Source: Terriglobia bacterium (GTDB taxonomy: Bacteria; Acidobacteriota; Terriglobia; JAIQFV01). From it: a stretch of DNA of 64,000 nucleotides. The stretch is taken from the NCBI GenBank assembly GCA_020073085.1, contig JAIQFV010000003.1, positions 62,001 through 126,000 on the forward strand. Reading direction: 5' to 3'. Under the pieces are notes generated by a model. That model was not told where the DNA came from. It ran no database searches and saw only the letters and a program-made list of their open reading frames with translations. The position numbers and the translations under genes were made by a program. This document shows, piece after piece, positions 1-64,000 of this stretch. Numbering within the stretch: position 1 is the stretch's first letter; each line of letters starts with the position of its first letter.

Positions 1-2
1 GC

Positions 3-1862
3 AACACGGTTCTTGCCTTGCGTCGCCTCCACGACAATAACTATCTGCCCCGTGCCGAGTTTTTCGCCTTAGCCAGCGCCTATGAATTCTTTAGAATCAT
101 TGAACATCGCCTCCAACTGGATCGGGGCCAACAGACTCATACCCTATCCGGCCAGCCGTCCGATCAGCAGCTTCTGGCCCTGCGAATGGGCTTCGAGGAC
201 GGCCGCGAAACGACGGCTCGGGAGGCCTTGCTCCATGCAATCGAGTATCACCGCGGAAATGTTCTTCGAATCTCCCAGCAAAATCTGGAGGAGGGGAGGG
301 TCCAGGCCGTCGTTCACCCCGGCGACGTTCAAATTTTGGAAGAGATGGAACATGGAGCTGAGGCACGAGAATCTCGCGAGATGACGGCGTCAATGAATAA
401 GCTCGAGAAAGTCCATCCTGACTTCGCATCCGCGCTCAGAACGGTGGATTTTGACAAGGCCGCCAGATCGCGGTTCCATTTATTTCTTGAGGCCCTTCTC
501 TCGCAGGCCCAATTGCTGAAAGATTTTCAGCTGAACGCATCTTCTTGCCAGCGGCTGGAGGCGCTCTTTGCATCCGGAACGGCTCTCTGTGAAGCGATGG
601 TGCGTAATCCCAGGTGGGTGCTCTCTCTGCTGGAGAAGCCCGCGGCAGGAAATCGGCCCGGAATGTCCAGGGGGCTGCGAATCAAGGCCCGACTTGAAAG
701 TACCGTCCCTAAAAAAAGCGGGAAGAAGAAACGCGGCCGACCCGGAGCAGCGGCTCCTGCGGGGGTGACTTTCTTTCGACATGAGATTCGCCGCCAGGTG
801 TTCGACATTCTTGTCGAAGATGTGTTACGGCAGCCTCCTCTGGCAGTTTCGCTTCGACGCCTGACGGAAACCGCGGAAAGGGCCGTGGCAGGCGCACTGA
901 CGCTCGCGACCCGTCAGCTCAGTGGGCGGGTTTCAGCAGCAACACGAAAAATCCTTAAGAGCAGTGATTTTCATTTCGGCATTTTTGGACTGGGGCGCCT
1001 CGCCTCAAACGAACTCGATGTCGGGTCAGACCTGGATCTCTTCTTCGCGTGCGATTACGCTAGCTTCAAAGCACGAGAAGCCGTTCACGAAGTAGCGTTC
1101 CGGCTTGCTGAGACGGTGGTTTCCATACTGACAAGTTATACTCGTGAAGGTCCCTTGTACCGGGTCGACCTCCGCTTGAGGCCCAGCGGCAAGGAGGGAG
1201 AACTGGTTCAGGATGCCACTTACTTGATTGAGTACTTTCGAGGGATTGCCAAAGGCTGGGAGCACGCCGCGTATCTGAAACTGCGCCCCCTGGCGGGCGA
1301 TCTGTCGTGGGCCAAGACGGTTTCAAAGAAACTTGCAAATGCCAGCTTTGCCGGCATGAAACCAGAAACGCTCAAAGAGGATTTACTGGATATTCGGGCG
1401 CGAGTGCAGGAGGCGTCCGGCTCCTCCGAGACGTCTTTGGATCTTAAACAAGGCCGCGGCGGGATCTACGACATCGAATTTGCTCTTGCGTACAGCCATT
1501 TGAAGAATGGCAAGCGCTATCGGGCTGGGTTGACGCTTCGTGAGGCGGTCGAAACCGCCCGTCGCAGCAAAATACTTTCAGAGTCCATCGCGACGGTTTT
1601 TGATGAGGCGATCCCTCTTTACCGCATACTTGACCACTCCATCCGTTTAATCAGGGGGAAGACCTCTCCGGCTCTCGACCAGAAGATCATCCAGGAAGTC
1701 CCCGTGCATCTGCAGGGCCGGATCATGTCGGCCTTCGCCTCCTCTTCAGGTATGGGCCCATTTGTCCGCGGGAATCAGGCGGACGAAGTGATGGCGTTAT
1801 GCACGAGGATGGCCGACCGGGTGCGATGCGGAATGGAACAAGCCTTTGAGGGAATCCCTTGA
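3..1862 (+). CDS. glnE: Glutamine synthetase adenylyltransferase/deadenylylase (GlnE), 5' end outside window
   Basis: GlnE attaches and removes AMP on glutamine synthetase in response to nitrogen status. The reading frame is open from base 3 with no start codon, so the N-terminal nucleotidyltransferase domain lies outside the window. What remains (about 620 residues) begins with the helical linker segment RIIEHRLQLDRGQQTHTL. The second nucleotidyltransferase domain follows at about residues 325-460 of the visible part, with the family signature GLGRLASNELDVGSDLDLFF, whose two Asp residues would bind metal, then VDLRLRPSG. A basic stretch, KKSGKKKRGRPG, at about residue 240 looks like a linker insertion. 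The last 150 residues form the C-terminal helical domain. Assignment is firm; regulation cannot be seen. Confidence 0.9.
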   Translation, partial: NTVLALRRLHDNNYLPRAEFFALASAYEFFRIIEHRLQLDRGQQTHTLSGQPSDQQLLALRMGFEDGRETTAREALLHAIEYHRGNVLRISQQNLEEGRVQAVVHPGDVQILEEMEHGAEARESREMTASMNKLEKVHPDFASALRTVDFDKAARSRFHLFLEALLSQAQLLKDFQLNASSCQRLEALFASGTALCEAMVRNPRWVLSLLEKPAAGNRPGMSRGLRIKARLESTVPKKSGKKKRGRPGAAAPAGVTFFRHEIRRQVFDILVEDVLRQPPLAVSLRRLTETAERAVAGALTLATRQLSGRVSAATRKILKSSDFHFGIFGLGRLASNELDVGSDLDLFFACDYASFKAREAVHEVAFRLAETVVSILTSYTREGPLYRVDLRLRPSGKEGELVQDATYLIEYFRGIAKGWEHAAYLKLRPLAGDLSWAKTVSKKLANASFAGMKPETLKEDLLDIRARVQEASGSSETSLDLKQGRGGIYDIEFALAYSHLKNGKRYRAGLTLREAVETARRSKILSESIATVFDEAIPLYRILDHSIRLIRGKTSPALDQKIIQEVPVHLQGRIMSAFASSSGMGPFVRGNQADEVMALCTRMADRVRCGMEQAFEGIP

Positions 1863-2044
1863 AGGTGCTTCAAGTCGGGTTCCGCCCACAACCGTTTGCC
1901 CTCTGTGTTAGACTTCACCCAGGGCTCTATTCAGCAGACCTGCAGCTCCTTGTTCTGTCGAGCAATAATTCTCTCTGGGATGGTGTTTGTGCTGGATCCC
2001 TATGGGCGTAGGGCTCCCTTGGAGGCCATCCACCCTGACCTTTT

Positions 2045-3283
2045 ATGACGCGACTGAGTGCGGCCATACGGCTTTTTACTTTCCTGAGCATTGTTAGCAT
2101 CCTGCTCTCCATTGCGGCCTCAGAGAGCTTCCTTGCCCTGGCGTTCCTTTGCTGGCTGCCCGTCGGGATCAAGGAAGGCTGGAATAAGAAGAGGCTCCCT
2201 GTCGAATGGCCCCCCTTTTTCAGAGCGCTTCAACTTTTCGTCGCGGCCACCATACTCTCGGTCTTGTTTTCTGTAAACCCGCATCAAGGGATGGCAGCAA
2301 TCCGGAAGCTGCCACTGTTTTTTCTGTGCTTTCTAGTCGTCCGGTTCCTCGATCAGGTTTGGATCAAGCGCGTCTATTACAGTCTGTTCGGCTTAGGCAG
2401 CCTGGCAGGACTCTACGCGATGGTACAGTTCGGGGAGAAGTGGTGGTTATTCCAGCACACTCAGCAGGCCGCGGATGATCCCACTCTCATCTTTCGCATT
2501 CATGCGTTCATGGGTCATTGGATGACCTTCAGCGGGGAACAGGTTTTGGTCCTGGCGGCGCTCCTGGGGTGCCTTGTGGCGCTTCCGATCCAGAAGACCT
2601 GGAGGTGGGTCGGTGCTGCTGTCTTGCTTTCTGTTTCCGTAGCGTTGAGCTTCACGCGAAGCGTTTGGCTTGCGGCCATGGCGGTTTTTGCCGTGGCGCT
2701 GCTCACTGCCCGGAAGCGGATCCTCCTGGTTTTCCCCCTGGCGCTCATCGTGCTGCTCGCGATCTTTCCGCATGCCTTTCACGATCGGCTGGATTCGATC
2801 GTGAATACGGGATTCTCTTCCAATGTCGCGCGAATCGAAATGGCACGGGCGGGTTGGAAGTTGTTCCGCGAGCACCCCTGGTTTGGAGTGGGACCGCAGC
2901 GAATCAGGGAGGAATTTGAATCAATCCTGGAGAATCAGGGGGTACGCAACCCCCCTTTTTATACCGGCCACCTCCACAACAATTTCGTACAACTCGGGGC
3001 AGAACGGGGGATATTCGCCCTGGCGGCCTTTGTGTGGTTGATGGTTGAACTGATCGTCCGGTTCTGGCGAGGAACCCTCATTGCCACAGGCCCCGTCGAA
3101 ATGCGGGCGGCCTATCTCGCCGCTTTACTGTCGACGGTCGCCCTGGTGGTAGCAGGGCTCTTTGAATTCAACTTTGGTGATTCGGAAGTCCTGATACTAT
3201 TCCTGTTTCTGATCAGTGCCCCTTACGCCATCCGCCCGTTCACTCCTGATCCTTCGGCACGCTCCAGGCCGAACCTTACATAG
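2045..3283 (+). CDS. O-antigen ligase / Wzy-like polymerase family membrane protein
   Basis: This 412-residue inner-membrane protein has about ten to twelve hydrophobic segments and belongs to the O-antigen ligase/polymerase superfamily (PF04932 type). Members polymerise polysaccharide repeat units or join them to lipid A core. Seen directly: FTRSVWLAAMAV near residue 205; then a large periplasmic loop with GWKLFREHPWFGVGP (about 278) and HLHNNFVQLGAERG (about 311), the conserved loop motif of the family. The ATG at 2045 is the first reasonable start, 182 bp after glnE. No other glycan genes are adjacent, although an ABC-2 export permease lies at 22.2 kb. Ligase versus polymerase cannot be decided from sequence. 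Confidence 0.8.
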   Translation: MTRLSAAIRLFTFLSIVSILLSIAASESFLALAFLCWLPVGIKEGWNKKRLPVEWPPFFRALQLFVAATILSVLFSVNPHQGMAAIRKLPLFFLCFLVVRFLDQVWIKRVYYSLFGLGSLAGLYAMVQFGEKWWLFQHTQQAADDPTLIFRIHAFMGHWMTFSGEQVLVLAALLGCLVALPIQKTWRWVGAAVLLSVSVALSFTRSVWLAAMAVFAVALLTARKRILLVFPLALIVLLAIFPHAFHDRLDSIVNTGFSSNVARIEMARAGWKLFREHPWFGVGPQRIREEFESILENQGVRNPPFYTGHLHNNFVQLGAERGIFALAAFVWLMVELIVRFWRGTLIATGPVEMRAAYLAALLSTVALVVAGLFEFNFGDSEVLILFLFLISAPYAIRPFTPDPSARSRPNLT

Positions 3284-3407
3284 CAAGGGTTGCCCCCTAC
3301 TTTTCGTCCTCAGTGCTCGAATCGTATCCTGCGCTCGTGCGGGGATTCGGATTGAACCTCAACTCTCCCCGATCCGCTGCGGTGGTCGAATGATCCGCAA
3401 GATGGAT

Positions 3408-3430
3408 TTCACCCGCTTTAGCGGGTTCAG
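3408..3430. terminator. Hairpin between convergent O-antigen ligase and ribF
   Basis: ACCCGC-TTTA-GCGGGT forms a 6-bp stem with a 4-base loop in the 205-bp gap between two convergent genes. There is no U-tract on either side. It may help terminate both transcripts or simply be a small structured repeat. Confidence 0.35.
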
Positions 3431-3488
3431 CCCGGAGAATCTGACTCTCTGGAAGAGGAGAGGGGCTTCGCAAGTCCAGGGAATAAAT

Positions 3489-4454
3489 CTAGGTTTCCCC
3501 GGGCGAGACTGTGGCGCCCGTGAATCGCTTCAGCCGGCCAAAGAACTTCCTGGCCGCCCGCACATCCCGGCCAATTTGATTCTTCAACTCGATCGGGCCG
3601 GCGAATTTCCTCTCATCGCGCAAGCGATGAAAAAAGGATATCGACATCTGGCTCGGGGCCTCGATCTCATCCTGATCAAGCAGATGGGATTCGATGGAAA
3701 GTGACGACTCGTCGAAGGTTGGCCGGGTTCCCACGTTCGTAACCGAGGGATAGGTGCTGGAATGAAATGAAGTCTGGGTGATGTACACCCCGGTCTTCGG
3801 AATCAACTCGTTAACCGACACCAGGTTCAGGGTGGGGACTGTCAGCTTATGACCCCGTCCGGCCCCCTGAGTGACGCTGCCCTCCAGGGTAAAGTATCTT
3901 CCCAGAAGACGATTGGCCTCGGCCACATTGCCTTCGCGGACATAGCTCCGGATCAAACTGCTGCTGACCCGCGTCTGGCGCCAGGTGTATTGGGGGATGC
4001 CCTCTACTCCAAAATGGAATTCATTCCCCAGGAATTGAAGTGTTTCGAGATTTCCCCTTTGCTGGTATCCAAAGACGAAATCGGAACCCACAAAGACCTT
4101 TCTCGCCGCCACGCAATGCACGAGGATTCGCTCCACAAAGTGGCGAGGGCTCCATCGAGATACTTCTTCGTCAAAAGGAACGATCAAGACGTAGTCGATA
4201 TCGTGCTGGGCCAGGGCCGCCAGCTTCTGAGGAGAGGTCATGATCAGCGGAGGAGCGGTGTCGGGTAACAAGATTCGAAGCGGGTGAGGGCTGAAACTAA
4301 TGACGACGGAACAGCCCTTTCGAGAGTGGGCTTCTTCCACGACCCGCTTGAGAATCAACTGGTGGCCGAGATGCACGCCATCAAAGTTGCCGATCGTAAC
4401 GAACGGCGAAGGGAGACCCGAGGGAAAGGATTCCAGGCGCGAAAATTGTTTCAT
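3489..4454 (-). CDS. ribF: Bifunctional riboflavin kinase / FAD synthetase (RibF)
   Basis: RibF phosphorylates riboflavin to FMN and adenylylates FMN to FAD in the cytoplasm. The 321-residue length is typical. The N-terminal FAD-synthetase domain carries GNFDGVHLGHQLIL near residue 22 (the HxGH nucleotidyltransferase motif). The C-terminal flavokinase domain carries GAGRGHKLTVPTLNL near residue 197, where the usual PTAN reads PTLN, followed by NVGTRPTF and the end motif RDERKFAGPIELKNQI. The ATG overlaps the stop of the upstream PhnP-like gene by 4 bp (ATGA), which indicates translational coupling as the last gene of a three-gene operon with the DUF1844 protein. Confidence 0.95.
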   Translation of the reverse strand: MKQFSRLESFPSGLPSPFVTIGNFDGVHLGHQLILKRVVEEAHSRKGCSVVISFSPHPLRILLPDTAPPLIMTSPQKLAALAQHDIDYVLIVPFDEEVSRWSPRHFVERILVHCVAARKVFVGSDFVFGYQQRGNLETLQFLGNEFHFGVEGIPQYTWRQTRVSSSLIRSYVREGNVAEANRLLGRYFTLEGSVTQGAGRGHKLTVPTLNLVSVNELIPKTGVYITQTSFHSSTYPSVTNVGTRPTFDESSLSIESHLLDQDEIEAPSQMSISFFHRLRDERKFAGPIELKNQIGRDVRAARKFFGRLKRFTGATVSPGET

Positions 4455-5215
4455 GAGTCAAGTGAGACCTTGAGCCCGTCATAAGCCAAACGAACGTGAG
4501 GGGGAAAATGGGCTTCAGTGGTTTGATGGTCCAGATCATGGCACATGTGAGTAAAATATGCTTTCTTTGGATTCAAGACCTCCACGACTGCGAGGGAATT
4601 CTCGAGGTTCGAGTGCGTGGGATGCGGCTTCCGCCGCAGGGCATCCAGCACGAGGACCTCTAATCCCTGCAACAGGGAAAGCGAAGTCTCTGGAATGGTC
4701 TTGAAGTCTGTAATATAGGCGAAGCCGTTCATTCGATACCCTACAATTTCATTGGGGCCATGCATCACGGGAATGGGAGTGACCGGCATTCCAAAGAGCT
4801 CAAATGGGCCGTTGATCTGGACTTCCTCCACATGGGGAACCAGGCTCAACGCGGAAGTGGATTCGAAGATGTAAGGGAAGGCCCGGCGGATGTGGGAGAG
4901 GGTTTCGATGCGGCCATAAATGGGAACGGCCCCTTGCTGCCAGAAATTGTAGGGCCGGATATCGTCAAGTCCCAGGATGTGGTCCGCGTGGGAGTGGGTG
5001 TAAAGGATGGCATCCACCCGAGAAATTTTTTCCCGCAAGGCCTGGGCCCGAAAATCAGTGGAGGTATCAATGAGTATGTTTCTGGTGTCGAAGGAAACCA
5101 GGACCGAGGCCCGCGTTCGAGAGTTACGCTGATCTGTCGATTGGCAGACTCCACAGCCACACCCTACGACAGGAATTCCCGCCGAAGTCCCAGTGCCTAA
5201 GAAGGTAATGTTCAT
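4451..5215 (-). CDS. PhnP-like MBL-fold phosphodiesterase
   Basis: This 254-residue metallo-beta-lactamase-fold hydrolase resembles PhnP (phosphoribosyl cyclic phosphate phosphodiesterase). Seen: the N-terminal GTGTSAGIPVVGCGCGVC with the Cys cluster (residues about 18, 20 and 23) that binds a structural zinc in PhnP; the catalytic HSHADH motif at about residues 75-80; MHGPNEIVGY with a metal-ligand His; and CHDLDH near the C-terminus. It overlaps both neighbours by 4 bp, so DUF1844, this protein and RibF are probably made in fixed proportion. No C-P lyase genes are present, so a role in phosphonate use is unlikely. The true substrate is unknown; a phosphodiester or cyclic nucleotide is inferred. 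Confidence 0.85.
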   Translation of the reverse strand: MNITFLGTGTSAGIPVVGCGCGVCQSTDQRNSRTRASVLVSFDTRNILIDTSTDFRAQALREKISRVDAILYTHSHADHILGLDDIRPYNFWQQGAVPIYGRIETLSHIRRAFPYIFESTSALSLVPHVEEVQINGPFELFGMPVTPIPVMHGPNEIVGYRMNGFAYITDFKTIPETSLSLLQGLEVLVLDALRRKPHPTHSNLENSLAVVEVLNPKKAYFTHMCHDLDHQTTEAHFPPHVRLAYDGLKVSLDS

Positions 5216-5646
5216 CGCGGTTCTTGAATCGACTGGTTCACCTCAAGGAAAGTCATCCGCAGTTCATAGAGGATGTTGTCCAGAAGCTTCGATTCCGATT
5301 CGTCGAGGTTCCCTTTCGTCTTCTGCTGGAGAATTTCCAGGATATCGATGGTCTGTCGGGCCGCCTGCAGATTTTGCTCCGGCTGGTTGGTGGCGGGGTC
5401 TGGAATCAGCCCCAGTTGAACCATGGCGGTTGAACTGAGCGACATCACCAGGGTCTCAAAGGTCATCTGAAAGGCTTCCGGAGGAGTTGGATCCTCGGGT
5501 GCCGTTCGTTGGTTCGCGGATACCTTGGCCTGCGGGGCTGTCACGTCTCCGATGGTTTCGCTGGATTCCGCCCTGGCCTCCCCTTCGGTAGTAAATTTTC
5601 TCTTGTCCGTGACCTTAAAGGTCCCCTCTTGTTCTGAATTTTGCAT
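5212..5646 (-). CDS. DUF1844 domain protein
   Basis: This is a 144-residue cytoplasmic protein. The first 60 residues are polar and low in complexity (many E, T and A). Residues 60-140 match the DUF1844 pattern: FQMTFETLVMSLSSTAMVQL, then an acidic/NPA linker, then two helices with QTIDILEILQQKTKGNL and LYELRMTFLEV. The family is small, found mainly in Acidobacteriota, Planctomycetota and related phyla, and has no known function. It is the first gene of the operon with the PhnP-like hydrolase and ribF (ATGA overlap), with a promoter-like sequence and a perfect dyad about 115 bp upstream. No catalytic motif is visible. Confidence 0.8.
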   Translation of the reverse strand: MQNSEQEGTFKVTDKRKFTTEGEARAESSETIGDVTAPQAKVSANQRTAPEDPTPPEAFQMTFETLVMSLSSTAMVQLGLIPDPATNQPEQNLQAARQTIDILEILQQKTKGNLDESESKLLDNILYELRMTFLEVNQSIQEPR

Positions 5647-5744
5647 AACGGTCTCCTCGCCTTGGAAAAGGGATCACGCGCTTCGAGGCCGACCAATGAA
5701 GCGTCCCGCCTCGCTCTCGTTAGGGATGAACCCGAACTAAGTTT

Positions 5745-5781
5745 TTATCATTGGCAAAAAACGTGTTCTTGTCAACACGTT
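5745..5781 (-). promoter_or_regulatory. Promoter with overlapping dyad for the DUF1844-phnP-ribF operon
   Basis: On the minus strand there is a perfect -35 TTGACA (5770-5775) and, downstream, AATGAT (17-bp spacing) or TGATAA (19-bp spacing) as -10. The -35 lies inside a perfect inverted repeat, AACGTGTT-N6-AACACGTT (5760-5781). A dyad over the -35 is what a repressor operator would look like. It is not the CIRCE element. Confidence 0.5.
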
Positions 5782-5868
5782 CGTCATTCTTCAGATGCAA
5801 AAGACCACTGATTGCTGAGGAGAAAACTGGCCGGACCTCGGGATGCCGCCATTTAGTAAAAGGCGGCG

Positions 5869-6531
5869 TCAACGGGAAAGGACCATTTGCCCGAATCGTC
5901 GGGGCACATGAAAGTCGGGCTTCGGCGTCATCGTCGGGTTCCAGGCAAGGTAAAGATGCGACTTCAATTCCACCCGGTAGGCATTGAGCGCGACGCGCGT
6001 TCCTGTAGTCATTTCCTTCATCCCGAGAGATTCGAGCGGAACGCGGAACTCGGCCTGCCAATGCCTCTGTCCGATGTCCACCGCACTCCGCGATTCCATC
6101 CCCGCGACCCAGTGGAAATCCTTCAAATCCCGGTCCCGGTCCACATCAATTTCAATCCATTGAGCTGACGGGCTCAATTCGAACTCCTTGTAACAATTCG
6201 GACGCCGGAGATCCGGCGATATGAAAATCTCGACGACATCTTCCTTGTCCCACAGATCGTGAGTTCGTGTTTGAACCTGGGGGCGGTCGCTCATGGTCAG
6301 CTTTTGAAACCGGCAGTCGAATCCGAAATGCAAAAAATCCTTGGTCCACCGTGTCGCGAACGATGTTTCCCATGGAGGACCCACCGCCTCGCCGTTCCAC
6401 TGGGTGGAGATCGCTTGCCATTGAGCCCCTCTCCAGAACTCCGTCCCCCAATCGGCCTTAACAGGCGGCTTCTCATTCGCCCACCGGCATTCAAGGACTC
6501 GCGAGGGGTCTGCGGTAGGTGTACTCATCAT
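5869..6531 (-). CDS. CBM9-like carbohydrate-binding domain protein
   Basis: This protein of about 220 residues consists essentially of one carbohydrate-binding module 9-like beta-sandwich. Seen: WANEKPPVKADWGTEFW near the start; FATRWTKDFLHFGFDCRF; the DxVEIFISPD-type strand (KEDVVEIFISPDLRRPNCYK); EFELSPSAQWIEIDVDRDRD; and the C-terminal LNAYRVELKSHLYLAWNPT with PDFHVPRRFG. Family members bind glycans or sit in periplasmic or extracellular enzymes, but no signal peptide or catalytic domain is visible here. I chose the ATG at 6531 (followed by a second ATG); an upstream TTG at 6561 is possible. It is single-gene and its role is unclear. Confidence 0.75.
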   Translation of the reverse strand: MMSTPTADPSRVLECRWANEKPPVKADWGTEFWRGAQWQAISTQWNGEAVGPPWETSFATRWTKDFLHFGFDCRFQKLTMSDRPQVQTRTHDLWDKEDVVEIFISPDLRRPNCYKEFELSPSAQWIEIDVDRDRDLKDFHWVAGMESRSAVDIGQRHWQAEFRVPLESLGMKEMTTGTRVALNAYRVELKSHLYLAWNPTMTPKPDFHVPRRFGQMVLSR

Positions 6532-6673
6532 GGCTGGCAGAATCTCAAAAATGCCGGGCAATCAGGCAAAGGGTTTTCAGGTTGATGGGGAGGGATTATA
6601 TAGGAGGACTCGGCGTGTTGCGAGGATTTTCCTTAACAATTACGCTGGAATATGGGAATCTGTCTGGAAGCAC

Positions 6674-6749
6674 TGGTGGGCGCTATAGGACTCGAACCTA
6701 TGACCTCTCCCGTGTGAAGGGAACGCTCTACCAACTGAGCTAAGCGCCC
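6674..6749 (-). tRNA. tRNA-Val (anticodon CAC)
   Basis: This is a complete 76-nt cloverleaf on the minus strand. The acceptor GGGCGCT pairs with AGCGCCC, discriminator A, with encoded CCA. The D arm GCTC-AGTTGGTA-GAGC is normal. The anticodon stem TTCCC/GGGAG closes the loop TTCACAC, giving anticodon CAC for GTG codons. The T arm contains GGTTCGAGTCC. Confidence 0.97.
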
Positions 6750-6762
6750 CAAGGCGGCGATT

Positions 6763-6791
6763 AAGCTAACAAACTTTCCCACGAGCGTCAA
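6763..6791 (-). promoter_or_regulatory. Promoter of tRNA-Val
   Basis: TTGACG (6786-6791) and TAGCTT (6763-6768) are separated by 17 bp on the minus strand, and the tRNA 5' end lies 14 bp downstream. Position and spacing fit a housekeeping sigma-factor promoter. Confidence 0.55.
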
Positions 6792-6825
6792 CGAGTAAAA
6801 GCGAAAACAAGCATCTCGCGGCGGG

Positions 6826-7818
6826 ATGGGCGAGATCCTCCGGAGCCCTCACTTGGACCCGAATCATGATCGCGACGTCGATATCCTGGAGAGAATCCAG
6901 GCGCTCCAGCGATCCATTGCCACCGTCATCCGGGGAAAAGATGAAGCCATCCGCTTTTCCGTGGTGGCTTTGCTGGCCGGCGGACATCTCTTGTTGGAAG
7001 ACGTTCCGGGGGTTGGGAAGACGACCCTCGCCCACGCCATGGCACGCTCCTTCAACTGCACTTTCCAGAGAATCCAATTCACGAGCGACCTGCTCCCCTC
7101 CGACATCATCGGAATTTCGATTTACAATCAGGCCACACGAACCTTCGAGTTTAAAGCGGGCCCTCTCTTTGCGAATGTGGTCTTGGCCGACGAGATCAAC
7201 CGCACCACTCCCAAGACACAGAGTTCGCTCCTCGAGGCGATGAATGAAGGTCAGGTCACGGCCGATAACCATACCTACGCGCTCCCCCGGCCGTTCATGG
7301 TCCTGGCCACCCAAAATCCGGTGGAGCACCATGGTACCTACCCGCTCCCGGAATCACAGCTGGATCGGTTTTTGATGCGAATCACAATGGGCTATCCAAG
7401 AACCAGCAGCGAAAAAGAAATCCTCCTCAGCCAGTCCCGCAATCATCCCCTGGAGGATTTGACGCCTGTCCTGAATGCTGAAGAGGTGTTGGCCATCCAG
7501 GAGCGCGTGCGGTGCGTCACGGTGGACGAAGCGCTCGTGGATTATGTCCTGCGGATTGTTCAGAGCACCCGCTCCCATGAACACCTCTCGCTGGGCGTGA
7601 GCCCGCGCGGTTCGTTGTCCCTCTACCGGGCGGCCCAGGCGCTGGCCCTGGTGGAAGGTCGCGGATATGTCTTGCCTGACGATATCAAGCGGCTCGTGAA
7701 GCCCGTGTTTGCTCATCGTATGACCGTGAATTCGAAGTTCTCCTCCACACTGAAGAAAATTGAACAAGCCGAGCTGATCCTCGACGAGATCATCGAATCC
7801 TTGGAAGTCCCGCTCTAG
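6826..7818 (+). CDS. MoxR-family AAA+ ATPase
   Basis: This 330-residue AAA+ ATPase of the MoxR branch consists of chaperone-like proteins thought to help assemble or activate partner complexes. Seen: Walker A EDVPGVGKTTLA (about 58-69), FTSDLLPSDIIG, Walker B VVLADEINR (about 118-126), the sensor ATQNPVEHHGTYPLPESQLDRF, and the C-terminal lid with SPRGSLSLYRAAQA. It is followed 10 bp later by a DUF58 protein, the standard MoxR partner. The vWA-domain genes often found with this pair are absent. ATG 6826 is preceded by a G-rich stretch that may serve as ribosome binding site. Confidence 0.93.
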   Translation: MGEILRSPHLDPNHDRDVDILERIQALQRSIATVIRGKDEAIRFSVVALLAGGHLLLEDVPGVGKTTLAHAMARSFNCTFQRIQFTSDLLPSDIIGISIYNQATRTFEFKAGPLFANVVLADEINRTTPKTQSSLLEAMNEGQVTADNHTYALPRPFMVLATQNPVEHHGTYPLPESQLDRFLMRITMGYPRTSSEKEILLSQSRNHPLEDLTPVLNAEEVLAIQERVRCVTVDEALVDYVLRIVQSTRSHEHLSLGVSPRGSLSLYRAAQALALVEGRGYVLPDDIKRLVKPVFAHRMTVNSKFSSTLKKIEQAELILDEIIESLEVPL

Positions 7819-7828
7819 GGTTCCCCTC

Positions 7829-9154
7829 ATGGCCCTCAAGAAACCACTTCTGCCGGCGTGGGGTTATTTCCTCATGGCCCTGACGACCTTGTTGCTGGCG
7901 CTGCTCGCAGCGCTGGCATCCCGGGCGGCCGCTCTGGAAAATCAACTGATCACCGCCGCCCTGCTGGCGCTCGTCGCACTTGGCCTCGCGGGACTCATTT
8001 CAATGACGGTGGTCCCTTCTCTGGCCCGCCGCGCACGCAGGGAGTGGAGGGGAGCAAAGATCTTATTCAAAGTGAGCCGCGAGGGGTGGATCTATTTCGG
8101 AGTGACCGTGCTGATCGGTCTTTCCGCCGTCAATACCGGGAACAACCTGCTCTTCATCGTTTTATCCACGATGTTGGGCTCCATTGTCATCTCGGGAGTG
8201 GCGTCCCGCGTCGCCCTGAGGGGACTCCAGTTTTCCGCAGACCTTCCGGAGCGTTTGTTCGCTCGACAAGCATCGCTGGCGACTGTCACCCTGGCCAACC
8301 GAAAGCGATGGCTTCCCTCGTTTTCGATCTCAGTGGAGCCAGCCCTTCAAATGGGCCCCTGCATCGCCTTTGAGCGAATCTACTTCCCGTTTCTTCCCCC
8401 CTCGTTCTCCCAAAAACGGAGGATGGAATTGGTGTTCAGTCGCCGGGGCAAGTACTCTCAGTCAAGGGTTCGAATCTCCACGCGATTCCCATTTGGCTTC
8501 ATTACCAAATGGGTCGAGCTCCCTCAACCCCGGGAAGTGATTGTGTTTCCCTCGATTGAACCGGTGGACAGTTTCTACGAGATTCTCCCTTTGATCAGCG
8601 GCGAATTTGAGAGCTATCTGAAAGGCCGGGGGATGGATTTGTATGCCGTCCGCGATTACTCGGCCACCGATTCTGCCCGAACGATCCACTGGAAGGCCAC
8701 GGCACGGGCGGAATCGCTCAAGGTCAAGGAATTTGCCCGCGAGGATGAACGACGCCTCATGCTGATTTTTGACGCGAAAACCGACGATATTCCGATGCCC
8801 GAGCCCTCCCGGTTTGAGAGGGCAGTTACGCTGTGCGCCTGTCTGGCCCATCACTTTCTTAGTGAAGGGGCCGACCTCAGTTATCTACGGGAAGATGGAA
8901 CTCTTCTGGAGGGGACCACGGAAGAGACGCTTGATGAAATCTATACCGAGCTGGCGCTGCTGGAGATGAGCCCAGGTCCCAGCCGGCTGATGGATCAGGT
9001 GGAATCGCTCCCGCCAGACGAGAAGGATTCATTTAAGATTGTATTCACATTGCGGGAACGCGGAACGCTCCCCACCCGACTGTGGGAGTCATCGCATGTT
9101 CTTTTCATCCGGGAAGGCCCTGGCGCGCCGGGCAACCCGGCCCCTGTGGAATGA
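7829..9154 (+). CDS. DUF58 domain membrane protein, MoxR partner
   Basis: This 441-residue protein has two N-terminal membrane segments (about 10-32 and 38-60), another hydrophobic pair at about 85-130, and a cytoplasmic or periplasmic DUF58 region. The family motif is seen at about residues 268-310: RGMDLYAVRDYSATDSARTI followed by HWKATAR and LKVKEFAREDERRLMLIFD. DUF58 proteins are distant vWA-like proteins encoded next to MoxR ATPases. The 10-bp gap after moxR supports co-transcription. The molecular job in envelope maintenance is inferred from other systems, not shown here. Confidence 0.9.
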   Translation: MALKKPLLPAWGYFLMALTTLLLALLAALASRAAALENQLITAALLALVALGLAGLISMTVVPSLARRARREWRGAKILFKVSREGWIYFGVTVLIGLSAVNTGNNLLFIVLSTMLGSIVISGVASRVALRGLQFSADLPERLFARQASLATVTLANRKRWLPSFSISVEPALQMGPCIAFERIYFPFLPPSFSQKRRMELVFSRRGKYSQSRVRISTRFPFGFITKWVELPQPREVIVFPSIEPVDSFYEILPLISGEFESYLKGRGMDLYAVRDYSATDSARTIHWKATARAESLKVKEFAREDERRLMLIFDAKTDDIPMPEPSRFERAVTLCACLAHHFLSEGADLSYLREDGTLLEGTTEETLDEIYTELALLEMSPGPSRLMDQVESLPPDEKDSFKIVFTLRERGTLPTRLWESSHVLFIREGPGAPGNPAPVE

Positions 9155-9226
9155 AATCAAAATGTCAGGCTTTCCCGCACGGGCGGCCTGAAAATATCCA
9201 GACATCGATTTGAGGAGGACACAGTC

Positions 9227-9706
9227 ATGCGAAGAACGATCCTGGGCGCCTTGTTGTTGCTGCTTCTCCCTTTGCTCGCGTTGGGCAAGGACGCTCCCTA
9301 TGCCGAGGTGTTCGGCGGCTATTCTTACTATCATGCCGCGGGCGGGATCCACTTGAATGGGTGGAACGCCTCTGTCGCAGGGAATCTGAACGACTGGTTG
9401 GGGATTGTCGGTGACTTTAGCGGTCACTACGGAGACTTCCATCAGCACGCCTACCTGTTCGGTCCGCAACTCTCGTATCGCAAGTTGCCCTTCGTCACCC
9501 CATTTGTTCATAGCCTCTTCGGCGGGGCACGCGTCAATATAGGTTTACAGAATGCCTTTGCAATGGCTTTGGGGGGTGGCGTCGATGTCAAGGTAGGATC
9601 GCACACCGCGGTCCGGGCGGTACAGGCGGATTACTTGATGACTCGGTTCGGGGGAAGCACGCAGAATAATGCCCGGCTTTCTTTCGGGCTGGTCTTCCGA
9701 TTCTAA
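9227..9706 (+). CDS. Small outer-membrane beta-barrel protein
   Basis: This 159-residue secreted protein has a clear signal peptide, MRRTILGALLLLLLPLLALG, cleaved before KDAPY. The mature part alternates hydrophobic and polar residues with aromatic strand ends (AEVFGGYSYYHA, GIVGDFSGHYGDFHQHAYLF, LSFGLVFRF) and ends in a terminal Phe typical of outer-membrane barrels, likely eight strands of the OmpA/OmpW-like class. A strong ribosome binding site, GAGGAGG, precedes the ATG. It may be co-transcribed with the MoxR-DUF58 pair 72 bp upstream. The function is unknown. Confidence 0.75.
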   Translation: MRRTILGALLLLLLPLLALGKDAPYAEVFGGYSYYHAAGGIHLNGWNASVAGNLNDWLGIVGDFSGHYGDFHQHAYLFGPQLSYRKLPFVTPFVHSLFGGARVNIGLQNAFAMALGGGVDVKVGSHTAVRAVQADYLMTRFGGSTQNNARLSFGLVFRF

Positions 9707-9734
9707 GGGTTCCATGACAACAGGAAAGGGCCCA

Positions 9735-9762
9735 CGGGCGATCCGCTCCCATGAATCGCCCG
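9735..9762 (+). terminator. Hairpin after the beta-barrel gene
   Basis: CGGGCGAT and ATCGCCCG form an 8-bp stem around a 12-base loop, 28 bp after the stop codon. No U-tract follows, so confidence is modest. Confidence 0.35.
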
Positions 9763-9815
9763 GCTCTTAGGATTGGTTTCCGATTTGAACAGGAAAGTCC
9801 TTGTGAAGCGAATGA

Positions 9816-9838
9816 AAGGGTGCCCGGCGGGCACCCTT
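9816..9838. terminator. Bidirectional terminator-like hairpin between convergent genes
   Basis: AAGGGTGCC and GGCACCCTT form a perfect stem of at least 9 bp with a 5-base loop, midway between the convergent barrel and twin-PDZ genes. The A/T ends give short U-runs on both strands. Confidence 0.5.
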
Positions 9839-9888
9839 GAAGGGGTCTGAGACACTCAGTCCGGCTCGCTGGCGGCCCCCTGTGGGAG

Positions 9889-10782
9889 TCAAATGATGGA
9901 CTTCGCGGCCGCTGCTCTCCGGGGAAGGGTTTGTGTCCGGTAGCTGCTGTGCCGGGACTCTGACTCAGACTTTTCAAGATGAACCGTGAAAGATTTGGAT
10001 TGCCGGTCCCGGAGAACCTTGATTTCGAGATCGCCCTCTCGTTTTGCACGGATCATGCGCATCACATCCTCTGTTGAGGCGACTTCCTTGGAATCGATTC
10101 CGACAATCACATCACCCGCCTTCAACCCGGCCTTCTCCGCGGGGCTCTCTTTTCGAACAGAAGTGATAAGCGCCCCATGACCGTCCTTTACCCCGAAGTA
10201 TTCCCCCAGCTGGGGAGTTAAAGAATCAATATTAACCCCGAGCCGGCCCTGACGGGGTTCCAAGAGATAAGCCATTGCACCCTGCGGCCCTTCCCAGTTG
10301 TGGAACCGCTCGGTCAACTCGTCAAGGTTCTTGCGGAAGGGAGCCAGGTTCAAGGTGTAGACGTCGTTGGTCTCCGAGCCGGGGTGCTTCCCTAAAGTGA
10401 CCGCAATGGTCTTTGGGGCGCCGGTGCGTACCACAACCAGGCTGCTGGTTCGATCCGGAAGCAGTTCCCTCATCATGCGTGTGAACTGACGCGTCGTAAG
10501 AACTTTGACTCCATTAAACTGCACGATCACATCGTTGGGGTGAAGCCCCGCCTTTTGTGCGGGCGAATCCTTCTCAACGCTATCAATGAGGACGCCGTTT
10601 TCGTCAGGTAATTTGAGTTCGGACACCTTGGCTTTTGTCAGGTCACTGATGGAAACCCCAAGCCATGCGCCGTCCTCCCATCCTTCCAGAAGCGAGTAGG
10701 TGTTCTGGCCATAGGCCTCAACAGCAGCAAACAACAAAACGATTGCAAGGATCACGGTAACGATTTTTGGGCCATTGTGCAT
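9889..10782 (-). CDS. Secreted protein with two PDZ domains
   Basis: This 297-residue protein has an N-terminal signal peptide (KIVTVILAIVLLFAAVEAYG) and two PDZ domains. PDZ1, about 35-125, has GVLIDSVEKDSPAQKAGLHPNDVIVQFNG and a long RMMRELLPDRT helix. PDZ2, about 185-270, has GALITSVRKESPAEKAGLKAGDVIVGIDSKEV. No serine protease or metalloprotease domain is present, so it is not DegP or RseP; it more likely binds peptide C-termini in the periplasm. The last 20 residues are basic (RRAAAAKS). It is monocistronic on the minus strand. The partner is unknown. Confidence 0.8.
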   Translation of the reverse strand: MHNGPKIVTVILAIVLLFAAVEAYGQNTYSLLEGWEDGAWLGVSISDLTKAKVSELKLPDENGVLIDSVEKDSPAQKAGLHPNDVIVQFNGVKVLTTRQFTRMMRELLPDRTSSLVVVRTGAPKTIAVTLGKHPGSETNDVYTLNLAPFRKNLDELTERFHNWEGPQGAMAYLLEPRQGRLGVNIDSLTPQLGEYFGVKDGHGALITSVRKESPAEKAGLKAGDVIVGIDSKEVASTEDVMRMIRAKREGDLEIKVLRDRQSKSFTVHLEKSESESRHSSYRTQTLPRRAAAAKSII

Positions 10783-11098
10783 GTTTCCTCCTTGGACTCA
10801 GTTTTCGCCATTAAGACGATTAATCTCAGAATTTGGTCGGAGAAAAATTCGACGGTTCGGACTTCCTAAGACAGGAAGACGCCTTCAGCCGCACTTCAAC
10901 GCTGGAACTCGCCTGGGGAAACGGTGGGTCGGGCGGACGCTAATCTGAGGCTATGCAAGCGAGATTTGCCATGACTCAACGTCCTTTCAACCGTCCAGCC
11001 GGCAGGAGTCCGTCCCGAGCTTCAATGCTTGTTTCTTGCGAACGACAGGGAGGGAATCGCACCAGGGGAGGAGTAGGTTAAGCGTGAGTTGGTAATCA
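10783..11098. other. Intergenic stretch between the PDZ gene and tRNA-Thr
   Basis: These 316 bp must contain the promoter and leader of the minus-strand PDZ gene. I see no convincing -35/-10 pair, no open frame with coding character and no strong hairpin. Confidence 0.4.
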
Positions 11099-11174
<76 letters not shown>

Positions 11175-11183
11175 GCGGAAGGC

Positions 11184-11211
11184 ATTATATCCGAGTCTCC
11201 CAAAACTGCAA
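11184..11211 (-). promoter_or_regulatory. Promoter of tRNA-Thr
   Basis: The minus strand carries a consensus -10 TATAAT (11184-11189) and -35 TTGCAG (11206-11211), 16 bp apart, 9 bp upstream of the tRNA. The tRNA therefore does not depend on the transcript that ends at the terminator just upstream. Confidence 0.6.
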
Positions 11212-11299
11212 TGAACAAAAAAAATGCTCACCCGCGAGGATGAGCATTTTCTTGTTAAGGAGGGAATGACGGATGCGCAACCGTCAATACCAAAACCAT
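11212..11299 (-). ncRNA. Candidate small RNA or attenuated leader with strong terminator
   Basis: A promoter (TTGACA 11328-11333, TACTAT 11304-11309) would start a transcript of about 85 nt. It contains a 5-bp hairpin GACGG/CCGTC (11268-11285), then a single-stranded segment ATTCCCTCCTTAACAAG (11251-11267), then a textbook terminator: stem AAAATGCTCATCC/GGGTGAGCATTTT, loop UCGC, eight U residues. CCUCCUUA mimics the 3' end of 16S rRNA and could pair with Shine-Dalgarno sequences. Alternatively the same RNA reads as a leaderless 14-codon peptide, MVLVLTVAHPSFPP, from 11299, its stop codon lying 5 nt before the terminator, which would suggest an attenuator. No downstream gene but tRNA-Thr exists, and that has its own promoter, so I favour a small RNA. 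Confidence 0.45.
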
Positions 11300-11303
11300 G
11301 GCC

Positions 11304-11333
11304 ATAGTAGATAAGGGGCCCTTGTGTTGTCAA
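11304..11333 (-). promoter_or_regulatory. Promoter of the candidate small RNA
   Basis: TTGACA and TACTAT are separated by 18 bp. Upstream lies a run of T residues and a long AT-rich tract that could act as an UP element. Confidence 0.55.
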
Positions 11334-11334
11334 T

Positions 11335-11470
11335 AGAAAAAACTGGATTTCCACAGAAATAATTCCCTTCCTTTTGTAGACATTTCTATCCACATACAAT
11401 GATATTATAAGTAGTGTATATACAGCATTATATAAATTACATTCTAATGTTATTGTTTAAATATTTTTTT
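11335..11470. other. AT-rich tract in a G+C-rich genome
   Basis: The last 70 bp (11401-11470) contain only 11 G or C bases by my count (about 16 percent). The tract includes TGTATATACA, a 10-bp palindrome, and two DnaA-box-like words (CTATCCACA, ATTTCCACA). It could be an UP element, an easily melted site or a relic of foreign DNA. Bases 11471-11640 beyond it show nothing recognisable. Confidence 0.5.
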
Positions 11471-11647
11471 GAGACTGGCGAGAGATCTCCAGGGCGACGC
11501 GGAACTCATTGTAAACGAAAGAAATACTGCCAAAAGGGTGGGTCGACGAGAGGGTCATTGGGCGGAAAAGCCTACTGGAGGACATGACCTTTCATTACAG
11601 ATTCTAGCTCTTAGGAGTTGCCATTTTGCTGCCTGGACTGTTACAGT

Positions 11648-11677
11648 TTGACAGGTTCATTCCGTTTTGAATAATAT
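11648..11677 (+). promoter_or_regulatory. Promoter of the small secreted protein gene
   Basis: TTGACA (11648-11653) and TAATAT (11672-11677) with 18-bp spacing lie 25 bp before the ATG at 11702, with a GGAGGG ribosome binding site between. Confidence 0.6.
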
Positions 11678-11701
11678 CCTTAGGCTAGAGATGGAGGGTT
11701 C

Positions 11702-12082
11702 ATGCGCCGCCGTGCCTGGAAGAATCTAGTGCTCCTCCTCACCATTCCCATAATCATGTTGTCTCTGATTGCGGACGTCACTCCACTTTACGGTGGTCCT
11801 AAAATCCCCCGGGTCAAAAAGAAGAAGGGCGAAAGCCAAAAGAGCGATCACACCTTCGTAGGTAAGGTCAAATCCATCGATATCAAGAATCGCATCCTGG
11901 TCTTGACCACAACGGAGGGTGATCAGGAGGAAACCTTCAATTATAAGAAGGGCGTCCGGATCACATCGGTCCATAAGACGGGCGAACTGAAAATCTCCGA
12001 ATTGGCTGTCGGGATGCTTGTTACGCTGTACATCAAATCCTCAAAATCGACATCTGAGGTTTACGAGATTCTTCTGATGTGA
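11702..12082 (+). CDS. Small secreted protein of unknown function
   Basis: This 126-residue protein begins with a basic N-terminus and one hydrophobic segment (LVLLLTIPIIMLSLIADVTPL), either a signal peptide or an anchor. A Lys-rich linker follows (PRVKKKKGESQKSDH), then a compact beta-rich domain of about 75 residues: FVGKVKSIDIKNRILVLTT, FNYKKGVRITSV, ISELAVGMLVTLYI, SEVYEILLM. The pattern resembles small OB-like domains of the DUF5666 kind but I cannot assign it. It has its own promoter and a GGAGGG ribosome binding site, and stands alone between divergent and convergent neighbours. Confidence 0.6.
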   Translation: MRRRAWKNLVLLLTIPIIMLSLIADVTPLYGGPKIPRVKKKKGESQKSDHTFVGKVKSIDIKNRILVLTTTEGDQEETFNYKKGVRITSVHKTGELKISELAVGMLVTLYIKSSKSTSEVYEILLM

Positions 12083-12152
12083 ATGGGTGATCCGAACTGC
12101 GGCGAATGGGGCCGCCCGTTACGAGAGGCGTGTGGAGCGGGTCATCCCGTCC

Positions 12153-13328
12153 TCACTTTGATGGAGGGGCAGTGGGGGGTGGATGAACTGTTCTCTCCCA
12201 AAGCCGGAGCTGTGTGAGCTCAACTTCTTCTGGACGATCGAAAATTGAAATCGGCAGCCAGCGCTTGGCGGCGACCCGGATGAAACCAAACACCACGCCC
12301 GCCCCAATTGTAAAAAGGAGCAGAGCTCCCGTCAGCATGATGCTTTGTCTGACCCTTCGAAGATAGGCAGCCACATCTTCTCCGGGTGGGACTTCATCCC
12401 AGGTGAGGTTAGCGCTGTATTGAATCGTTTGCAGCAACGTGTTCGCTTCGGCCTCGCTCAGCGTTCCAAAGAGCAACGCGATCAATGGGCCGCTCCGCTT
12501 ACTGAAGATCGTGCTGGTCGGGGAGGGATTCAGCAGAAGGGAACGCGCATCTTTCATGTCCGTATAAAACTTGCGCGCCAACTGTGGGGTGGGGTAACTC
12601 AACAGCAGGAGTTGTCCTTGCGTGTTCGGAAATTGGTATCTCGCGACTGAGACCTCGGCGCCCATTTCCAAGCCCAGTTTGGCTGTTTGCAGGGGGATCT
12701 TGAGGTCCGAAAAACCTTGCGGGCCGACGGCATACCGGGAGGTTCCGGAAACCTGGTTGTGGAACGGGAGTCGCTTCACAAGATTGGGCAGTTCGGCGTG
12801 CTGCCGGACCAATGCGGAAACCTCCCTTCCGAGGTCCAACAGCTGGGTCTTAGCCTTTCCAGACGCCGTCTGATCATGGATATGGATTACCAGGTTAGCT
12901 TGCCACAGCCACAGGTCATTGGGAGTGGAGGTCGCCTGATCTCCCGTGGGCTCAGCGTGCGCATCGGGCTGAACCTGGATGGTGTAAAGACTGTAGGCTC
13001 CCGAGGGATCTCCCAACTCAAAGATCTGAACGGAAACGGCCCTTGGTCCGCGTTCATAAATCCCTTGCCAAAAGGACCGGAATCCACATTCCTTGAGGAG
13101 GATGGGAGATACCGGGAGGCCGATATCCGGAGAACGGAGAGTTTCCGTGCCCACAAGCGATCCCTGGGCACGCCAATGAGCGGTGGCGCCAATCTTATTC
13201 AGGATTTCCTTCGGAGAAGGAAATAACTTAATCGTTGTTACGAGGGTGTCTTCGGAGTGGGAACTACCTGCGGTGAGCGTGAACGCCAGGCAGCCATAGC
13301 CAAGCAGCTTTACCCAATTCGTCTTCAT
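12153..13328 (-). CDS. DUF6599-like secreted/anchored protein
   Basis: This protein of about 391 residues has an N-terminal signal peptide (LLGYGCLAFTLTAGSSHS) and one C-terminal membrane helix (about 325-350, IMLTGALLLFTIGAGVVFGF) before a short basic cytoplasmic tail ending in PPPTAPPS. The lumenal part contains ELGDPSGAYSLYTI and QGQLLLLSYPTPQLARKFY, which I associate with the DUF6599 family common in Acidobacteriota. No catalytic signature is visible. The start is ATG 13328; a GTG three codons upstream is also possible. It follows the AMIN-amidase gene by 26 bp, so the two are probably one operon and this protein may act in cell-wall handling. Confidence 0.6.
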   Translation of the reverse strand: MKTNWVKLLGYGCLAFTLTAGSSHSEDTLVTTIKLFPSPKEILNKIGATAHWRAQGSLVGTETLRSPDIGLPVSPILLKECGFRSFWQGIYERGPRAVSVQIFELGDPSGAYSLYTIQVQPDAHAEPTGDQATSTPNDLWLWQANLVIHIHDQTASGKAKTQLLDLGREVSALVRQHAELPNLVKRLPFHNQVSGTSRYAVGPQGFSDLKIPLQTAKLGLEMGAEVSVARYQFPNTQGQLLLLSYPTPQLARKFYTDMKDARSLLLNPSPTSTIFSKRSGPLIALLFGTLSEAEANTLLQTIQYSANLTWDEVPPGEDVAAYLRRVRQSIMLTGALLLFTIGAGVVFGFIRVAAKRWLPISIFDRPEEVELTQLRLWERTVHPPPTAPPSK

Positions 13329-13354
13329 ACCCCACACTGCTTCGGAAAGCGTGA

Positions 13355-15394
13355 TTATTCCTCGGTCTCAATCTTCTTGGCGACCTTAATGCCACTCAAG
13401 GTCTTGACGTAATTGAAGATGCCCCCAAAAAGTGCCTGCGCCATCTTCTGCCGGTAATCCTGTTTCTTCAGAAGTTTCTCGTCGTTGGGATTGCTCAGGA
13501 ACGAGATTTCGGTGAGGACTGAGGGCATGTTGGCGCCGATCAACACGATGAAATGGGCCTTCTTGACGCCGCGGTTTCTAGCATATCTATTCCACTGGGC
13601 CGTTTGAGTGGCGATCGACTTCTGAACATCCCCGGCAAATTCTCTCGACTCTTCCACTTTTTCATTCAGAGTGATCTTCTTGATGACATCCTGCAAATCA
13701 TGCAGGGACCGCTCCGAATAGGCGTTCTCACGGGAGACCACGTCCAGGGTTTCCTGGTCCCGGCTGGAGGCGATTCCCAGGAAGAACGTTTCGACCCCGC
13801 TGGCGGAACGGTTGCGGCTGGAATTGGCGTGAATGGAGATGAAGAGATCCGCCTGTTTCTGGTTTGCCAGTGCCGTCCGGTTCTCCAAGGGTACAAAGGT
13901 ATCATCGTCCCGCGTATAGACAACCTGACTGCCCAGTTTTTCCTCGATGAGCTTTCCTAGCCGCAATGAAACGTCAAGGCAGAGGTCCTTCTCCGCCAGT
14001 CCTCCGGGGCCGATCGTTCCGTAGTCGTGGCCTCCGTGACCCGGATCGATCACGATCTTCCCGATCTTCAATCCCAAGGAACGCGTCAATGAAAGCTCGC
14101 CATCGGATTTCGGCTTGGCGGCGTGCGGGGCTGCCAGGGCGCTGGTGTCCGTCCCTTTTGCCTTTTCCTTGGGCAGAACGCTTCGGGGTTGAGCTTTTGT
14201 GGTGGGGAGGGGTTCGGGGGAGGCGGACTTGCTGGAGGTGGCTGTTTTCTCTGGAGTGACCGCCGGAATTTCTGTAGCAACATCTTCCGAGCGCCGAGTC
14301 GGCTCTTGTTTCTTCTGGTTCGAGGGGACGTCACCGGTCTTTGCCGGGGCAGGCGGCACTTTCTCGGCGGTAACGACAGGATTCTCCTTGGGGGTGCTGG
14401 CTCCGCGAACGTCGATGACCAGGCGGTACGGATCGTAGAGTGGGAAGACGGTGTAGTCCTGAATCCGGTCCAAATCGAGAACAATGCGTACGATGTTGGA
14501 TTGGAACTGCCCGGCCCGTATTTCCTTCAAAAATCCGTCTTCAACGGGAAAGCTCTTGCCCGACAGGGTGGAGGTCAAGCGGGCTCCCCGGAGGTCGAAA
14601 AAGATCCGGTCAGGGTTTGCCAGCCGCCGTTGATCGAACTCCACTTCGCTATCCACGTCAATGACAATACGGGTGTAATTGGAGGTCGACCAGTGTCGAA
14701 TATTGGAAACGCGCGGCAGGCGCGAGGAATCAACCGTTTTCGCTTGGGCTGGCTCCTCGGCAACATCAGCGTGCTTCGGCTGGGCGGCCTTCTCCGGCAA
14801 TGCCGGTCTAGAGGATTTCGCCTCCAGTGCAATCTTTTGCTTCAGTTGGCGGACATTCTCGCGGGCCGCAACGACCTTGGGTCCCTGCTTGTACTTGTCA
14901 AGGTACCTTTGGAAAACCTTGAGCGCCGCGTCATTGTCTTCCAAATCATCCTGATAGATTAACCCGATTGTGAAAAGCGCATCCTTCACGAACTTGCTGA
15001 ATGGATACTCCTTAAGCAAAAACTCATAATCCTGGATCGCTCTTCTGTAGTAATCGGGCTTTTTTAGATCTCCCCCCATCTGATTGTGCAATTCAGCCAC
15101 TGCCAGGAGCGCATCATCGGCATAGGCTGAGACAGGGCTGATGTCATAAACCAGCTTGTAGGCGTACAGCACGCGCTCATAGTCGCCTAACTTCCTCGAT
15201 GATATCGGCCGGCCATCGAGGCCCGCACGCAACTGCTCGGCCTTTTCGAAGGCCGCCTTGGCACGTTCTCGTCTATTGGCGTTCTCAGGGGAGGCTTGAA
15301 GGGTGGAAATTAGGCCGACACTGGCTACGGCCCCTAAAAGCACGGGGAAAAAGAGTTGCTTCAAACGTTGCTTACGGTCGCCAGAAAACTGCAA
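13355..15394 (-). CDS. N-acetylmuramoyl-L-alanine amidase with TPR-like and AMIN domains
   Basis: This periplasmic Zn-dependent amidase cleaves the peptide from MurNAc during cell separation. In 679 residues: a signal segment (LLGAVASVGLISTLQASP); TPR-like helices at about 45-195 (YYRRAIQDYEFLLKEYPF, ALKVFQRYLDKY); an AMIN domain at about 232-332 (IRHWSTSNYTRIVIDVDSEV, FFDLRGARLTSTL) that targets septal peptidoglycan; a long Pro/Ser/Thr linker; and an Amidase_3 domain at about 445-665. Zn ligands and catalytic residues are seen in VIDPGHGGHDYGTIG, AEKDLCLDV, FISIHAN and the C-terminal VLTEISFLSN Glu. It is larger than E. coli AmiC because of the TPR part. A promoter and dyad lie just upstream. 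Confidence 0.92.
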   Translation of the reverse strand: MQFSGDRKQRLKQLFFPVLLGAVASVGLISTLQASPENANRRERAKAAFEKAEQLRAGLDGRPISSRKLGDYERVLYAYKLVYDISPVSAYADDALLAVAELHNQMGGDLKKPDYYRRAIQDYEFLLKEYPFSKFVKDALFTIGLIYQDDLEDNDAALKVFQRYLDKYKQGPKVVAARENVRQLKQKIALEAKSSRPALPEKAAQPKHADVAEEPAQAKTVDSSRLPRVSNIRHWSTSNYTRIVIDVDSEVEFDQRRLANPDRIFFDLRGARLTSTLSGKSFPVEDGFLKEIRAGQFQSNIVRIVLDLDRIQDYTVFPLYDPYRLVIDVRGASTPKENPVVTAEKVPPAPAKTGDVPSNQKKQEPTRRSEDVATEIPAVTPEKTATSSKSASPEPLPTTKAQPRSVLPKEKAKGTDTSALAAPHAAKPKSDGELSLTRSLGLKIGKIVIDPGHGGHDYGTIGPGGLAEKDLCLDVSLRLGKLIEEKLGSQVVYTRDDDTFVPLENRTALANQKQADLFISIHANSSRNRSASGVETFFLGIASSRDQETLDVVSRENAYSERSLHDLQDVIKKITLNEKVEESREFAGDVQKSIATQTAQWNRYARNRGVKKAHFIVLIGANMPSVLTEISFLSNPNDEKLLKKQDYRQKMAQALFGGIFNYVKTLSGIKVAKKIETEE

Positions 15395-15432
15395 TTCCGT
15401 CGAAGTTCATCTCCTTCAACAAGTTTCGGCTG

Positions 15433-15465
15433 ATTATTGCACGGTCATATCGGTATTGCAATACC
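15433..15465 (-). promoter_or_regulatory. Promoter with palindromic operator candidate upstream of the amidase
   Basis: The minus strand has TTGCAA (15456-15461), 17 bp, AATAAT (15433-15438), 39 bp before the amidase start. The perfect 14-bp palindrome GGTATTGCAATACC (15452-15465) covers the -35. Confidence 0.45.
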
Positions 15466-15617
15466 TCTTTCGAGCATTGTTCATTTTACCCCTCCCCCGA
15501 TAAGACGGTTTCGGAGCGGGGAAGATCCATAAACTCCATGGATGCGCACGCTAATCGAAGACTTGAGTTGGTGAACAAAAGGTGAGAATCAAGGAGGGGA
15601 ATGGGATGCGCGGTCGT

Positions 15618-16388
15618 CTATAAGGAGCCTGCGGCCCGGGGCATATGGTATCCGTCAAAAACCACTGAAGAGGCGGGTGGATCGACATTGGTAAATTTGA
15701 GTCTTCCTCCCACTAATGCCACGTAAGTGACCCGCTTGGTGGCATAATCGTAAAGGGGAATAGAGGAGGACCCGCCCAGGATGTCGCTGATTCGTTTCAC
15801 GTAATCACGTGTTTCGCGGTATGGAGGGATCGCCTTGAGCTTCTGGACGATGTTCTCTCCGGCGTTATAAGCAGCAAGCGTGAGGTTGACATCGCCATTG
15901 AAGGTATCCAGAAGGAAGTTGAGGTATTGGATCCCGCCTTCCAGATTTTCCTCCGGATTGTACACATTCCGCACGCCAAACCGCCTGGCCGTGGCCGGCA
16001 TGAGTTGCATCAGGCCCAGGGCACCCTTTCGGGAAAGGGCATGTGGATTGAAATTGGACTCCACTTTGATGACGGCGCGGACAAAATCAGGGCCCAGGTT
16101 GTATCTTCCAAGATTGTATTTCTCGACCAGAGTCGCAATCCGGTCGCTCAGTGGTTTGGAGGACTCTAACTCCCCTGAAGGGACTGGAAGTTTGATTTTC
16201 TTCCGGTTGGCCACGGTGGAAGAGCCGGACGCCCCACCGGAGGCGCCCCCCTTGGTGTTCGACACGACGTTGGTGAACACCCGCCTTCCATTTTCGTCGA
16301 CGTAAGTGTAGATGCCTTCGGCCCGGTTCACCGCCGGCAAGGCCGCCATGAGAAAGAAGAGAAGTAGGTTAAAAATTCGTCGGCTCAT
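15618..16388 (-). CDS. Lytic transglycosylase (SLT family) with DUF4124-like N-terminus
   Basis: This 256-residue secreted muramidase cleaves the MurNAc-GlcNAc bond with 1,6-anhydro product formation. Order: a signal peptide (LLLFFLMAALPAVNRAEG); a DUF4124-like strand unit (IYTYVDENGRRVFTNVVSN); a Gly/Ser linker; and an SLT domain at about 100-225 with catalytic Glu in AVIKVESNFNPHALS, then KGALGLMQLMPATARRFGV, the NPEENLEGGIQYLN motif and LAAYNAGEN. It lies upstream of the AMIN-amidase on the same strand but with a 223-bp gap holding the amidase promoter, so co-regulation is possible but not by a single simple operon. Confidence 0.92.
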   Translation of the reverse strand: MSRRIFNLLLFFLMAALPAVNRAEGIYTYVDENGRRVFTNVVSNTKGGASGGASGSSTVANRKKIKLPVPSGELESSKPLSDRIATLVEKYNLGRYNLGPDFVRAVIKVESNFNPHALSRKGALGLMQLMPATARRFGVRNVYNPEENLEGGIQYLNFLLDTFNGDVNLTLAAYNAGENIVQKLKAIPPYRETRDYVKRISDILGGSSSIPLYDYATKRVTYVALVGGRLKFTNVDPPASSVVFDGYHMPRAAGSL

Positions 16389-16527
16389 GAGTCAGAACAT
16401 CCCACTCGATTACGTAGACGTCATTGGGCGTCAAAAAGACGAACCCGAAATGCAGCTCCCCGGGCGCGTCCACGCGTCCCACTGAGAAAAATTCTATCCC
16501 GAAATTGTCACACCGATGTGACATGGC

Positions 16528-19260
16528 TCACAACATCCGCTCGAGGATGCCGGGGACCAGAGCCAATGCCTCGGCCAATTTCTCAGGATTCTTGCCGCCC
16601 GCTTCCGCGAGATCAGCCCGACCGCCTCCGCCGCCCTCTACCACTGCCGCAATCTCTTTTACGATCTTTCCGGCATTCAGTCGGGAGGTCAGGTCCTTGG
16701 TTATGGCCGTAATTAACGACACCTTTCCATCCGTTTTCATTCCCAGCACGACCACACCGGAGCCCAATTGGCTTCGGTATTCGTCTGCAAGCAACCGGAG
16801 ATTAGCCTGGCTGACGTCGTTCACTTCTCGAACCAGGTAGGAGACATCTTTGATCTTCTTGGGCTCATTCGCGGGGCTGTGGACCGCAGACTCCCGGGTC
16901 CGAACGAGCTTTCGTTCCAGATCTTCGATCTTCTTGCGGAGCTGCGATTCCTGTTCGGAGAGCTTTTCTACCGCCTCGACTACCGCTCCGCGCGGGGCCC
17001 GCAGCGTTTCGGCGAGGTAGGAAAAATCCTGGAAGTACTTATAGAACTCCTCTACCGCTCTTTCCCCCGTGATCGCCTCAATCCGTCTTACCCCTGACGA
17101 GATGGACGATTCTGAAATAATCTTGAAAAGCCCGATGTCGCCGGTGCGGAGGACGTGGGTGCCACCACAAAGTTCCTTGCTGAAGCCGGGGACAGTCACC
17201 ACTCGGACCTGACGACTGTACTTCTCACCGAAGAAGGCGAGCGCCCCGCTGCTCAAGGCGGAATCCAGTTCCATGACATCCTTTGAAACCGCTTTGTTTT
17301 CCCGAATCTGCTCGTTGACAAGCCGCTCGATTTCAGCGATCTCCTGATCGGAGAGAGGGGCATAATGCGTGAAGTCAAAACGCAGGCGATCCTCCGCCAC
17401 CAGGGATCCGGCTTGTTTAACATGGGGGCCCAGGACCTCACGCAGGGCCGCGTGCATCAAGTGGGTGGCGGAGTGATTCAAAACGATCCGCTGGCGTCTC
17501 CGGGCATCGACGCGCGCCGCCACTCGATCACCCGGTTTGATCTCACCGCCTTCCACCCGGACCTTGTGGACAATCAGGCCTGTGAGCGGGGAGTAGGTGT
17601 CGAGCACCGCGATGCGGGCCTCCTCATTTTCGAGCATTCCACGGTCGCCGATCTGGCCGCCACTCTCGGCATAAAAGGGTGTCCGGTCCAGCACGATTTC
17701 ACCTTCGTCGTGGAGTTTCAGGGATGGAACCTCGCGATCGCTCGAGAGCAGAGCGCGAATGGTGGCGGAAGGAAGATCTGTTCCGTCATAACCCGTAAAC
17801 ACGACCGCCCCCCGCTCAGCTACCTTCCGGTAAACCTCCTTCACCTGCTTCTTGTCAACGCCCTTCCAGCTTTCTCGAGCGCGCTCGCGCTGCCGTTCCA
17901 GTTCCTTCTTGAATCCTTCCCAGTCCACCGTAAATCCGCGTTGCTCGGCGATGTACTCGATCAGGTCTTCGCGCAATCCATAAGTATCATAGAGGCGGAA
18001 TACTTCCTCTCCCGGGATGGGAACCAGGGCGACCGGAGACCCGGTCTGCTCGGCCTTTGCCACGGCGGCGATGTGTTGTTCCACGTGCGCCTCGAGAATC
18101 CTGTTAAATTCCCGGATCCCGACGGAGAGGGTCGTGGAGAACAAGATCTCCTCGGTTTTCACCGTGCGGGTCACGATGCTTTTGGCGTCGGCGAGCTCGG
18201 GATAGGGACCCTCCATCAAGTCCGAGACAAATTCCGTAATCTTGTAAAAGAAGGGAAGCTCGAGTCCCAGCTTCTTCCCGTGCCACAAGGCCCTCCGCAT
18301 GATCTTCCGGAGGACGTAGGCACGCCCATCGTTGCCGGGGAACACGCCATCGGTGATGAGGAAGGCTGCAGCCCGTGCGTGGTCGGCAATCACCCGCATG
18401 GAAACTCCCTCCTCGCTCGAATAGGAGTATTTCTTTTTGGCGCACCCCGCAATAAATTCGATGATGGGCCGGATGAGATCACAATCGTAATTCGACCGGA
18501 CATTCTGCAGGACGGCCGCGATCCGTTCCAGCCCCATCCCGGTGTCCACCGAGGGTTTCGGCAGGGGGGCCATTTGTCCGCCGGCGGCTCGATTGAACTG
18601 CATGAAGACCAGGTTCCAAAGCTCAATCGTGGTGTCCCCGGGGCCGTTCACGTGCTCGGGGCGGTTGTCCGCCTTGAGGTCTCCCAGATAGTAGTGAATC
18701 TCGGAGCAGGGGCCACACGGCCCGGTCTCTCCCATAGCCCAGAAGTTATCCTTCTCCCCGAAGCGCAGGATCCGGTCCGCCGGGGCGCCGACTCTCTTCC
18801 AGAGCTCAAAGGCTTCATCATCGTCCGTGTAGACGGTAAACCACAGGCGATCGATCTCCAGTTGAAATTCGCGGGTCATCAAATCCCAGGCGAAAAAGAT
18901 CGCGTCCTCCTTGAAATAATCGCCAAAGGAGAAGTTTCCCAGCATTTCAAAGAACGTGTGGTGGCGCGCGGTCTTCCCGACCTCCTCCAGATCGTTGTGT
19001 TTGCCTCCTGCTCGAACGCACTTCTGCGAACTTGCCGCCCGGTGATACTCGCGTTTCTCATTCCCAAGAAAGGCATCCTTGAATTGATTCATCCCGGCGT
19101 TGGCAAACAACAGGGTTGGATCATTGGCGGGAAGCAGGGGTGAGCTTTTGACGAGCTTGTGCCCATTCTTTTCGAAGTACTTCAGAAAGGCTGTGCGAAT
19201 TTCGTGGCCGGTCAATTTCTCATCTCCCCGAATGACCCCTTGCTCATCCGTCCGTTTCAA
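16528..19260 (-). CDS. alaS: Alanyl-tRNA synthetase
   Basis: AlaS charges tRNA-Ala and hydrolyses mis-charged Ser/Gly-tRNA. It is full length at 910 residues. Seen: class II motif 1 region (IRTAFLKYFEKNGHKLVKSS, PANDPTLLFANAGMNQFKD); motif 2 near RAASSQKCVRAGGKHNDLE; GMGLERIAAVLQ (motif 3); the editing domain with HSATHLMHAAL and CGGTHVLRTGDIG (HxxxH and Cys/His zinc ligands); a coiled-coil; and the C-terminal DHHA1 domain with VEGGGGGRADLAEAGGKNP. An additional 13-residue N-terminal extension (MKRTDEQGVIRGD) precedes the usual start. It lies 56 bp downstream of recX, the common recX-alaS order. Confidence 0.97.
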   Translation of the reverse strand: MKRTDEQGVIRGDEKLTGHEIRTAFLKYFEKNGHKLVKSSPLLPANDPTLLFANAGMNQFKDAFLGNEKREYHRAASSQKCVRAGGKHNDLEEVGKTARHHTFFEMLGNFSFGDYFKEDAIFFAWDLMTREFQLEIDRLWFTVYTDDDEAFELWKRVGAPADRILRFGEKDNFWAMGETGPCGPCSEIHYYLGDLKADNRPEHVNGPGDTTIELWNLVFMQFNRAAGGQMAPLPKPSVDTGMGLERIAAVLQNVRSNYDCDLIRPIIEFIAGCAKKKYSYSSEEGVSMRVIADHARAAAFLITDGVFPGNDGRAYVLRKIMRRALWHGKKLGLELPFFYKITEFVSDLMEGPYPELADAKSIVTRTVKTEEILFSTTLSVGIREFNRILEAHVEQHIAAVAKAEQTGSPVALVPIPGEEVFRLYDTYGLREDLIEYIAEQRGFTVDWEGFKKELERQRERARESWKGVDKKQVKEVYRKVAERGAVVFTGYDGTDLPSATIRALLSSDREVPSLKLHDEGEIVLDRTPFYAESGGQIGDRGMLENEEARIAVLDTYSPLTGLIVHKVRVEGGEIKPGDRVAARVDARRRQRIVLNHSATHLMHAALREVLGPHVKQAGSLVAEDRLRFDFTHYAPLSDQEIAEIERLVNEQIRENKAVSKDVMELDSALSSGALAFFGEKYSRQVRVVTVPGFSKELCGGTHVLRTGDIGLFKIISESSISSGVRRIEAITGERAVEEFYKYFQDFSYLAETLRAPRGAVVEAVEKLSEQESQLRKKIEDLERKLVRTRESAVHSPANEPKKIKDVSYLVREVNDVSQANLRLLADEYRSQLGSGVVVLGMKTDGKVSLITAITKDLTSRLNAGKIVKEIAAVVEGGGGGRADLAEAGGKNPEKLAEALALVPGILERML

Positions 19261-19316
19261 ATCCAGCCCGCCTCGGCGCTCATCGAACCGTGCGCGGATA
19301 ACCGGGTGGATTCCTT

Positions 19317-19838
19317 TTACTCGCCTTCCTCGCCGTTGAGATCCATTTCCCGCGGGGAAATATGATGACGGCGAAATTCAAGAAGGATACGATCCGTGTT
19401 AAAGCCGGCCCGGACGAGCTGGTCGTAGATTTTCTTTACCTGCTTCCGAGTCCAGGCGCCGGACTTGGCTTTCAGTTTCATTCCCAGGGCCTGACGCAGC
19501 AGTTCATCCTCATCCAGAGAGCCGAAGACCTGCTCGAGCGCCTGCTCGGCGATCGAGGGTGCAATGCCCCGGGATTTCAACTCCTGGGCCACCCGGCGGC
19601 GGCCCTGTTTCTTCCCGGTCGCACGCTGACGAGCCAGATGGACGGCGTATTTTATATCATCGAGGTAACCCCGAGCGACACATTTATCGAGGACGCTCGA
19701 GACGAGCGCTTTCTCCGTGCACCGTTTCTCGAGGAGCCGGCTCAATTCCCATCGGGATCGGTTCTTCTGAGCGAGAAGTCTGAGGGCGCGGTCATAGAGC
19801 TCGATTTCGCTGACGATCCATGTTCGCGAGGGCTTCAT
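19317..19838 (-). CDS. recX: Regulatory protein RecX
   Basis: RecX binds RecA filaments and modulates recombination and SOS induction. At 173 residues it has the three-helix tandem repeats of the family: YDRALRLLAQKNRSRWELSR and LEKRCTEKALVSSVLDKCVARGYLDD (repeat 1), KYAVHLARQRATGKKQGRRR with VAQELKSRGIAPSIAEQAL (repeat 2), and WTRKQVKKIYDQLVRAGFNTDRI (repeat 3). recA is not in the window, which is unusual since recA-recX-alaS is the common order. pilT precedes it by 15 bp on the same strand, so it is probably transcribed from the pilT side. Confidence 0.88.
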   Translation of the reverse strand: MKPSRTWIVSEIELYDRALRLLAQKNRSRWELSRLLEKRCTEKALVSSVLDKCVARGYLDDIKYAVHLARQRATGKKQGRRRVAQELKSRGIAPSIAEQALEQVFGSLDEDELLRQALGMKLKAKSGAWTRKQVKKIYDQLVRAGFNTDRILLEFRRHHISPREMDLNGEEGE

Positions 19839-19853
19839 GACCGCGTAAGTAGG

Positions 19854-20999
19854 CTACCCCCGGTGGGAGGTCCGTTGGATGGAGTCGCGGAGTGACGAGT
19901 CCATATCATCGCGCGCCAAATCCGAGGTCGACCGGATCCCTTGCACCCGCAGCTTAAACTCATCCGGGTTGGAAGCGTTCTTGAACGCCTCGTCATAGGT
20001 AATCAGCTCGGACTTGAAAAGGCCGTAAATGGACTGATCGAATGTTTGCATCCCGTATTGTGTGGTGCCCTGGGCGATGGCGTCGCGGATGATGCGGGTT
20101 TTTTCGGGGGTCACAATGCAATCCCGGATGTATTCGGTCGACATCAGAACTTCAACCGCAGGCACACGGCCGACCCCGTCGGCCTGACGTACCAGCCGCA
20201 TCGAGATCACGGAGCGCAGGATGGTGGCGAGTTGCAGCCGGATCTGGTTTTGCTGATGGGGTGGAAACATGGTGATGACGCGCTGGACCGTTTCCGTAGC
20301 ATCAATGGTGTGCAGGGTGCTCAAGACGAGGTGCCCGGTTTCCGCCGCGGTAATGGCGGTATCGATGGTTTCCAAGTCTCGCATTTCGCCCACGAGGATG
20401 ATGTCGGGGTCCTCGCGCAAGGCGCTGCGCAAGGCATCGTGGAAACTCTTCGTATCGATATCCACCTCGCGTTGATTGACGAACGCCTTCTTGTCCGTGT
20501 GAAGAAATTCGATCGGGTCCTCAATGGTAATAATGTTCTCGCAGCGCTTCTGATTCATGAGGTCGATCATCGTCGCCAGGGTGGTCGTCTTGCCGCTACC
20601 CGTGGTTCCCGTGACCAGGACCAGGCCGCGGGCTTCGTCACAGATCTTCTCGACGATGGGAGGGAGATGCAGTTCCTCGAGGGTCAGGATTTTCGTCGGA
20701 ATGACGCGCATCACGATGCACACGGTGCCGCGCTGCTGGAAAATGTTGCACCGGAAGCGGCCCACCCCGGTGATGCCGTAAGCCATGTCGAGTTCGAAGT
20801 TGTCCTTGAACTTCTGTTTCTGACGATTGGACATGATGCTGAACGCCATGTTCAGGGTGTCTTCAGCGGAGAGGCGACGCACCTCGGTGACCGGGACCAG
20901 TTCGCCGTGGACCCGGATGTGCGGGTGGTTTCCCGCCTTCAGGTGAAGGTCCGAGGCGCTCTTCTCGCAGGCAATGCGAAGTAGATCATCGATGATCAT
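19854..20999 (-). CDS. pilT: Type IV pilus retraction ATPase PilT
   Basis: This hexameric cytoplasmic ATPase disassembles type IV pili for twitching or DNA uptake. It has 381 residues with the full PilT set: N-terminal PAS-like domain (RIACEKSASDLHLKAGNHP), Walker A GTTGSGKTTTLATM (about 129-142), Asp box IEDPIEFLH, Walker B LREDPDIILVGEMRD with catalytic Glu, and His box TGHLVLSTLHT. The C-terminal AIRNLIRE element typical of PilT is not obvious; the tail (NPDEFKLRVQGI) is closer to PilU-type enzymes, so a PilU assignment cannot be excluded. No other pilus genes are adjacent. It heads a pilT-recX-alaS cluster. Confidence 0.88.
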   Translation of the reverse strand: MIIDDLLRIACEKSASDLHLKAGNHPHIRVHGELVPVTEVRRLSAEDTLNMAFSIMSNRQKQKFKDNFELDMAYGITGVGRFRCNIFQQRGTVCIVMRVIPTKILTLEELHLPPIVEKICDEARGLVLVTGTTGSGKTTTLATMIDLMNQKRCENIITIEDPIEFLHTDKKAFVNQREVDIDTKSFHDALRSALREDPDIILVGEMRDLETIDTAITAAETGHLVLSTLHTIDATETVQRVITMFPPHQQNQIRLQLATILRSVISMRLVRQADGVGRVPAVEVLMSTEYIRDCIVTPEKTRIIRDAIAQGTTQYGMQTFDQSIYGLFKSELITYDEAFKNASNPDEFKLRVQGIRSTSDLARDDMDSSLRDSIQRTSHRG

Positions 21000-21029
21000 G
21001 AAGCCCTACCTTCCGCAGCGCCCTCCGGT

Positions 21030-21974
21030 TCAGGCGTTGACAAAGTTTGTCGCATTCGCAAAAGTCAGCCATCCAAAGCGGTCCGGGTTCTTTCCCCCGA
21101 CGATCCCGAAGAACTCTCTTTGGATTTCCTCCGTAACGGGGCCACGCCGGCCGCTGCCGATCTTGATCCGGTCGATCGAACGGATTGGAGTGATTTCCAC
21201 CGCCGTCCCCGCAAAGAAGACTTCATCAGCAATGTAGAGGAACTCCCGTGGGATCACCCGCTCGATCACTTCGATCTGAGCCTCGGTACAGATTTTGAGG
21301 ACCGAAGTGCGTGTGATGCCCGGAAGGATGGACGAACCGATGGGGGGGGTGTACACGACCCCTTCACGAACCACAAAGACGTTTTCGCCACTCCCTTCAC
21401 TGACGTAACCTTCCGAAGTCAGGGCAATCCCCTCGGCATAGCCGTTGACGAGCGCTTCCATCTTGATGAGCTGCGAATTCATGTAGTTCGCGCCGGCCTT
21501 CGCCATGGCCGGAAACGTATTGGGGGCCATCCGGGCCCACGAGGAAACGCACACGTCCACTCCGTTCTCAAGAGCGTCCTCGCCGAGGTACTTGCCCCAG
21601 GGGTAGCAGGCGATGTACACATCAATGGGGGCGGGGAAAGGGTTGACGCCAATGTCGCCGTACCCGCGCAGGACGATGGGGCGGATGTAACATTGCTCCA
21701 GCCGATTGACTCGAACCAGCTCCAGAACCGCATTCGAAATCTGCTCCGGGGAATAGGGGATCTCGATGCGATAGATCTTCGAGGAATTGAAAAGACGCTC
21801 AATGTGATCGGAGAGCCGAAATACCGCGGGTCCCTTGGCAGTTTGGTAACAACGGATCCCTTCAAAAACGGACGAACCATAATTGACGACATGTGAAAGG
21901 ACATGGATTTTCGCATCGTCCCAATCAATCATCTTTCCATTCGCCCAGATTTTGGAGGCTTTAACAATCGGCAT
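21030..21974 (-). CDS. ilvE: Branched-chain amino-acid aminotransferase
   Basis: IlvE performs the last, PLP-dependent transamination step of Leu, Ile and Val synthesis and the first of their breakdown. It is a class IV aminotransferase of about 314 residues. Seen: [45 protein letters not shown], the PLP-Lys motif [46 protein letters not shown] and [15 protein letters not shown] chose ATG 21974, with an AAAGGAG ribosome binding site and a canonical N-terminus; the frame stays open a further 27 codons upstream, which lack family similarity. An extended -10 promoter lies about 70 bp upstream. Confidence 0.95.
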
Positions 21975-22043
21975 GCGTCTGCTCCTTTGGAGGATTTGTC
22001 GGCCCCGGCACAATCGGTTATGCCTGCAACCAACTTGCGGCGG

Positions 22044-22049
22044 ATTATA
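22044..22049 (-). promoter_or_regulatory. Extended -10 promoter upstream of ilvE
   Basis: The minus strand reads TGTTATAAT: a consensus TATAAT preceded by the TG of an extended -10, 70 bp before the ilvE ATG. No clear -35 is present, as is typical for this class. Confidence 0.45.
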
Positions 22050-22064
22050 ACACATTCGCCGGAG

Positions 22065-22105
22065 TCGAAACTTCCGGAATTATCCTGAAATCTGAAATTC
22101 TGGAA
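22065..22105. repeat. Degenerate 7-bp-period intergenic repeat
   Basis: Successive heptamers such as CCTGAAA, TCTGAAA, TTCTGGA (22084-22104), preceded by TCCGGAA-like words, fill the gap between ilvE and the ABC permease gene. They share the 7-bp period of the arrays at 47.4 and 60.1 kb. Confidence 0.45.
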
Positions 22106-22189
22106 GTTTGGCGCCTCCGTCCGAGTCCACCTCCGTGGATCCAGGGTTGTGGAAAAAACACGATGCAGAATGGATTCGTGTGACGGGCA

Positions 22190-23020
22190 TCACAACACGT
22201 CGGCGAACGACCGCCGGGTGCGGTAGAACCAGGCATAGCCGATCCAAAAGACCAGGAGCGATGCCAGCGTCAGTAAAGCGAGACTGCGAACCTCCACCAT
22301 CTTTCCCTCCAGAAAGATCCTTCGATAGTTGCTCACAAGAGTATACATCGGGTTCAGCACAAAAAAAGTTTTGAAGAGGCCGGGCACCTGCGCCCGCAGG
22401 ATGATCTCCTCGGGATAAAAAATCGGGGTCAGGAACAACCAGGCGGTCAAAACCAGGTTCAGGAAGTTGGCGATGTCACGGATGAAGACCGTCAGGCTCG
22501 CCAGGATCCAGCCCAGGCCCAGGGTGAGCAGAATCTGAGGGAGGAGCACGAAAGGGAAAAGCGCGACGGTGGGGTGCAGGGTATGCTTGAACAGCAGGAT
22601 GGCAACCAGGAGAATCAGGATTCCGATCCCTTCGGTAATCAGGGCGGAGAGCATCATGTTAATGGGGAGGATCTGAGTCGGAAAAACCAGCTTCTTCACA
22701 AAATTGGAATTATCCAGCACGACGGTGCTGGAACGGGAGAGCGACTCGCTGAACGCCATCCAGGGAAGCATCCCGCAAAAGAGGTAAAGAACAAAAGAGA
22801 TCGGGGAGTCATCGGTTCCAAAACGGACATTCATGATCAAAGAGAAGGTGACGGTGTAAACACAAATCATGAATGCGGGCTGGATCAGGGTCCAGAAGAG
22901 CCCGACCGAGGAGGCCCGGTAGCGCGACATGAAGTCCCGCTTCACGAGGGTCGAGATGAGCTGTGCGTTTGTCACCATGTCCCGGAACGGGAAGTACATC
23001 ACTTTAATGAGTTTTTTCAT
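22190..23020 (-). CDS. ABC-2 polysaccharide export permease (orphan)
   Basis: This integral membrane protein of about 276 residues belongs to the TagG/KpsM/RfbA ABC-2 permease family, which exports O-antigen, capsule or teichoic acid. Seen: N-terminal amphipathic ATPase-coupling region TLVKRDFMSRYRASSVGLFW, then ALIQPAFMICVYTVTFSLI, about six membrane segments, and the C-terminal FFVLNPMYTLVSNYRRIFLEG motif. The start is ATG 23020, 17 bp inside the 3' end of the upstream TrmH gene. The partner ATPase normally encoded next door is missing here; it must lie elsewhere or be shared. The O-antigen ligase-like gene at 2 kb could act on the same glycan. Confidence 0.85.
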   Translation of the reverse strand: MKKLIKVMYFPFRDMVTNAQLISTLVKRDFMSRYRASSVGLFWTLIQPAFMICVYTVTFSLIMNVRFGTDDSPISFVLYLFCGMLPWMAFSESLSRSSTVVLDNSNFVKKLVFPTQILPINMMLSALITEGIGILILLVAILLFKHTLHPTVALFPFVLLPQILLTLGLGWILASLTVFIRDIANFLNLVLTAWLFLTPIFYPEEIILRAQVPGLFKTFFVLNPMYTLVSNYRRIFLEGKMVEVRSLALLTLASLLVFWIGYAWFYRTRRSFADVL

Positions 23021-23813
23021 GTCTTCGAATTTCGTAAAGAAGTATCCCCGTGGCGATTGCAACATTGAGCGATTGAACAGATTCTCTCATGGGGATCCGG
23101 ACTCGGCTCTGGCAGGCGGCCAGGGTGTTTTCAGGGAGACCCGCGGCCTCCTGCCCGATGTACAAAGCCAGGGGCGGATGAAGTCGCAGCGTTTCGATGG
23201 ACTGCTGCGCCCGCAGGGATGTCGCCACGGTGACAATCCGGTGGGCCTTGAATACCTCAAAAAGGTCTGTCTCGCGAAACCCCCGGAATATCGGGACCCG
23301 GAAGATGGACCCCGCGCTGGCGCGCACGGCTTTGGGATTGAACGGGCTGACGGTTTCCGGGGTCGCCAGGACAGCGGTCACCCCAAACGCCTCGGCACAG
23401 CGAATGATAGTGCCCAGGTTTCCGGGGTCCTGAAGTTGAACGAGGACCAGGAACAACGCGGCTTTCTCCGGTAATAGCGCTTCCAGTTTCCATTGGGGCA
23501 GTCGGACTAATCCCAGGATGCCGCTGGGTGTCTCCGTATCGGCAATAGAGGTCATCAGATCGGCGCTGACCGTAAAAACGCGGGCCCGACCGTCTCGGAG
23601 CCAGTTCTGCAAACCCGCATCGAGGAGAGTGGAATCTCGGACCAGAAGGGAATCGACGGCAATTCTGCTCTTGAACGCTTCACGGAGCAGGAGGGGCCCT
23701 TCGATTGGGAGCAGGCCGCGCGCACTCAATTCTCCCCCCCTTAAGGCCGTCCGGATTTCCTTTAGGAGGGCATTGTGCCGGCTCTTGATTTCCTCAAATT
23801 CTTCGGGCATCAC
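23004..23813 (-). CDS. TrmH/SpoU-family RNA 2'-O-methyltransferase
   Basis: This 269-residue SPOUT methyltransferase probably modifies a ribose in rRNA or tRNA. Order: an N-terminal substrate-binding domain (about 1-100, LLREAFKSRIAVDSLLVRD), then the trefoil-knot domain with motif 1 VQLQDPGNLGTIIRCAEAFG (about 135-154), motif 2 LALYIGQEAAGLP, and motif 3 IPMRESVQSLNVAIATGILLYEI. It resembles the YsgA/RlmB-type group; the exact target cannot be told. Its 3' end overlaps the start of the export permease, suggesting co-transcription. Confidence 0.9.
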   Translation of the reverse strand: MMPEEFEEIKSRHNALLKEIRTALRGGELSARGLLPIEGPLLLREAFKSRIAVDSLLVRDSTLLDAGLQNWLRDGRARVFTVSADLMTSIADTETPSGILGLVRLPQWKLEALLPEKAALFLVLVQLQDPGNLGTIIRCAEAFGVTAVLATPETVSPFNPKAVRASAGSIFRVPIFRGFRETDLFEVFKAHRIVTVATSLRAQQSIETLRLHPPLALYIGQEAAGLPENTLAACQSRVRIPMRESVQSLNVAIATGILLYEIRRHEKTH

Positions 23814-23837
23814 CGCAGTCCCCAGCTTGAAGTCATC

Positions 23838-25070
23838 TTAGCGTATTCTTCGGTAAATGTTGAATCCCACGGTGAAAATATTGCCGCCCAGGATTTGCTG
23901 CCCTGTGGTGGTGGCCTGCGTCTTTGAGACCACCAGCGAGAAGACATGCCGCGTCGTCGCTCTCTGAATTCCCAGGGAGACCGTCGGCTGGGTGCCTGCG
24001 GGAACATAACCTGCCACACGAGGAATATACTCGGCCACCAGCGCGGAGCGGCGTGTTAACTTGAGCGAACCCGCGATTCCCATCGCCACCGTGTTGCTTC
24101 GGGAGGTTGTGGGGTCAAAGATGAAGCGCGTGTTGCTGGAGAAGGTGGGGGCAAAGGCCAGTTCGAGTCGGTTCCATAACGAGCGCGACACGGCGATCTG
24201 AAAATTCCCGCCATAGAAATGTTCAAAGAACTCCCGGTTCGCAACGGTGAGTTTGAAGTTGTTGCGGCCTTCGACCGAAGCATAGGCCTTCAAGGAGAAT
24301 GGTTCTCCCTCCGATTCTCTGAGAATGGAAACTTCCCCGCCCAGTTCGATCGTCTTGAACAGAGGGCTGCGATAGGCGCGCACCGCAATTCGGTCGGTAA
24401 TGCCATACGTCACCCCAAAAGAGGAAATCGAGAAACTGTCAAACCCAAAAAGATTGCTGGGGCCACCACCTCGTGTTTCATCAAAGGGCGGACTCCCAAA
24501 CCGGTGCGAGAATTGCAGATTCAAGGAGTGCTTGGCGTAGGGAACGGCGGAGGGCAGGTTAACAAAGTAGTGGTCTAAAACTGTGGGGGAAGCTTTTTCC
24601 CTTACGGAAGCTCCAGGGGGTGGCGGGACCTGCGGAGTTGACGGGGGCGCATTGGGTGTAGGTCCGGCCGTCTGGAAGCTCTTTCTGGCAGTGTCGATTT
24701 GAATCCTCTCCCCATTCACCTCGACCACCACCAGGTTGGGGTTCCTCGGATCAAAATGGACACGGGGGCGATGCGAGGAGCGTGGTTCGGAGAGGAACCG
24801 GTCCGGGAAGCTGGCTCGCAATTCGGGAGTGATCCTATGCAGCCCTTTCTCAAAGGACTGTCCAAACACATTGCGCTCTCCGCCCCCGCTGGGATTGATA
24901 TGACAGGTTGAACACTGGCCGTGCCATGCGGGGATCGAATATTGGTCCTGATCGAAGAGGAGCATGTACTGCGGACGGGCAAAGAGGGCGTTCCTGCCTG
25001 TGCCAAGGGTCATCCCCGCGAGCAAGGCTAACCCACACCATGTTGCCCACTTGGGTTTTGGGGTTCTCAT
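23838..25070 (-). CDS. DUF5777-like outer-membrane barrel with a CxxCH motif
   Basis: This 410-residue exported protein has a signal sequence (GLALLAGMTLGTGRNALFA) and a short N-terminal segment carrying one c-type haem-attachment motif, CSTCH (about 53-57), in AWHGQCSTCHINPSGGGERN. A Pro-rich linker (PNAPPSTPQVPPPPGAS) leads to a long beta-barrel-like part (about 170-410) with FVNLPSAVPYAKHSLNLQF, FSISSFGVTYGITDRIAVR and alternating strands ending near FTVGFNIYRRIR. The barrel pattern matches the DUF5777 family as I know it. A periplasmic mono-haem domain tethered to a barrel would be consistent with electron transfer at the outer membrane, but haem binding is unproven. Confidence 0.65.
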   Translation of the reverse strand: MRTPKPKWATWCGLALLAGMTLGTGRNALFARPQYMLLFDQDQYSIPAWHGQCSTCHINPSGGGERNVFGQSFEKGLHRITPELRASFPDRFLSEPRSSHRPRVHFDPRNPNLVVVEVNGERIQIDTARKSFQTAGPTPNAPPSTPQVPPPPGASVREKASPTVLDHYFVNLPSAVPYAKHSLNLQFSHRFGSPPFDETRGGGPSNLFGFDSFSISSFGVTYGITDRIAVRAYRSPLFKTIELGGEVSILRESEGEPFSLKAYASVEGRNNFKLTVANREFFEHFYGGNFQIAVSRSLWNRLELAFAPTFSSNTRFIFDPTTSRSNTVAMGIAGSLKLTRRSALVAEYIPRVAGYVPAGTQPTVSLGIQRATTRHVFSLVVSKTQATTTGQQILGGNIFTVGFNIYRRIR

Positions 25071-25383
25071 GAAAATGACTCCAGAAATAAATTAGAAATC
25101 GGGCGGCACTCAGAGCCTCCAGGACCTGCCGCACGACCTTCAGGTGTCCTAGCCGGATTCGGTCGGATATTACACGATTTCCATTTGCATGCCCAGCGTG
25201 GCCGGTGCAGGAATGAACATCATTGCATTTACCCGGGTTCGGAGGGGGGGGCGTCGCGGCGAGAAAGAGGGTCTGAGTTGAAGGGGCTGACGCGAAGGAG
25301 CGGCGTCATTTTACTTGCGGAGGTCACTTTGTTTTTCAGATTTCGGAGTTCAGATCGAGTCTGTCCAGGGGAAGGGATGAGGA
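25071..25383. other. Intergenic stretch between the CxxCH barrel and the LolA-like gene
   Basis: These 313 bp contain the barrel gene's leader, a G-run near 25244, a weak 6-bp hairpin (TGACGC/GCGTCA near 25290-25310) and, at 25334-25361, a short run of 7-bp repeats (TTTCAGA, TTTCGGA, GTTCAGA). No gene is visible. Confidence 0.4.
25334..25361. repeat. Short 7-bp-period repeat
   Basis: TTTCAGA-TTTCGGA-GTTCAGA-TCGAGTC gives four heptamers of one degenerate family, close to those at 60132-60164. Confidence 0.45.
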
Positions 25384-26064
25384 TTATCTCTTGATCTTGA
25401 AGGTCTTGTCGGAGATGCGCTTGTTCTTCTCCACGTCGTCAAAATCGATCGTCAGTGAATCCCCCGAAGGCTCAATCATCTTTTGGCGTACAGGCAGCCA
25501 GGACACCGCATCGAGCCATACCTCCTGGGTGGAAAAGAACGATTTGGCCTTGGCGTCGCGTGGAGTCAGGACCAGTTTGACAGTCTTCTTTCCCTCGATC
25601 TTTTCCTCTCCCAGGTAACGGATGGAATAGGTCTTTCGGAGAGTATCGCCCGACGATCCCACGCCGGCCAGCAACCCCAATTCTGCCTTGTTCTGAAGGC
25701 CTTCGCTGCCTAAAGCAAACTCATCGATCTTCTTAATTTTGGGGTAATAAATGGACACCCTTCCGTCCGCAATCAGGATCTCACGGCGCGCCGGGTCCTT
25801 GAACTCGAGCTTGATCTTGTTTCCGCGGCGCTCATGCTGGAACCACAGGCGACCGTTTTCAATACTCGTGTCGTCCACCACCTTGGTATAGGTCGTGTTC
25901 TTGATCTTTGCCTGAAGGGTTTGAAAATCAGCAGCGGCTTTATCCAACTCCGCCAGGATGTGCTCCACCTGGGGGTCCTCCTTTTGGGCCCACCCCAGCC
26001 AGGGAAAGGAACCCAGGAGGATGATTGACAGCGCAAGAATAAGTATTGCGGGATTCGGTCTCAT
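25384..26064 (-). CDS. LolA-like outer-membrane lipoprotein carrier
   Basis: This 226-residue periplasmic protein has a signal peptide (ILILALSIILLGSFPWLGWA) and the LolA fold pattern: VEHILAELDKAAADFQTLQA, YTKVVDDTSIENGRLWFQ, IKLEFKDPARREILIADGRVSIYYPK, KTVKLVLTP, VWLDAVSWLPVRQKMIEPSG, LTIDFDDVEKNKRISDKTFKI. LolA carries lipoproteins from LolCDE to the outer membrane. The surrounding genes (LolD-like ATPase, FtsX-type permease, a lipoprotein) support this pathway. Proteins of this family without LolB in the genome may have broader lipid cargo, so the exact client is open. Confidence 0.85.
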   Translation of the reverse strand: MRPNPAILILALSIILLGSFPWLGWAQKEDPQVEHILAELDKAAADFQTLQAKIKNTTYTKVVDDTSIENGRLWFQHERRGNKIKLEFKDPARREILIADGRVSIYYPKIKKIDEFALGSEGLQNKAELGLLAGVGSSGDTLRKTYSIRYLGEEKIEGKKTVKLVLTPRDAKAKSFFSTQEVWLDAVSWLPVRQKMIEPSGDSLTIDFDDVEKNKRISDKTFKIKR

Positions 26065-26163
26065 CGATCGCCACCCCTCATTCTAGTGATCCACGCAGAA
26101 AAATCAATCATGAAAATATGCAGGCGGTTTTCTCTTCCGGTGGGATCGGACGGGGGAACGGAT

Positions 26164-26550
26164 TTACTCGAACACCCAGACACGGAACCCTTCAAGCTTT
26201 TGATCCTCGTCGAAGACCGGCTCAATGCGCTGGATTTTGACGGAACGGTGCAGGTTCTTCTGGAGTTCTTCCTGGATCACCCGCGTCAGGGCTTGATTGT
26301 CAGATTGAAATTCCTTGTAATGAGAGAAGACTTGGGCCCTCAAATGATAGACTTGCACCGAACCCTGGTGAGATTCTCGAATGACGGTATCACTGACGTT
26401 CAGCGGAAGCGGTTCGTCATGGAAGATTCTCCGGGGGGTAAAGAAGATGAAGAGCAGAATGGCAGCCACCATCAGGTCGTACTGCCACGTGCCCCGCGCG
26501 TATCTCCAGAACAGGGCATTCTTAAGAACCAAGAAGATCTTGTGGAACAT
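26164..26550 (-). CDS. Single-pass membrane protein of unknown function in the Lol-like block
   Basis: This protein of about 128 residues starts at ATG 26550. The frame stays open to a GTG at 26646, directly after the ABC ATPase stop, so a longer, coupled version of 160 residues is possible. Visible: a basic/aromatic N-terminus (FWRYARGTWQYDL), one membrane segment (MVAAILLFIFFTP), then a soluble domain with LPLNVSDTVIRESHQGSVQV, VFSHYKEFQSDNQALTRVI, EELQKNLHRSVKI and EGFRVWVFE. I do not recognise the family. Its place between the LolD-like ATPase and LolA-like gene suggests a small accessory subunit of that export system; this is inference only. Confidence 0.55.
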   Translation of the reverse strand: MFHKIFLVLKNALFWRYARGTWQYDLMVAAILLFIFFTPRRIFHDEPLPLNVSDTVIRESHQGSVQVYHLRAQVFSHYKEFQSDNQALTRVIQEELQKNLHRSVKIQRIEPVFDEDQKLEGFRVWVFE

Positions 26551-26648
26551 CGCCGGAAGTTTAATGAAGACTTTCTGACGGGGTCCTGTCCCCCCGAGTC
26601 GAGCTTCAAGGAGAAAGACTGGATTAAGAATCCTTGCAGCCGCCACAC

Positions 26649-27371
26649 TTACAAGAACGATTCCTCCACCGCCGTGTAGGAAACATCCTGAGCGCGGTCC
26701 ACGATTCGGCCATCGCGCATTTCCACCAACCGGTGGGCGATCGCCGCCACTTCGGGATTGTGCGTAATCAGGATGATCGTTTGGGTGAACTTCGTATTCA
26801 GCTCCTGCAACATCTTTAAAACGAGTTGAGAATTTTCTGAGTCCAGATTTCCGGTCGGCTCATCCGCCAACAAAATGGACGGCCGGTTGATGACGGCTCG
26901 CGCCAAGGCGACGCGTTGCTGTTCGCCTCCTGACATCTCCAGCGGCTTGCTTTTGAGCTTGTGCTCGAGCCCCAGCACCCGCAAAACCTCCTGGCTCGAT
27001 TGTAACTGCATCGCCCCTGATCCATTGCCGTGGATGTGGCGCGCGATTTCCAGGTTTCCCTGGGCGGTCATCGTGGGAAGCAGATTGAACCGCTGAAAAA
27101 CAAAACCGATCTTATCGCGCCGAACCCGCGTGCGCGCCGCATCGCTGAGCGCGCTGACATTCACGCCGTCAATCCATACTTCACCGCTCGTGGGTGTCGT
27201 CAAGCCTCCGAGGATATGAAGAAGGGTGGACTTCCCGCAGCCCGAAGGCCCCATGATGGCGACAAACTCACCCTGATGGGCCCGAAGGTCGATGCCGCGC
27301 AGCGCCAGGACGTCTACCTTCCCGGCGCGGTACACTTTGGTCACGGCCTTTGTTTCAAGAATGGTCTTCAA
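26649..27371 (-). CDS. LolD/MacB-type ABC transporter ATPase
   Basis: This 240-residue cytoplasmic ATPase has all motifs: Walker [17 protein letters not shown] (about 41-56), Q-loop [14 protein letters not shown], signature [15 protein letters not shown], Walker [15 protein letters not shown] and the H-loop [13 protein letters not shown]. The sequence is of the LolD/MacB/FtsE branch, which pairs with FtsX-type permeases; such a permease lies 176 bp upstream on the same strand. With the LolA-like gene downstream, the most economical reading is lipoprotein release from the inner membrane, although MacB-type or other mechanotransmission roles remain possible. Confidence 0.9.
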
Positions 27372-27547
27372 GTCTAGGCGCCCTCGAAGGGTCAGGATGC
27401 GAACGTCATGATAACAAAATTTTGTGCCTTTGTGATGACAAATCTCCCGCCGGCGGGGCGGAGAGGTTGCTTCACAAGCGAATGGAGAGGACGAAACGGT
27501 AAGTCTGAAGGTTACGGTGTCACAACCCGGAATCCGGAAGCGGAAAT

Positions 27548-28651
27548 CTACTCATAAGAAAGTGCGGCAATGGGATCCTGCGAGGCGGCGCGCAAGGAGG
27601 GATAAAACCCTCCCAGCACACCCGCCAGGACCGCCAGCAGGCTGGCCCTGACCACCCAGGAGGTCGTGATCAACACCGACAGTGTGGGCAGGGTGGTGGT
27701 GATGACGCGCTTGGCCAAGAAGGTGAAGCCCAATCCCAGGAGGATCCCGAGGATCGTCAGCAGGAGCGCTTCCCGGAGAATCGCGTCGACAATGAAGAGC
27801 TTGGAAGCTCCCAGCGACTTCAGGATGCCGATTTCACGGGTGCGCTCGGTGATCGTGGTGTACATCGAGAGATAAATCACCAGAAAACCGATCAAGCAGG
27901 CGATGAAAATCATTACATCAATGAAAGTATTCAGTGCGGGGATGGTTGCATTCGTGATCTGTGAAAGATATTCCTTGATAGAAATCACCGAATAATCGCG
28001 CAGCTCGGGAATGGCTTTGATCCGCTGGACGACGGCGTCGGTCTCGTTCGGATCCTTGACCTTAACGTAGAACACCGAGGTCTTGTCCACCGCTCCCATC
28101 AAGTCTTGAAGGGTGGCGAGCGGGACAAATACGCGAGCGCCCTTACCATGCTCCACAATCCCGCACACCCGGAACTTATGGTTGAGCACGTCAATTTGGT
28201 CCCCGACCCTCAGCTTGTTGTTGCGGGCGTGCAGATCATCCACCAACACGTCGAGCGGTTCTTCGAACGGGCCTCCCCGGAGGTAGTTGAAGCCTCCCGA
28301 GAGGGCGCTGTAACTCTTCAGGTCAATCCCGAAGATTTGGCTGAGTCCGCCGCTCGTGGTGGTCTGAATCAAAACGGGAGCCGCGACCTTGACACCCTCG
28401 ACTCGCTCCAGCACGTCCTTGAACTTGACTGACATGGGGGCTCCGGTCAGCCACAGAAGCTGCGCGTTGGGAGGCCGGAACATGATATCCGCGCCGATCC
28501 CCTCCTGCCGCTTGGCACTATCCACCCGCATCCAGGTGGTGATCCCGACGACAAGCAACACCAGGGTGACCTGGATCGCCACGGCAACCACAGAGACAAA
28601 GGTCCGCATCGGCCGGTGGAGGATGTTGGCGACGATCATGGAGTTGGTCAA
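27548..28651 (-). CDS. FtsX/MacB-type ABC transporter permease (LolC/E-like)
   Basis: This 367-residue permease has one N-terminal membrane helix ([20 protein letters not shown]), a periplasmic MacB-PCD domain of about 230 residues ([49 protein letters not shown]), then the FtsX domain with three helices ([57 protein letters not shown]). [18 protein letters not shown] is the ATPase coupling helix. It pairs with the LolD-like ATPase. One permease is encoded, so the complex would be a homodimer as in LolF systems. Confidence 0.88.
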
Positions 28652-28667
28652 GGCGGCAGACTCTCTT

Positions 28668-29552
28668 TCAAGGGTTGGTCGGTTTCCGACCGACTTCGAT
28701 CAATTCATAGCCTCCCGGCCGGGTGAGTTCGAATTTGCTGTCATCCAGCAGGAGATTGAATTTAATATCGTCAACGCGGATTGCCAGACCGTAATCTTCG
28801 CGAGGTCGAAAGAGGTCAATTCCGCCGGGATACCAAACATCCCCCCATTGAGAATACTGCGTGTAATGCGCATCTGATTCTAGCACACCCCCCTCAGAAT
28901 ACAACTGCTGCCGGGCGACGCGAAGGTCAAATCGATCAATCCAAATCTTGCGACGGAGGGCAGCGGACCCGGATTCCGCTTGGACGACCTCGTACATCAC
29001 ATAGAAATTGTCCCTGCCCTCGGAAGCCTCCTCCTGAAAAATGAGTCGGTGGTCGATGTTTTCGCCGATGGTCGCCGGCCGGAGGGCTTCAAGAATATGT
29101 TCCGGGCGAAGGTTTTCCAGGGGTTTCTTGGAATGCGGGTGGTCGAGGGCGCTTCCAATAATGAATTTCCTGTAAGGAGCGAATGAGACCCGAAACTCCC
29201 GGCCATTGGAAACCATATCGAGGGCATTCAGCCCAAAGCTCGGGATTTGCCCGATCATCCGAAGGTGGTCCGGAGAGCGATACAGAAGAAAACCCTTAAT
29301 CTCGTGATAGTTTTTCAACTCGCCACTGGCAAGCGAACCGCTCCGAAGGTCAAACCGGACCTTCGCCTGGAAAGAGTGGACGGCCTCAGCCTCCGAATTC
29401 AAGCGATGAATGAGGTCCTGCAGGCTTGCGGTTTGAGCGGAGCGGGGACGCTCAAACTCTTTAACCTTGTGGGTCTTAACGACACACCCTCCCGCGGCCA
29501 AGGCCAGCAGCAGGGACATCAGAATGGCGTACCCGGATCGGTTTGTCGTCAA
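28668..29552 (-). CDS. LolA/LolB-fold lipoprotein (DUF4292-like)
   Basis: This 294-residue lipoprotein has a lipobox, LALAAGGC, with Cys at about residue 23. The mature domain has the eleven-strand half-barrel pattern of the LolA/LolB superfamily: AVHSFQAKVRFDLRSG, NYHEIKGFLLYRSPDHLRMI, FGLNALDMVSNGREFRVSFA, KFIIGSALDHPHSKKPLENL, and a C-terminal LDDSKFELTRPGGYELI. It could serve as the outer-membrane acceptor (LolB analogue) for the neighbouring LolA-like carrier, or as a lipid-handling accessory. It sits 16 bp upstream of the FtsX-type permease on the same strand, so they are probably co-transcribed. Confidence 0.75.
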   Translation of the reverse strand: MTTNRSGYAILMSLLLALAAGGCVVKTHKVKEFERPRSAQTASLQDLIHRLNSEAEAVHSFQAKVRFDLRSGSLASGELKNYHEIKGFLLYRSPDHLRMIGQIPSFGLNALDMVSNGREFRVSFAPYRKFIIGSALDHPHSKKPLENLRPEHILEALRPATIGENIDHRLIFQEEASEGRDNFYVMYEVVQAESGSAALRRKIWIDRFDLRVARQQLYSEGGVLESDAHYTQYSQWGDVWYPGGIDLFRPREDYGLAIRVDDIKFNLLLDDSKFELTRPGGYELIEVGRKPTNP

Positions 29553-29623
29553 GCGGTTTCACCCCGAGGAGGTCGACTGCCAGTACAAAAGTGGCGTAGT
29601 TTAGGCGGACGGTTCTTCGCTTG

Positions 29624-29968
29624 TCAAGGCGAATGCTCCTCGCCACCACCTCCGAAGTGTTCCTGAAACTCCCGGCTCCGCTTTCTCAATATCAGCCAGT
29701 CCACAAAAATGTCCGGCGTCTGTAACCAAACTGTGAACCACTGAGCAATCTCTGCTTTCTCCGCACGTTTCCCGGAATGGACCTTTTTGTTTCTCGCAAT
29801 CATCTGGGCTCGTTTCTTGCCCTTAAGGATGAGTTCCCGGCAACGTTGCATACCCTTCGGGTCGCCTTGGGTGCTGAACTCGGAGAATCGCGCATGCACC
29901 TTCAGCAAGGTCTGCTCTGAGGCATCCAGGGTATCGAACTTAAGCATTCCCTCGAACTCATCTTCCAT
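29624..29968 (-). CDS. Small basic protein of unknown function upstream of the Lol-like block
   Basis: This protein of about 114 residues starts at ATG 29968 (MEDEFEGML), with AAGGCGAG as ribosome binding site; a longer start at 30019 would overlap mltG by 4 bp. It is soluble and mostly helical: FDTLDASEQTLLKVHARFSE, KGMQRCRELILKGKKRAQMI (basic), EKAEIAQWFTVWLQTPDIFV, ILRKRSREFQEHFGG. The C-terminus GGGGEEHSP is flexible. I do not recognise the family. It lies between mltG and the lipoprotein gene on the same strand and may belong to either transcription unit. Confidence 0.6.
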   Translation of the reverse strand: MEDEFEGMLKFDTLDASEQTLLKVHARFSEFSTQGDPKGMQRCRELILKGKKRAQMIARNKKVHSGKRAEKAEIAQWFTVWLQTPDIFVDWLILRKRSREFQEHFGGGGEEHSP

Positions 29969-30015
29969 TGAACACTCGCCTTGGCCATGAGACGGGGGGC
30001 CTGAGGGGAAACGAT

Positions 30016-31122
30016 TCACTTCCGTGTCCTGGGGCGACGGGGTTTTGTTGTCACCTCAGGGGAACTGGGGGTTTGTGGTGCAATGGCGGCGTCCAGCGCC
30101 AAGGCCCGCCGGTACTCACGCACGGCGTTTTGATGCTGCGCCAGGGTCTTGGCGAAAATGTGCCCCCCATTGTTATCGCTGACGAAGTAGAGATAATCGG
30201 CCGGTTCGGGATGTACCGCCGCCTCCAGGGACGCCTCGCCGGGATTTGCGATCGGCCCCAACGGCAAACCACTTTGAAGATAGGTATTGTAGGGCGAGTC
30301 GATCTGCATGTCGGAGCGATAGATTTTTCCCCGATAGCTGTCCTTGAGCAGAGCCGCGTAGATGACCGTGGGATCACATTCCAGCCGCTGGTGGATTCTC
30401 AGCCGATTTAGAAAGACGGCGCTGATGAGCGGTCGCTCGGTCTCCTTTCGAGTTTCTTTCTCGATTAAAGACGCCAGGATGACCGCCTGATGAAGCGTCA
30501 AGTTCTCATTTCGAGCTGCCGCCAGATATTCCGGCGTCACGAATTTGTGGAACCGATCCAGCATCTTGCCGATGATTTCGAGGACGGGGGTGTGGCGTTC
30601 AAATTTATAGGTGTCCGGAAAAAGGTAACCCTCGAGCGATACGGCGCTGGGCGAGATCTCTTTGATCAAATCCACACGGTTTGTTGCTGTCAGAAATTCA
30701 TCCTTGTCGGCAAGACCAGCATTCGCCAATATCCCGGCAATGTCAAAGATGTTTGATCCTTCCGGTACAGTCACCTCGTGATAGTGCACCTCTCCCCGGA
30801 GCAGTTTTTGGATGACTTCAAATTCGGTCAAAGGGCGGTCGAAATTGTATTCGCCGGCGCGGATGACCCGTTTGCGCCGTTCCAGCAGCAGCGCCACCAG
30901 AAAAGAGCGGCGGTGGCGAATGATGCCTTCCTTTTGAAGCAGGTCCACGATCCCCCGCAGACGGGTGCCCCGGGGTATTTCCACCAGCTTTTCCTTCTCG
31001 GTAAACCCTTTGTAAGGAGAGCTTAGGAGAAATGCGCCTCCAATGACGACGGCGAGGCACGAAAGCACGAGGAATGAAATCAGAACCGTTGTGCGGTACC
31101 AAAATCTGGAAACAAAATGCAT
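30016..31122 (-). CDS. mltG: Endolytic murein transglycosylase MltG (YceG-like)
   Basis: MltG cleaves nascent glycan strands in the membrane-proximal cell wall and sets their length. At 368 residues it has an N-terminal membrane anchor (TTVLISFLVLSCLAVVIGG), a LysM-like segment (VEIPRGTRLRGIVDLLQKEG), then the YceG domain: SLEGYLFPDTYKF, HQAVILASLIEKET with the catalytic Glu, RLECDPTVIYAA, SPYNTYLQSGLPLGPIANPG, and YLYFVSDNNGGHIFAKTLAQH. A C-terminal tail of about 40 residues is Pro/Arg-rich (PQTPSSPEVTTKPRRPRTRK). It follows ruvX by 153 bp, a frequent neighbour pair. Confidence 0.95.
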   Translation of the reverse strand: MHFVSRFWYRTTVLISFLVLSCLAVVIGGAFLLSSPYKGFTEKEKLVEIPRGTRLRGIVDLLQKEGIIRHRRSFLVALLLERRKRVIRAGEYNFDRPLTEFEVIQKLLRGEVHYHEVTVPEGSNIFDIAGILANAGLADKDEFLTATNRVDLIKEISPSAVSLEGYLFPDTYKFERHTPVLEIIGKMLDRFHKFVTPEYLAAARNENLTLHQAVILASLIEKETRKETERPLISAVFLNRLRIHQRLECDPTVIYAALLKDSYRGKIYRSDMQIDSPYNTYLQSGLPLGPIANPGEASLEAAVHPEPADYLYFVSDNNGGHIFAKTLAQHQNAVREYRRALALDAAIAPQTPSSPEVTTKPRRPRTRK

Positions 31123-31275
31123 CCTTCTTATCCTGACGTCGTGGCGGTGCTGAAAAGTTTGCCGCCATCCGATTCAGCGCTGCGACCTGCGGCAAGACTT
31201 CTCACATGGCGTTCAAATCCCCGTCACCACCTGCAAATGTGGTTTGCATTGAGAATCCCTCGGCCGCGGGGTGAG

Positions 31276-31728
31276 TTACGGTTCAGCACTGGGTTCGCGA
31301 GAGGAGTTGTCGTGACCGTGAGCATCAAGATAGCTTTGCAGCAGAAGCATCGCCGCCATTTGATCGATAACCCCCTTTCGCTTCTCCCGGCGCATGCCAC
31401 CGCCGATTAAAACCTTGCGGGCTTCTGCCGTGGTGAGGCGCTCATCCCAAAGGACTGGGGTCAGGCCCAGGCGGGTGGAAAGCGCCTCGGCAAAAGCCCT
31501 GACCTTGTCGGCTTGTGGCCCGATGGTGCCATCCATGTTGAGCGGATACCCGACGACCACTTTCTCGGCCGCGTAGTCATCGAAGAGAGCTTTGAGTTCA
31601 TCGAGATCCGACTCCAAACCTCTCCTCTTGAGAGTGGTCACGGCCTGGGCTGTAATCCCCAGCGCATCGCTGACCGCAACGCCGATGCGGACATCGCCAA
31701 CATCCAACCCCAGGATCCGACCTGCCAT
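31276..31728 (-). CDS. ruvX: RuvX/YqgF-family RNase H-like nuclease
   Basis: This 150-residue RNase H-fold protein is essential in several bacteria, with roles in pre-16S rRNA 5'-end processing and possibly Holliday-junction resolution. Seen: GRILGLDVGDVRIGVAVSDA with the first catalytic Asp, VVGYPLNMDGTIGPQADKVR, LTPVLWDERLTTAEARKVLI with the Glu, and KGVIDQMAAMLLLQSYLD with the last Asp. All four family motifs are intact. It is the first gene of the minus-strand block, at its border with the accessory region. Confidence 0.93.
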   Translation of the reverse strand: MAGRILGLDVGDVRIGVAVSDALGITAQAVTTLKRRGLESDLDELKALFDDYAAEKVVVGYPLNMDGTIGPQADKVRAFAEALSTRLGLTPVLWDERLTTAEARKVLIGGGMRREKRKGVIDQMAAMLLLQSYLDAHGHDNSSREPSAEP

Positions 31729-32077
31729 GAAATTCCTTTGCCGCTCTCTTCAAATTCAATCAGGCATGGCAGTATAGAAAGCGGATCGCGCATGTGTCAA
31801 ATGACAACTTCGGTCCCCATAGGCTTGACTCTCATTTTCGCCCAGCGTAAGCTTGGTTTCTCAGGCTTGTATTGTAGGAACCAGTTTTTCCTCCCCCGTG
31901 GAAACCTCCATGTACACGCAGCTGCTCGGGTGTGGAGCAGGAATTCCTGAGACCAAGTTCAAGCGATGAGATGGGCTCCCCCGCTGTTGCGCGGCGGTGT
32001 ATCACTACCCGGCGGCTCGGAGCTGACGAGGCAGCGGCAGTCATGGTCAATCAACAACCCTAATCTGGAGGTATTCG
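31729..32077. other. Intergenic border between the minus-strand block and the accessory region
   Basis: This 349-bp divergent gap must hold the ruvX promoter (minus) and that of the first DinB gene (plus). An imperfect inverted repeat is visible: CTTGGTTTCTCAGG (31852-31865) against CCTGAGACCAAG (31946-31957). No gene, attC core or insertion-sequence end is recognisable. Confidence 0.4.
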
Positions 32078-32635
32078 ATGATTGGAGTTTCTCATCACCC
32101 CTCGGGTCGTCCCGTCCCAGGGGAGTACGCACAGTATGCACAGGCCGACATCGACCTGGTGGAAGGATCTGACGCCGTGATCGTGTTGGAGCGTCTCGCT
32201 GACCAGACACTCGCGTTCTTGCACTCTCTTCCTGAAGACCGTCTGGCGGGTCTACGATATGCCCCCACCAAATGGACCTTGAAGGTGGTCCTTGGGCATG
32301 TGATCGACGACGAACGAGTCTTTGCCTATCGGGCGTTTTGCCTCGCACGCGGCGAAACTCTGTCGCTGCCAGGATTCGACGAAAATGTGTACGCGGCTCA
32401 TGGAGATGCCGAGCACCGCTCATGGGGGGAACTCTTATCGGACTACCAGGCAGTCCGGGCGGCTTCCTTGTCGCTCTTCCGCGGGCTCTCACCTGCTCGA
32501 TGGACGCGCGCGGGTGAAGTAAACGGGTATCGAGCAACGCCCCGTGGGCTGGCCTTTCACATGGCCGGTCACGAGTTGCACCATATGCGATTGCTGCAAG
32601 AGCGCTATGTCCCACTGCTCACCCGCCACCCGTAG
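32078..32635 (+). CDS. DinB-family protein (DinB_2 type), first copy
   Basis: This 185-residue four-helix-bundle protein of the DinB/YfiT superfamily has members that are metal-dependent thiol (bacillithiol, mycothiol) transferases or of unknown role. Seen: YAPTKWTLKVVLGHVIDDERVFAYR, where His is the first metal ligand, FDENVYAAHGDAEHRSW, and the C-terminal LAFHMAGHELHHMRLL, supplying two further His ligands. The metal triad is therefore complete. The first ATG (MIGVSHHP) follows TCTGGAGGT. It begins the plus-strand accessory series. It is unlike the second DinB protein at 34.5 kb, so the two are not a recent duplication. Confidence 0.82.
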   Translation: MIGVSHHPSGRPVPGEYAQYAQADIDLVEGSDAVIVLERLADQTLAFLHSLPEDRLAGLRYAPTKWTLKVVLGHVIDDERVFAYRAFCLARGETLSLPGFDENVYAAHGDAEHRSWGELLSDYQAVRAASLSLFRGLSPARWTRAGEVNGYRATPRGLAFHMAGHELHHMRLLQERYVPLLTRHP

Positions 32636-32819
32636 GCCCGCCGCCTGATAGACCGCTGGAGCTGAGGGAACTACGGAACCCGAATCGCCGGCCGACGAGT
32701 CAAGCCAGAATTAATCATTCATGGGTGCGCCAGTCGGCTACGTTCATTTACTGTCCCTCCGCAGCAGCGCAGCCACCGCCATCAGGCGGGCCATCAATAG
32801 GAAGTAGAGGAGAAGAATC

Positions 32820-33464
32820 ATGAGCACCAGGAACAACTTGCTCAATCAATGCCGAAAACCGACAGGATGGCACGGCAGATTCGTTTTGTGGACAATGAAC
32901 ATCCGGCATTCCAAGGTGACCGACTGGGGACTGAAGCATGTCCCGATAGAGAAGCACGAAACGATTCTCGACGTGGGCTGCGGCGGCGGGAGGACCGTTC
33001 GCAAGCTGGCCGCCATCGCTACGGAGGGCAAGGTCTACGGCGTCGATCATTCTGGAGAGGGTGTCGCCGCAGCCCAGCGAACAAACCAACAATGGATAGC
33101 GATGGGCCGCGTCGAAATCCGGCTAGGTTCTGTGTCTCATCTGCCATTTTCCGAGGACATGTTCGATCTCGCCACAGCGGTGGAAACGCATTTCTGGTGG
33201 CCTGACTTGCCCGCTGACATGCGAGAGGTCTTCCGCGTACTGAAACCCGGTGGCAGGCTCATCGTCATCGCAGAAATATACAAAGGAGGGAAACACGTCC
33301 GGATTCAAAAGCTATTAGAGAAGCATGCGAAAATGACGCAGATGGCGCTCTTGAGTGTTAAGGAACATAGCGAACTCTTCTCAAACGCCGGTTATTCGGA
33401 TGTTCAGATTATAGAGGAACACGACAAGGGTTGGATCTGTGGCATTGGCAGAAAGCCTTTGTAG
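32820..33464 (+). CDS. Class I SAM-dependent methyltransferase
   Basis: This 214-residue Rossmann-fold methyltransferase has motif I ETILDVGCGGGRTVRKLA (about 47-64), VYGVDHSGEGVAAAQ (motif II), FDLATAVETHFWWPD (motif IV region) and RVLKPGGRLIVIAEI (motif V-VI). The substrate is unknown; the class methylates small molecules as well as macromolecules. An AGGAGAAG ribosome binding site precedes ATG 32820. It is separated from the DinB gene by 184 bp with imperfect inverted repeats at both ends of the gap. Confidence 0.88.
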   Translation: MSTRNNLLNQCRKPTGWHGRFVLWTMNIRHSKVTDWGLKHVPIEKHETILDVGCGGGRTVRKLAAIATEGKVYGVDHSGEGVAAAQRTNQQWIAMGRVEIRLGSVSHLPFSEDMFDLATAVETHFWWPDLPADMREVFRVLKPGGRLIVIAEIYKGGKHVRIQKLLEKHAKMTQMALLSVKEHSELFSNAGYSDVQIIEEHDKGWICGIGRKPL

Positions 33465-33593
33465 TTTGTGGATGAAACCCGCATTCTCCCCCTACAGGGC
33501 GACCGAGCGAGAGGCCCTCTGTTTACACCGAGCTACGTGCAGAGTAGACTCCGCACGTCAAGGTAACCAGCAATCAGAGGGAGAGCTCAACCC

Positions 33594-34517
33594 ATGGACA
33601 TTCTCCAGGCCATAGGAAACACATCGATGGTTCGACTGCGCAAGGTCGTTCCACCTCATTGCGCAGAAATCTGCGTGAAGCTTGAGTGGGAGAACCCCAC
33701 CGGCAGCGTCAAGGACCGGATGGCACTGGCCGTGATTACGCAGGCGGAGGGGGACGGCCGACTGAAGCCCGGGGATTCCGTCCTCGAATATACCGGCGGC
33801 AGCACAGGAACGTCGCTTGCATTGGTCTGCGCCGCCAAAGGATACCGTCTCCAGATCGTCAGCTCCGATGCGTTCAGCCAGGAGAAGCTGGATCACATGG
33901 CGGCCCTGGGGGCTGAGCTGACACTTGTCCCGAGCGAGGGAGGGCGCACCACCAAGAAGCTGATCCTGGACATGATCGAGGCCGCCCGTGTGTTGAGCCA
34001 AGAGCCTCACACCTACTGGACCGACCAGCTCAACAACCACGACAGCATCGCGGGCTATTACGCGCTGGGCGAGGAGATCTGGAATCAAACGAAGGGGCAG
34101 ATCGACGCCTTCGTTCATTGCGTGGGGACGGCGGCTTCCTCGCGTGGGGTCGCCACAGTGCTGAAGCGACGCAAACCGGGTATCAAGATCGTCGTCGTTG
34201 AACCCGCGGAATCCTCGGTGTTGCTGGGAGGGCAGGCAGGTCCTCACAAGATCGAAGGAGTGGGGATCGGCTTCACTCCTCCTCTCTGGGAGCCGACTCT
34301 CGTGGACGAGATTCAGCCGGTCAGAACAGACGACGCGAAGGACATGGCGAGACGCCTTTCGCGGGAGGAGGCCCTTTTCGCGGGGACGTCTTCCGGAGCG
34401 AACGTCGTCGCCGCGATTCGCGTCGCGGAGCGACTTGGGCCACAGGCCCAGGTGGTGACGCTGATGGCCGACTCCGGCCTTAAGTACTTGAGCACCGACG
34501 TGTTTCGGAGAAAGTAA
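33594..34517 (+). CDS. CysK-like PLP-dependent cysteine synthase family enzyme
   Basis: This 307-residue fold-type II PLP enzyme forms cysteine or a related beta-substituted alanine from an O-activated serine in characterised members. Seen: MDILQAIGNTSMVRL, PLP-Lys motif ENPTGSVKDRMA (about 35-46), EYTGGSTGTSLALVCAAKGY (substrate loop), phosphate-binding GTAASSRGVATVL, and FAGTSSGANVVAA. The second motif reads GGSTGTSLA, whereas CysK has TSGNTG; this variation is shared with more distant members, so the true substrate is uncertain. The next gene starts 31 bp downstream. Confidence 0.85.
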   Translation: MDILQAIGNTSMVRLRKVVPPHCAEICVKLEWENPTGSVKDRMALAVITQAEGDGRLKPGDSVLEYTGGSTGTSLALVCAAKGYRLQIVSSDAFSQEKLDHMAALGAELTLVPSEGGRTTKKLILDMIEAARVLSQEPHTYWTDQLNNHDSIAGYYALGEEIWNQTKGQIDAFVHCVGTAASSRGVATVLKRRKPGIKIVVVEPAESSVLLGGQAGPHKIEGVGIGFTPPLWEPTLVDEIQPVRTDDAKDMARRLSREEALFAGTSSGANVVAAIRVAERLGPQAQVVTLMADSGLKYLSTDVFRRK

Positions 34518-34548
34518 GCCACCCTCTCGATCATAAGAGGAGTATCGG

Positions 34549-35058
34549 ATGACCATCAAAGATCTGGAAACTCTTTACGATTATGGCCACTGGGCAAACA
34601 AAAAGCTCTTCAATGTGATTTCACAGCTTACGCCGGAACAATTCACGCAGCCGGTGGGAGGAAGCTATGGATCCATACGGAACACGATGGTTCACGTTCT
34701 GAGCGCCGAATGGGGCTGGCTGGACCGTTGCGGCGGCGCAGAGCGTGGCTCGCGCCTCAATCCTGACGATTTTCCAACGGTCGAATCTCTCATGGAGGTT
34801 TGGAACAAAGTCGAGATCTACGTGCGCGAGTTTTTATCAAAGCTGAAGGACGACGAGCTGGCTCGCCCTGTCGAATTCATGAATCCCCGGGGGGAGAAAC
34901 GCTCGTTGCCGTTGGGAAACCTGATGCAGCACGCGGCCAATCATGGCGTTCATCATCGGGGTCAGGTTGCGTTGCTGCTTCGACTGCTCGGCTTTGTGCC
35001 GGGCAATGTTGATATTCTCTTTTATTTTGCTGAGAAGCGCGCCGTCCCGGCGGGGTAA
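34549..35058 (+). CDS. DinB-family protein, second copy
   Basis: This 169-residue DinB-superfamily protein matches the classic type (like Bacillus DinB). Seen: LETLYDYGHWANKKLFNVIS (W-A-N motif), IRNTMVHVLSAEWGWLDRC with the first metal-ligand His, FMNPRGEKRSLPLGNLMQHA, and NHGVHHRGQVALLLRLLG with the HxxxH pair. All three His ligands are present, so metal binding is likely. The short 31-bp gap to the cysK-like gene suggests co-transcription. A link to thiol chemistry with the CysK-like enzyme is tempting but speculative. Confidence 0.85.
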   Translation: MTIKDLETLYDYGHWANKKLFNVISQLTPEQFTQPVGGSYGSIRNTMVHVLSAEWGWLDRCGGAERGSRLNPDDFPTVESLMEVWNKVEIYVREFLSKLKDDELARPVEFMNPRGEKRSLPLGNLMQHAANHGVHHRGQVALLLRLLGFVPGNVDILFYFAEKRAVPAG

Positions 35059-35095
35059 ATCAGGTCACATCCCCATCCGACCCGCTCGCTTTTGA

Positions 35096-35290
35096 GGTCG
35101 GCCGCTCAGCAAGGCGCCGGCTGAACGGCAGATCGTCAGGCCGAAGGTCCAACGCCTTAACTGCCTCGACGCTATCGTCGCCCGCGGAGGTGAGATCGTT
35201 CAACCGGTTGGAGCGGACGCGCCCGAGGTCACCGCACGGTTTCGAGACTCCGGCGGGAACGTCATTGGTCTGTATCAGCATCCCAAGTGA
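35096..35290 (+). pseudogene. C-terminal remnant of a VOC (glyoxalase-fold) protein
   Basis: An open frame of 65 codons follows an in-frame TGA (35093-35095) and has no start codon. Its end, ARGGEIVQPVGADAPEV followed by TARFRDSGGNVIGLYQHPK, is typical of the last strands of vicinal-oxygen-chelate proteins (normally RDPxGNxIGLYQ). The N-terminal half, about 60-70 residues including the first metal-ligand strand, is missing. This looks like a gene truncated by deletion or recombination within the accessory region. Confidence 0.6.
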
Positions 35291-35347
35291 TTCCTTGGTC
35301 GGAGGGACGCTACAAGGGGCACGCTATGGGCCAGGTAGAACTTCAAG

Positions 35348-35995
35348 ATGCGGATCGCGGTTTCAGGAACGCACTACTCGGGCAAGTCCACGCTGGTGGA
35401 AGCGCTCTCCAGGGAGCTTCCTGCGTACACCACTGTCGAAGAGCCCTACTACCTATTGGAGGACGACGGGTACGAGTTCGCGGAAGTGCCTTCTCTCGAA
35501 GATTTCGAATCGCAGCTCCAACGATCCCTCGAGTCTGTGGAGGGCAGTGGATCCGACGTCATCTTGGACCGCTGCCCCATCGATCTGCTCGGCTATCTTC
35601 TCACACACCGTGATGCCGATGCCTTTCGACTTGAGGACTGGTTGCCCCGTGTCAGGATTTCCATTGAAAACCTAGACTTAATCGTTTTTCTGCCAATCGA
35701 AAGACCCGATCGAATCGAAGTGGCCTCGTCGCAGGACAAGAGGTTCCGACTGGCGGTGGACGAAAAACTCAACGAGATTCTCATCGAAAATCCGTTCGAA
35801 CTCGGGATGAATGTGCTGAAGGTGACGGGCTCCCTCCACGAACGTGTCCAGCAGGTATTGATCCATCTCCAAGAAAGGGGCGGCGAGATGACTGGAAGCC
35901 AGCGCCCAGGACAATTGGACACTCACCGGACAGGTCAGTCAGGCCGGTGCAGAGACTCGGAGCAAACAAGAAACAAGAGAACGCCGGGCAGGTGA
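35348..35995 (+). CDS. P-loop NTPase of the AAA/dNK-like type
   Basis: This 215-residue protein opens directly with Walker A, MRIAVSGTHYSGKSTLVEAL (GxxxxGKS at about 7-14), followed by EEPYYLLEDDGYEFAE and a Walker-B-like DVILDRCPIDLLGYLL with DRCP, reminiscent of deoxynucleoside or small-molecule kinases (AAA_28 group). A lid-like region with RIEVASSQDKRFRLAVDEKL follows. The C-terminal 35 residues are polar and degenerate (GGEMTGSQRPGQLDTHRTGQ) and probably read through vector-like junk or a fusion end. The substrate is unknown. It follows the VOC remnant by 57 bp. Confidence 0.75.
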   Translation: MRIAVSGTHYSGKSTLVEALSRELPAYTTVEEPYYLLEDDGYEFAEVPSLEDFESQLQRSLESVEGSGSDVILDRCPIDLLGYLLTHRDADAFRLEDWLPRVRISIENLDLIVFLPIERPDRIEVASSQDKRFRLAVDEKLNEILIENPFELGMNVLKVTGSLHERVQQVLIHLQERGGEMTGSQRPGQLDTHRTGQSGRCRDSEQTRNKRTPGR

Positions 35996-36052
35996 GGCGT
36001 CAAACCGTGGGGCGACACGCACGAACAAATAGAGCGCAATTGGAGGAGAAAG

Positions 36053-36724
36053 ATGTTTGATCGAATTGCGGATGGGCGTACTGACCTGGTGTTTGAGTAT
36101 CTATCGGAAGGCCACCCGGCCAGCTCCACCGATGGGAATGGAGTGTCTCTCATCAAATGGTGCGCCTATTACGGCGATGTCAGTGCCATACGATTCCTCC
36201 TAGCCAACGGCGAATCACTCAAGTCCCTGGGAGACGACCTTGGCCTCAATGCGGCCGCGTTTCACGGGCACTGGCGGCTGTGCCAATTCCTCATCGAAAA
36301 TGGCGCTGATGTAAATCAGGCCCTGGCGGACACCGGAGAAACCCCGTTGCACTCGGCGCTGTGCACTGCGAAGCGAACGGCACATGATTTGGTTGTCAAA
36401 GTTCTGCTCGCCCATGGGGCGAATCCCAATTGCGCAACAAAGGCATCGGTTGAAACAGGGGGATTCATGAGGGACTGCAGGACCAGAGCTGAGACTCCGC
36501 TGCATCGGGCCGCCGCCTTCGGCACTGAAGAGACCATCCAGCTGCTTCTGGATGCCGGCGCAACCATCGATGCCAAAGACATGAACGGCGACTCTCCGCT
36601 CACTTGGGGGAGTTGGCACCTCCGCCCCGATTCGTTTCTCCGAAAACTTTGCTACGGGAATTTCTTCATCCGCCCCGAACGGCGTTCCATGGAAGCCAAT
36701 CTGCTTGGGGCGCCGCATGACTGA
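36053..36724 (+). CDS. Ankyrin-repeat protein
   Basis: This 223-residue soluble protein is built of four to five ankyrin repeats: NGVSLIKWCAYYGDVSAIRF, LGLNAAAFHGHWRLCQFLIE, TGETPLHSALCTAKRTAHDL, AETPLHRAAAFGTEETIQLL, and a last incomplete unit DMNGDSPLTWGSWHL. Repeats three and four keep the canonical TPLH turn. No enzymatic domain or secretion signal is seen. It probably mediates a protein contact. A GGAGGAG ribosome binding site precedes ATG 36053. A strong terminator follows immediately. Confidence 0.88.
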   Translation: MFDRIADGRTDLVFEYLSEGHPASSTDGNGVSLIKWCAYYGDVSAIRFLLANGESLKSLGDDLGLNAAAFHGHWRLCQFLIENGADVNQALADTGETPLHSALCTAKRTAHDLVVKVLLAHGANPNCATKASVETGGFMRDCRTRAETPLHRAAAFGTEETIQLLLDAGATIDAKDMNGDSPLTWGSWHLRPDSFLRKLCYGNFFIRPERRSMEANLLGAPHD

Positions 36725-36736
36725 CAGCCCGGATCG

Positions 36737-36760
36737 ACACGTTGCTGGCAACGTGTTTTT
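36737..36760 (+). terminator. Intrinsic terminator after the ankyrin gene
   Basis: ACACGTTG-CTGG-CAACGTGT, an 8-bp perfect stem with tetraloop, is followed by TTTT. It is embedded in a wider CAGCCC (36725) / GGGCTG (36785) inverted repeat. Confidence 0.7.
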
Positions 36761-36807
36761 CGTCAGGCAGACCGGCGGAATAACGAAGGGCTGATAGAGA
36801 TCAATTT

Positions 36808-37242
36808 ATGACAACGCCAAGAGGAACGTCGAGGTTTGCAAAGACTCAAGAGGTGAAGAAGATCCGGCAAGCAGACTCCAAGCCTGTAACCTTTGAGACC
36901 GTCCGCGAGATGGCGCTGGCGCTGGCGCTGGACGACGTCGAGGAAGGAACTTCGTACCGCACCCCGGAGTTCCGGGTACGTGGGGGACTGTTCGCACCTC
37001 TCCGTGAGGATCCGGACTCGCTCGTCGTTCGCATGGAGCCAGAGCAACGCGAAGAGTTGATGGCGGCCGAACCGGACACGTACTACATTACTGAGCACTA
37101 CCTCAATTACCCATGGATGCTTGGTAGTTTCTTAGTTCGGTTCGACTTTCACGGCGTTCGATGCAAGCAGTGGCGCAAGAGATATATCTGCCGTAGGCGC
37201 GAGGAGCTGGAACATTGCCGATGGGGGGAGCTGTATCAGTAA
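36808..37242 (+). CDS. MmcQ/YjbR-family protein
   Basis: This 144-residue protein of the YjbR (MmcQ) double-wing fold has a short basic N-terminal tail (TTPRGTSRFAKTQEVKKI), then VTFETVREMALALALDDVEE, GTSYRTPEFRVRGGLFAPLR, SLVVRMEPEQREELMAAEPD and YYITEHYLNYPWMLGSFLVR. The family is structurally similar to DNA-binding domains but its role is unsettled. The stop codon abuts the start of the alpha/beta hydrolase (no gap), so the two are translationally linked, whereas the terminator upstream separates it from the ankyrin gene. Confidence 0.85.
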   Translation: MTTPRGTSRFAKTQEVKKIRQADSKPVTFETVREMALALALDDVEEGTSYRTPEFRVRGGLFAPLREDPDSLVVRMEPEQREELMAAEPDTYYITEHYLNYPWMLGSFLVRFDFHGVRCKQWRKRYICRRREELEHCRWGELYQ

Positions 37243-38040
37243 ATGACCTTGGAGAACCTGAGAACTTATGGAGGGCGGCCCTTTATGGTGGCGGTTATTC
37301 ACGGGGGGCCGGGTGCCGGCGGAGAGATGGCCCCGGTTGCGCGTCGCCTCGCCTCCAAGAGGGGGGTCTTGGAGCCGATACAAACGGCTACCTCCCTTCA
37401 AGGCCAGGTTGAGGAATTGAAGTCGACCTTGGAGCACGGCGGCGACCCGCCCCTTACTTTAATCGGGTTTTCCTGGGGGGCCTGGCTCAGTCTTATCGTA
37501 GCGGCTTCCTATCCGGCTTTAATCAAGAAACTGATTCTCATTGGGAGCGGTCCGTTTGAAGAGAACTACGTTTCACAACTTCAACAGGCCCGACTGAGCC
37601 GTTTCACTGAAGAAGAGCGGACTGAGTATGGATTGATTCTCAAGATGCTGGACGATCCCGCGGCCCATAAGAGAGAGGAATCATTAGAGCGGCTGGGAAA
37701 GCTCACTTCGAGAGCGGACGAGTATGATCCGGATGGAAGAAGTCCCCGTGAATCGCCTTCACTCAGCGGAACGGGCGATCTCTATCAAAAGGTTTGGAGG
37801 GATGCCGCGGAAATGAGACGCAGCGGGACCCTCCTGGAGCTTGCGCAACGGATTCAATGTCCGGTGGTAGCCATCCATGGTGACTACGACCCTCATCCCG
37901 CTGAGGGAGTCCGAAAGCCCCTGTTGTCTGTCTTGAAGGACTTTCGATTCGTTCTGCTCAAGCAGTGCGGGCACAAACCCTGGATCGAGCGGCGGGCGAC
38001 GGAAGCGTTCTATCAAGTCCTGGAAGAGGAACTGCAGTGA
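37243..38040 (+). CDS. Alpha/beta hydrolase
   Basis: This 265-residue alpha/beta-fold hydrolase has VAVIHGGPGAGGEMAPVARR (oxyanion-hole HGGPG, as in proline iminopeptidases), LTLIGFSWGAWLSLIVAASY with the nucleophile elbow G-F-S-W-G (Ser near residue 87), VVAIHGDYDPHPAEG with the catalytic Asp region, and LKQCGHKPWIE with the catalytic His. The triad is therefore intact. HGGPG suggests a peptidase or esterase; the substrate is unknown. It begins immediately after the YjbR stop and ends the accessory region before the lysine operon. Confidence 0.85.
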   Translation: MTLENLRTYGGRPFMVAVIHGGPGAGGEMAPVARRLASKRGVLEPIQTATSLQGQVEELKSTLEHGGDPPLTLIGFSWGAWLSLIVAASYPALIKKLILIGSGPFEENYVSQLQQARLSRFTEEERTEYGLILKMLDDPAAHKREESLERLGKLTSRADEYDPDGRSPRESPSLSGTGDLYQKVWRDAAEMRRSGTLLELAQRIQCPVVAIHGDYDPHPAEGVRKPLLSVLKDFRFVLLKQCGHKPWIERRATEAFYQVLEEELQ

Positions 38041-38182
38041 GTGTCGGTGCGGCTCAGCGGGGAACCGTCCGACAGGCTTCAGTTCAATCCACTCAGGGGC
38101 AATTTATCTGCCAATTCTCCGCTTGACAAGGCCAGGAGTTGTTGTTAAGTTTCGCGGCTTCCAGGGGAATGATCTTTTACAA
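38041..38182. other. Spacer before the lysine operon
   Basis: About 140 bp after the hydrolase. It holds the predicted lysC promoter (38123-38151) and no coding sequence; no terminator for the upstream gene is obvious. Confidence 0.5.
38123..38151 (+). promoter_or_regulatory. Promoter of the lysine biosynthesis operon
   Basis: A perfect -35 TTGACA (38123-38128), 17 bp, and TAAGTT (38146-38151). The transcript would start near 38158, about 25-30 nt before the riboswitch aptamer. Confidence 0.6.
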
Positions 38183-38363
38183 CCAAGTAGAGGCGCGGCC
38201 TCCAGGAGTAGCCGGTCCGGAAGAAGTGAAGGATTCAGGATCGCCCGGGCAAAAGGGGAAGGCCGCCGAAGCCGTCGCGCCGCCTTCACGGCAGACGGGC
38301 TGGTTGCTGTGGCTAAATCCACAGGACTGTCGCCGGGATTCATCCCGGTGGAGAGCTACGACA
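38183..38363 (+). promoter_or_regulatory. Lysine riboswitch (L box) aptamer
   Basis: The leader carries the conserved lysine-aptamer elements in order: GTAGAGGCGCGG (P1 5' strand and AGAGG), AGGAGTAGCC, GAAGTGAAGGATTC, AAAGGGGAAGGCCGCCGAAG (junction motif), the hairpin TGTGGCTAAATCCACAGG, GACTGTCGCCGG and GGAGAGCTACGA (P1 3' strand). The order and bases closely follow the known bacterial lysC leaders. P1 would pair GTAG (38187-38190) with CTAC (38356-38359). It sits just before lysC, the expected target, and works with the terminator at 38406. Confidence 0.9.
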
Positions 38364-38405
38364 GAGGCAATGGAGTGCGGTTTCTCCCGCACCCGTCTAT
38401 TCCAA

Positions 38406-38447
38406 GGTCGGTCGTGAGCACTCGCGGCCGGCCTTTTTTTATTTTTG
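38406..38447 (+). terminator. Riboswitch-controlled terminator before lysC
   Basis: GGTCGGTCGTG (38406-38416) pairs with CGCGGCCGGCC (38423-38433, with G-U pairs) over a 6-base loop, followed by TTTTTTTATTTTT. A competing antiterminator pairs GCTACGA (38355-38361), freed when P1 is open, with TCGTGAGC (38412-38419). Lysine-bound P1 would favour termination. Confidence 0.85.
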
Positions 38448-38513
38448 ATTTCTGGTTGCGGATTGCGGCCAGAGCTTCGACCCCGAACCCAGAGCTGAGC
38501 AGGACTTTTAACC

Positions 38514-39944
38514 ATGGGAATTCAGCGACCGACCATTCTGAAGTTTGGCGGAACATCGGTAGAAGACACCAATGCGTTTGATCGGGTGGCATCCATCGTC
38601 CTCGCTCAAAGGGAGGCCCTCCCGGTCGTTGTTGTTTCGGCCATGGGTGGCGTTACGGATGCGTTGCTGGGAAGCGTCCGGTTGGCAGAACACGGCTCCC
38701 ATGGAGAGGCCGTTCGTTCACTGGAGTCCTGTTTTGAGCGGTATTTGACAGTGGCAAAGAACCTGTGTGTCCCTGAAACACCGGAGATTGGACTCGCGCT
38801 GGATGATGCCCGCAGAACGATTTCCAGCCAACTACAGCAACTCAGTCAGCGGCCGCGAGCTCGGGCCATGCTCGAAGACGAGATTGTTTCCTACGGCGAG
38901 CGTCTCTCTGCCCTGGTCCTGAGCCGGGTGCTTCGGCAGCGCGGACTTGCAACGGCGCTCGTCGATGCGCGTCGATGCATTGTCACCGATGACGAGCATG
39001 GCCGCGCTGTGCCTTTGTGGCCCGAGACGGATTTGCGTACTAGGGCCGAAATTCAACCGCTGCTCGATGCTTCAACGGTTCCTGTTCTCGGGGGTTTCAT
39101 CGGCGCCTCGAGGGAGGGACTGACGACAACCCTCGGGCGGGGCGGGTCGGATTATACGGCGGCCCTGGTGGGGGCCGCCCTCTCCGCAAGAGAGATCCAG
39201 ATTTGGACTGACGTTACAGGCGTTCTCACGGCGGACCCCCGGTTGGTAAAGAACGCCCGGACGATAACCCGGCTTTCCTATGCGGAAGCGGCCGAGCTTG
39301 CCTATTTTGGCGCCAAGGTCCTGCATCCCAAGACGGTGCATCCCGCGGTGGATCGGGGAATTCCTCTTCGCATCTGCAATTCGCGTGCTCCCCAGAAGAC
39401 GGGAACCATGATCGGGCATGAGAGCGAGATCTCGCCGCGGGGAATTAAGGCCATCGCCCACAAGGCGGGGATTACCACACTCCAAATTTCGTCAGGACGA
39501 ATGCTCGGAGCTTACGGTTTTCTACGTTCCCTTTTCGAGGTATTTGAACGCCATCGGACTGTTGTCGACGTCGTCACGACTTCGGAAGTGAGCGTTTCAC
39601 TTTCCTTGGATAATTCCTCCGCGTTGCCGGCCATTCTCAAGGATTTGGAACAGTTGGGGACCGTTGAAGTGGAAGATCACCGGGCCATCATCTGTGTGGT
39701 GGGCGAGGGGCTGCGGAGCACATCCGGCATCGCAGGCCGGGTGTTCGGAACGCTCAGGGACATTAATATCTCGCTCATTTCCCAGGGGGCCTCACGGATC
39801 AATCTGACCTTCGTTATTGATGAGGCGTTTGTGGGGGAAGCGGTGTCGCGTCTTCACAAGGCCTTCTTCGAGGTGGATCTGAGGGAGATGGGGGTGGACT
39901 CCGAAGCGGTGATTCACGAAGGAGTGGTTCGCACCTCATCATGA
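38514..39944 (+). CDS. lysC: Aspartate kinase, lysine-responsive operon
   Basis: This enzyme phosphorylates aspartate, the first step to lysine, threonine and methionine. The 476-residue single-function enzyme shows the kinase motif TILKFGGTSVEDTNAFDRV near the start, VVVVSAMGGVTDALL, the catalytic region GFIGASREGLTTTLGRGGSD with YTAALVGAAL, IQIWTDVTGVLTADPRLV, and two C-terminal ACT domains (ITTLQISSGRMLGAYGFLRS; EVEDHRAIICVVGEGLRST) that normally bind lysine. Its leader holds the lysine riboswitch, so it should be controlled both by transcription termination and allosterically. It is the first gene of the dap operon. Confidence 0.95.
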   Translation: MGIQRPTILKFGGTSVEDTNAFDRVASIVLAQREALPVVVVSAMGGVTDALLGSVRLAEHGSHGEAVRSLESCFERYLTVAKNLCVPETPEIGLALDDARRTISSQLQQLSQRPRARAMLEDEIVSYGERLSALVLSRVLRQRGLATALVDARRCIVTDDEHGRAVPLWPETDLRTRAEIQPLLDASTVPVLGGFIGASREGLTTTLGRGGSDYTAALVGAALSAREIQIWTDVTGVLTADPRLVKNARTITRLSYAEAAELAYFGAKVLHPKTVHPAVDRGIPLRICNSRAPQKTGTMIGHESEISPRGIKAIAHKAGITTLQISSGRMLGAYGFLRSLFEVFERHRTVVDVVTTSEVSVSLSLDNSSALPAILKDLEQLGTVEVEDHRAIICVVGEGLRSTSGIAGRVFGTLRDINISLISQGASRINLTFVIDEAFVGEAVSRLHKAFFEVDLREMGVDSEAVIHEGVVRTSS

Positions 39945-39988
39945 GACCTTCATAATGTTCGTTCCGGTCAGAGGAAAGGGAGACACCC

Positions 39989-41059
39989 TTGGCTTCAGAA
40001 AAACCGGCACATGCCGACCCTATTGCATTGACGCGCCAGCTTCTCAAGATCCCTTCGACCTCAGGAGAAGAAACGGAGATAGCTGGCTTCGTGGCCCGGC
40101 TCATGGAAAGTCTGAATTACCGCGTGGAGATCCAGGAAGTCGCTGCGGGCCGGATGAACGTCATCGCCACCTCGGGAAATGATCCTCGCGTCTTCTTTTC
40201 GACGCATCTCGATACGGTGCCTCCGCCGCTTACCCCGGGTGAGGATGAGGATTATCTATACGGTCGCGGAGCTTGTGACGCCAAGGGAATTCTGGCCGCG
40301 CAAATAGCTGCTGCCGAGCGGTTGCGTGCGGAGGGGAAGACAAACCTGGGATTTCTGTTTCTCGTGGACGAGGAGGTGGGAAGCCTGGGGGCGCGCGCTG
40401 CCAATCAGCACGCTTTGGCATCCTCCTGCCATTACATGATCAATGGAGAGCCTACCGACAACAAGCTGGCCATCGCCTCCAAAGGCTCCCTGCGGGCCAG
40501 GATTCGAGCCGAGGGCCGGGCCTCGCATTCGGCTTATCCGGAACAGGGCGAGTCCGCCATTGAAAAACTGCTCGATGCCCTGGCGCGGCTCCGTGAAGTC
40601 CAGTGGCCCCGCGATGACTTCCTGGGGGAAACGACCTGCAATATCGGAGTCGTGGGAGGGGGCACACGGACCAACGTGGTACCCTCCGAGGCCTACGCCG
40701 AGGTTCAGATTCGTCTGGTGGCAGGTTCCGAACTCGTCAAAGAATTGCTGGAACAGGCAGTGGATGGGTTGGCTCGGCTTGATGTCCTTTCCATCGCGGA
40801 ACCCGTACGTCTCATGGCAGTTGAGGGCTTTGAGGAGTGTGTCGTCCGCTTCACGACTGATATCCCCCACCTCAAGAACTGGGGAGTACCGCTGTTGTTG
40901 GGGCCCGGTTCAATTCTGGAAGCCCACACCGAGCATGAACGCATCTCCAAAACAGAGATCATCAAGGCAGTGGGGCTATACACAAAACTCGCGCACATCC
41001 TGCTTGGCCGCGCCCATGCCCCGGAGGGGGATGAGCTGAGAACGGAGACCCGCCGGTGA
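39989..41059 (+). CDS. dapE: M20-family deacylase, probably succinyl-DAP desuccinylase
   Basis: This 356-residue M20 metallopeptidase has the di-zinc ligands in place: FFSTHLDTVPP (His, Asp), YGRGACDAKGILAAQ (bridging Asp), LVDEEVGSLGA (catalytic Glu and ligand Glu), MINGEPTDN (Glu) and EAHTEHERISK (His). The lid domain is seen as SKGSLRARIRAEGRASHSAY. The operon contains dapD (succinylase route), so succinyl-DAP desuccinylase is the natural assignment, although sequence alone also fits ArgE/LysK relatives. The start is a TTG at 39989 behind AGGAAAGGGAG; no in-frame ATG precedes the conserved core. It overlaps dapB by 4 bp. Confidence 0.8.
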   Translation: MASEKPAHADPIALTRQLLKIPSTSGEETEIAGFVARLMESLNYRVEIQEVAAGRMNVIATSGNDPRVFFSTHLDTVPPPLTPGEDEDYLYGRGACDAKGILAAQIAAAERLRAEGKTNLGFLFLVDEEVGSLGARAANQHALASSCHYMINGEPTDNKLAIASKGSLRARIRAEGRASHSAYPEQGESAIEKLLDALARLREVQWPRDDFLGETTCNIGVVGGGTRTNVVPSEAYAEVQIRLVAGSELVKELLEQAVDGLARLDVLSIAEPVRLMAVEGFEECVVRFTTDIPHLKNWGVPLLLGPGSILEAHTEHERISKTEIIKAVGLYTKLAHILLGRAHAPEGDELRTETRR

Positions 41060-41781
41060 GAATCGCCTTGCTCGGTCATGGGGCGATGGGCCGCCTCGTG
41101 GAAACATGCGCCCGCAATCAGGGGCGGGAAATCGGGATGATTTTCACCTCGAAGGATTCGGTTCTGACGCTTGAGGAAATGTCCGATCGCCTTCGGGGGC
41201 ACGAAGTGGCGATCGATTTTTCGGTGGGCAATGCCGTCCTCAAACATGCGACGGCCTGCGCGCGAGCGGGTGTTCCTCTAGTCGAGGGGACGACCGGCTG
41301 GAAAGCGGAAGAGGCCGAAGTACGGCGAGTGGTCCAGTCCCTCCATGGCGGTCTCATTTTGGGGGCTAATTTCTCCATTGGGATAAACCTTTTTTATCGT
41401 GTCGTGGCGCAAGCTGCAGAGTTGTTTGGCCGCGTGGACGAATATGATGCCTTCATTGAAGAAGCTCACCACAGACGCAAGCGGGATGCGCCTTCGGGCA
41501 CGGCGCTCCGTCTCCGTGAGATTGTGGCGACGCGTTCAGGGCGCGACCTTGCCGTGACCAGCACCCGCGCCGGCTATATTCCCGGCACCCACCGGGTGGG
41601 GTTTGACTCTGCTCCCGATCAGATCCTGTTGGCGCATACGGCCCGATCTCGGGAGGGATTTGCCTCGGGTGCCCTTGTTGCGGCGCAGTGGGTCATGGGG
41701 CGGCGAGGCGTGTTTGAGTTCTCAGACGTTTTGGATGAAATCCTAAGTGAGGTGAAACGTGAAAGGAGGGATATGAAATGA
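41056..41781 (+). CDS. dapB: 4-hydroxy-tetrahydrodipicolinate reductase
   Basis: DapB reduces the product of DapA to tetrahydrodipicolinate with NAD(P)H. At 241 residues it carries the nucleotide-binding RIALLGHGAMGRLVET, IDFSVGNAVLKHATACARAG, VEGTTGW, GANFSIGINLFYRVV, the active-site EEAHHRRKRDAPSGTAL (His/Lys and KDAPSGTA-like) and the C-terminal MGRRGVFEFSDVL. The N-terminal half is shorter than E. coli DapB (273), as in many phyla. Start GTG 41056 overlaps dapE (GTGA), and its stop overlaps dapA (ATGA), so the operon is tightly coupled. Confidence 0.93.
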   Translation: MRIALLGHGAMGRLVETCARNQGREIGMIFTSKDSVLTLEEMSDRLRGHEVAIDFSVGNAVLKHATACARAGVPLVEGTTGWKAEEAEVRRVVQSLHGGLILGANFSIGINLFYRVVAQAAELFGRVDEYDAFIEEAHHRRKRDAPSGTALRLREIVATRSGRDLAVTSTRAGYIPGTHRVGFDSAPDQILLAHTARSREGFASGALVAAQWVMGRRGVFEFSDVLDEILSEVKRERRDMK

Positions 41782-42701
41782 GCATGCAGATCGGTTGGCT
41801 TCAAGGTTGCGCAACGGCCTTGGTGACTCCATTTGATTCGGCAGGGGCTGTTGACGAGAAGGCATTCCGGGCGCTGGTGGAGCGGCAGATCACCCAGGGG
41901 GTTCGACTCCTGGTGCCCTGTGGCACGACAGGCGAGAGCGCCACCATGACGGAAGAGGAAGACGCGCGGGTGATCGGTATGACGGTCGAGGTGGCAAGAG
42001 GGCGCGCGCACGTGATAGCGGGGACTGGCAGCAACTCCACCTCAACGGCCATCGAATATTCCCTGGCGGCGCGGCAGCTGGGAGCGGATGCCATACTCGT
42101 CGTGGCCCCCTATTATAACAAGCCGACACAGGAGGGGCTTTATGCACACTTCCGTGCCATAGCCGAATCAGTGGGCGATCTCCCGATGGTGCTGTACAAT
42201 GTTCCGGGCCGCACTTCCTCGAACATCGCCGCCGCGACCGTGCTCCGGCTGGCCCGCGAGGTGAGGAATATCGTGGCGGTCAAAGAGGCCTCCGGAAACC
42301 TTTCGCAAATCATGGAAATCCTCCACCATCGTCCCTCCGGGTTTCGAGTTTTCTCGGGTGACGATGCCGTGACGCTCCCCTTGCTTTCGCTGGGGGGGGA
42401 TGGGATCATTTCGGTGGTCTCCAACGAAGTACCCGACTTGATGTCAAGAATGGTGGATCGGGCCCTGGCGGGTGACTGGGAAGAAGCCCGCACGCTTCAC
42501 TTCCGGTTGCTCGATCTCATGGAGGTGAATTTCATTGAGTCGAGCCCGGGGCCAGTCAAGGCGGCGTTAGCCCAAATGGGACTGATTGAAGAAAAATTAC
42601 GACTCCCGCTAGTACCCGTGCAGGAAAAATCCCGGCTGAAAGTGCGGGAAGTCCTGGTGGAACTTGGATTGGTGAAGGAAACCTCCCATGCAGTTGCGTG
42701 A
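41778..42701 (+). CDS. dapA: 4-hydroxy-tetrahydrodipicolinate synthase
   Basis: DapA condenses pyruvate with aspartate semialdehyde. The 307-residue TIM barrel shows GCATALVTPFDSAGAVDEKA, LVPCGTTGESATMTEEED, VVAPYYNKPTQEGLYAHF, VLYNVPGRTSSNI (the Tyr of the catalytic triad), IVAVKEASGNLSQIME with the Schiff-base Lys (near residue 165), and SGDDAVTLPLLSLGGDGIIS. ATG 41778 overlaps dapB; its 3' end overlaps the dapD start by 14 bp. Allosteric lysine sensitivity cannot be judged by eye. Confidence 0.96.
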   Translation: MSMQIGWLQGCATALVTPFDSAGAVDEKAFRALVERQITQGVRLLVPCGTTGESATMTEEEDARVIGMTVEVARGRAHVIAGTGSNSTSTAIEYSLAARQLGADAILVVAPYYNKPTQEGLYAHFRAIAESVGDLPMVLYNVPGRTSSNIAAATVLRLAREVRNIVAVKEASGNLSQIMEILHHRPSGFRVFSGDDAVTLPLLSLGGDGIISVVSNEVPDLMSRMVDRALAGDWEEARTLHFRLLDLMEVNFIESSPGPVKAALAQMGLIEEKLRLPLVPVQEKSRLKVREVLVELGLVKETSHAVA

Positions 42702-43521
42702 ACGCATCGAGCTCCTCTCGGCAAGCGGCCGCAACAGCTTTACAGAAGAAGATCGTGCGCTGTTCAACGAGTTCAAGGCCGCGCTCAATTGCGGCGAAGT
42801 CCGCTCGGCAGTGCGTCTGCCCAACGGGGTGTGGCAGGTGAACTTGTGGGTCAAGCTTGGAATCCTCCTCGGCTTTCGGATGGGGATGTTGGCAGACATG
42901 TCTTCAGGTCCTAGCTTGCGCTTCTTCGATAAGGATACGTATCCGGTGCGCGCGACGGCATTGCGAGACAATGTGCGCATCGTTCCCGGAGGATCCAGTA
43001 TCCGGGATGGGGCGTACGTCGCCCCGGGCGTGGTTTGCATGCCCCCGATGTACGTCAATGTCGGGGCGTATGTCGATGAAGGGACCATGATTGACAGCCA
43101 TGCGCTGGTGGGCTCATGCGCCCAGGTGGGCAAAAGGGTCCACGTCTCCGCCGCCGCCCAGATCGGGGGTGTGCTCGAGCCGGTTGGCGCCATGCCCGTC
43201 ATCATCGAAGACGATGTGATGGTCGGCGGGGGTTGTGGTATTTACGAGGGGGCGATTGTGCGGGAACGGGCGATTCTCGCGGCAGGCACCATTCTCACGG
43301 GTTCAACTCCGCTGTATGACCTTGTCCGCAACCGGGTTTATCGGCGCGAACAGGGGGCCTCGCTTGAAGTCCCCGCTGGGGCGGTTGTCGTCCCGGGCGC
43401 CCGAGCCGTCCAGGATCGCCCAAGCGGCGCTTCAGGTTTGTCCCTTTATGCTCCGGTCATCGTCAAGTACCGGGATGAGAAATCGGATGCGGCAACACAA
43501 CTTGAAGAGGCTTTACGCTAA
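42688..43521 (+). CDS. dapD: Tetrahydrodipicolinate N-succinyltransferase
   Basis: DapD succinylates tetrahydrodipicolinate from succinyl-CoA. At 277 residues it has an N-terminal helical domain (LRERIELLSASGRNSFTEED), then the left-handed beta-helix of hexapeptide repeats: VAPGVVCMPPMYVNVGAYVD, GTMIDSHALVGSCAQVGKRV, HVSAAAQIGGVLEP, VIIEDDVMVGGGCGIYEGAI and ERAILAAGTILTGSTPLYDL. This matches the proteobacterial DapD, not the acetyltransferase DapH. Its presence defines the succinylase branch of the pathway. dapC and dapF are not in this window. Confidence 0.95.
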   Translation: MQLRERIELLSASGRNSFTEEDRALFNEFKAALNCGEVRSAVRLPNGVWQVNLWVKLGILLGFRMGMLADMSSGPSLRFFDKDTYPVRATALRDNVRIVPGGSSIRDGAYVAPGVVCMPPMYVNVGAYVDEGTMIDSHALVGSCAQVGKRVHVSAAAQIGGVLEPVGAMPVIIEDDVMVGGGCGIYEGAIVRERAILAAGTILTGSTPLYDLVRNRVYRREQGASLEVPAGAVVVPGARAVQDRPSGASGLSLYAPVIVKYRDEKSDAATQLEEALR

Positions 43522-43573
43522 AGATGGATGAGTGCTGGACAGTCCAAGGATCAGATGACGGAAGGGAAGGCTT

Positions 43574-44677
43574 ATGGCTGAAGATCACAAGTACCGTGTG
43601 GGAATTCTGGGAGCCACTGGGATGGTTGGACAATGGTTCATCCGCTTGTTGGAAAGCCATCCTCAGTTCACAGTCACCGCGCTCGCTGCCTCCGACCGGT
43701 CTCAGGGGAAGACCTATGGGGAGGCCTGCGCGTGGAGACTGCCGGGGGGGATGCCCTCCTATGCCCGGTTGATGGTCATTCACCCGCCGCATCCCCCGCT
43801 GGATTGTGAGATCATATTTTCAAGTCTACCTGCGGATGTGGCGAAAAAGTCAGAAGCAGCATTTGCCGAAGCCGGCTATCCGGTGATCAGCAACTCCTCG
43901 GCCTTCCGGATGGATCCCGCGGTCCCCCTGTTGATCCCGGAGGTCAATCCGGACCATCTGGGATTACTGGAGCTTCAACTCCAGTCGCCCGGATCCAACG
44001 GGGGATACCTGGTTACCAATCCGAATTGTTCGACAATCGTGTTGACCCTGGCACTGGCGCCGTTGCAGCGCACCTTTGGCCTTGAAGCCGTCGCGGCGAC
44101 CACCCTTCAGGCCATTTCGGGAGCCGGTTATCCGGGAGTCGCCTCGTTGGATATCACCGATAACGTGCTGCCGTTCATCGAACACGAGGAAGAAAAGATC
44201 CAGCGGGAGACCAAGAAAATCCTGGGTGTTTACAAAGGCGAGAAGGTGGAGGATGCGCCGATGCCGGTAAGTGCTCAGTGTCATCGGGTGAATGTTTCCG
44301 ACGGCCACACCGTGGCCGTGCGGGTGAAGCTATCTCGACCTGCCAAGCCCGTTGAGGTCCGCGAGGCGTTCGAGACCTTTACCGGTGTTCCTCAGAGCAT
44401 GGGCCTCCATTCGGCGCCATCCCACCCCTTGATTGTGCGGGATGAGCCCGACCGCCCTCAACCCCGGCTTGACCGCGACGCCGGCAGGGGGATGAGCGTC
44501 ACTATCGGCCGAATTGCTCAGGATCCGGTTCTGGATTACCGGTTTGTGGCGCTTGGACACAATGTGGTAAGGGGCGCGGCAGGCGCCGCGATCCTGAATG
44601 GGGAATTGCTGATTGCAACGGGATGGCTGAGCAAGGAGAAGAGGATGAGGAACTCGCTGGCGGATTCGTCACGATAA
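43574..44677 (+). CDS. asd: Aspartate-semialdehyde dehydrogenase
   Basis: This enzyme reduces aspartyl phosphate to the semialdehyde with NADPH, the branch point to lysine and to threonine/methionine. The 367-residue protein has YRVGILGATGMVGQWFIRLL, FSSLPADVAKKSEAAFAEAG, SNSSAFRMDPAVPLLIPEVN, catalytic Cys motif VTNPNCSTIVLTLALAPL, GAGYPGVASLDITDNVLPFI and the C-terminal SVTIGRI with FVALGHNVVRGAAGAAILN. This is the archaeal/fungal-type subfamily rather than the E. coli form. An insertion near PRLDRDAGR is unremarkable. It is the last gene of the lys operon, 53 bp after dapD. Confidence 0.95.
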   Translation: MAEDHKYRVGILGATGMVGQWFIRLLESHPQFTVTALAASDRSQGKTYGEACAWRLPGGMPSYARLMVIHPPHPPLDCEIIFSSLPADVAKKSEAAFAEAGYPVISNSSAFRMDPAVPLLIPEVNPDHLGLLELQLQSPGSNGGYLVTNPNCSTIVLTLALAPLQRTFGLEAVAATTLQAISGAGYPGVASLDITDNVLPFIEHEEEKIQRETKKILGVYKGEKVEDAPMPVSAQCHRVNVSDGHTVAVRVKLSRPAKPVEVREAFETFTGVPQSMGLHSAPSHPLIVRDEPDRPQPRLDRDAGRGMSVTIGRIAQDPVLDYRFVALGHNVVRGAAGAAILNGELLIATGWLSKEKRMRNSLADSSR

Positions 44678-44705
44678 GCCGTCCCTCCCGCTGTGAATTG
44701 TTTGT

Positions 44706-44742
44706 TTGTCAAAATTGCCCCGGGACTGTATAATTCGGGGCA
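44706..44742 (+). promoter_or_regulatory. Promoter of the ctp protease gene with a dyad around the -10
   Basis: TTGTCA (44706-44711), 17 bp, TATAAT (44729-44734), a strong promoter. The -10 lies inside the inverted repeat TGCCCCG (44716-44722) / CGGGGCA (44736-44742), a possible operator or start-site hairpin. The ATG is 37 bp beyond. Confidence 0.7.
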
Positions 44743-44778
44743 CCTGGTTACAAATTATGCTCTGTTTGGGACAAACGG

Positions 44779-46056
44779 ATGAATAGAAAGATAAAAGCGT
44801 TAATTGTGTTGCTCTCGTGCCTTGTGGTTTTCTACGCCGTCGTCGGCGGCCTCATCGGGAAGGAAACCCCGGCAGAGGGAGCCTACAAACAACTGCAGGT
44901 TTTCAGTGAAGTTCTTCTGCGCATTCGAAATGACTACGTCGAGGAGCCTAACTTGAAACAGGTGTCCGAGGGCGCGCTGCGCGGGGTCCTGGAGTCGTTG
45001 GATCCGTACAGCAGCTACCTCACCCCTCAGGAAGTGGCCCAGATGAACGGCGGCGCCATGAGAGAGAGGGGCGACATCGGGGTGCAGATCTCCAAGCGGT
45101 TCGGTTACATCAACGTCGTCACCACGGTCCCGAACTCGCCGGCCGACCGGGCAGGTCTCATCACGAGTGACATTATCGAAGCCATCAACGGAGTTTCCAC
45201 GCGCGACGTGAGCATGCAGCAGGCCCGGATGTTCTTCCGAGGACCGGTGGGCGCGACCGTGACGCTTTCCATTCTCCGCGGCCAGCGGGCTGAGCCCATT
45301 AAGGTGGATATCATCAGGGAAGCCCTTCCAGTGCCCCCCGTGGAATCCAGGATGCTTGAGCAGGGCACCGGTTACCTCCGGATCTCCGATTTGGCCTCCG
45401 GGAAGGCCCAAGAGGTGAAGAAGGCCGTCGAGGCGATGGAACGGCAGGGGGCCAAGAAGCTCGTGCTTGATGTCCGAGACATGGCCAGCAATGATCTCGA
45501 AGAAGCAGTGGCTGTGGCGAACTTGTTCCTCGATCACGGAACCATAGTGACGGTCGAAGGGCAGAAATATCCCAAGAAAACCTTTGTCGCCGAGAAAAGC
45601 AAGACGGCGACTCAACTTCCTGTCGCAGTGCTCATGAACCGTGGAAGCGCGTCTGATGCGGAGGTCATTGCGTCTGCCATCCTCGAAAACAACCGCGGTG
45701 ACGTTATCGGAGAGCGCAGTTATGGCATCGGATCGATCCAAAAGCTGATTCCTCTGGAAGATGGATCGGCCATCCTGCTCTCCGTGGGAAAATACTTTAC
45801 ACCGGCCGGACATTTGATTCAGAACGACAAAGATCTGAGTAAATCCGGGGTGCTTCCCAACGTCGTCGTTAAGATTGATGAAGACAATCTGGCGGCGCAG
45901 GCTGAACCGATTGCCGAATCCGAGGCGGCGCCGGCCGATAAAGGACAGTCGAAGGCGGGGTTGCCGCCAAAACCCAGGAACCAGCCGGATGTCATCCTGA
46001 ATAAGGCGCTTGAAGTGCTTCATGAGGAGTCCGCAAGAGAAAAGAAAGCCGCTTGA
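44779..46056 (+). CDS. S41-family carboxyl-terminal processing protease
   Basis: This 425-residue periplasmic protease has an N-terminal anchor or signal (ALIVLLSCLVVFYAVVGGLI), helical arms (VSEGALRGVLESLDPYSSYL), a PDZ domain at about 95-180 (GVQISKRFGYINVVTTVPNS, GLITSDIIEAINGV), and the S41 core: LRISDLASGKAQEVKKAVEA, KKLVLDVRDMASNDLEEAVA, VLMNRGSASDAEVIASAIL where the Ser in GSASD is the nucleophile, and SYGIGSIQKLIPLEDGSAIL. The catalytic Lys is the one in GIGSIQK. CtpA-like enzymes process precursors or adjust peptidoglycan hydrolases. A polar tail (AAPADKGQSKAGLPPKPRN) ends the protein. A perfect terminator follows. Confidence 0.92.
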   Translation: MNRKIKALIVLLSCLVVFYAVVGGLIGKETPAEGAYKQLQVFSEVLLRIRNDYVEEPNLKQVSEGALRGVLESLDPYSSYLTPQEVAQMNGGAMRERGDIGVQISKRFGYINVVTTVPNSPADRAGLITSDIIEAINGVSTRDVSMQQARMFFRGPVGATVTLSILRGQRAEPIKVDIIREALPVPPVESRMLEQGTGYLRISDLASGKAQEVKKAVEAMERQGAKKLVLDVRDMASNDLEEAVAVANLFLDHGTIVTVEGQKYPKKTFVAEKSKTATQLPVAVLMNRGSASDAEVIASAILENNRGDVIGERSYGIGSIQKLIPLEDGSAILLSVGKYFTPAGHLIQNDKDLSKSGVLPNVVVKIDEDNLAAQAEPIAESEAAPADKGQSKAGLPPKPRNQPDVILNKALEVLHEESAREKKAA

Positions 46057-46120
46057 GTGCTGAGGAGGTGGAAGCCCACCCTCTGCATCCTTGAGTTCAG
46101 TACAGGTCCCGGGAAATCCG

Positions 46121-46155
46121 AATGGCGATCCACCGCGGTGGATCGCCATTTTCAT
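46121..46155 (+). terminator. Perfect 30-bp palindrome terminator after the protease
   Basis: The arms AATGGCGATCCACCG and CGGTGGATCGCCATT (46121-46150) are exactly complementary with no spacer and are followed by TTC. It is a bidirectional hairpin 65 bp after the stop codon. Confidence 0.75.
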
Positions 46156-46224
46156 ATGCGCGGGCCAAGAATGCTTGCCACGACTGAAAGACTCCAACTC
46201 CTATTCTCGGAAATTAATTTCCTC

Positions 46225-47370
46225 ATGATGACCAACCGGAAAAGAATCCATCTTCTTGTCATTCTGACTTTGCTCCTGGGCTCGTGTCAGCAGATTCCGA
46301 GGCCGAAGGAGAATCGGGGGGCATTGTTTCATGCCGAATTGAAGCAGGCGTTACGGGGAGGAGACCTGGCGGCCTGTAAGCCGACGGTCGCCACCGAACC
46401 CGCAGGGACAGACGGCGGCATTCAAGAGATGACCCATATGAAAATCGTTGCGCCCAACCGGATCGTGCTTCAGCAGGCGGGGGCGGCGGTGGAGAAAATA
46501 GCGAGCCGGTATGAGCTGTCCTACAAGCGGTGGGTTTCTCCCAAGGATGGAACGGACTTTGTGCTTTATGAAGTCTCGGAGGGAAAAAACCGGGTTAGTT
46601 CCATCCTCCTGACCCTGGAGTCTCAGACCGAGCCGCGAAGGACCGCAACACTGCCCCCCGATGAGATCGAGCCTTCTAAAATTGACCTGCCCAAGTTCTT
46701 CCAGGGAGACTACCGGGTCTCGATTATTATTGACGATCTTGGTGCCGATTTGAGTGTGGCTGAGGAATTGGTCAAACTCCCGCAGAATCTGACCTTTTCG
46801 ATCATTCCTGAACTCAAGTACACACAGAAGACGGCGGAACTGGCCAAATCGAACGGCAAAGAGATCATGGTGCATTTGCCGATGGAACCGGAAGCTCACG
46901 AAGGGCTGGTGATCGAACCGAAGACCATTCTGTCATCCATGTCGCCCTCGGAAGTAGAGTCAATCTTTCAGGAAATGGTCGCCAATGTACCCTTCGCTGT
47001 CGGGATGAATAACCATATGGGTTCGAAGGCGACTCCCAATCGCGCCTTGATGGCCGAAGTCCTGGCGCTGGCGAAGTTGCGCGGACTCTACTTTATCGAC
47101 AGTCGCACGACGCCCGCCACCCAGGGCTACGCCGTGGCGCGGGAAATGGGAGTCCCCACTAACTTCCGCTCGGTGTTCCTCGACGACAAGAGAAACGTGC
47201 CGTATACCGAGTACCAGCTCGATGTCTTGCTCAAGCGAATGTTGAAGCAGGGCTCGGCCATCGCCATTGGCCACCCGTATCCGAGCACCATTGAAGCTCT
47301 GCGCCGGAAACTTCCCGAATTTGAACGCCGCGGAGTGAAGATTGTGTTCGCCTCGGAATTGGTGTCGTGA
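46225..47370 (+). CDS. Divergent polysaccharide deacetylase family lipoprotein
   Basis: This protein of about 381 residues belongs to the divergent polysaccharide deacetylase family (DUF610/YibQ type). Start MMTNRKRI at 46225; a lipobox-like LLLGSC lies at about residues 16-21, so it may be a lipoprotein. The conserved C-terminal barrel (about 170-380) shows YRVSIIIDDLGADLSVAEEL, LTFSIIPELKYTQKTAEL, EIMVHLPMEPEA, AVGMNNHMGSKAT, and GLYFIDSRTTPATQGYAVA. The metal-site Asp-Asp-His pattern is preserved. YibQ-type genes are often next to ctp proteases, as here. The open frame extends upstream through the terminator palindrome, but those codons look non-coding. Confidence 0.85.
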   Translation: MMTNRKRIHLLVILTLLLGSCQQIPRPKENRGALFHAELKQALRGGDLAACKPTVATEPAGTDGGIQEMTHMKIVAPNRIVLQQAGAAVEKIASRYELSYKRWVSPKDGTDFVLYEVSEGKNRVSSILLTLESQTEPRRTATLPPDEIEPSKIDLPKFFQGDYRVSIIIDDLGADLSVAEELVKLPQNLTFSIIPELKYTQKTAELAKSNGKEIMVHLPMEPEAHEGLVIEPKTILSSMSPSEVESIFQEMVANVPFAVGMNNHMGSKATPNRALMAEVLALAKLRGLYFIDSRTTPATQGYAVAREMGVPTNFRSVFLDDKRNVPYTEYQLDVLLKRMLKQGSAIAIGHPYPSTIEALRRKLPEFERRGVKIVFASELVS

Positions 47371-47413
47371 GGAGAGGGGTCTGGTGCCGGGGATCAGGTG
47401 GAGGGTGGAGGAA

Positions 47414-47462
47414 GCCAGACGTCAGAAGTCGGAAGTCAGAGGTCGGATGTCGGAAGCCTGAA
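47414..47462. repeat. 7-bp tandem repeat, GTCRGAA family
   Basis: Seven heptamers in exact phase: GCCAGAC, GTCAGAA, GTCGGAA, GTCAGAG, GTCGGAT, GTCGGAA, GCCTGAA. The inverse complement of the same unit (TTCTGAC) recurs at 60132-60164. Confidence 0.8.
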
Positions 47463-47498
47463 ACAATTGCCCTGATCCGTACCGTGGGTTTGTTCTTA

Positions 47499-47594
47499 AC
47501 TTTGAACCTTGAACTTTAAACTTTGAGTTGGGTTTTTGGACCTTGGACTTTGGACCTTGGACTTTGAACTGGTTTGTTGAACTTTGAACTTTAA
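47499..47594. repeat. 7-bp tandem repeat, ACYTTGR family, directly before the ABC-F gene
   Basis: Units ACTTTGA, ACCTTGA, ACTTTAA, ACTTTGA, then (after 13 bp) ACCTTGG, ACTTTGG, ACCTTGG, ACTTTGA, then (after 13 bp) ACTTTGA, ACTTTAA. The array ends 5 bp before the ATG at 47599, so it is the 5' untranslated region or promoter of the ABC-F gene. Confidence 0.8.
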
Positions 47595-47598
47595 TTAA

Positions 47599-49548
47599 AT
47601 GCTGGTTCGATTTGAACGCGTGAAAATTTCCTTTGGCGCCGCCGAAGTTTTGGAGGAGGCATCCTTCCAAATTGATCCGGGGGAGGGCATCGGTCTGATT
47701 GGACGCAACGGCTCCGGGAAAACAACCATCCTCCGGCTGATCGCCGGCCAGATACCACCGGATGCGGGTACCATCATTCGGTCTGCCCAGCTGCAGATCA
47801 GCTACCTGGAGCAACTGGTTCATGGCGAGTCCAACGCCACCGTCTTTGAGGCGGCCGAAGGTGTTTTTTCGGGGTTGCTGTCTCAGGAGCGCGAAATAGA
47901 AATGCTCACGCATCACCTCTCTGATCCTGCCTTCGCCGGGACGCGGGAGCAGGACTCTATGCGCTTAAGTGATTTGCTGCATCAATTCGAGTTGCGAGGG
48001 GGGTATTCCTTCCGGGCGCGCACGGAAGCCGTCCTCATGGGATTAGGGTTTGGGAGTTCTGATTTTTCGAGGTCGGGCGAGGAGATCTCGGGAGGGCAGA
48101 TGAACCGGCTCAACCTGGCGCGTCTTTTGCTCAGCGAACCCAACCTGCTCCTGCTGGATGAACCCACCAACCATCTGGACCTCGAAGCAGTCGCCTGGCT
48201 CGAAGATTTTCTGCAGAGTTACCCCAACGCCTTTCTCGTGGTATCGCACGATCGTTATTTTTTGAATCGAGTGGTCCGCCGTGTTTTTGAGCTCGAAAAT
48301 GGAAGGATTCAGACCTACTCAGGGGACTATTCGGCTTACCACCGGCAAAAGCAGTTACGTCTGGAACAGGCCACGAAGGCTTACGAACAACAGCGCGAGT
48401 GGATTGAGCGGACCGAGGATTACGTCCGGCGAAACATCGCCGGGCAAAAGACGAAGCAAGCCCAGTCGCGACGGAAGATGCTGGCGAAGGTGGACCGACT
48501 CGAGAAACCTTCGGAGGCAGAGGAATCGGCGCGGTTTGATTTCCACGTGACCCTGCCGAGCGCGCACCGGGTGCTTGAAATTGAAAACGGGACCATTGGA
48601 TACGGTGAGACCTCCGTCGTCACAGGGATTGACCTGAAGCTCTTCCGGGGCGAGCGCTACGGGGTGATTGGGAGAAACGGGTCAGGTAAATCAACCTTTT
48701 TGAAAACCATTTGCGGCCGTTTGAAACGCCTGTCGGGAGCCTGGATTCCCGGGGAAAGGGTTCACCTCGGGTATTACGATCAGACCCTGGAGAACTTGAA
48801 TCCGTCGAACACCGTCCTTGAAGAACTGCGTCTGCTCGCGCCCATGGCGACTGACGGGGAACTGCGCTCCTTTGCGGCACGGATTCTGTTCAAAGGGGAG
48901 GAGGTGTTTCAGCGCATCGAGAGCCTTAGCGGTGGAGAAAAGTCGAGGTTGAGCCTGGCCAAGCTGATCTGCCAGCACCCCAACTTCCTCTTGCTTGATG
49001 AGCCTACGAACCATCTCGATATCGCCTCGAGGGAGGCATTGGAAGAAGCCCTGACGGAATATGACGGGACGCTTCTCGTCGCCACTCACGATCGCTATCT
49101 GCTTGAGCAGTTGGTTTCACGACTGCTGGTGTTCGAAAACGAAAAGATGGAGCTCTTCGATGGGAGATATTCAGAGTATGTCAAGGGCCTGACCTCCACA
49201 CCGGCGCCGACCCTCCCCGAAAGCACGAAAAAGAAAAATCTAAAAGATGAAGGCAAACGGGGCGTCCCCTTGAGCCTGGCAGATGTGCCGAAAGCGGAGA
49301 CGGGCCGAGGAGTAAAAAAGCCCAGCACGAATCGAGAACGCCAAAGAATCCAAGATCTCAGTCGGCTTGAGGATGAAATCACGAAGCTGGAACTGGAGTT
49401 GAAGGACCTGGAAGAGCACTTGTCCGACTCCACCAACTATTCCGACCCGGAACAGATCAGAGCCCTGAGCGAAGCTTACCAGTCCCTGACCGAACAGCTG
49501 CGGCGGTTGTACGATGAATGGGCGGCCCTCGAAAGGGAAGAGGCTTGA
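47599..49548 (+). CDS. ABC-F family ATPase (translation factor type)
   Basis: This 649-residue soluble protein carries two ABC domains and no membrane part. ABC1: LIGRNGSGKTTILRLIAGQ, EEISGGQMNRLNLARLLLSE, LLLLDEPTNHLDLEAVAWLE. ABC2: GRNGSGKSTFLKTICGR, ESLSGGEKSRLSLAKLICQH, LLLDEPTNHLDIASREALEE. The linker RRNIAGQKTKQAQSRRKMLA corresponds to the P-site interaction motif, and a coiled-coil C-terminus follows (LEDEITKLELELKDLEEHLS). ABC-F proteins such as EttA and Uup bind the ribosomal E site. The leader lacks a clear ribosome binding site and is filled by the 7-bp repeat. Confidence 0.9.
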   Translation: MLVRFERVKISFGAAEVLEEASFQIDPGEGIGLIGRNGSGKTTILRLIAGQIPPDAGTIIRSAQLQISYLEQLVHGESNATVFEAAEGVFSGLLSQEREIEMLTHHLSDPAFAGTREQDSMRLSDLLHQFELRGGYSFRARTEAVLMGLGFGSSDFSRSGEEISGGQMNRLNLARLLLSEPNLLLLDEPTNHLDLEAVAWLEDFLQSYPNAFLVVSHDRYFLNRVVRRVFELENGRIQTYSGDYSAYHRQKQLRLEQATKAYEQQREWIERTEDYVRRNIAGQKTKQAQSRRKMLAKVDRLEKPSEAEESARFDFHVTLPSAHRVLEIENGTIGYGETSVVTGIDLKLFRGERYGVIGRNGSGKSTFLKTICGRLKRLSGAWIPGERVHLGYYDQTLENLNPSNTVLEELRLLAPMATDGELRSFAARILFKGEEVFQRIESLSGGEKSRLSLAKLICQHPNFLLLDEPTNHLDIASREALEEALTEYDGTLLVATHDRYLLEQLVSRLLVFENEKMELFDGRYSEYVKGLTSTPAPTLPESTKKKNLKDEGKRGVPLSLADVPKAETGRGVKKPSTNRERQRIQDLSRLEDEITKLELELKDLEEHLSDSTNYSDPEQIRALSEAYQSLTEQLRRLYDEWAALEREEA

Positions 49549-49663
49549 GCGGGGCCGAACGCGCTGAATGTGGTGAGGGGAAGGGATCCGCCCGGTGGCA
49601 GGGCCGGGGCGATTGGATGCTCCCTGAGGACGCCAGCCGGAGCCCTGTCGTGCTTTTAACCTG

Positions 49664-49693
49664 TTGACATAGATTTGCAGCGCCAAGTAAACT
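49664..49693 (+). promoter_or_regulatory. Promoter of gap
   Basis: TTGACA (49664-49669), 18 bp, TAAACT (49688-49693), 105 bp before the gap ATG. The rest of the 250-bp gap shows no other structure. Confidence 0.55.
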
Positions 49694-49798
49694 CACTTTT
49701 CTTTTGGGTAACCACCCCACAAGATGTCTCAAAGCAGACGAGCTGCCTGACCATCCCGGCAGTCAGCAATCATCCTGGTTCATTCGGAGGAAATTATT

Positions 49799-50803
49799 AT
49801 GTCAGTCAAAATTGGAATCAACGGGTTTGGTCGTATTGGACGGAATCTGCTGCGGGCCGCCCTGGACGACCGGGAGATCGATTTTGTTGCCGTGAACGAT
49901 TTGACAGATCCAAAGACCCTGGCTCATTTGCTGAAATACGATTCGTTGCTCGGTATTTGCCCTGCCGAAATCCATCATGGGGACGACAACATCGTCGTCA
50001 ACGGTAAATCCATTCGGGTGCTGAAGGAGAAAAATCCTGAGGCCATCGACTGGACGAAGTTTGGGGCGCAGATGGTGATCGAGTCGACGGGAAAGTTTAC
50101 GAAGGGTGAAGACGCCCGAAAGCACATCCGAGGCACCGTGAACAAGGTCATTGTCACCGCCCCTGGAACGAACGTTGACCACACCATCGTGCTGGGAGTC
50201 AATGAAGGCACCTACGACCCGCAAAAACACCATGTAGTCTCCAACGCATCTTGTACCACGAACTGTCTGGCTCCGGTGGCAAAGGTGTTGAATGATCACT
50301 TCAAGGTGAGCAGTGGATTTATGGTGACGATTCACTCCTATACCAACGATCAGGTCACCCTCGATTTTCCCCATAAGGACCTGAGACGCGCACGCGCGGC
50401 TGCGGTTTCGATCATTCCCACCTCGACCGGGGCGGCCAAGGCGATCGGCGTGGTCATCCCTGAGCTGAAGGGAAAGATGGACGGTATTGCCATGCGAGTA
50501 CCGACTCCTAATGTGTCCGTGATTGACTTGGTCTGCGGACTGGAGAAGCAGACGTCGGCCACCGAAGTGAATGAGGCGATGAGAGCCGCGGCGGCAGGCC
50601 CGATGAAGGGAATATTGCAGTACTGCGAGGAGGAATTGGTATCGGTTGATTTCAGGGCGAACCCACACTCTTCCATTCTTGATGCGGGATACACCAAGAT
50701 GGTGGGAGACCGGCTTGTTCATGTGATGTCATGGTACGACAATGAGTGGGGTTACAGTTGCCGTGTCCGTGACTTGATCCGGTTCATCGTGGGGCATAAA
50801 TAG
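49799..50803 (+). CDS. gap: Type I glyceraldehyde-3-phosphate dehydrogenase
   Basis: This enzyme oxidises glyceraldehyde-3-phosphate to 1,3-bisphosphoglycerate with NAD. The 334-residue protein has SVKIGINGFGRIGRNLLRAA at the N-terminus, FVAVNDLTDPKTLAHLLKYD, catalytic SNASCTTNCLAPVAKVLND (Cys near residue 151), SYTNDQVTLDFPHKDLRRAR, ATGAAKAI-like STGAAKAIGVVIPELKGKM, and SWYDNEWGYSCRVRDLIRF. Asp in VNDLTDP suggests NAD specificity. GGAGG lies 8 bp before ATG 49799. It is the first gene of the gap-pgk-tpiA-secG group. Confidence 0.97.
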   Translation: MSVKIGINGFGRIGRNLLRAALDDREIDFVAVNDLTDPKTLAHLLKYDSLLGICPAEIHHGDDNIVVNGKSIRVLKEKNPEAIDWTKFGAQMVIESTGKFTKGEDARKHIRGTVNKVIVTAPGTNVDHTIVLGVNEGTYDPQKHHVVSNASCTTNCLAPVAKVLNDHFKVSSGFMVTIHSYTNDQVTLDFPHKDLRRARAAAVSIIPTSTGAAKAIGVVIPELKGKMDGIAMRVPTPNVSVIDLVCGLEKQTSATEVNEAMRAAAAGPMKGILQYCEEELVSVDFRANPHSSILDAGYTKMVGDRLVHVMSWYDNEWGYSCRVRDLIRFIVGHK

Positions 50804-51150
50804 ACCTCTTTGAACCTCCATGCCAATTTTCTTCCGGCGGGGTTTCTGACAGTTGCACCATAAGAGTGGAACCGCTGTCTTAGAGTTTGGATTGACGGCG
50901 TGCAGGTCAATGGGGCGTGGCGCCCGGTTCTTCGAAGTTGCTATCGCCGGCAGTAGGAAGAGACCCCCTGAGGCAGCCCCGTGAAGGTCAGGGGCGGCCA
51001 CCGGTTCTGCGCGTTCCGGAAATTGAAAATGCAATGTTCCGGACCTGCTTCATGAGGATCTGAGGTAAGCGTGAAACTCTCCCGCAGGAGACAGTTTGGT
51101 CTTGCCTTGCACTCGCTCACAAGCTTATTTATCGCCCAGGACGTCATTCT
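50804..51150. other. Intergenic region between gap and pgk
   Basis: These 347 bp carry G+C-rich self-complementary pieces and a hairpin at 51015-51043 (TCCGGA...ATTG / CAAT...TCCGGA). No coding frame or recognised riboswitch is seen. Confidence 0.4.
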
Positions 51151-52338
51151 ATGTCGATCAAATCGATTCGAAATGTTGATCTGAAAGGGAAGCGGGTTTT
51201 CATACGGGTCGACTTCAATGTTCCTCTGGACGAGAAGCTGGCTGTGGCGGACGACACGCGGATACGGGCTTCGCTGCCAACGGTTCAGTTCGCGCGGGAC
51301 CAGGGAGCGAAGGTGGTTCTCGCCTCCCATCTGGGTCGCCCCAAAGGAACGGTGAATCCCAAGTATTCTTTGCGGCCGGTGGCGACACGCCTCAATGAGT
51401 TGCTGGGAGCCAATGCTCGATTTGCGAAGGAGTCCGTTGGAGACGAGGTGGAATCCGCGGTGCAACAGCTCAAGGCAGGGGAAGTCTGTCTGCTTGAAAA
51501 CTTGCGATTCCACAAGGAAGAGGAAGCCAATGATCCCCAGTATGCCGAGCGGCTGGCGCGGCTTTGTGAGGTTTATGTCAACGATGCATTCGGCACGGCC
51601 CATCGCGCTCATGCCTCAACGGTGGGAATGGTCCCCTTTTGCCGCGAAGCAGCGGCTGGATTCCTGATGGAGCGCGAACTGGAGTATCTGGGGAAGCTGG
51701 TCTCCAATCCGGAGAAACCCTTTGTGGCCATCCTGGGAGGAGCCAAGGTTTCGGACAAGATTGAGGTCATCAGGAATCTTCTCGGCCGCGTGGATGCGCT
51801 CCTGATCGGCGGCGCCATGGCATACACCTTTTTCCTGGCCAAGGGTGTGGAGGTTGGAAAGTCCCTGGTGGAGTCCGACAAGGCAGCTCTGGCCAAAGAA
51901 CTCCTCGACGTGGCGGCAAGTAAGCATGTTGAGTTCCTGCTCCCGGTGGACCATCTCGTGGCAAGCCGGCTCGATGAATTGGCGGAGACAAAAATCACCA
52001 GTGTGAATGAGACCCCGGCGGATTGGATGGGGGTTGATATCGGCCCCAGGACCGTTGAGAAGTTTCGGGAAAAGATACGGGGGGCAAAAACCGTTTTCTG
52101 GAATGGACCGATGGGTATCTTCGAAAAGACTCCTTTCGCTCGAGGAACAATGGACATCGCGCATTCGCTGGCGGATTGCCGGGGAATTACCGTAATCGGA
52201 GGCGGCGATTCCGTCTCTGCCGTCAAGCGCTCGGGTGTCGCCGACCGGATAACGCACATCTCTACGGGAGGCGGGGCTTCCCTGGAGTTTTTGTCGGGGA
52301 TTGAGCTGCCTGGCGTTGCAGCCCTCGAGACGAGGTGA
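51151..52338 (+). CDS. pgk: Phosphoglycerate kinase
   Basis: Pgk transfers phosphate from 1,3-bisphosphoglycerate to ADP. At 395 residues it has [128 protein letters not shown], and [20 protein letters not shown] with [13 protein letters not shown]. All substrate- and nucleotide-binding motifs are complete. The start codon is preceded by 347 bp of leader with a hairpin about 107 bp upstream. Confidence 0.97.
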
Positions 52339-52420
52339 AAAGGGTCGAGTCGTCCTTTATTATATTTATGCATATGTTTGAAAGTCATCGGTCAATCCTT
52401 GAAAAGAGGCCCTTATAGTC

Positions 52421-53170
52421 ATGCGAAAGCCCGTCATTGCCGGCAACTGGAAGATGTTCAAAACCGTGGAAGAATCGGTTGCCTTTGTCGATGCACTCCT
52501 TCCCCTGGTCAAAGGTTCGGCGCACTGCGAAGTCGTGGTGGCGCCCCCTTTCCCCTCATTGTGGTCCGTTGCCCGACGGGTGAAAGGGAGCAATGTTCGA
52601 GTGGCAGCACAGAATTGCCACTGGGAAAAAGAAGGAGCCTTTACAGGTGAAGTGTCTTGTGAAATGATCGTTGAAGCAGGGGCGAGCCATGTTGTCATTG
52701 GGCATTCGGAGCGGCGGCAGTTTTTTGGAGAGACCAATGAGACGGTCAACAAGAAGATCTTTGCTGCCCTTCGTGCTTCCCTGATCCCGATTGTTTGCAT
52801 CGGCGAATCGCTGGCGGAGCGAGAGCAGAAACAAACGGAACGAGTCGTGGGCGAGCAATTGACGAAAGGCCTCAACTCGTTGACAGAGCTCCAGCTTTCC
52901 CATATTATTGTTGCTTACGAGCCCGTCTGGGCGATCGGCACCGGGCGCACGGCCACCCCGGAGTTGGCGGCCGAGACCCACCGGTTTGTACGCGATACGA
53001 TCGGAAGGATGTTTTCTCCCGCCAGCTCTTCAGCAATGCGGATTCTGTACGGGGGGAGCGTTAAGCCCGATAACATCAAGGGCTTGATGGCACAGCCCGA
53101 TATCGATGGCGCCCTGGTCGGCGGGGCGAGTTTGAAGGCTGATTCGTTTGCGGCCATCGTGAATTTTTAG
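52421..53170 (+). CDS. tpiA: Triosephosphate isomerase
   Basis: This enzyme interconverts glyceraldehyde-3-phosphate and dihydroxyacetone phosphate. At 249 residues it has MRKPVIAGNWKMFKTVEESV (Asn and Lys of the active site), GASHVVIGHSERRQFFGETN (catalytic His), IIVAYEPVWAIGTGRTATPE (catalytic Glu, loop 6), RILYGGSVKPDNIKGLMAQP and DGALVGGASLKADSFAAIV. It follows pgk by 82 bp and continues into secG. Confidence 0.97.
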   Translation: MRKPVIAGNWKMFKTVEESVAFVDALLPLVKGSAHCEVVVAPPFPSLWSVARRVKGSNVRVAAQNCHWEKEGAFTGEVSCEMIVEAGASHVVIGHSERRQFFGETNETVNKKIFAALRASLIPIVCIGESLAEREQKQTERVVGEQLTKGLNSLTELQLSHIIVAYEPVWAIGTGRTATPELAAETHRFVRDTIGRMFSPASSSAMRILYGGSVKPDNIKGLMAQPDIDGALVGGASLKADSFAAIVNF

Positions 53171-53205
53171 GCCGGGATCGAACAATTCAAGAGAAAGGCG
53201 TTTTC

Positions 53206-53670
53206 ATGGTTGCAGTTTTTACGACAATTCACATCCTGGCTTCGGTCATCATGATTCTCGTTGTGTTGCTTCAGAGCGGTAAGAGCGCCGACCTGGCGGG
53301 CGCATTTGGTGGTGGAGGCAGCCAGACCGCCTTCGGACCTCGGGGTGCTGCCACACTTCTTTCTAAGATTACGACCATTTCGGCCATCGTCTTCATGATT
53401 ACTTCAGTTACGCTGGCGATTATGGCGTCGAAGCGGACGACCGGGTCCGTTTTGGAGGGGGGGAGCACACCAGTCCCGCAACAAGCGCTGCCCGTTTCAC
53501 CCCCGGTTTCCCCGGCCCCCGCGACGCCCCAGCCCCAACAGGGAACACCCGGCGGACAGACCAGTGGAGCATCACCGAGCGCGCCAGCCAATCAAGGGAA
53601 AGCAGGGTCTCCTCAACCCAGTAAATCGGCGCCTCAGAAGCCGGCACCGGCAGCCCCGGTGAAAAAGTAG
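53206..53670 (+). CDS. secG: Preprotein translocase subunit SecG with long Pro/Ala-rich tail
   Basis: SecG is a small subunit of the SecYEG protein-translocation channel. Residues 1-80 match the family: TTIHILASVIMILVVLLQSG, KSADLAGAFGGGGSQTAFGP, RGAATLLSKITTISAIVFMI. The last 70 residues are a low-complexity tail (PVPQQALPVSPPVSPAPATP, PSAPANQGKAGSPQPSKSAP), making the protein 154 residues against a usual 75-110. The order tpiA-secG-tRNA-Leu is common across bacteria. The start ATG lies 35 bp after tpiA. Confidence 0.93.
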   Translation: MVAVFTTIHILASVIMILVVLLQSGKSADLAGAFGGGGSQTAFGPRGAATLLSKITTISAIVFMITSVTLAIMASKRTTGSVLEGGSTPVPQQALPVSPPVSPAPATPQPQQGTPGGQTSGASPSAPANQGKAGSPQPSKSAPQKPAPAAPVKK

Positions 53671-53676
53671 TCCTAG

Positions 53677-53694
53677 AGGCACTGCCGTGCCTTT
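53677..53694 (+). terminator. Weak terminator after secG
   Basis: AGGCAC-TGCC-GTGCCT, a 6-bp stem followed by only TT, 7 bp after the secG stop. It would reduce read-through into tRNA-Leu. Confidence 0.4.
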
Positions 53695-53756
53695 GTGAAG
53701 TTGACTGACCGGGGATGCAGTATTTAACCCAAATTGATCTTGGGCAGGACTCAAAC

Positions 53757-53841
53757 GCGGAAGTGGCGGAATTGGCAGACGCACCATCTTGAGGGGGTGG
53801 CGCCGTGAGGCATGTGGGTTCAAGTCCCACCTTCCGCACCA
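53757..53841 (+). tRNA. tRNA-Leu (anticodon GAG)
   Basis: 85 nt with encoded CCA. The acceptor GCGGAAG pairs with CTTCCGC. The anticodon stem CCATC/GGTGG closes the loop TTGAGGG, anticodon GAG for CTC/CTT. A long variable arm (CGCCGTGAGGCAT) is typical of tRNA-Leu. A TTGACT (53701-53706) upstream may be its -35. Confidence 0.97.
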
Positions 53842-54569
53842 TTTTCAATCTCCTCGGACGAATAAATGTTTCTTTTTGAAGCCACTCAATCCCGGTGGCT
53901 TTTTTTATTTGACTACGCCTCGTGGGCAAACAAGGAAGAAGCTGGCGCTCTTCCTTGAATTCACTTCACGCCCCCATTTATCCTTCCTTAGATGTCTGGA
54001 CCTCGCGGTCTGCATTTAGGCCGATCAGGAGCCAAGACCGAAAGGGAACCACCGCTGCCCACGAGTTTACAGACCGGCAGCCCCCCCCTTCTGCCAAAGA
54101 AAATCCTAAAGCTCTGTAAGAATAGGGCGATATGTTAGTTGAAGGAGGTCTTGGAGAGTGCCAAGGTGTATCCCACCAGCGATCCCTCCCGCTGACGTTG
54201 AGGCCGAGGAACTGCGGCAGACCGGGGTTCTGGATTGAATTCTAATCAAGGGTACCCCCTTGATAGTGGAGATGCTCCAGGAATAAACAGTGCCTCTGCA
54301 ATATCTGGTTATGACCCCTTGAGATTGGTGACGCCGGTCGATCGGCCCAAGCTTGGGCGAGGCCTCTAATTACTAAGTGTGTATTGAAAGGTAATCGATT
54401 GAAAACCTGTAATTGTGATTTGCCGTTTAATTTGTTACATCGAATTCGCGCCCCCCTTCATGGCTTGGCGGGCAAGGGGTCTCATGTGACCTGCAGCTCG
54501 GGCCGATTTATCGCGGTCAAGGGGAAGGACGCAGTACCGCTCCATACCTGCAAGGAGGTGGTCTGCTAG
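53842..54569. other. 728-bp intergenic region before the hybrid kinase
   Basis: This region holds a strong terminator (53879-53907), the perfect hairpin ATCAAGGG-TACC-CCCTTGAT (54245-54264), and the 14-bp palindrome GCCCAAGCTTGGGC (54345-54358). A TTG-initiated frame (54384-54569) ending directly at the kinase ATG has no coding character that I trust. The kinase ribosome binding site AAGGAGGTG lies at 54552-54560. Confidence 0.5.
53879..53907 (+). terminator. Intrinsic terminator after tRNA-Leu
   Basis: AAGCCAC (53879-53885) and GTGGCTT (53895-53901) form a 7-bp stem with a run of T residues after it. Confidence 0.8.
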
Positions 54570-57386
54570 ATGCAGGAAACGGAGAGATCTATTATGACCA
54601 TGACGGGGGATCAAGACGGGCACGCCGCGAGACTCAAGAATCTCAATAGCGCCTTGAGAGAAAGCGAAGCCCGCTTTCGGGGGATTTTTGAAAGCAGCAA
54701 TACGGGCATCTCCTTTGGCGATCGGGAGGGTAACCTCCTCTACGCCAACAAAGCCTTCCAGGAGCTGGTCGGTTATTCAGGCCAGGAGTTGCTCGGGATG
54801 AACGTTGCGCAACTGACCCACCCGGATTATGTTGAAACGGAATGTAGTCTCATCGCAGAGCTTTTGCAGGACGAGCGCGATCAGTACCGGATGGAAAAGC
54901 AATTCATCACCAAAGAGAATTGCTGTATCTGGGTGGATGCGGCCGTCTCAGTCATCCGGGATGATCATCGCAAGCCGCTTTACTTCATTGGCGTGGTCAA
55001 TGAAATCACGGAACGGAAGCGGATGGAAGAAGCGCTGCGGGTGAGCGAGGCGCGGTTCCGATCTCTCATCGAAAACGCCCCCGTTGCCATCAGCGTGGCC
55101 CGATGGGAAAAGATTTTCTATGCAAACGCAAGTTTTCGACTCCTGTTCGGGTTTCAGGATGAGAGGGAACTCCGCGACCAGCCGGTGTTGGATGTATTTG
55201 CGCCCCAATGTCGAGACAAGATTGCGAATCGAATGCGGCGTCACGCCCTGGGAATGCCCGTCCCCCATGAAGAGGAAACAATTGGCCTGCGAAGGGACGG
55301 CTCGCAATTCCCCATGCATCTGGCGGCAACTCGAGTTCAGCTTGCGGAGGGGCCGGCAACCCTGGCCTTCATGAGTGACGTCACCGAACGTAAACGCATG
55401 GAGGATGCACTGCGTGAGAGTGAAGAAAAGTTCCGAAACATTATCGAGAACATGCAGGACTATGTTCTTGTCGCCTCCGTGAGCGGGGCGATCACTCTTG
55501 CCAATCCCAGCGCCGTCAAGATGCTGGGATACGAAAGTGAGCAGGAATTGCTTGGCAAAGACCTCGGCCAGGCTGCCGGGGCAGTTCCCAGAGAACGGGA
55601 GAGACTTGCGAGGGCGCTCGGAAACTCCGGATTTGTCCGCAACTATCGCATGCGTTTCAAGCGCAAGGACGGCTCCGATATCCTCGTGGAAGAAAATATT
55701 CGCCTGGTGCGGGGAACCGACGGAAACCCGGCTGCCATTGAGGCCATCGGGCGGGATATGACGGAGCGGATCCGTGCTGAAGAGGAACTGCGAGTCGCCA
55801 AGGAGGCTGCTGAAGCCGCCACTCGGGCGCGCAGCCAATTTCTGGCCAACATGAGCCATGAGATTCGCACCCCCATGAACGGGGTCATTGGGATGACGAA
55901 TTTGCTCCTCGATACGGAACTGACCCTGCAACAGAGAGAATATGCCGAAACGCTCCGCACCTGCGGTGAATCGATGCTGGCGTTGATCAATGATATCCTG
56001 GACTTCTCGAAAATCGACGCCAGAAAACTCACGTTTGAGATCCTGGATTTGGATTTGAATGAAGTGGTCGAAGATACGCTGACCCTGGTCGGCAAAGCGG
56101 CCCGGACCAAGAAACTCCAGTTGGCCGGGATTGTCGTCCCGGATGTTCCGACCCAATTGCGGGGGGACCCCGGGCGTTTGCGTCAGATCCTCACGAATCT
56201 CGTGAGTAATGCCGTCAAATTCACGGAGCAAGGTAAAGTCACGGTCCGCGTGGCCAACGAAGCCGAGACCCCGACCCATGTAACCCTCCGCATTGAAGTG
56301 GAGGACACCGGCATCGGCATTGCGCCCGAAACGCAGGCCCGGTTGTTCAAGGCATTCAGTCAAGCCGACAGCTCGACGACGCGAAAGTACGGGGGCACCG
56401 GGCTGGGGCTGGCGGTCTCCAAACAACTGGTTGAGATGATGGAAGGTCAGATTGGTGTGAAAAGTTCCGTGGGCGAGGGCTCGACATTTTGGTTTACCGT
56501 CCGCCTGGAGAAGCAAGCGCATCCTGCCGCCGCGACGGAGAGCGGGAAGGAACATCCCGCCAATCCAGCTTCAGAACCTCGTCCCTTGCGAAAAATGCGT
56601 ATCCTTGTGGCTGAAGATAATTTGCTCAACCAAAAGGTGACGATGGGACAATTGCGCAAGCTGGGTTACAGCGCCGATGCGGTCGCCAATGGTCTGGAAG
56701 TGCAGGAGGCCATCCGGCGTATTCCGTACGACGCCATCCTGATGGACTGCCAGATGCCCGAAATGGACGGCTACGAAGCCACGCGCCAGGTCCGGCTCCA
56801 CGAACAGAGCCAGCAAAAGAAACCACTGTATATCATTGCGATGACGGCCCATGCCATGGTCGGTGACCGCGAGAAATGTCTTTCGGCGGGGATGGACAAC
56901 TACCTCAGTAAACCGGTGCGGCTGGAGGAACTGCGGAAGATGTTGGAGAACTGCGCGCTTTCACAACCCGCCGACATTCAAGCGGCCCCACCTGCCCAGC
57001 TTGAATCGGCGCCAGGTCCTTCGTCCCCCGCTGCAACGCCCCTTCCGCCGCCCTTCGACTTGAGACGGCTTCAGGAAGTATGCGGCAGCGATCCGGTGCG
57101 GGTGCGTGAGTTGGTCGACCTCTATCTCGTTCAGTCGGAGGAAATCATTACCGGTCTGGAGGCAGCCGTCAAGACCAGCTCCGCCCATGAGGTGAATCGT
57201 CTGGCCCATAAGCTGGTCGGATCGAGTTTGACTTGCGGGATGAAATCAATCGTGACGCCCTTGAAAGTTCTGGAGCAACAGGGACGGGATGAACAATTGT
57301 CCGATGCCGGGCTTTGGCTCTCCCAAGCCCGCCAGGAACTGGAACGACTCCGCACTGCGCTCACCAGTTATGTTCGAGAAATTTGA
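54570..57386 (+). CDS. Hybrid sensor histidine kinase PAS-PAS-PAS-HisKA-HATPase-REC-Hpt
   Basis: This is a 938-residue soluble kinase without membrane helices. Three PAS/PAC units (about 30-155, 160-280, 290-405) each start with an ESEARFRGIFESS-type helix. The HisKA motif ANMSHEIRTPMNGVIGMTNL has the phospho-accepting His430. The HATPase domain shows NLVSNAVKFTEQG (N box), DTGIGIAPE (G1), YGGTGLGLAVS (G2). A REC domain (ILVAEDNLLN, Asp726 in LMDCQMPEMDGYEATR, KP in LSKPVRL) follows, and a C-terminal Hpt domain with His880 in LAHKLVGSS. This gives a full His-Asp-His relay in one protein. The likely next acceptors are the two REC-Hpt-REC proteins directly downstream. The signal is unknown, probably cytoplasmic. 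Confidence 0.95.
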   Translation: MQETERSIMTMTGDQDGHAARLKNLNSALRESEARFRGIFESSNTGISFGDREGNLLYANKAFQELVGYSGQELLGMNVAQLTHPDYVETECSLIAELLQDERDQYRMEKQFITKENCCIWVDAAVSVIRDDHRKPLYFIGVVNEITERKRMEEALRVSEARFRSLIENAPVAISVARWEKIFYANASFRLLFGFQDERELRDQPVLDVFAPQCRDKIANRMRRHALGMPVPHEEETIGLRRDGSQFPMHLAATRVQLAEGPATLAFMSDVTERKRMEDALRESEEKFRNIIENMQDYVLVASVSGAITLANPSAVKMLGYESEQELLGKDLGQAAGAVPRERERLARALGNSGFVRNYRMRFKRKDGSDILVEENIRLVRGTDGNPAAIEAIGRDMTERIRAEEELRVAKEAAEAATRARSQFLANMSHEIRTPMNGVIGMTNLLLDTELTLQQREYAETLRTCGESMLALINDILDFSKIDARKLTFEILDLDLNEVVEDTLTLVGKAARTKKLQLAGIVVPDVPTQLRGDPGRLRQILTNLVSNAVKFTEQGKVTVRVANEAETPTHVTLRIEVEDTGIGIAPETQARLFKAFSQADSSTTRKYGGTGLGLAVSKQLVEMMEGQIGVKSSVGEGSTFWFTVRLEKQAHPAAATESGKEHPANPASEPRPLRKMRILVAEDNLLNQKVTMGQLRKLGYSADAVANGLEVQEAIRRIPYDAILMDCQMPEMDGYEATRQVRLHEQSQQKKPLYIIAMTAHAMVGDREKCLSAGMDNYLSKPVRLEELRKMLENCALSQPADIQAAPPAQLESAPGPSSPAATPLPPPFDLRRLQEVCGSDPVRVRELVDLYLVQSEEIITGLEAAVKTSSAHEVNRLAHKLVGSSLTCGMKSIVTPLKVLEQQGRDEQLSDAGLWLSQARQELERLRTALTSYVREI

Positions 57387-57409
57387 ATCCAGTAGTCTGA
57401 GAAGGAATT

Positions 57410-58600
57410 ATGAAGAAAATTTTAATCATTGAGGACGACCATATCATTTCTGCCATATACCGCAACAAGATCGAGCTTGCGGGATACTTGGTTGAAGTCG
57501 CGGTGGATGGGGAGGAGGGGTTGAAAAAGCTAAACATCTTCAAGCCTGACCTCGTTCAGTTGGACCTTATGCTGCCCAAGGTGAACGGGCTCGAGATCAT
57601 CAAGCAGATTCGCAGCCGCCCCGAGTGGAAAACGATGCCGATTATCGTGTTGGCGAACGGCTATGACATCGATATGTTCCGAGTGGCCTGGGAAGCTGGC
57701 GCCAACCGGTGCATTTCAAAGTTGAACTCCTCACCTGATGTCGTGCTCGACAGCATCGACCAACTTCTGGGTCTCGAGGAGTCCGCTTCGGAGCTCCTTC
57801 AGGAACAAGGGGAGCGGGCCGCCGCAGCGTCAGCCGCCGAGACCTCTCAAGACACCTTTGCAGCACAAATGCTGGATCTGGAGACGACCCTTCCCTCGGA
57901 AATCAGGCAGCAGTTTATCCGCCGCTCGCCGCAAATTCAGACCGACTTGCTTCAGCGGTTGCAGGCCATCCGGAAGTGTCCGACCGAGTCCGCGCGTGGA
58001 CCGCTTTTAGATCAACTCTCCCGACCCGTCCACTTTCTGGCGAACTACGCGGGAATGACCGGTTTTCATCGGATCGCCCATTTGGCCGATGCCTTCGAAG
58101 TCATGCTCCAGGAGCTTTGCCACGAGCCGAATGAAGTCACCCCTTCGACTTTGTGTACGGTCGCTCAGGCGGTGGATTGCCTGGTGATGCTGCTCAAGGA
58201 GGCACACAACGCTCAGGGCGAATTGGTTCCTTCGGGGCTGATCCTGGCCGTTGATGACGATCCAACCTCCCGCTGGGCCATCTCGTCTGCCCTCGCCCGA
58301 GTCAATATAAAGGCGGTCACCGTGGAAGGCCCGGAGCTGGCACTGAAGCTCCTCGCCGAGAATTCCTTTGATCTGATCTTTCTCGATGTGCAAATGCCGG
58401 GGATGAGCGGATTCGAATTGTGCAAGGAACTGCGCGGGATGCCGAAGCACAAGGAAACGCCGGTGGTCTTTGTGACCGTCTTGTCAGATTTTGAAGGGCG
58501 CCTCCAGTCGAAGTCCAGCGGGGGCGACGATCTCATTGCCAAACCCTTTCTCCTGGCTGAACTCGCTGTCAAGGCCTTGACCTTCATTGTGCAAAGCTAG
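57410..58600 (+). CDS. REC-Hpt-like-REC response regulator, copy 1
   Basis: This is a 396-residue phosphorelay protein with no DNA-binding domain. REC1 (1-120): LIIEDD, Asp52 in VQLDLMLPKVNG, Lys in CISKLNSSP; the usual Thr/Ser switch position reads Ala (IIVLANGY). A middle four-helix domain (about 160-270) has an Hpt-like motif, PVHFLANYAGMTGFHRIAHL, with His but Ala instead of the usual Lys-Gly. REC2 (about 280-396): LILAVDDDPTS, FLDVQMPGMSGFELC, VFVTVL, IAKPFLL. It starts 24 bp after the kinase. With no output domain it probably stores or passes phosphate. Confidence 0.88.
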   Translation: MKKILIIEDDHIISAIYRNKIELAGYLVEVAVDGEEGLKKLNIFKPDLVQLDLMLPKVNGLEIIKQIRSRPEWKTMPIIVLANGYDIDMFRVAWEAGANRCISKLNSSPDVVLDSIDQLLGLEESASELLQEQGERAAAASAAETSQDTFAAQMLDLETTLPSEIRQQFIRRSPQIQTDLLQRLQAIRKCPTESARGPLLDQLSRPVHFLANYAGMTGFHRIAHLADAFEVMLQELCHEPNEVTPSTLCTVAQAVDCLVMLLKEAHNAQGELVPSGLILAVDDDPTSRWAISSALARVNIKAVTVEGPELALKLLAENSFDLIFLDVQMPGMSGFELCKELRGMPKHKETPVVFVTVLSDFEGRLQSKSSGGDDLIAKPFLLAELAVKALTFIVQS

Positions 58601-58832
58601 AGGGGAGGGCCGGAGGAGCGCAATTCGTTGGGTTTACCGGGTGCAATCAAGCGGTGCGCCGAAGCGCTGGGTGCTTACGCCGATGCCGTGACCTCCAGGC
58701 AGGGTGGGCGACCGATTCGCCGCGGCCTTCAGGCGACAAGCTTCTTTCGGTACCGTCATGAGGTGCAGTGATTCTGCGATGCGTTCTTCGATGACGCGAC
58801 AGAATTTCCAATTCAATGTCCGAGGGTAACCC

Positions 58833-60014
58833 ATGAAAAAGGTTCTGATCATTGAGGACGACCTGGTCATCGCTGCCATCTACAGCAATAAGATTGAGCT
58901 TGCAGGATACCTTGTGGATGTTGCCCTGGATGGGGAAGAAGGACTGAAGAAGTTAAATGCCTTCAAACCTGATTTGGTCCAACTGGATCTGATCCTGCCG
59001 AAGATTACGGGACTGGAAATCATCCGGAGGATCCGGATGGAACCGGAGTTGACGTCGCTACCGATCGTGGTGGTTTCCAACGGATACGATGGGGATATGT
59101 TTCGAGAGGCCCTGGAGGCCGGCGCCAATCAATGCGTCTCCAAGTTGAACTCCTCTCCCAAGGTGATCCTGGATATTATTAACGAGCTGTTGACCCCCTC
59201 CTTGACGGCGACGGTCGCGCAGGCCTCAGATGCCACATCTGCTGCTGCGGCGGTCCAAGGGGTTGCCCCGGCCCACCCCTTGGATATTGACACGGCCCTT
59301 CCTTCGGAGATCCGACGACAATTCATGGAACGATCCCCGCAAATCCAGGCAGATTTGCAGGATCGATTACAGGCTGTCCTTAAGGCCGCCGACACCGCCC
59401 GCACGACCCTTCTCGAGGACCTTTCGCGGCATGTTCACTTCCTGGCTGGCTACGCCGGGATGACCGGATTTCAGCGGATCTCCCATCTGGCGAGCGCCTT
59501 TGAAGTCATGCTTCAGGAGCTCCGCGAAAAACCGAGAGAGATCACGTTCTCGACGCTGGGAACGATAGCGAACACGGTCGATTGTCTGGTGCGGCTATTG
59601 GGGGAGGTTCCTCATTCTCAACTCGAGTTTCCGTCCTCGACCCTAATTCTGGCGGTGGATGACGAGCCCATTTCCCGGCGCACCCTATGTACGGCGCTCT
59701 CCAAGGCCCGTTTGAAGGCCGTCAGCGTGGAGGATTCTGAGGTGGCCTTGAAGCTTCTCACCGAGAACCACTTTGACCTGATCTTCCTGGATGTGGATAT
59801 GCCTGGCATTACCGGATTCGAGCTGTGCCAGGAACTGCGCACCATGCCCACCAACCGAGAAACCCCGGTAATCTTCGTGACCGTTCTATCGGATTTTCAA
59901 AGCCGAGCCCAATCCAATTTGAGCGGTGGAACCGATCTGATTGCCAAACCTTACCTGCTCAGTGAGCTGGCAGTCAAAGCCCTCACCTTCATCGTCCAAA
60001 TCAAGTCGCGTTGA
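58833..60014 (+). CDS. REC-Hpt-like-REC response regulator, copy 2
   Basis: This 393-residue paralogue of the preceding gene has the same domain order. REC1: LIIEDD, Asp52 in VQLDLILPKITG, and a Ser at the switch position (VVVSNGY), unlike copy 1. The middle domain has HVHFLAGYAGMTGFQRISHL. REC2 has LILAVDDEPIS, FLDVDMPGITGFELC, IFVTVL and IAKPYLL. The repeated stretches between the copies run the whole length; the least conserved part is the linker at about 125-150. The 232-bp gap between the copies lacks genes and has a GAGGGT ribosome binding site. A gene duplication is the simple reading. Confidence 0.88.
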   Translation: MKKVLIIEDDLVIAAIYSNKIELAGYLVDVALDGEEGLKKLNAFKPDLVQLDLILPKITGLEIIRRIRMEPELTSLPIVVVSNGYDGDMFREALEAGANQCVSKLNSSPKVILDIINELLTPSLTATVAQASDATSAAAAVQGVAPAHPLDIDTALPSEIRRQFMERSPQIQADLQDRLQAVLKAADTARTTLLEDLSRHVHFLAGYAGMTGFQRISHLASAFEVMLQELREKPREITFSTLGTIANTVDCLVRLLGEVPHSQLEFPSSTLILAVDDEPISRRTLCTALSKARLKAVSVEDSEVALKLLTENHFDLIFLDVDMPGITGFELCQELRTMPTNRETPVIFVTVLSDFQSRAQSNLSGGTDLIAKPYLLSELAVKALTFIVQIKSR

Positions 60015-60131
60015 TCAGGGTCAATAGATCACCTTCGAATGACATCAGGAGGCCTGCTCCGGGTCTCGGAAAGAGAAGGTCAGATTGATACCGCCCCGTC
60101 CGAACAGCTGGCCCCGGAGTGCCCGTCTCCC

Positions 60132-60164
60132 TTCTGACTTCTGACTTCCGAGTTCTGACTTCAG
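60132..60164. repeat. 7-bp tandem repeat, TTCTGAC family
   Basis: TTCTGAC, TTCTGAC, TTCCGAG, TTCTGAC, then TTCAGG. This is the inverse complement of the GTCRGAA array at 47.4 kb. A further degenerate run (TCAGATT, CAGGAAT, CGAGAAT, 60198-60218) leads to the livF stop codon. Confidence 0.75.
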
Positions 60165-60218
60165 GTGCATCGTCACTACGAGTCAAACTCAATCTGCTCA
60201 GATTCAGGAATCGAGAAT

Positions 60219-60923
60219 CTAAAGCCCGAGGTATGCCTCCTTGACATAACGGTTGGTCATGAGTTCCCCCCCTGCCCCTTGAAGAACGACACGGCCGTTC
60301 TCCAGGACATAGGCCCGGTCGCAAAAAGTAAGCGTTTGCCGCACGTTCTGCTCCACGAGAAGGATTGTGACCCCCTCTTTGTTGATGCGCTGGATGATCT
60401 CAAAAACGTTTTGAACCAGGATAGGCGCAAGTCCCAACGATGGTTCGTCGAACATCAGGACCTTGGGCAGTCCCATCAGCCCCCTGCCGATGGCACACAT
60501 CTGCTGCTCCCCGCCGGAGAGAGTCCCCGCAGGCTGTTTGCGCCGTTCCAGGAGCCGCGGGAATAAACTGTACACCCAATTGAGCCTTTCCTTGCGCTGG
60601 ACCTTGGCGGCGGGAGACAACGAACCCATGATCAGGTTCTCTTCAACCGACATTTCCACGAATAAGCGCCTCGCTTCGGGCACGTGCACCACCCCGCTTC
60701 CGATGATGCGGTCGGCGGGTGTTTGGTCCAATCGTAGCCCGTCAAATTCGATGGTGCCCTTCCTGGGTCTTAACAGGCCCGAGATCGTCTTCAGGGTAGT
60801 GGATTTGCCGGCGCCGTTGGCCCCCACCAGGACCACGATCTCTTTCTCGCGGACCTCGAAGGACACCTCCCAGAGAACCTGGAGGTCGCCATAGTAGACG
60901 TCAACGCCCTCCACCTTAAGCAT
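60219..60923 (-). CDS. livF: Branched-chain amino-acid ABC transporter ATPase LivF
   Basis: This 234-residue cytoplasmic ATPase has Walker A GANGAGKSTTLKTISGLL (about 34-51), Q-loop, signature TLSGGEQQMCAIGRGLMG, Walker B VLMFDEPSLGLAPILVQNVF, and the LivF end NRYVKEAYLGL. It pairs with LivG in the ATPase heterodimer of the liv importer. Its start codon overlaps the end of livG by 8 bp. It is the last gene of the minus-strand livKHMGF operon. Confidence 0.95.
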   Translation of the reverse strand: MLKVEGVDVYYGDLQVLWEVSFEVREKEIVVLVGANGAGKSTTLKTISGLLRPRKGTIEFDGLRLDQTPADRIIGSGVVHVPEARRLFVEMSVEENLIMGSLSPAAKVQRKERLNWVYSLFPRLLERRKQPAGTLSGGEQQMCAIGRGLMGLPKVLMFDEPSLGLAPILVQNVFEIIQRINKEGVTILLVEQNVRQTLTFCDRAYVLENGRVVLQGAGGELMTNRYVKEAYLGL

Positions 60924-61635
60924 AGTCAGTTCCCAGGTAGGCCTCGATCACGGCCTTGTTTTGGGCGACCTCTTGCGGGGTTCCTTCAGCGATCGTCTGG
61001 CCGAAATTAATGGCATGAATGCGGTCAGAGATGGACATGATGACATGCATGATGTGCTCAATAATGATGATGGTCGTGCCATGGTCGCGGATCTTCTTGA
61101 TGAGGTCGATGGCCTGGAGCAATTCGGTAGGGTTCAAGCCGGCTGAGGTTTCGTCCAAGAGAAGAAGCGACGGGCGGGTAGCCATGGCCCGCGTGATCTC
61201 CAGTCGTTTGCGCCAGGCAATCGGGAGCGATTTGGCCAACAGGTTTTGCACGGGTACAAGGCCGCAAAAGTCGATGGTTTCGAGCGCCAGTTGCCGGGCC
61301 TCGCCCACCGTGTTGACCCGGGCGAACGCAGCCGCAATGACGTTGTCGAGGACGGTCATGCGGCCGAGCGGCTTCACCACCTGGAACGTTCTCCCAATCC
61401 CCAACCTGCAGATTTGATAAGTCGGCAAATGGTGAATTTCCTGGCCCTTGAAGATCACTCGGCCGGAGTTGAGGCGGTGGAAGCGGGTAATCAGGTTGAA
61501 CGTTGTCGTCTTCCCGGAACCATTCGGCCCGATCAGCCCGAAGATTTCACCCTGGCGGACTTCGAAACTGACATTATTTACCGCAGCCAGACCGCCGAAG
61601 TATTTGACGAGTTTTTCAGCCCTGAAAAAAGACAC
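60916..61635 (-). CDS. livG: Branched-chain amino-acid ABC transporter ATPase LivG
   Basis: This 239-residue ATPase has Walker A GLIGPNGSGKTTTFNL (about 33-48), the LivG-type region YQICRLGIGRTFQVVKPLGR, Walker B LLLLDETSAGLNPTELLQAI and the H-loop EHIMHVIMSISDRIHAINFG. The signature stretch reads LPIAWRKRLEITRAM rather than LSGGQ, and the Walker B has DET for DEP; similar variants occur in other LivG proteins, so I do not call it inactive. The C-terminus EAYLGTD matches LivG. Its position in the liv operon is standard. Confidence 0.93.
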   Translation of the reverse strand: MSFFRAEKLVKYFGGLAAVNNVSFEVRQGEIFGLIGPNGSGKTTTFNLITRFHRLNSGRVIFKGQEIHHLPTYQICRLGIGRTFQVVKPLGRMTVLDNVIAAAFARVNTVGEARQLALETIDFCGLVPVQNLLAKSLPIAWRKRLEITRAMATRPSLLLLDETSAGLNPTELLQAIDLIKKIRDHGTTIIIIEHIMHVIMSISDRIHAINFGQTIAEGTPQEVAQNKAVIEAYLGTDYA

Positions 61636-61644
61636 GCCGGCGCC

Positions 61645-62649
61645 TCAGTTTTCGGGTTTGATCCGAAGAACGCTTCTCTTGATCTTCGCCCAGTCCCCGA
61701 CGATCCCGTTCGGGAGAAGTAGAATTACAAGAATGACCAGCAATCCAAATCCGAGGGTGTGAGCAGACTTCACAAACTCAGAAAGGGTGGTAAATGCGCT
61801 CGACCCCGTCCTGTCGGCGAAGTACTTGAACAGGCCGAAGAAGCCGGACCTGAAGAACTCCTGTACCGCGATCATAACGAAGGCCCCCACGGCCGGGCCA
61901 TAAATGGTCCCCACCCCGCCGACAATCCCCACGAGCACGGCGGCGATGGAGAGGTCTTGAAGAGAGAATACGACCGAGGGGTCGATGAACCCCATGTAGT
62001 TCATATAGAAGGCCCCCGCCAATCCGGTCCAAAACGTCCCGATGCAAAGCGAGATCATCTTGTAACGGGTGGTGTTGATTCCCATGCTCTCTGCCGCATC
62101 CTGGTCTTCTCGAATCGAGACAAAGCAATACCCCAGTTTTGAATGGACGGTGAAACGCATGCAGAGAACCGTCAGGACCATCATGAACAGGATGATGTAG
62201 TAGTAGGGCAACTTCGAGGAAAAGGTCGGCATAATCAGGATCCCGACCATTCCATTGGTCACGGGCTCGGCGATCTTGGCAGCATCTTTCAAAACCTCAT
62301 TCAGGGCCAGGGTGGCCAGGGCGAAATAGGCCCCACGGAGTCGAAAGGTGATCCATCCGAACGGGAAGGCCACCGCTGTCGCCAGCAGGCCGCCGGTGAC
62401 CATCCCCCACCAGGGAGAGATGGCGTAATGGTATGTGAGCAGTCCCGCGGCATACGCCCCGCTCCCAAAGAAGGCGGCGTGACCAAATGAAACCCGTCCG
62501 GTGTAGCCGGCGAGGAGGTTCCAGGCGGAACCAATGATGACCCACATCATGAAGAGGATGATCAGATGTTGGTAGTATTCCTGCCGCAACAGGAGCGGGA
62601 GTACGATCAGGGCCAGCAGGAAAATCAGCGGGTAAAGGTTTCTTTTCAT
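61645..62649 (-). CDS. livM: Branched-chain amino-acid ABC transporter permease LivM
   Basis: This 334-residue membrane permease has about nine to ten hydrophobic segments. Seen: LAGYTGRVSFGHAAFFGSGA (the conserved loop GxxSxGxAxFxGxGAY), GWITFRLRGAYFALATLALN, FVSIREDQDAAESMGINTTR (the ATPase-coupling EAA-like loop), VLVGIVGGVGTIYGPAVGAF. It forms the translocation pore with LivH. It lies 9 bp upstream of livG and 12 bp downstream of livH. Confidence 0.95.
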   Translation of the reverse strand: MKRNLYPLIFLLALIVLPLLLRQEYYQHLIILFMMWVIIGSAWNLLAGYTGRVSFGHAAFFGSGAYAAGLLTYHYAISPWWGMVTGGLLATAVAFPFGWITFRLRGAYFALATLALNEVLKDAAKIAEPVTNGMVGILIMPTFSSKLPYYYIILFMMVLTVLCMRFTVHSKLGYCFVSIREDQDAAESMGINTTRYKMISLCIGTFWTGLAGAFYMNYMGFIDPSVVFSLQDLSIAAVLVGIVGGVGTIYGPAVGAFVMIAVQEFFRSGFFGLFKYFADRTGSSAFTTLSEFVKSAHTLGFGLLVILVILLLPNGIVGDWAKIKRSVLRIKPEN

Positions 62650-62661
62650 CGGGGTGATTCT

Positions 62662-63537
62662 TTAAATCTTCGTCAATCGCTTGAAGCCACTCGGGAGAAA
62701 GACCAAAACACCCACAAAAATGACCATGCCGATAATGTTTTCATAATCCATTCCGAGATACGTGGAGCCCAGGCTCTCTGCGATCCCCAGCGTGAGCCCC
62801 CCCAAGATCGCGCCCACTGTCGAACCCAAACCCCCGAGAATGGTGATCACGAAGGCCTTCGATGTAAAGGGCCCGCCGATGTCCGGAAAAACATAAAAGA
62901 CCGGCGCCAGCAGGGTGCCGGCGCAAGCAGCGAGTGCCGAGCCCAAGCCGAACGTGATGACTGTGATTCGTCCGGTGTTGACCCCCATCAGGGTGGCCGC
63001 CTCCTTGTCCTGCGCCGTCGCCCGGATCGACCGGCCGAGATCCGTTTTCATTAGAAAAAGGAACATCCCGAGGGTAAAAATCACTGCGATCCCAAAGGCG
63101 ATCGTGAGCGCCACGCTAAAGGAGATGTGTCCCAGGAAAAAAGTCTTGTTGGAGTAGGTGGTGCTCACCGACCGGTAATCGGACTTGAAAATGAAGCGAA
63201 TGACTTCGGTCAGGACCATACCGATCCCTACGGTCATTAATACCTGATTGTGCGGCAGGATCGTGTCGACCTTCAGGAGGGGGTTCAAGAAATACTTCTG
63301 AATCAGGACTCCCAGCAAAAAAAGCGCGGGCATGGCGATCGCGAGCGAGAGGTAAGGGTCGATCCGGAGGACTGAGAAAAGCACATAGGTAATGTACATG
63401 GACACCATCATCAACTGCCCCTGGGCCAGATTGATGATCCCCATGACCCCCATGATGAGGGTCATTCCAATCCCGATCAGGGCATACAATCCTCCTTTGA
63501 GTACACCGGCAACCAGCGTTTGCCAGAAAACATCCAT
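62662..63537 (-). CDS. livH: Branched-chain amino-acid ABC transporter permease LivH
   Basis: This permease of about 291 residues starts at ATG 63537 (MDVFWQTLVAG), with AAGGAG nearby; a longer frame to 63588 adds 17 residues of non-membrane sequence and is unlikely. Seen: GLYALIGIGMTLIMGVMGII with NLAQGQLMMVSMY, RSIRATAQDKEAATLMGVNT (coupling loop), ILGGLGSTVGAILGGLTLG, and the end FLPSGFKRLTKI. It partners with LivM. Confidence 0.95.
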   Translation of the reverse strand: MDVFWQTLVAGVLKGGLYALIGIGMTLIMGVMGIINLAQGQLMMVSMYITYVLFSVLRIDPYLSLAIAMPALFLLGVLIQKYFLNPLLKVDTILPHNQVLMTVGIGMVLTEVIRFIFKSDYRSVSTTYSNKTFFLGHISFSVALTIAFGIAVIFTLGMFLFLMKTDLGRSIRATAQDKEAATLMGVNTGRITVITFGLGSALAACAGTLLAPVFYVFPDIGGPFTSKAFVITILGGLGSTVGAILGGLTLGIAESLGSTYLGMDYENIIGMVIFVGVLVFLPSGFKRLTKI

Positions 63538-63645
63538 CCCTCGCTCCTTCTGGGTGACGACAGGATAGTGTGCACAATCACCGCGCAACCCAATCAGGTT
63601 ACTCGGGAGGCGAATCCCTCAATTCCGGAAATCAGAGCGCACAGC

Positions 63646-63999
63646 CTACTTGCGATCCCGCCAGGGCGGGGTTGGGAAAACATACCCCTTCGTCGCGACG
63701 TTTCGAGGCCACACGGTCTCCAGTTTTCCCTTTTGCCATTGCACCATAAAAGTGGGCAGCCGGTTTTGTTGCGTCTTTTTGCCATAGGAGACAAATTTGA
63801 CGGGACCGAAGGCCGTCTTCGTGTCGGTGGCGGCCAGGGCATCCCGGATGTCGCTGGGGCTGATGCTGCGGGCGCGCTGCAGGGCATCGGCAATCACATA
63901 GAGACAGGCATAAGCCTCGGTACCGTGATATTCCGTGATCGATTTAAAACGTGCATTATATTTCTTGTAGTAATCCATGGCCCCGGGGTAGGGGACGGC
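63646..63999 (-). CDS. Branched-chain amino-acid ABC substrate-binding protein, C-terminal part
   Basis: Only the last 118 residues lie in the window; the frame is open through the edge at 63999. The visible part carries ARFKSITEYHGTEAYACLYV, ADALQRARSISPSDIRDALA, TAFGPVKFVSYGKKTQQNRL, and a C-terminus with MVQWQKGKLETVWPRNVA. This is the periplasmic-binding-protein type I fold (Peripla_BP_6) of LivK-like proteins. It is first in the liv operon order and 108 bp upstream of livH, a normal spacing. Ligand specificity (Leu/Ile/Val, or other amino acids or urea-like solutes) cannot be judged. Confidence 0.85.
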   Translation of the reverse strand, partial: AVPYPGAMDYYKKYNARFKSITEYHGTEAYACLYVIADALQRARSISPSDIRDALAATDTKTAFGPVKFVSYGKKTQQNRLPTFMVQWQKGKLETVWPRNVATKGYVFPTPPWRDRK

Positions 64000-64000
64000 C

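Follow-up and report, generated by a model that had tools for sequence, protein, structure and literature searches.

A short RNA gene recurring across Terriglobia, probably a Yfr1-like antisense small RNA

What is encoded by the short stretch that precedes a tRNA-Thr(CGT) gene on the minus strand of the window (the whole 64,000-nucleotide stretch of DNA analysed here, from a Terriglobia genome designated G000)? An earlier note had read there a promoter (TTGACA/TACTAT, 18 bp), a short hairpin, an open anti-Shine-Dalgarno (anti-SD) segment and a 13-bp-stem terminator with U8, and proposed an undescribed small RNA or attenuator with the tRNA downstream. Each of these elements was located (Table 1), and CCCTCCTTAAC at 11264-11254 is single-stranded in the fold. 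Here, we argue that the gene probably encodes a trans-acting, Yfr1-like antisense small RNA (sRNA) that is spread through the class and pairs with Shine-Dalgarno (SD) regions, perhaps together with Hfq.

Table 1. Features of the sRNA locus and its surroundings (window coordinates)
Feature	Position	Strand	Basis or remark
-35 hexamer TTGACA	11328..11333	(-)	Read in the sequence; found in nearly all relatives
-10 hexamer TACTAT	11304..11309	(-)	18-bp spacer to the -35; identical in G001 and G002
Predicted sRNA, about 80 nt	11217..11297	(-)	Start inferred from the -10; end is the U tract
5' hairpin, 6 bp, UGACGG-UUGCGCAU-CCGUCA	11267..11286	(-)	Fold; identical in f1 relatives
Unpaired strip AUUCCCUCCUUAACAA, holding CCUCCUU (anti-SD match)	11252..11267	(-)	Fold and alignment
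Intrinsic terminator, stem of 13 pairs (A-T pairs counted) and U8	11217..11251	(-)	Fold; compensatory change in G002
Conserved box ATTTCTGTGGAAATCC, inverted repeat ATTTC-TGTG-GAAAT, upstream of the -35	11345..11360	(-)	Identical in G001 and G002; possible regulator (transcription factor) site
TATAAT box, putative separate tRNA-Thr promoter	11184..11189	(-)	Conserved in G001 and G002
tRNA-Thr(CGT)	11099..11174	(-)	Frequent downstream neighbour of the sRNA
DUF6599 (PF20244) protein gene	12153..13337	(-)	E 2.6e-22; class-wide upstream anchor of the sRNA
Divergent 126-aa ORF	11702..12082	(+)	Between DUF6599 and the sRNA in family f1

The 16S rRNA of this genome has GGATCACCTCCTTTCT as its 3' end, so that the strip's CCTCCTT genuinely matches the anti-SD sequence, as had been proposed. 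The strip AUUCCCUCCUUAACAA is the presumed seed of the sRNA. The region folds with a z of -4.5 relative to shuffled sequences (none of 200 shuffles was as stable), and this extra stability is mostly due to the terminator. The loop of the 5' hairpin is of the GCGCAU type, and homologous stem-loops are present in other families. A search of its own genome for paralogues of the sRNA returned a single copy only. The inverted repeat upstream of the -35 is kept in three f1 genomes and was not seen in other families, and a Pfam search with the divergent 126-aa ORF gave no match.

Comparison with two relatives, G001 from the same genus and G002 from another genus of the same family, shows that the hairpin plus strip is identical to that of G000 at 36 of 36 positions in both. 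The DNA further upstream is 47% identical to G001 and 26% to G002, and that beyond the tRNA 48% and 28%. As full identity across genera stands against 26-28% in the flanks, the hairpin plus strip is conserved more than expected by chance. In G002 the terminator has been rewritten with its pairing preserved, UGCUCAUCC/GGGUGAGCA being replaced by UGCCCAUUC/GGAUGGGCA. The alignment of the tRNA-Thr locus that the earlier note had suggested thus found the loop identical and the terminator pairing kept, but not the codons of the peptide it had offered as a second reading, a leaderless 14-codon frame (MVLVLTVAHPSFPP) with a regulatory ACG codon. This frame is open in the window sequence only: in G001 a TTG stands in place of the ATG, and G002 lacks a start and contains an in-frame TAG (GGTTTAGG), although the hairpin and strip are identical in both. 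The peptide is therefore not conserved; we dropped it as a candidate and give it almost no credence.

To describe the distribution of the RNA, we label the family-level groups of the class f1-f15; the window genome belongs to f1, and f9, judging by how many complete genomes it has, probably corresponds to Acidobacteriaceae. About a dozen of these groups have the RNA according to covariance models, sequence patterns and a synteny test. A covariance model built from three f1 sequences (R1) and searched over 250 genomes of the class returned convincing relatives in f4, f8, f3 and f7 after promoter and context had been checked; the f4 form is GGCGGAGCGCGUCCGCC-AUUCUAUUCUCCUCU and the f8 form UUGACUUGUUAAGUCAA-CCCUCUCCUCUUUG. 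Many weak R1 matches covered the terminator only and scored on the opposite strand too, and they were accepted only where promoter, strip and context all agreed. When 84,980 named genomes were scanned with a pattern, 25 contigs matched, all from Acidobacteriota and mostly labelled Terriglobia. With a second pattern the RNA was found in 81 f9 genomes, with zero matches for the reversed control, along with three matches in f6, of which two are clearly genuine and one (L127) is something other than the RNA. A covariance model of the f9 form (R2), searched over 396 Acidobacteriota genomes, recovered 42 of the 43 genomes of f9, each with a single strong match, and gave no confident match outside Terriglobia, the best one there (E 3e-4) being taken as noise.

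The class-wide form of the strip is ACUAUUCUCCC with variants, whereas the CCUCCUUA form is special to f1, where the variant is CCCUCCUUAAC and, in this genome, CCCUCCUUA. As the strip differs between families, and lacks CUCC in one genome (G051), matching to the anti-SD sequence is a tendency and not an invariant.

Pairing of the two helices was followed by pair counting. In the f9 set, 98.5% of cells were paired and seven pairs had changes on both sides, a number reached by none of 500 shuffles; all seven lie in the terminator helix, while the 5' helix has changes on one side only. In the combined f4, f1 and f7 set, 96.5% were paired and four pairs had changed on both sides (1 of 500 shuffles), the counts for the 5' helix being rough in this alignment because of a slight misalignment of the 5' stems of f1 and f7. 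Paired changes distinguish the 5' stems of different families, with GACGG/CCGUC in f1, GGCGG/CCGCC in f4 and GUGCC/GGCAC in f6. Within f4 the strip is 97% conserved, compared with 63% for the inner loop of the terminator. Terminators of f4 (L047, L048, L009 and others) carry an extra, variable inner stem-loop of 20-30 nt. Part of the strip conservation seen among the f9 and named loci is built in, since these sets were partly selected on the strip or the 3' stem; the model searches and the synteny test are free of this selection bias.

The synteny test used the DUF6599 gene as a sequence-independent anchor, because it is the upstream neighbour shared by f4, f6, f7 and f9. DUF6599 genes were mapped in 32 genomes, and the sequence that follows 30 of them was inspected over at most 420 nt. 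A unit of promoter, hairpin, pyrimidine strip and terminator was found 3' of the gene in f2, f3, f5, f6, f7, f9, f11, f14 and f15; DUF6599 stands upstream of the sRNA in all of these groups and in f4. Among the 30 genes read, the unit was absent downstream in f8, f12, f10, one f15 and some f6; it was also missing next to the additional DUF6599 copies of f5. In f8 the sRNA sits elsewhere, beside tRNA-Thr and away from DUF6599. That the unit follows DUF6599 on the same strand in most families could mean that it is an orphan terminator or a piece of the 3' UTR of this gene, with no separate gene of its own. We regard this as very improbable, since the unit has its own promoter in essentially all families, a divergent gene intervenes in f1, and the f8 copy lies away from DUF6599. 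The DUF6599 gene, which encodes an exported protein, stands after an AMIN/Amidase_3 gene in the genomes inspected.

The other neighbour of the RNA is tRNA-Thr(CGT), and its proximity was borne out by the pattern scan of named genomes: the tRNA lies at most 700 nt downstream in 22 of the 25 loci, and in two of the remaining three the sequence stretch stops no more than 190 nt from where the promoter begins. It neighbours the sRNA in f1, f3, f4, f8, f11, f14 and some f9 genomes. Could the RNA be a cis-acting leader or attenuator of the tRNA, whose promoter serves the tRNA and whose terminator sets the level of read-through? Besides this adjacency, the reading draws on f3, f4 and f8, where most genomes have just 0-25 nt between the end of the terminator and the tRNA, which leaves no room for a separate promoter, so that the tRNA there may depend on read-through; read-through into the tRNA is possible wherever the terminator abuts it. 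The linkage is not constant, however. The RNA is kept with no following tRNA in f2, f5, f6 and f15, in f7 it is followed by gap-pgk instead, and in f9 it is separated from the tRNA by 0.2-2.6 kb or oriented towards it. Since other groups have gap-pgk or other genes downstream, the RNA is more than just a leader of the tRNA. In f1, moreover, the tRNA has its own conserved TATAAT, which would provide it with a separate promoter. Attenuation of the tRNA as the general function, which the earlier note had left as an option, is thus unlikely in our judgement, and we return to a separate sRNA gene.

We would like to point out that such an RNA would be of a kind already known. Yfr1 of cyanobacteria (PMC2190773, PMC6778093) comes closest as an analogue, by its layout, its spread and its synteny. 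Both RNAs are short, with a 5' stem-loop, an unpaired and conserved pyrimidine-rich strip and a terminator hairpin, and both are spread very widely within one lineage in a conserved gene neighbourhood. In layout alone the RNA agrees with Yfr1 in having two stem-loops around an unpaired strip of 16-20 nt, the 3' one being the terminator. The defining motif of Yfr1 is the undecanucleotide ACUCCUCACAC in its unpaired strip (PMC2190773), and this was not found in the strips read across families, which have ACUAUUCUCCC or CCCUCCUUAAC instead. Yfr1 also belongs to another phylum, has guaB and trxA as neighbours, and has proven targets (PMC6778093), whereas targets are only proposed here. The alpha-r14/NfeR1 and cuckoo RNAs of alpha-proteobacteria (PMC10746234) likewise use unpaired anti-SD motifs, silencing mRNAs at translation start, but they have three hairpins each bearing CCUCCUCCC, while here one strip lies between two hairpins and no repeated CCUCCUCCC was found in hairpin loops. 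A cmscan of the window and 16 loci against Rfam 15 at a permissive threshold gave no match at the sRNA, the Yfr1 and alpha-r14 families included, in line with the earlier suggestion of an undescribed structured RNA. The covariance models of Acido-1 (RF01686) and Acido-Lenti-1 (RF01687), which are also non-coding RNAs from Acidobacteria (PMC2864571) and which the earlier note had wanted checked, matched none of the 16 loci at that threshold. As the defining motifs are absent and the Rfam models do not match, the RNA belongs to neither Yfr1 nor NfeR1/alpha-r14; a full-text literature search, not an exhaustive one, found no description of it, and we regard it as a new family within a known kind of RNA.

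Since the layout and the anti-SD character match those of sRNAs that block translation initiation, we propose the same mechanism here. The RNA's own sigma-70-type promoter and intrinsic terminator, both read in the sequence, would delimit a transcript of about 80 nt, in which the two hairpins would keep the pyrimidine-rich strip open. The strip could then pair with the purine-rich SD regions of target mRNAs and repress them by blocking ribosome binding. Hfq, which is encoded in all ten genomes tested, may bind the RNA and assist the pairing. Alternatively, the GCGCAU-type loop or the hairpin pair could bind a protein, as in titration or as cargo of an RNA chaperone, with the strip as a protein site and not an mRNA seed. 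The loop is indeed conserved beyond the needs of pairing in f1, f4, f6, f7, f11 and f14, where the GCGCAU type recurs. In f9 and f8, however, the loop is not GCGCAU and yet the strip stays, and the strip complements the ribosome-binding sequence as known sRNAs do. We therefore think protein binding improbable, a little more so than attenuation of the tRNA, and prefer pairing with mRNAs.

If the strip pairs with mRNAs, which ones would they be? Near-perfect complements of the strip in G000, G001, G002 and the f9 genomes were not enriched over reversed-pattern controls; when up to two mismatches were allowed, complements of the f1 strip did not exceed the reversed control, and the 13-mer complement of the f9 strip showed no enrichment. 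The start of an ECF sigma gene that three genomes share (L106, L118, L119) was put down to conservation of its coding sequence and not taken as a target. A search of eight f9 genera for GGAGAATAG placed 2-10 nt before ATG gave 28 sites. Seven of the eight genomes have among these the ribosome-binding site of one recurring tiny gene. This gene (MATKKAAKKAAKK..) has 12-24 codons and promoter- and terminator-like sequences of its own. In nine f9 genomes, two more having been added, the sRNA and the tiny mRNA can form 11-12 contiguous perfect pairs (-18.5 to -20 kcal/mol), which stop where the block in the mRNA stops. The mRNA of this Lys/Ala-rich peptide is thus a candidate target in f9, which we take as a lead and not as proof; the pairing could also arise by chance from a conserved, SD-rich leader. 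No such target was found in G000. Relatives of the tiny gene in f15 and f5 had no clear covarying ribosome-binding sites, and that in f3 has a suggestive one with a bulge. It is conceivable, though we hold it only tentatively, that the two form an ancient pair, in which the constant f9 strip CUAUUCUCCCU would pair with an mRNA block that matches it in extent, AGGGAGAAUAG, located at the tiny gene's ribosome-binding site, and control a basic, histone-tail-like micro-protein of 12-24 residues, with other or diverged partners in the wider class.

In f9 the tiny gene consists of a putative promoter TTGACA/T..TCTATACATTC, a leader hairpin, the ribosome-binding site AGGGAGAATAG, a Lys/Ala-rich peptide MATKK.. 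and a terminator-like end. Its loci, around position 1500 of each, are L257, L250, L237, L242, L233, L249, L231, L265, L267 and L266; a relative is found in f15 (L269) and a longer form in f3 (L259).

Acidobacteria are among the commonest soil bacteria. Even so, a survey table (PMC9029176) credits the whole phylum with only 4 distinct annotated sRNAs. A core sRNA that occurs in almost all f9 genomes and in about a dozen family-level groups, together with a candidate target in one of these, offers a concrete entry to RNA regulation in Acidobacteria, and the RNA provides an independent case of the Yfr1 layout. Elsewhere in the window, an ordinary lysine riboswitch (38180-38366 (+), 77 bits) lies directly upstream of an aspartokinase-like ORF that starts near 38499.

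Follow-up and report, generated by a model that had tools for sequence, protein, structure and literature searches.

Hpt-type bundle between two receivers in output-less proteins encoded behind a hybrid histidine kinase

We analyzed a 64,000-nucleotide stretch of DNA from a Terriglobia bacterium (hereafter the window), in which a hybrid histidine kinase gene is followed by genes for two paralogous proteins, here called adaptors, that carry an Hpt-like domain between two receiver domains. By profile and predicted fold, this middle domain is a CheA-P1-type Hpt four-helix bundle, and comparison of family members indicates that its His is dispensable across the adaptor family. We put at about even the chance that the adaptors are output-less, kinase-coupled response regulators in which the chief role of the Hpt core would be that of a scaffold or docking element and phosphotransfer would be optional.

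Layout of the locus and fold of the middle domain

In the ORF list, three genes in the same direction span positions 54570-60014: the hybrid kinase, then P0002, then P0003. Their features, by window position, are:

54570..57386, + strand, hybrid histidine kinase, 938 aa, PAS x3-HisKA-HATPase-REC-Hpt (Pfam)
55827..56021, + strand, kinase HisKA dimerization/phosphoacceptor domain (Pfam HisKA 5.5e-23, residues 420-484)
56601..56945, + strand, single receiver of the kinase (Pfam Response_reg, residues 678-792)
57108..57356, + strand, C-terminal Hpt of the kinase (Pfam Hpt 9.3e-10)
57207-57209, + strand, His codon of the kinase Hpt (AHKLVG: His present, no Lys)
57410..58600, + strand, P0002, first REC-Hptlike-REC protein, 396 aa (Pfam, pairwise alignment)
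57884..58219, + strand, middle Hpt-like domain of P0002 (Pfam Hpt just below cut-off; alignment)
58031-58033, + strand, His208 codon of P0002, motif HFLANYAGMTGF
58241..58567, + strand, second receiver of P0002 (Pfam Response_reg, residues 278-386; catalytic set complete)
58833..60014, + strand, P0003, second REC-Hptlike-REC protein, 393 aa (Pfam, pairwise alignment; ortholog in a same-genus genome)
59292..59624, + strand, middle Hpt-like domain of P0003 (Pfam Hpt; four helices in AlphaFold; CheA P1 1tqg as best PDB profile match)
59436-59438, + strand, His202 codon of P0003, motif HFLAGYAGMTGF
59646..59972, + strand, second receiver of P0003 (Pfam Response_reg, residues 272-380; catalytic set complete)

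P0002 and P0003 are 65% identical over 395 columns. Pfam placed two Response_reg stretches in each and found no output domain in either, which bears out the first-pass annotation's description of tandem paralogues without an output, preceded by a kinase that already carries a receiver and an Hpt. The same annotation had counted five receivers and three histidine domains in the locus. The five receivers stand, four of them lying in the adaptors and facing one kinase, but the His-bearing domains number four: HisKA, the kinase Hpt and the two middle domains. The kinase gene ends 23 bp before P0002 starts, and 232 bp separate P0002 from P0003; a promoter and terminator scan of the locus gave a signal at chance level or below. 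Chance or artefactual ORFs were ruled out by the identity of the paralogues and because 115 distinct full-length relatives have the same layout.

The catalytic set of the second receiver (acidic pair, phospho-Asp, Thr/Ser and Lys; PF00072) is complete in both adaptors. It is also complete in the first receiver of P0003, whereas in that of P0002 an Ala occupies the Thr/Ser position, the sole case among the 115. With this Ala, an Asn at H+4 and a longer branch in the tree, P0002 looks like the more worn copy. Receivers that are complete except for one Ala, the lack of an output domain and the four adaptor receivers per kinase would suit a phosphate sink or buffer, in which extra receivers draw phosphoryl groups off the kinase Hpt and time the response while the real output regulator lies elsewhere. 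We consider such a sink unlikely: it would have no need of a conserved inter-receiver bundle that keeps its Ser/Thr nearly invariant, and the ORF list shows no evident separate output regulator beside the operon.

Against Pfam Hpt (PF01627), the middle domain of P0003 scored 35.8 bits, above the gathering cut-off of 24.6, and that of P0002 scored 24.0 bits, just under it. At E values up to 1, Pfam Hpt matched 10/10 members of the first alignment and 50 of 51 middle domains. AlphaFold, given 51 aligned members, predicted helices at 152-184, 187-211, 214-232 and 239-257, with a mean pLDDT above 90 in most blocks. Modelled alone, the middle domain again folded into four helices (pLDDT 93.1), in agreement with the Hpt-like helical bundle that the first reading had proposed. 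A profile of the 51 middle domains, searched against all PDB sequences, ranked CheA P1 of T. maritima (1tqg) first (E 3.3e-9) and matched 2ld6 at E 5.7e-9; in the profile alignment, the His falls on the CheA His and the Glu at H+22 on the CheA Glu. Foldseek also placed 1tqg first for the middle domain (E 3.5e-3, TM 0.74/0.78). VIA-align gave a Z of 13.9 and an rmsd of 2.4 over 105 residues against CheA P1; designed four-helix bundles reached an equal Z, so the domain cannot be identified by fold alone. A whole-protein fold search was uninformative on the middle domain, as its list was filled by receivers and PleD. A wholly new fold was ruled out by the CheA P1 profile match, the AlphaFold bundle and the Foldseek result.

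The adaptor bundle thus shares its fold, its sequence profile and the aligned His and Glu with CheA P1, but it has no attached kinase core and lies with receivers on both sides. A Lys at H+3 is usual in CheA P1, including the CheA rows of the profile alignment, whereas it is absent from all 115 middle domains; the His itself, moreover, is replaced in 22 of them.

Conservation of the middle His and of the kinase Hpt

The 115 distinct full-length members (137 aligned matches minus 14 partial rows and 8 duplicates), nearly all from Verrucomicrobiota, form a non-random set that combines the best loci of several searches with 60 chosen places from a longer list of a Verrucomicrobiota order. Their receivers are highly conserved, with Asp in 114/115 and Lys in 115/115 first receivers, and Asp and Lys in 115/115 second receivers, where the Thr/Ser place holds Thr in 112 and Ser in 3. 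The middle His is kept in 93 members (81%), both window copies included, and is replaced in the other 22 by Arg (16), Gly (2), Gln (2), Lys (1) or Ser (1). Both receiver Asp residues are intact in all 22 non-His members, and Glu at H+22 is present in 90/93 His members and 16/16 Arg members. By conservation, the His ranks 14th among 105 bundle columns; the most constant are S240 and T244 (113/115 each), P234 (110/115) and E224 (109/115). A tree made by a quick method without bootstrap has 13 changes of His state, of which at least 8 are forced by starred branches. None of 500 shuffles gave as few as 13 changes, showing that His state is clustered on the tree and hence that His loss is not random decay. 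Since His to Arg is a single base step, mutation may explain part of the prevalence of Arg.

The Hpt of the paired kinase provided an internal control. Of the 113 members with enough sequence ahead of the adaptor (the other two lack it), 82 have a kinase-type Hpt there and the search found none in 31; in 80 of the 82 paired loci, the kinase-adaptor spacing falls between -4 and +85 bp. In these loci the kinase Hpt has its His in 82/82 cases versus 66/82 for the middle domain, a raw contrast that weighs less than the tree count because related members are not independent. Lys at H+3 occurs in just 2/82 kinase Hpts, and the window kinase (HKLVG) also lacks it. Because kinase Hpts, which by position are relay Hpts, do without this Lys, its absence neither parts the middle domain from a relay Hpt nor excludes activity. 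Among the sequences compared, it is the His, not the Lys, that sets the middle domain apart from the kinase Hpt.

The first-pass annotation had read the motif as lacking the usual Lys-Gly after the His and as a possible mark of a variant family. Lys is indeed absent from both window copies, but Gly at H+4 is missing only from P0002 (HFLAN) and is present in P0003 (HFLAG). The distinctiveness of the family holds up; loss of the Lys as its mark is ruled out, since 80 of the 82 sibling kinase Hpts and the window kinase share that loss.

The adaptors could instead form a working branching relay, in which the middle His shuttles phosphoryl groups between the receivers or to another regulator and the non-His members are specialized side branches. 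Retention of the His in most members and in both window copies favors this reading, as does the Glu at H+22 that accompanies it (in CheA, Glu67 is reported to interact with the phosphoacceptor His45; PMC3904827), and so does the adjacent kinase Hpt, which lacks Lys as well. Given this His and CheA-like Glu, selection for phosphotransfer is plausible in most lineages. However, the His changed state repeatedly while the receivers stayed intact, the paired kinase Hpt underwent no such change, and the strongest conservation of the bundle lies away from the His. In addition, the Gly at H+4, reported to be essential in yeast Ypd1 (PMC6341664), is found in just 72/115 middle domains. We therefore regard a branching relay as possible but rather doubtful, and for the window, where both copies have the His, a working relay stays at that level.

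Replacement of the His, mostly by Arg, with the remaining domain intact also recalls AHP6, a plant pseudo-HPt whose phosphoacceptor His is replaced and which is thought to block receiver-Hpt contacts (PMC3572949). AHP6 is a stand-alone plant protein, whereas the adaptor domain lies between bacterial receivers and most members have the His; with a His in both, the window copies are not AHP6-like pseudo-HPts. On this precedent the bundle might act as a competitive inhibitor that mimics the Hpt docking surface and blocks such contacts, a role that is putative for the bacterial members here and that we find very improbable, as most of them retain the His.

Distribution and history of the kinase-adaptor pair

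In the window's own genome, P0002 and P0003 are the only full-length copies. A genome of the same genus (L011) carries a single adaptor gene after the same kinase, and its product is 85% identical to P0003. At E ≤ 1e-45, adaptors were found in 2/61 genomes of the class, both of the window's genus, which rules out the adaptor as a common feature of that class. A sample of the phylum gave at least 1/396 genomes, a lower bound because no more than 4 candidates were scored in each. Within the Verrucomicrobiota order that includes genome G433, 98/196 genomes had an adaptor at E ≤ 1e-80. As the kinase-adaptor pair is common to both phyla, lateral transfer into the window's genus is likely, with Verrucomicrobiota as the candidate donor.

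The tree groups P0003 with the L011 copy and places P0002 as their sister (96, starred branch). The duplication thus seems to predate the divergence of the two species, and the first adaptor copy seems to have been lost from the L011 genome. The sequence leading up to the L011 start codon resembles that ahead of P0002, and the L011 coding start is that of P0003; we infer that a deletion between two tandem copies would produce such a junction.

The window kinase and the L011 kinase (L011:2741-5977) share blocks that are 78% and 72% identical. Between HATPase and Hpt, the kinases of L011 and Verrucomicrobiota have two receivers and the window kinase has one. It lacks the receiver of about 140 aa found directly after HATPase in the L011 kinase, and by this comparison the one retained is the canonical second receiver. 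In four adaptor-paired Verrucomicrobiota kinases (L012, L013, L015 and L017), an N-terminal receiver replaces the sensor domain, and Pfam finds three receivers, HisKA, HATPase and Hpt. Since these kinases start with a receiver and not a sensor, a separate kinase may supply their input.

Variant layouts were also seen. Six Verrucomicrobiota loci (L216-L221) carry tandem REC-Hptlike-REC pairs of about 417 aa and 530 aa, and in the longer partner a long linker follows the first receiver; the complete middle domains shown there have the His. Verrucomicrobiota ORFs of about 800 aa (L106, L111, L112 and L113) contain two Hptlike-REC units in series, the His place being non-His in the first unit and His in the second. 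The distant members L102, L104 and L105 are extended by about 450-500 aa, and these extensions give weak coiled-coil-type matches in Pfam that fall below curated cut-offs. In six of seven longer ORFs (L172 left out), Pfam revealed no output from fused domains; it found only receivers, one Hpt, a PDE8A_N match overlapping the receiver, and weak sub-cut-off matches, several of which were to coiled-coil families.

Known relatives and proposed function of the adaptors

In the open-access literature, we found no paper for the string 'REC-Hpt-REC', none that combined Verrucomicrobia with an Hpt domain, a response regulator and receivers, and no publication on the adaptor family itself. The nearest known kinds that we found, besides plant pseudo-HPts, were a cyclase and the FrzZ two-receiver regulators. 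The Halomonas Hpt-REC-REC-GGDEF diguanylate cyclase likewise combines one Hpt and two receivers in a response regulator, but its Hpt is N-terminal and its output enzymatic, whereas the adaptors have the Hpt between the receivers and no output; its authors stated that they knew of no characterized cyclase of that layout (PMC5907407). FrzZ-like regulators of M. xanthus and Azospirillum also have two tandem receivers (PMC4618731). They are not known to have an Hpt-like bundle between these receivers; the window proteins, with such a bundle between theirs, are not regulators of two receivers only.

Under the scaffold reading that we propose, phosphoryl groups would reach both receivers of each adaptor by way of the kinase's HisKA, receiver and C-terminal Hpt. 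The order of the genes, their overlapping or nearly overlapping starts and the intact receivers point to the kinase Hpt as the likely donor for the adaptors, which may then act through partner binding, like single- or double-receiver regulators. The bundle, which profile and fold trace to a CheA-P1-type Hpt domain, would position the two receivers or a partner. Repeated loss of the His with all else retained argues that its lasting task is not phosphotransfer, and conservation suggests a scaffold or docking role. Phosphotransfer through the middle His would be an optional trait, given up on many occasions across the family and perhaps retained in the window copies. With somewhat less than even confidence, we suggest that the adaptors may be a bacterial counterpart of plant pseudo-HPts, in which a carrier became a docking scaffold between live receivers, with a swappable His and a new, near-invariant Ser/Thr/Glu surface.

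For annotation, these results caution that neither a Pfam Hpt match nor the presence or absence of the Lys is proof of relay activity. If our reading is true, a carrier of the His-Asp relay would have turned into a scaffold in bacteria. Intact and His-less versions would then stand side by side in one family, with the paired kinase Hpt as an internal control, and the role of a phosphate-free Hpt fold would become directly testable.
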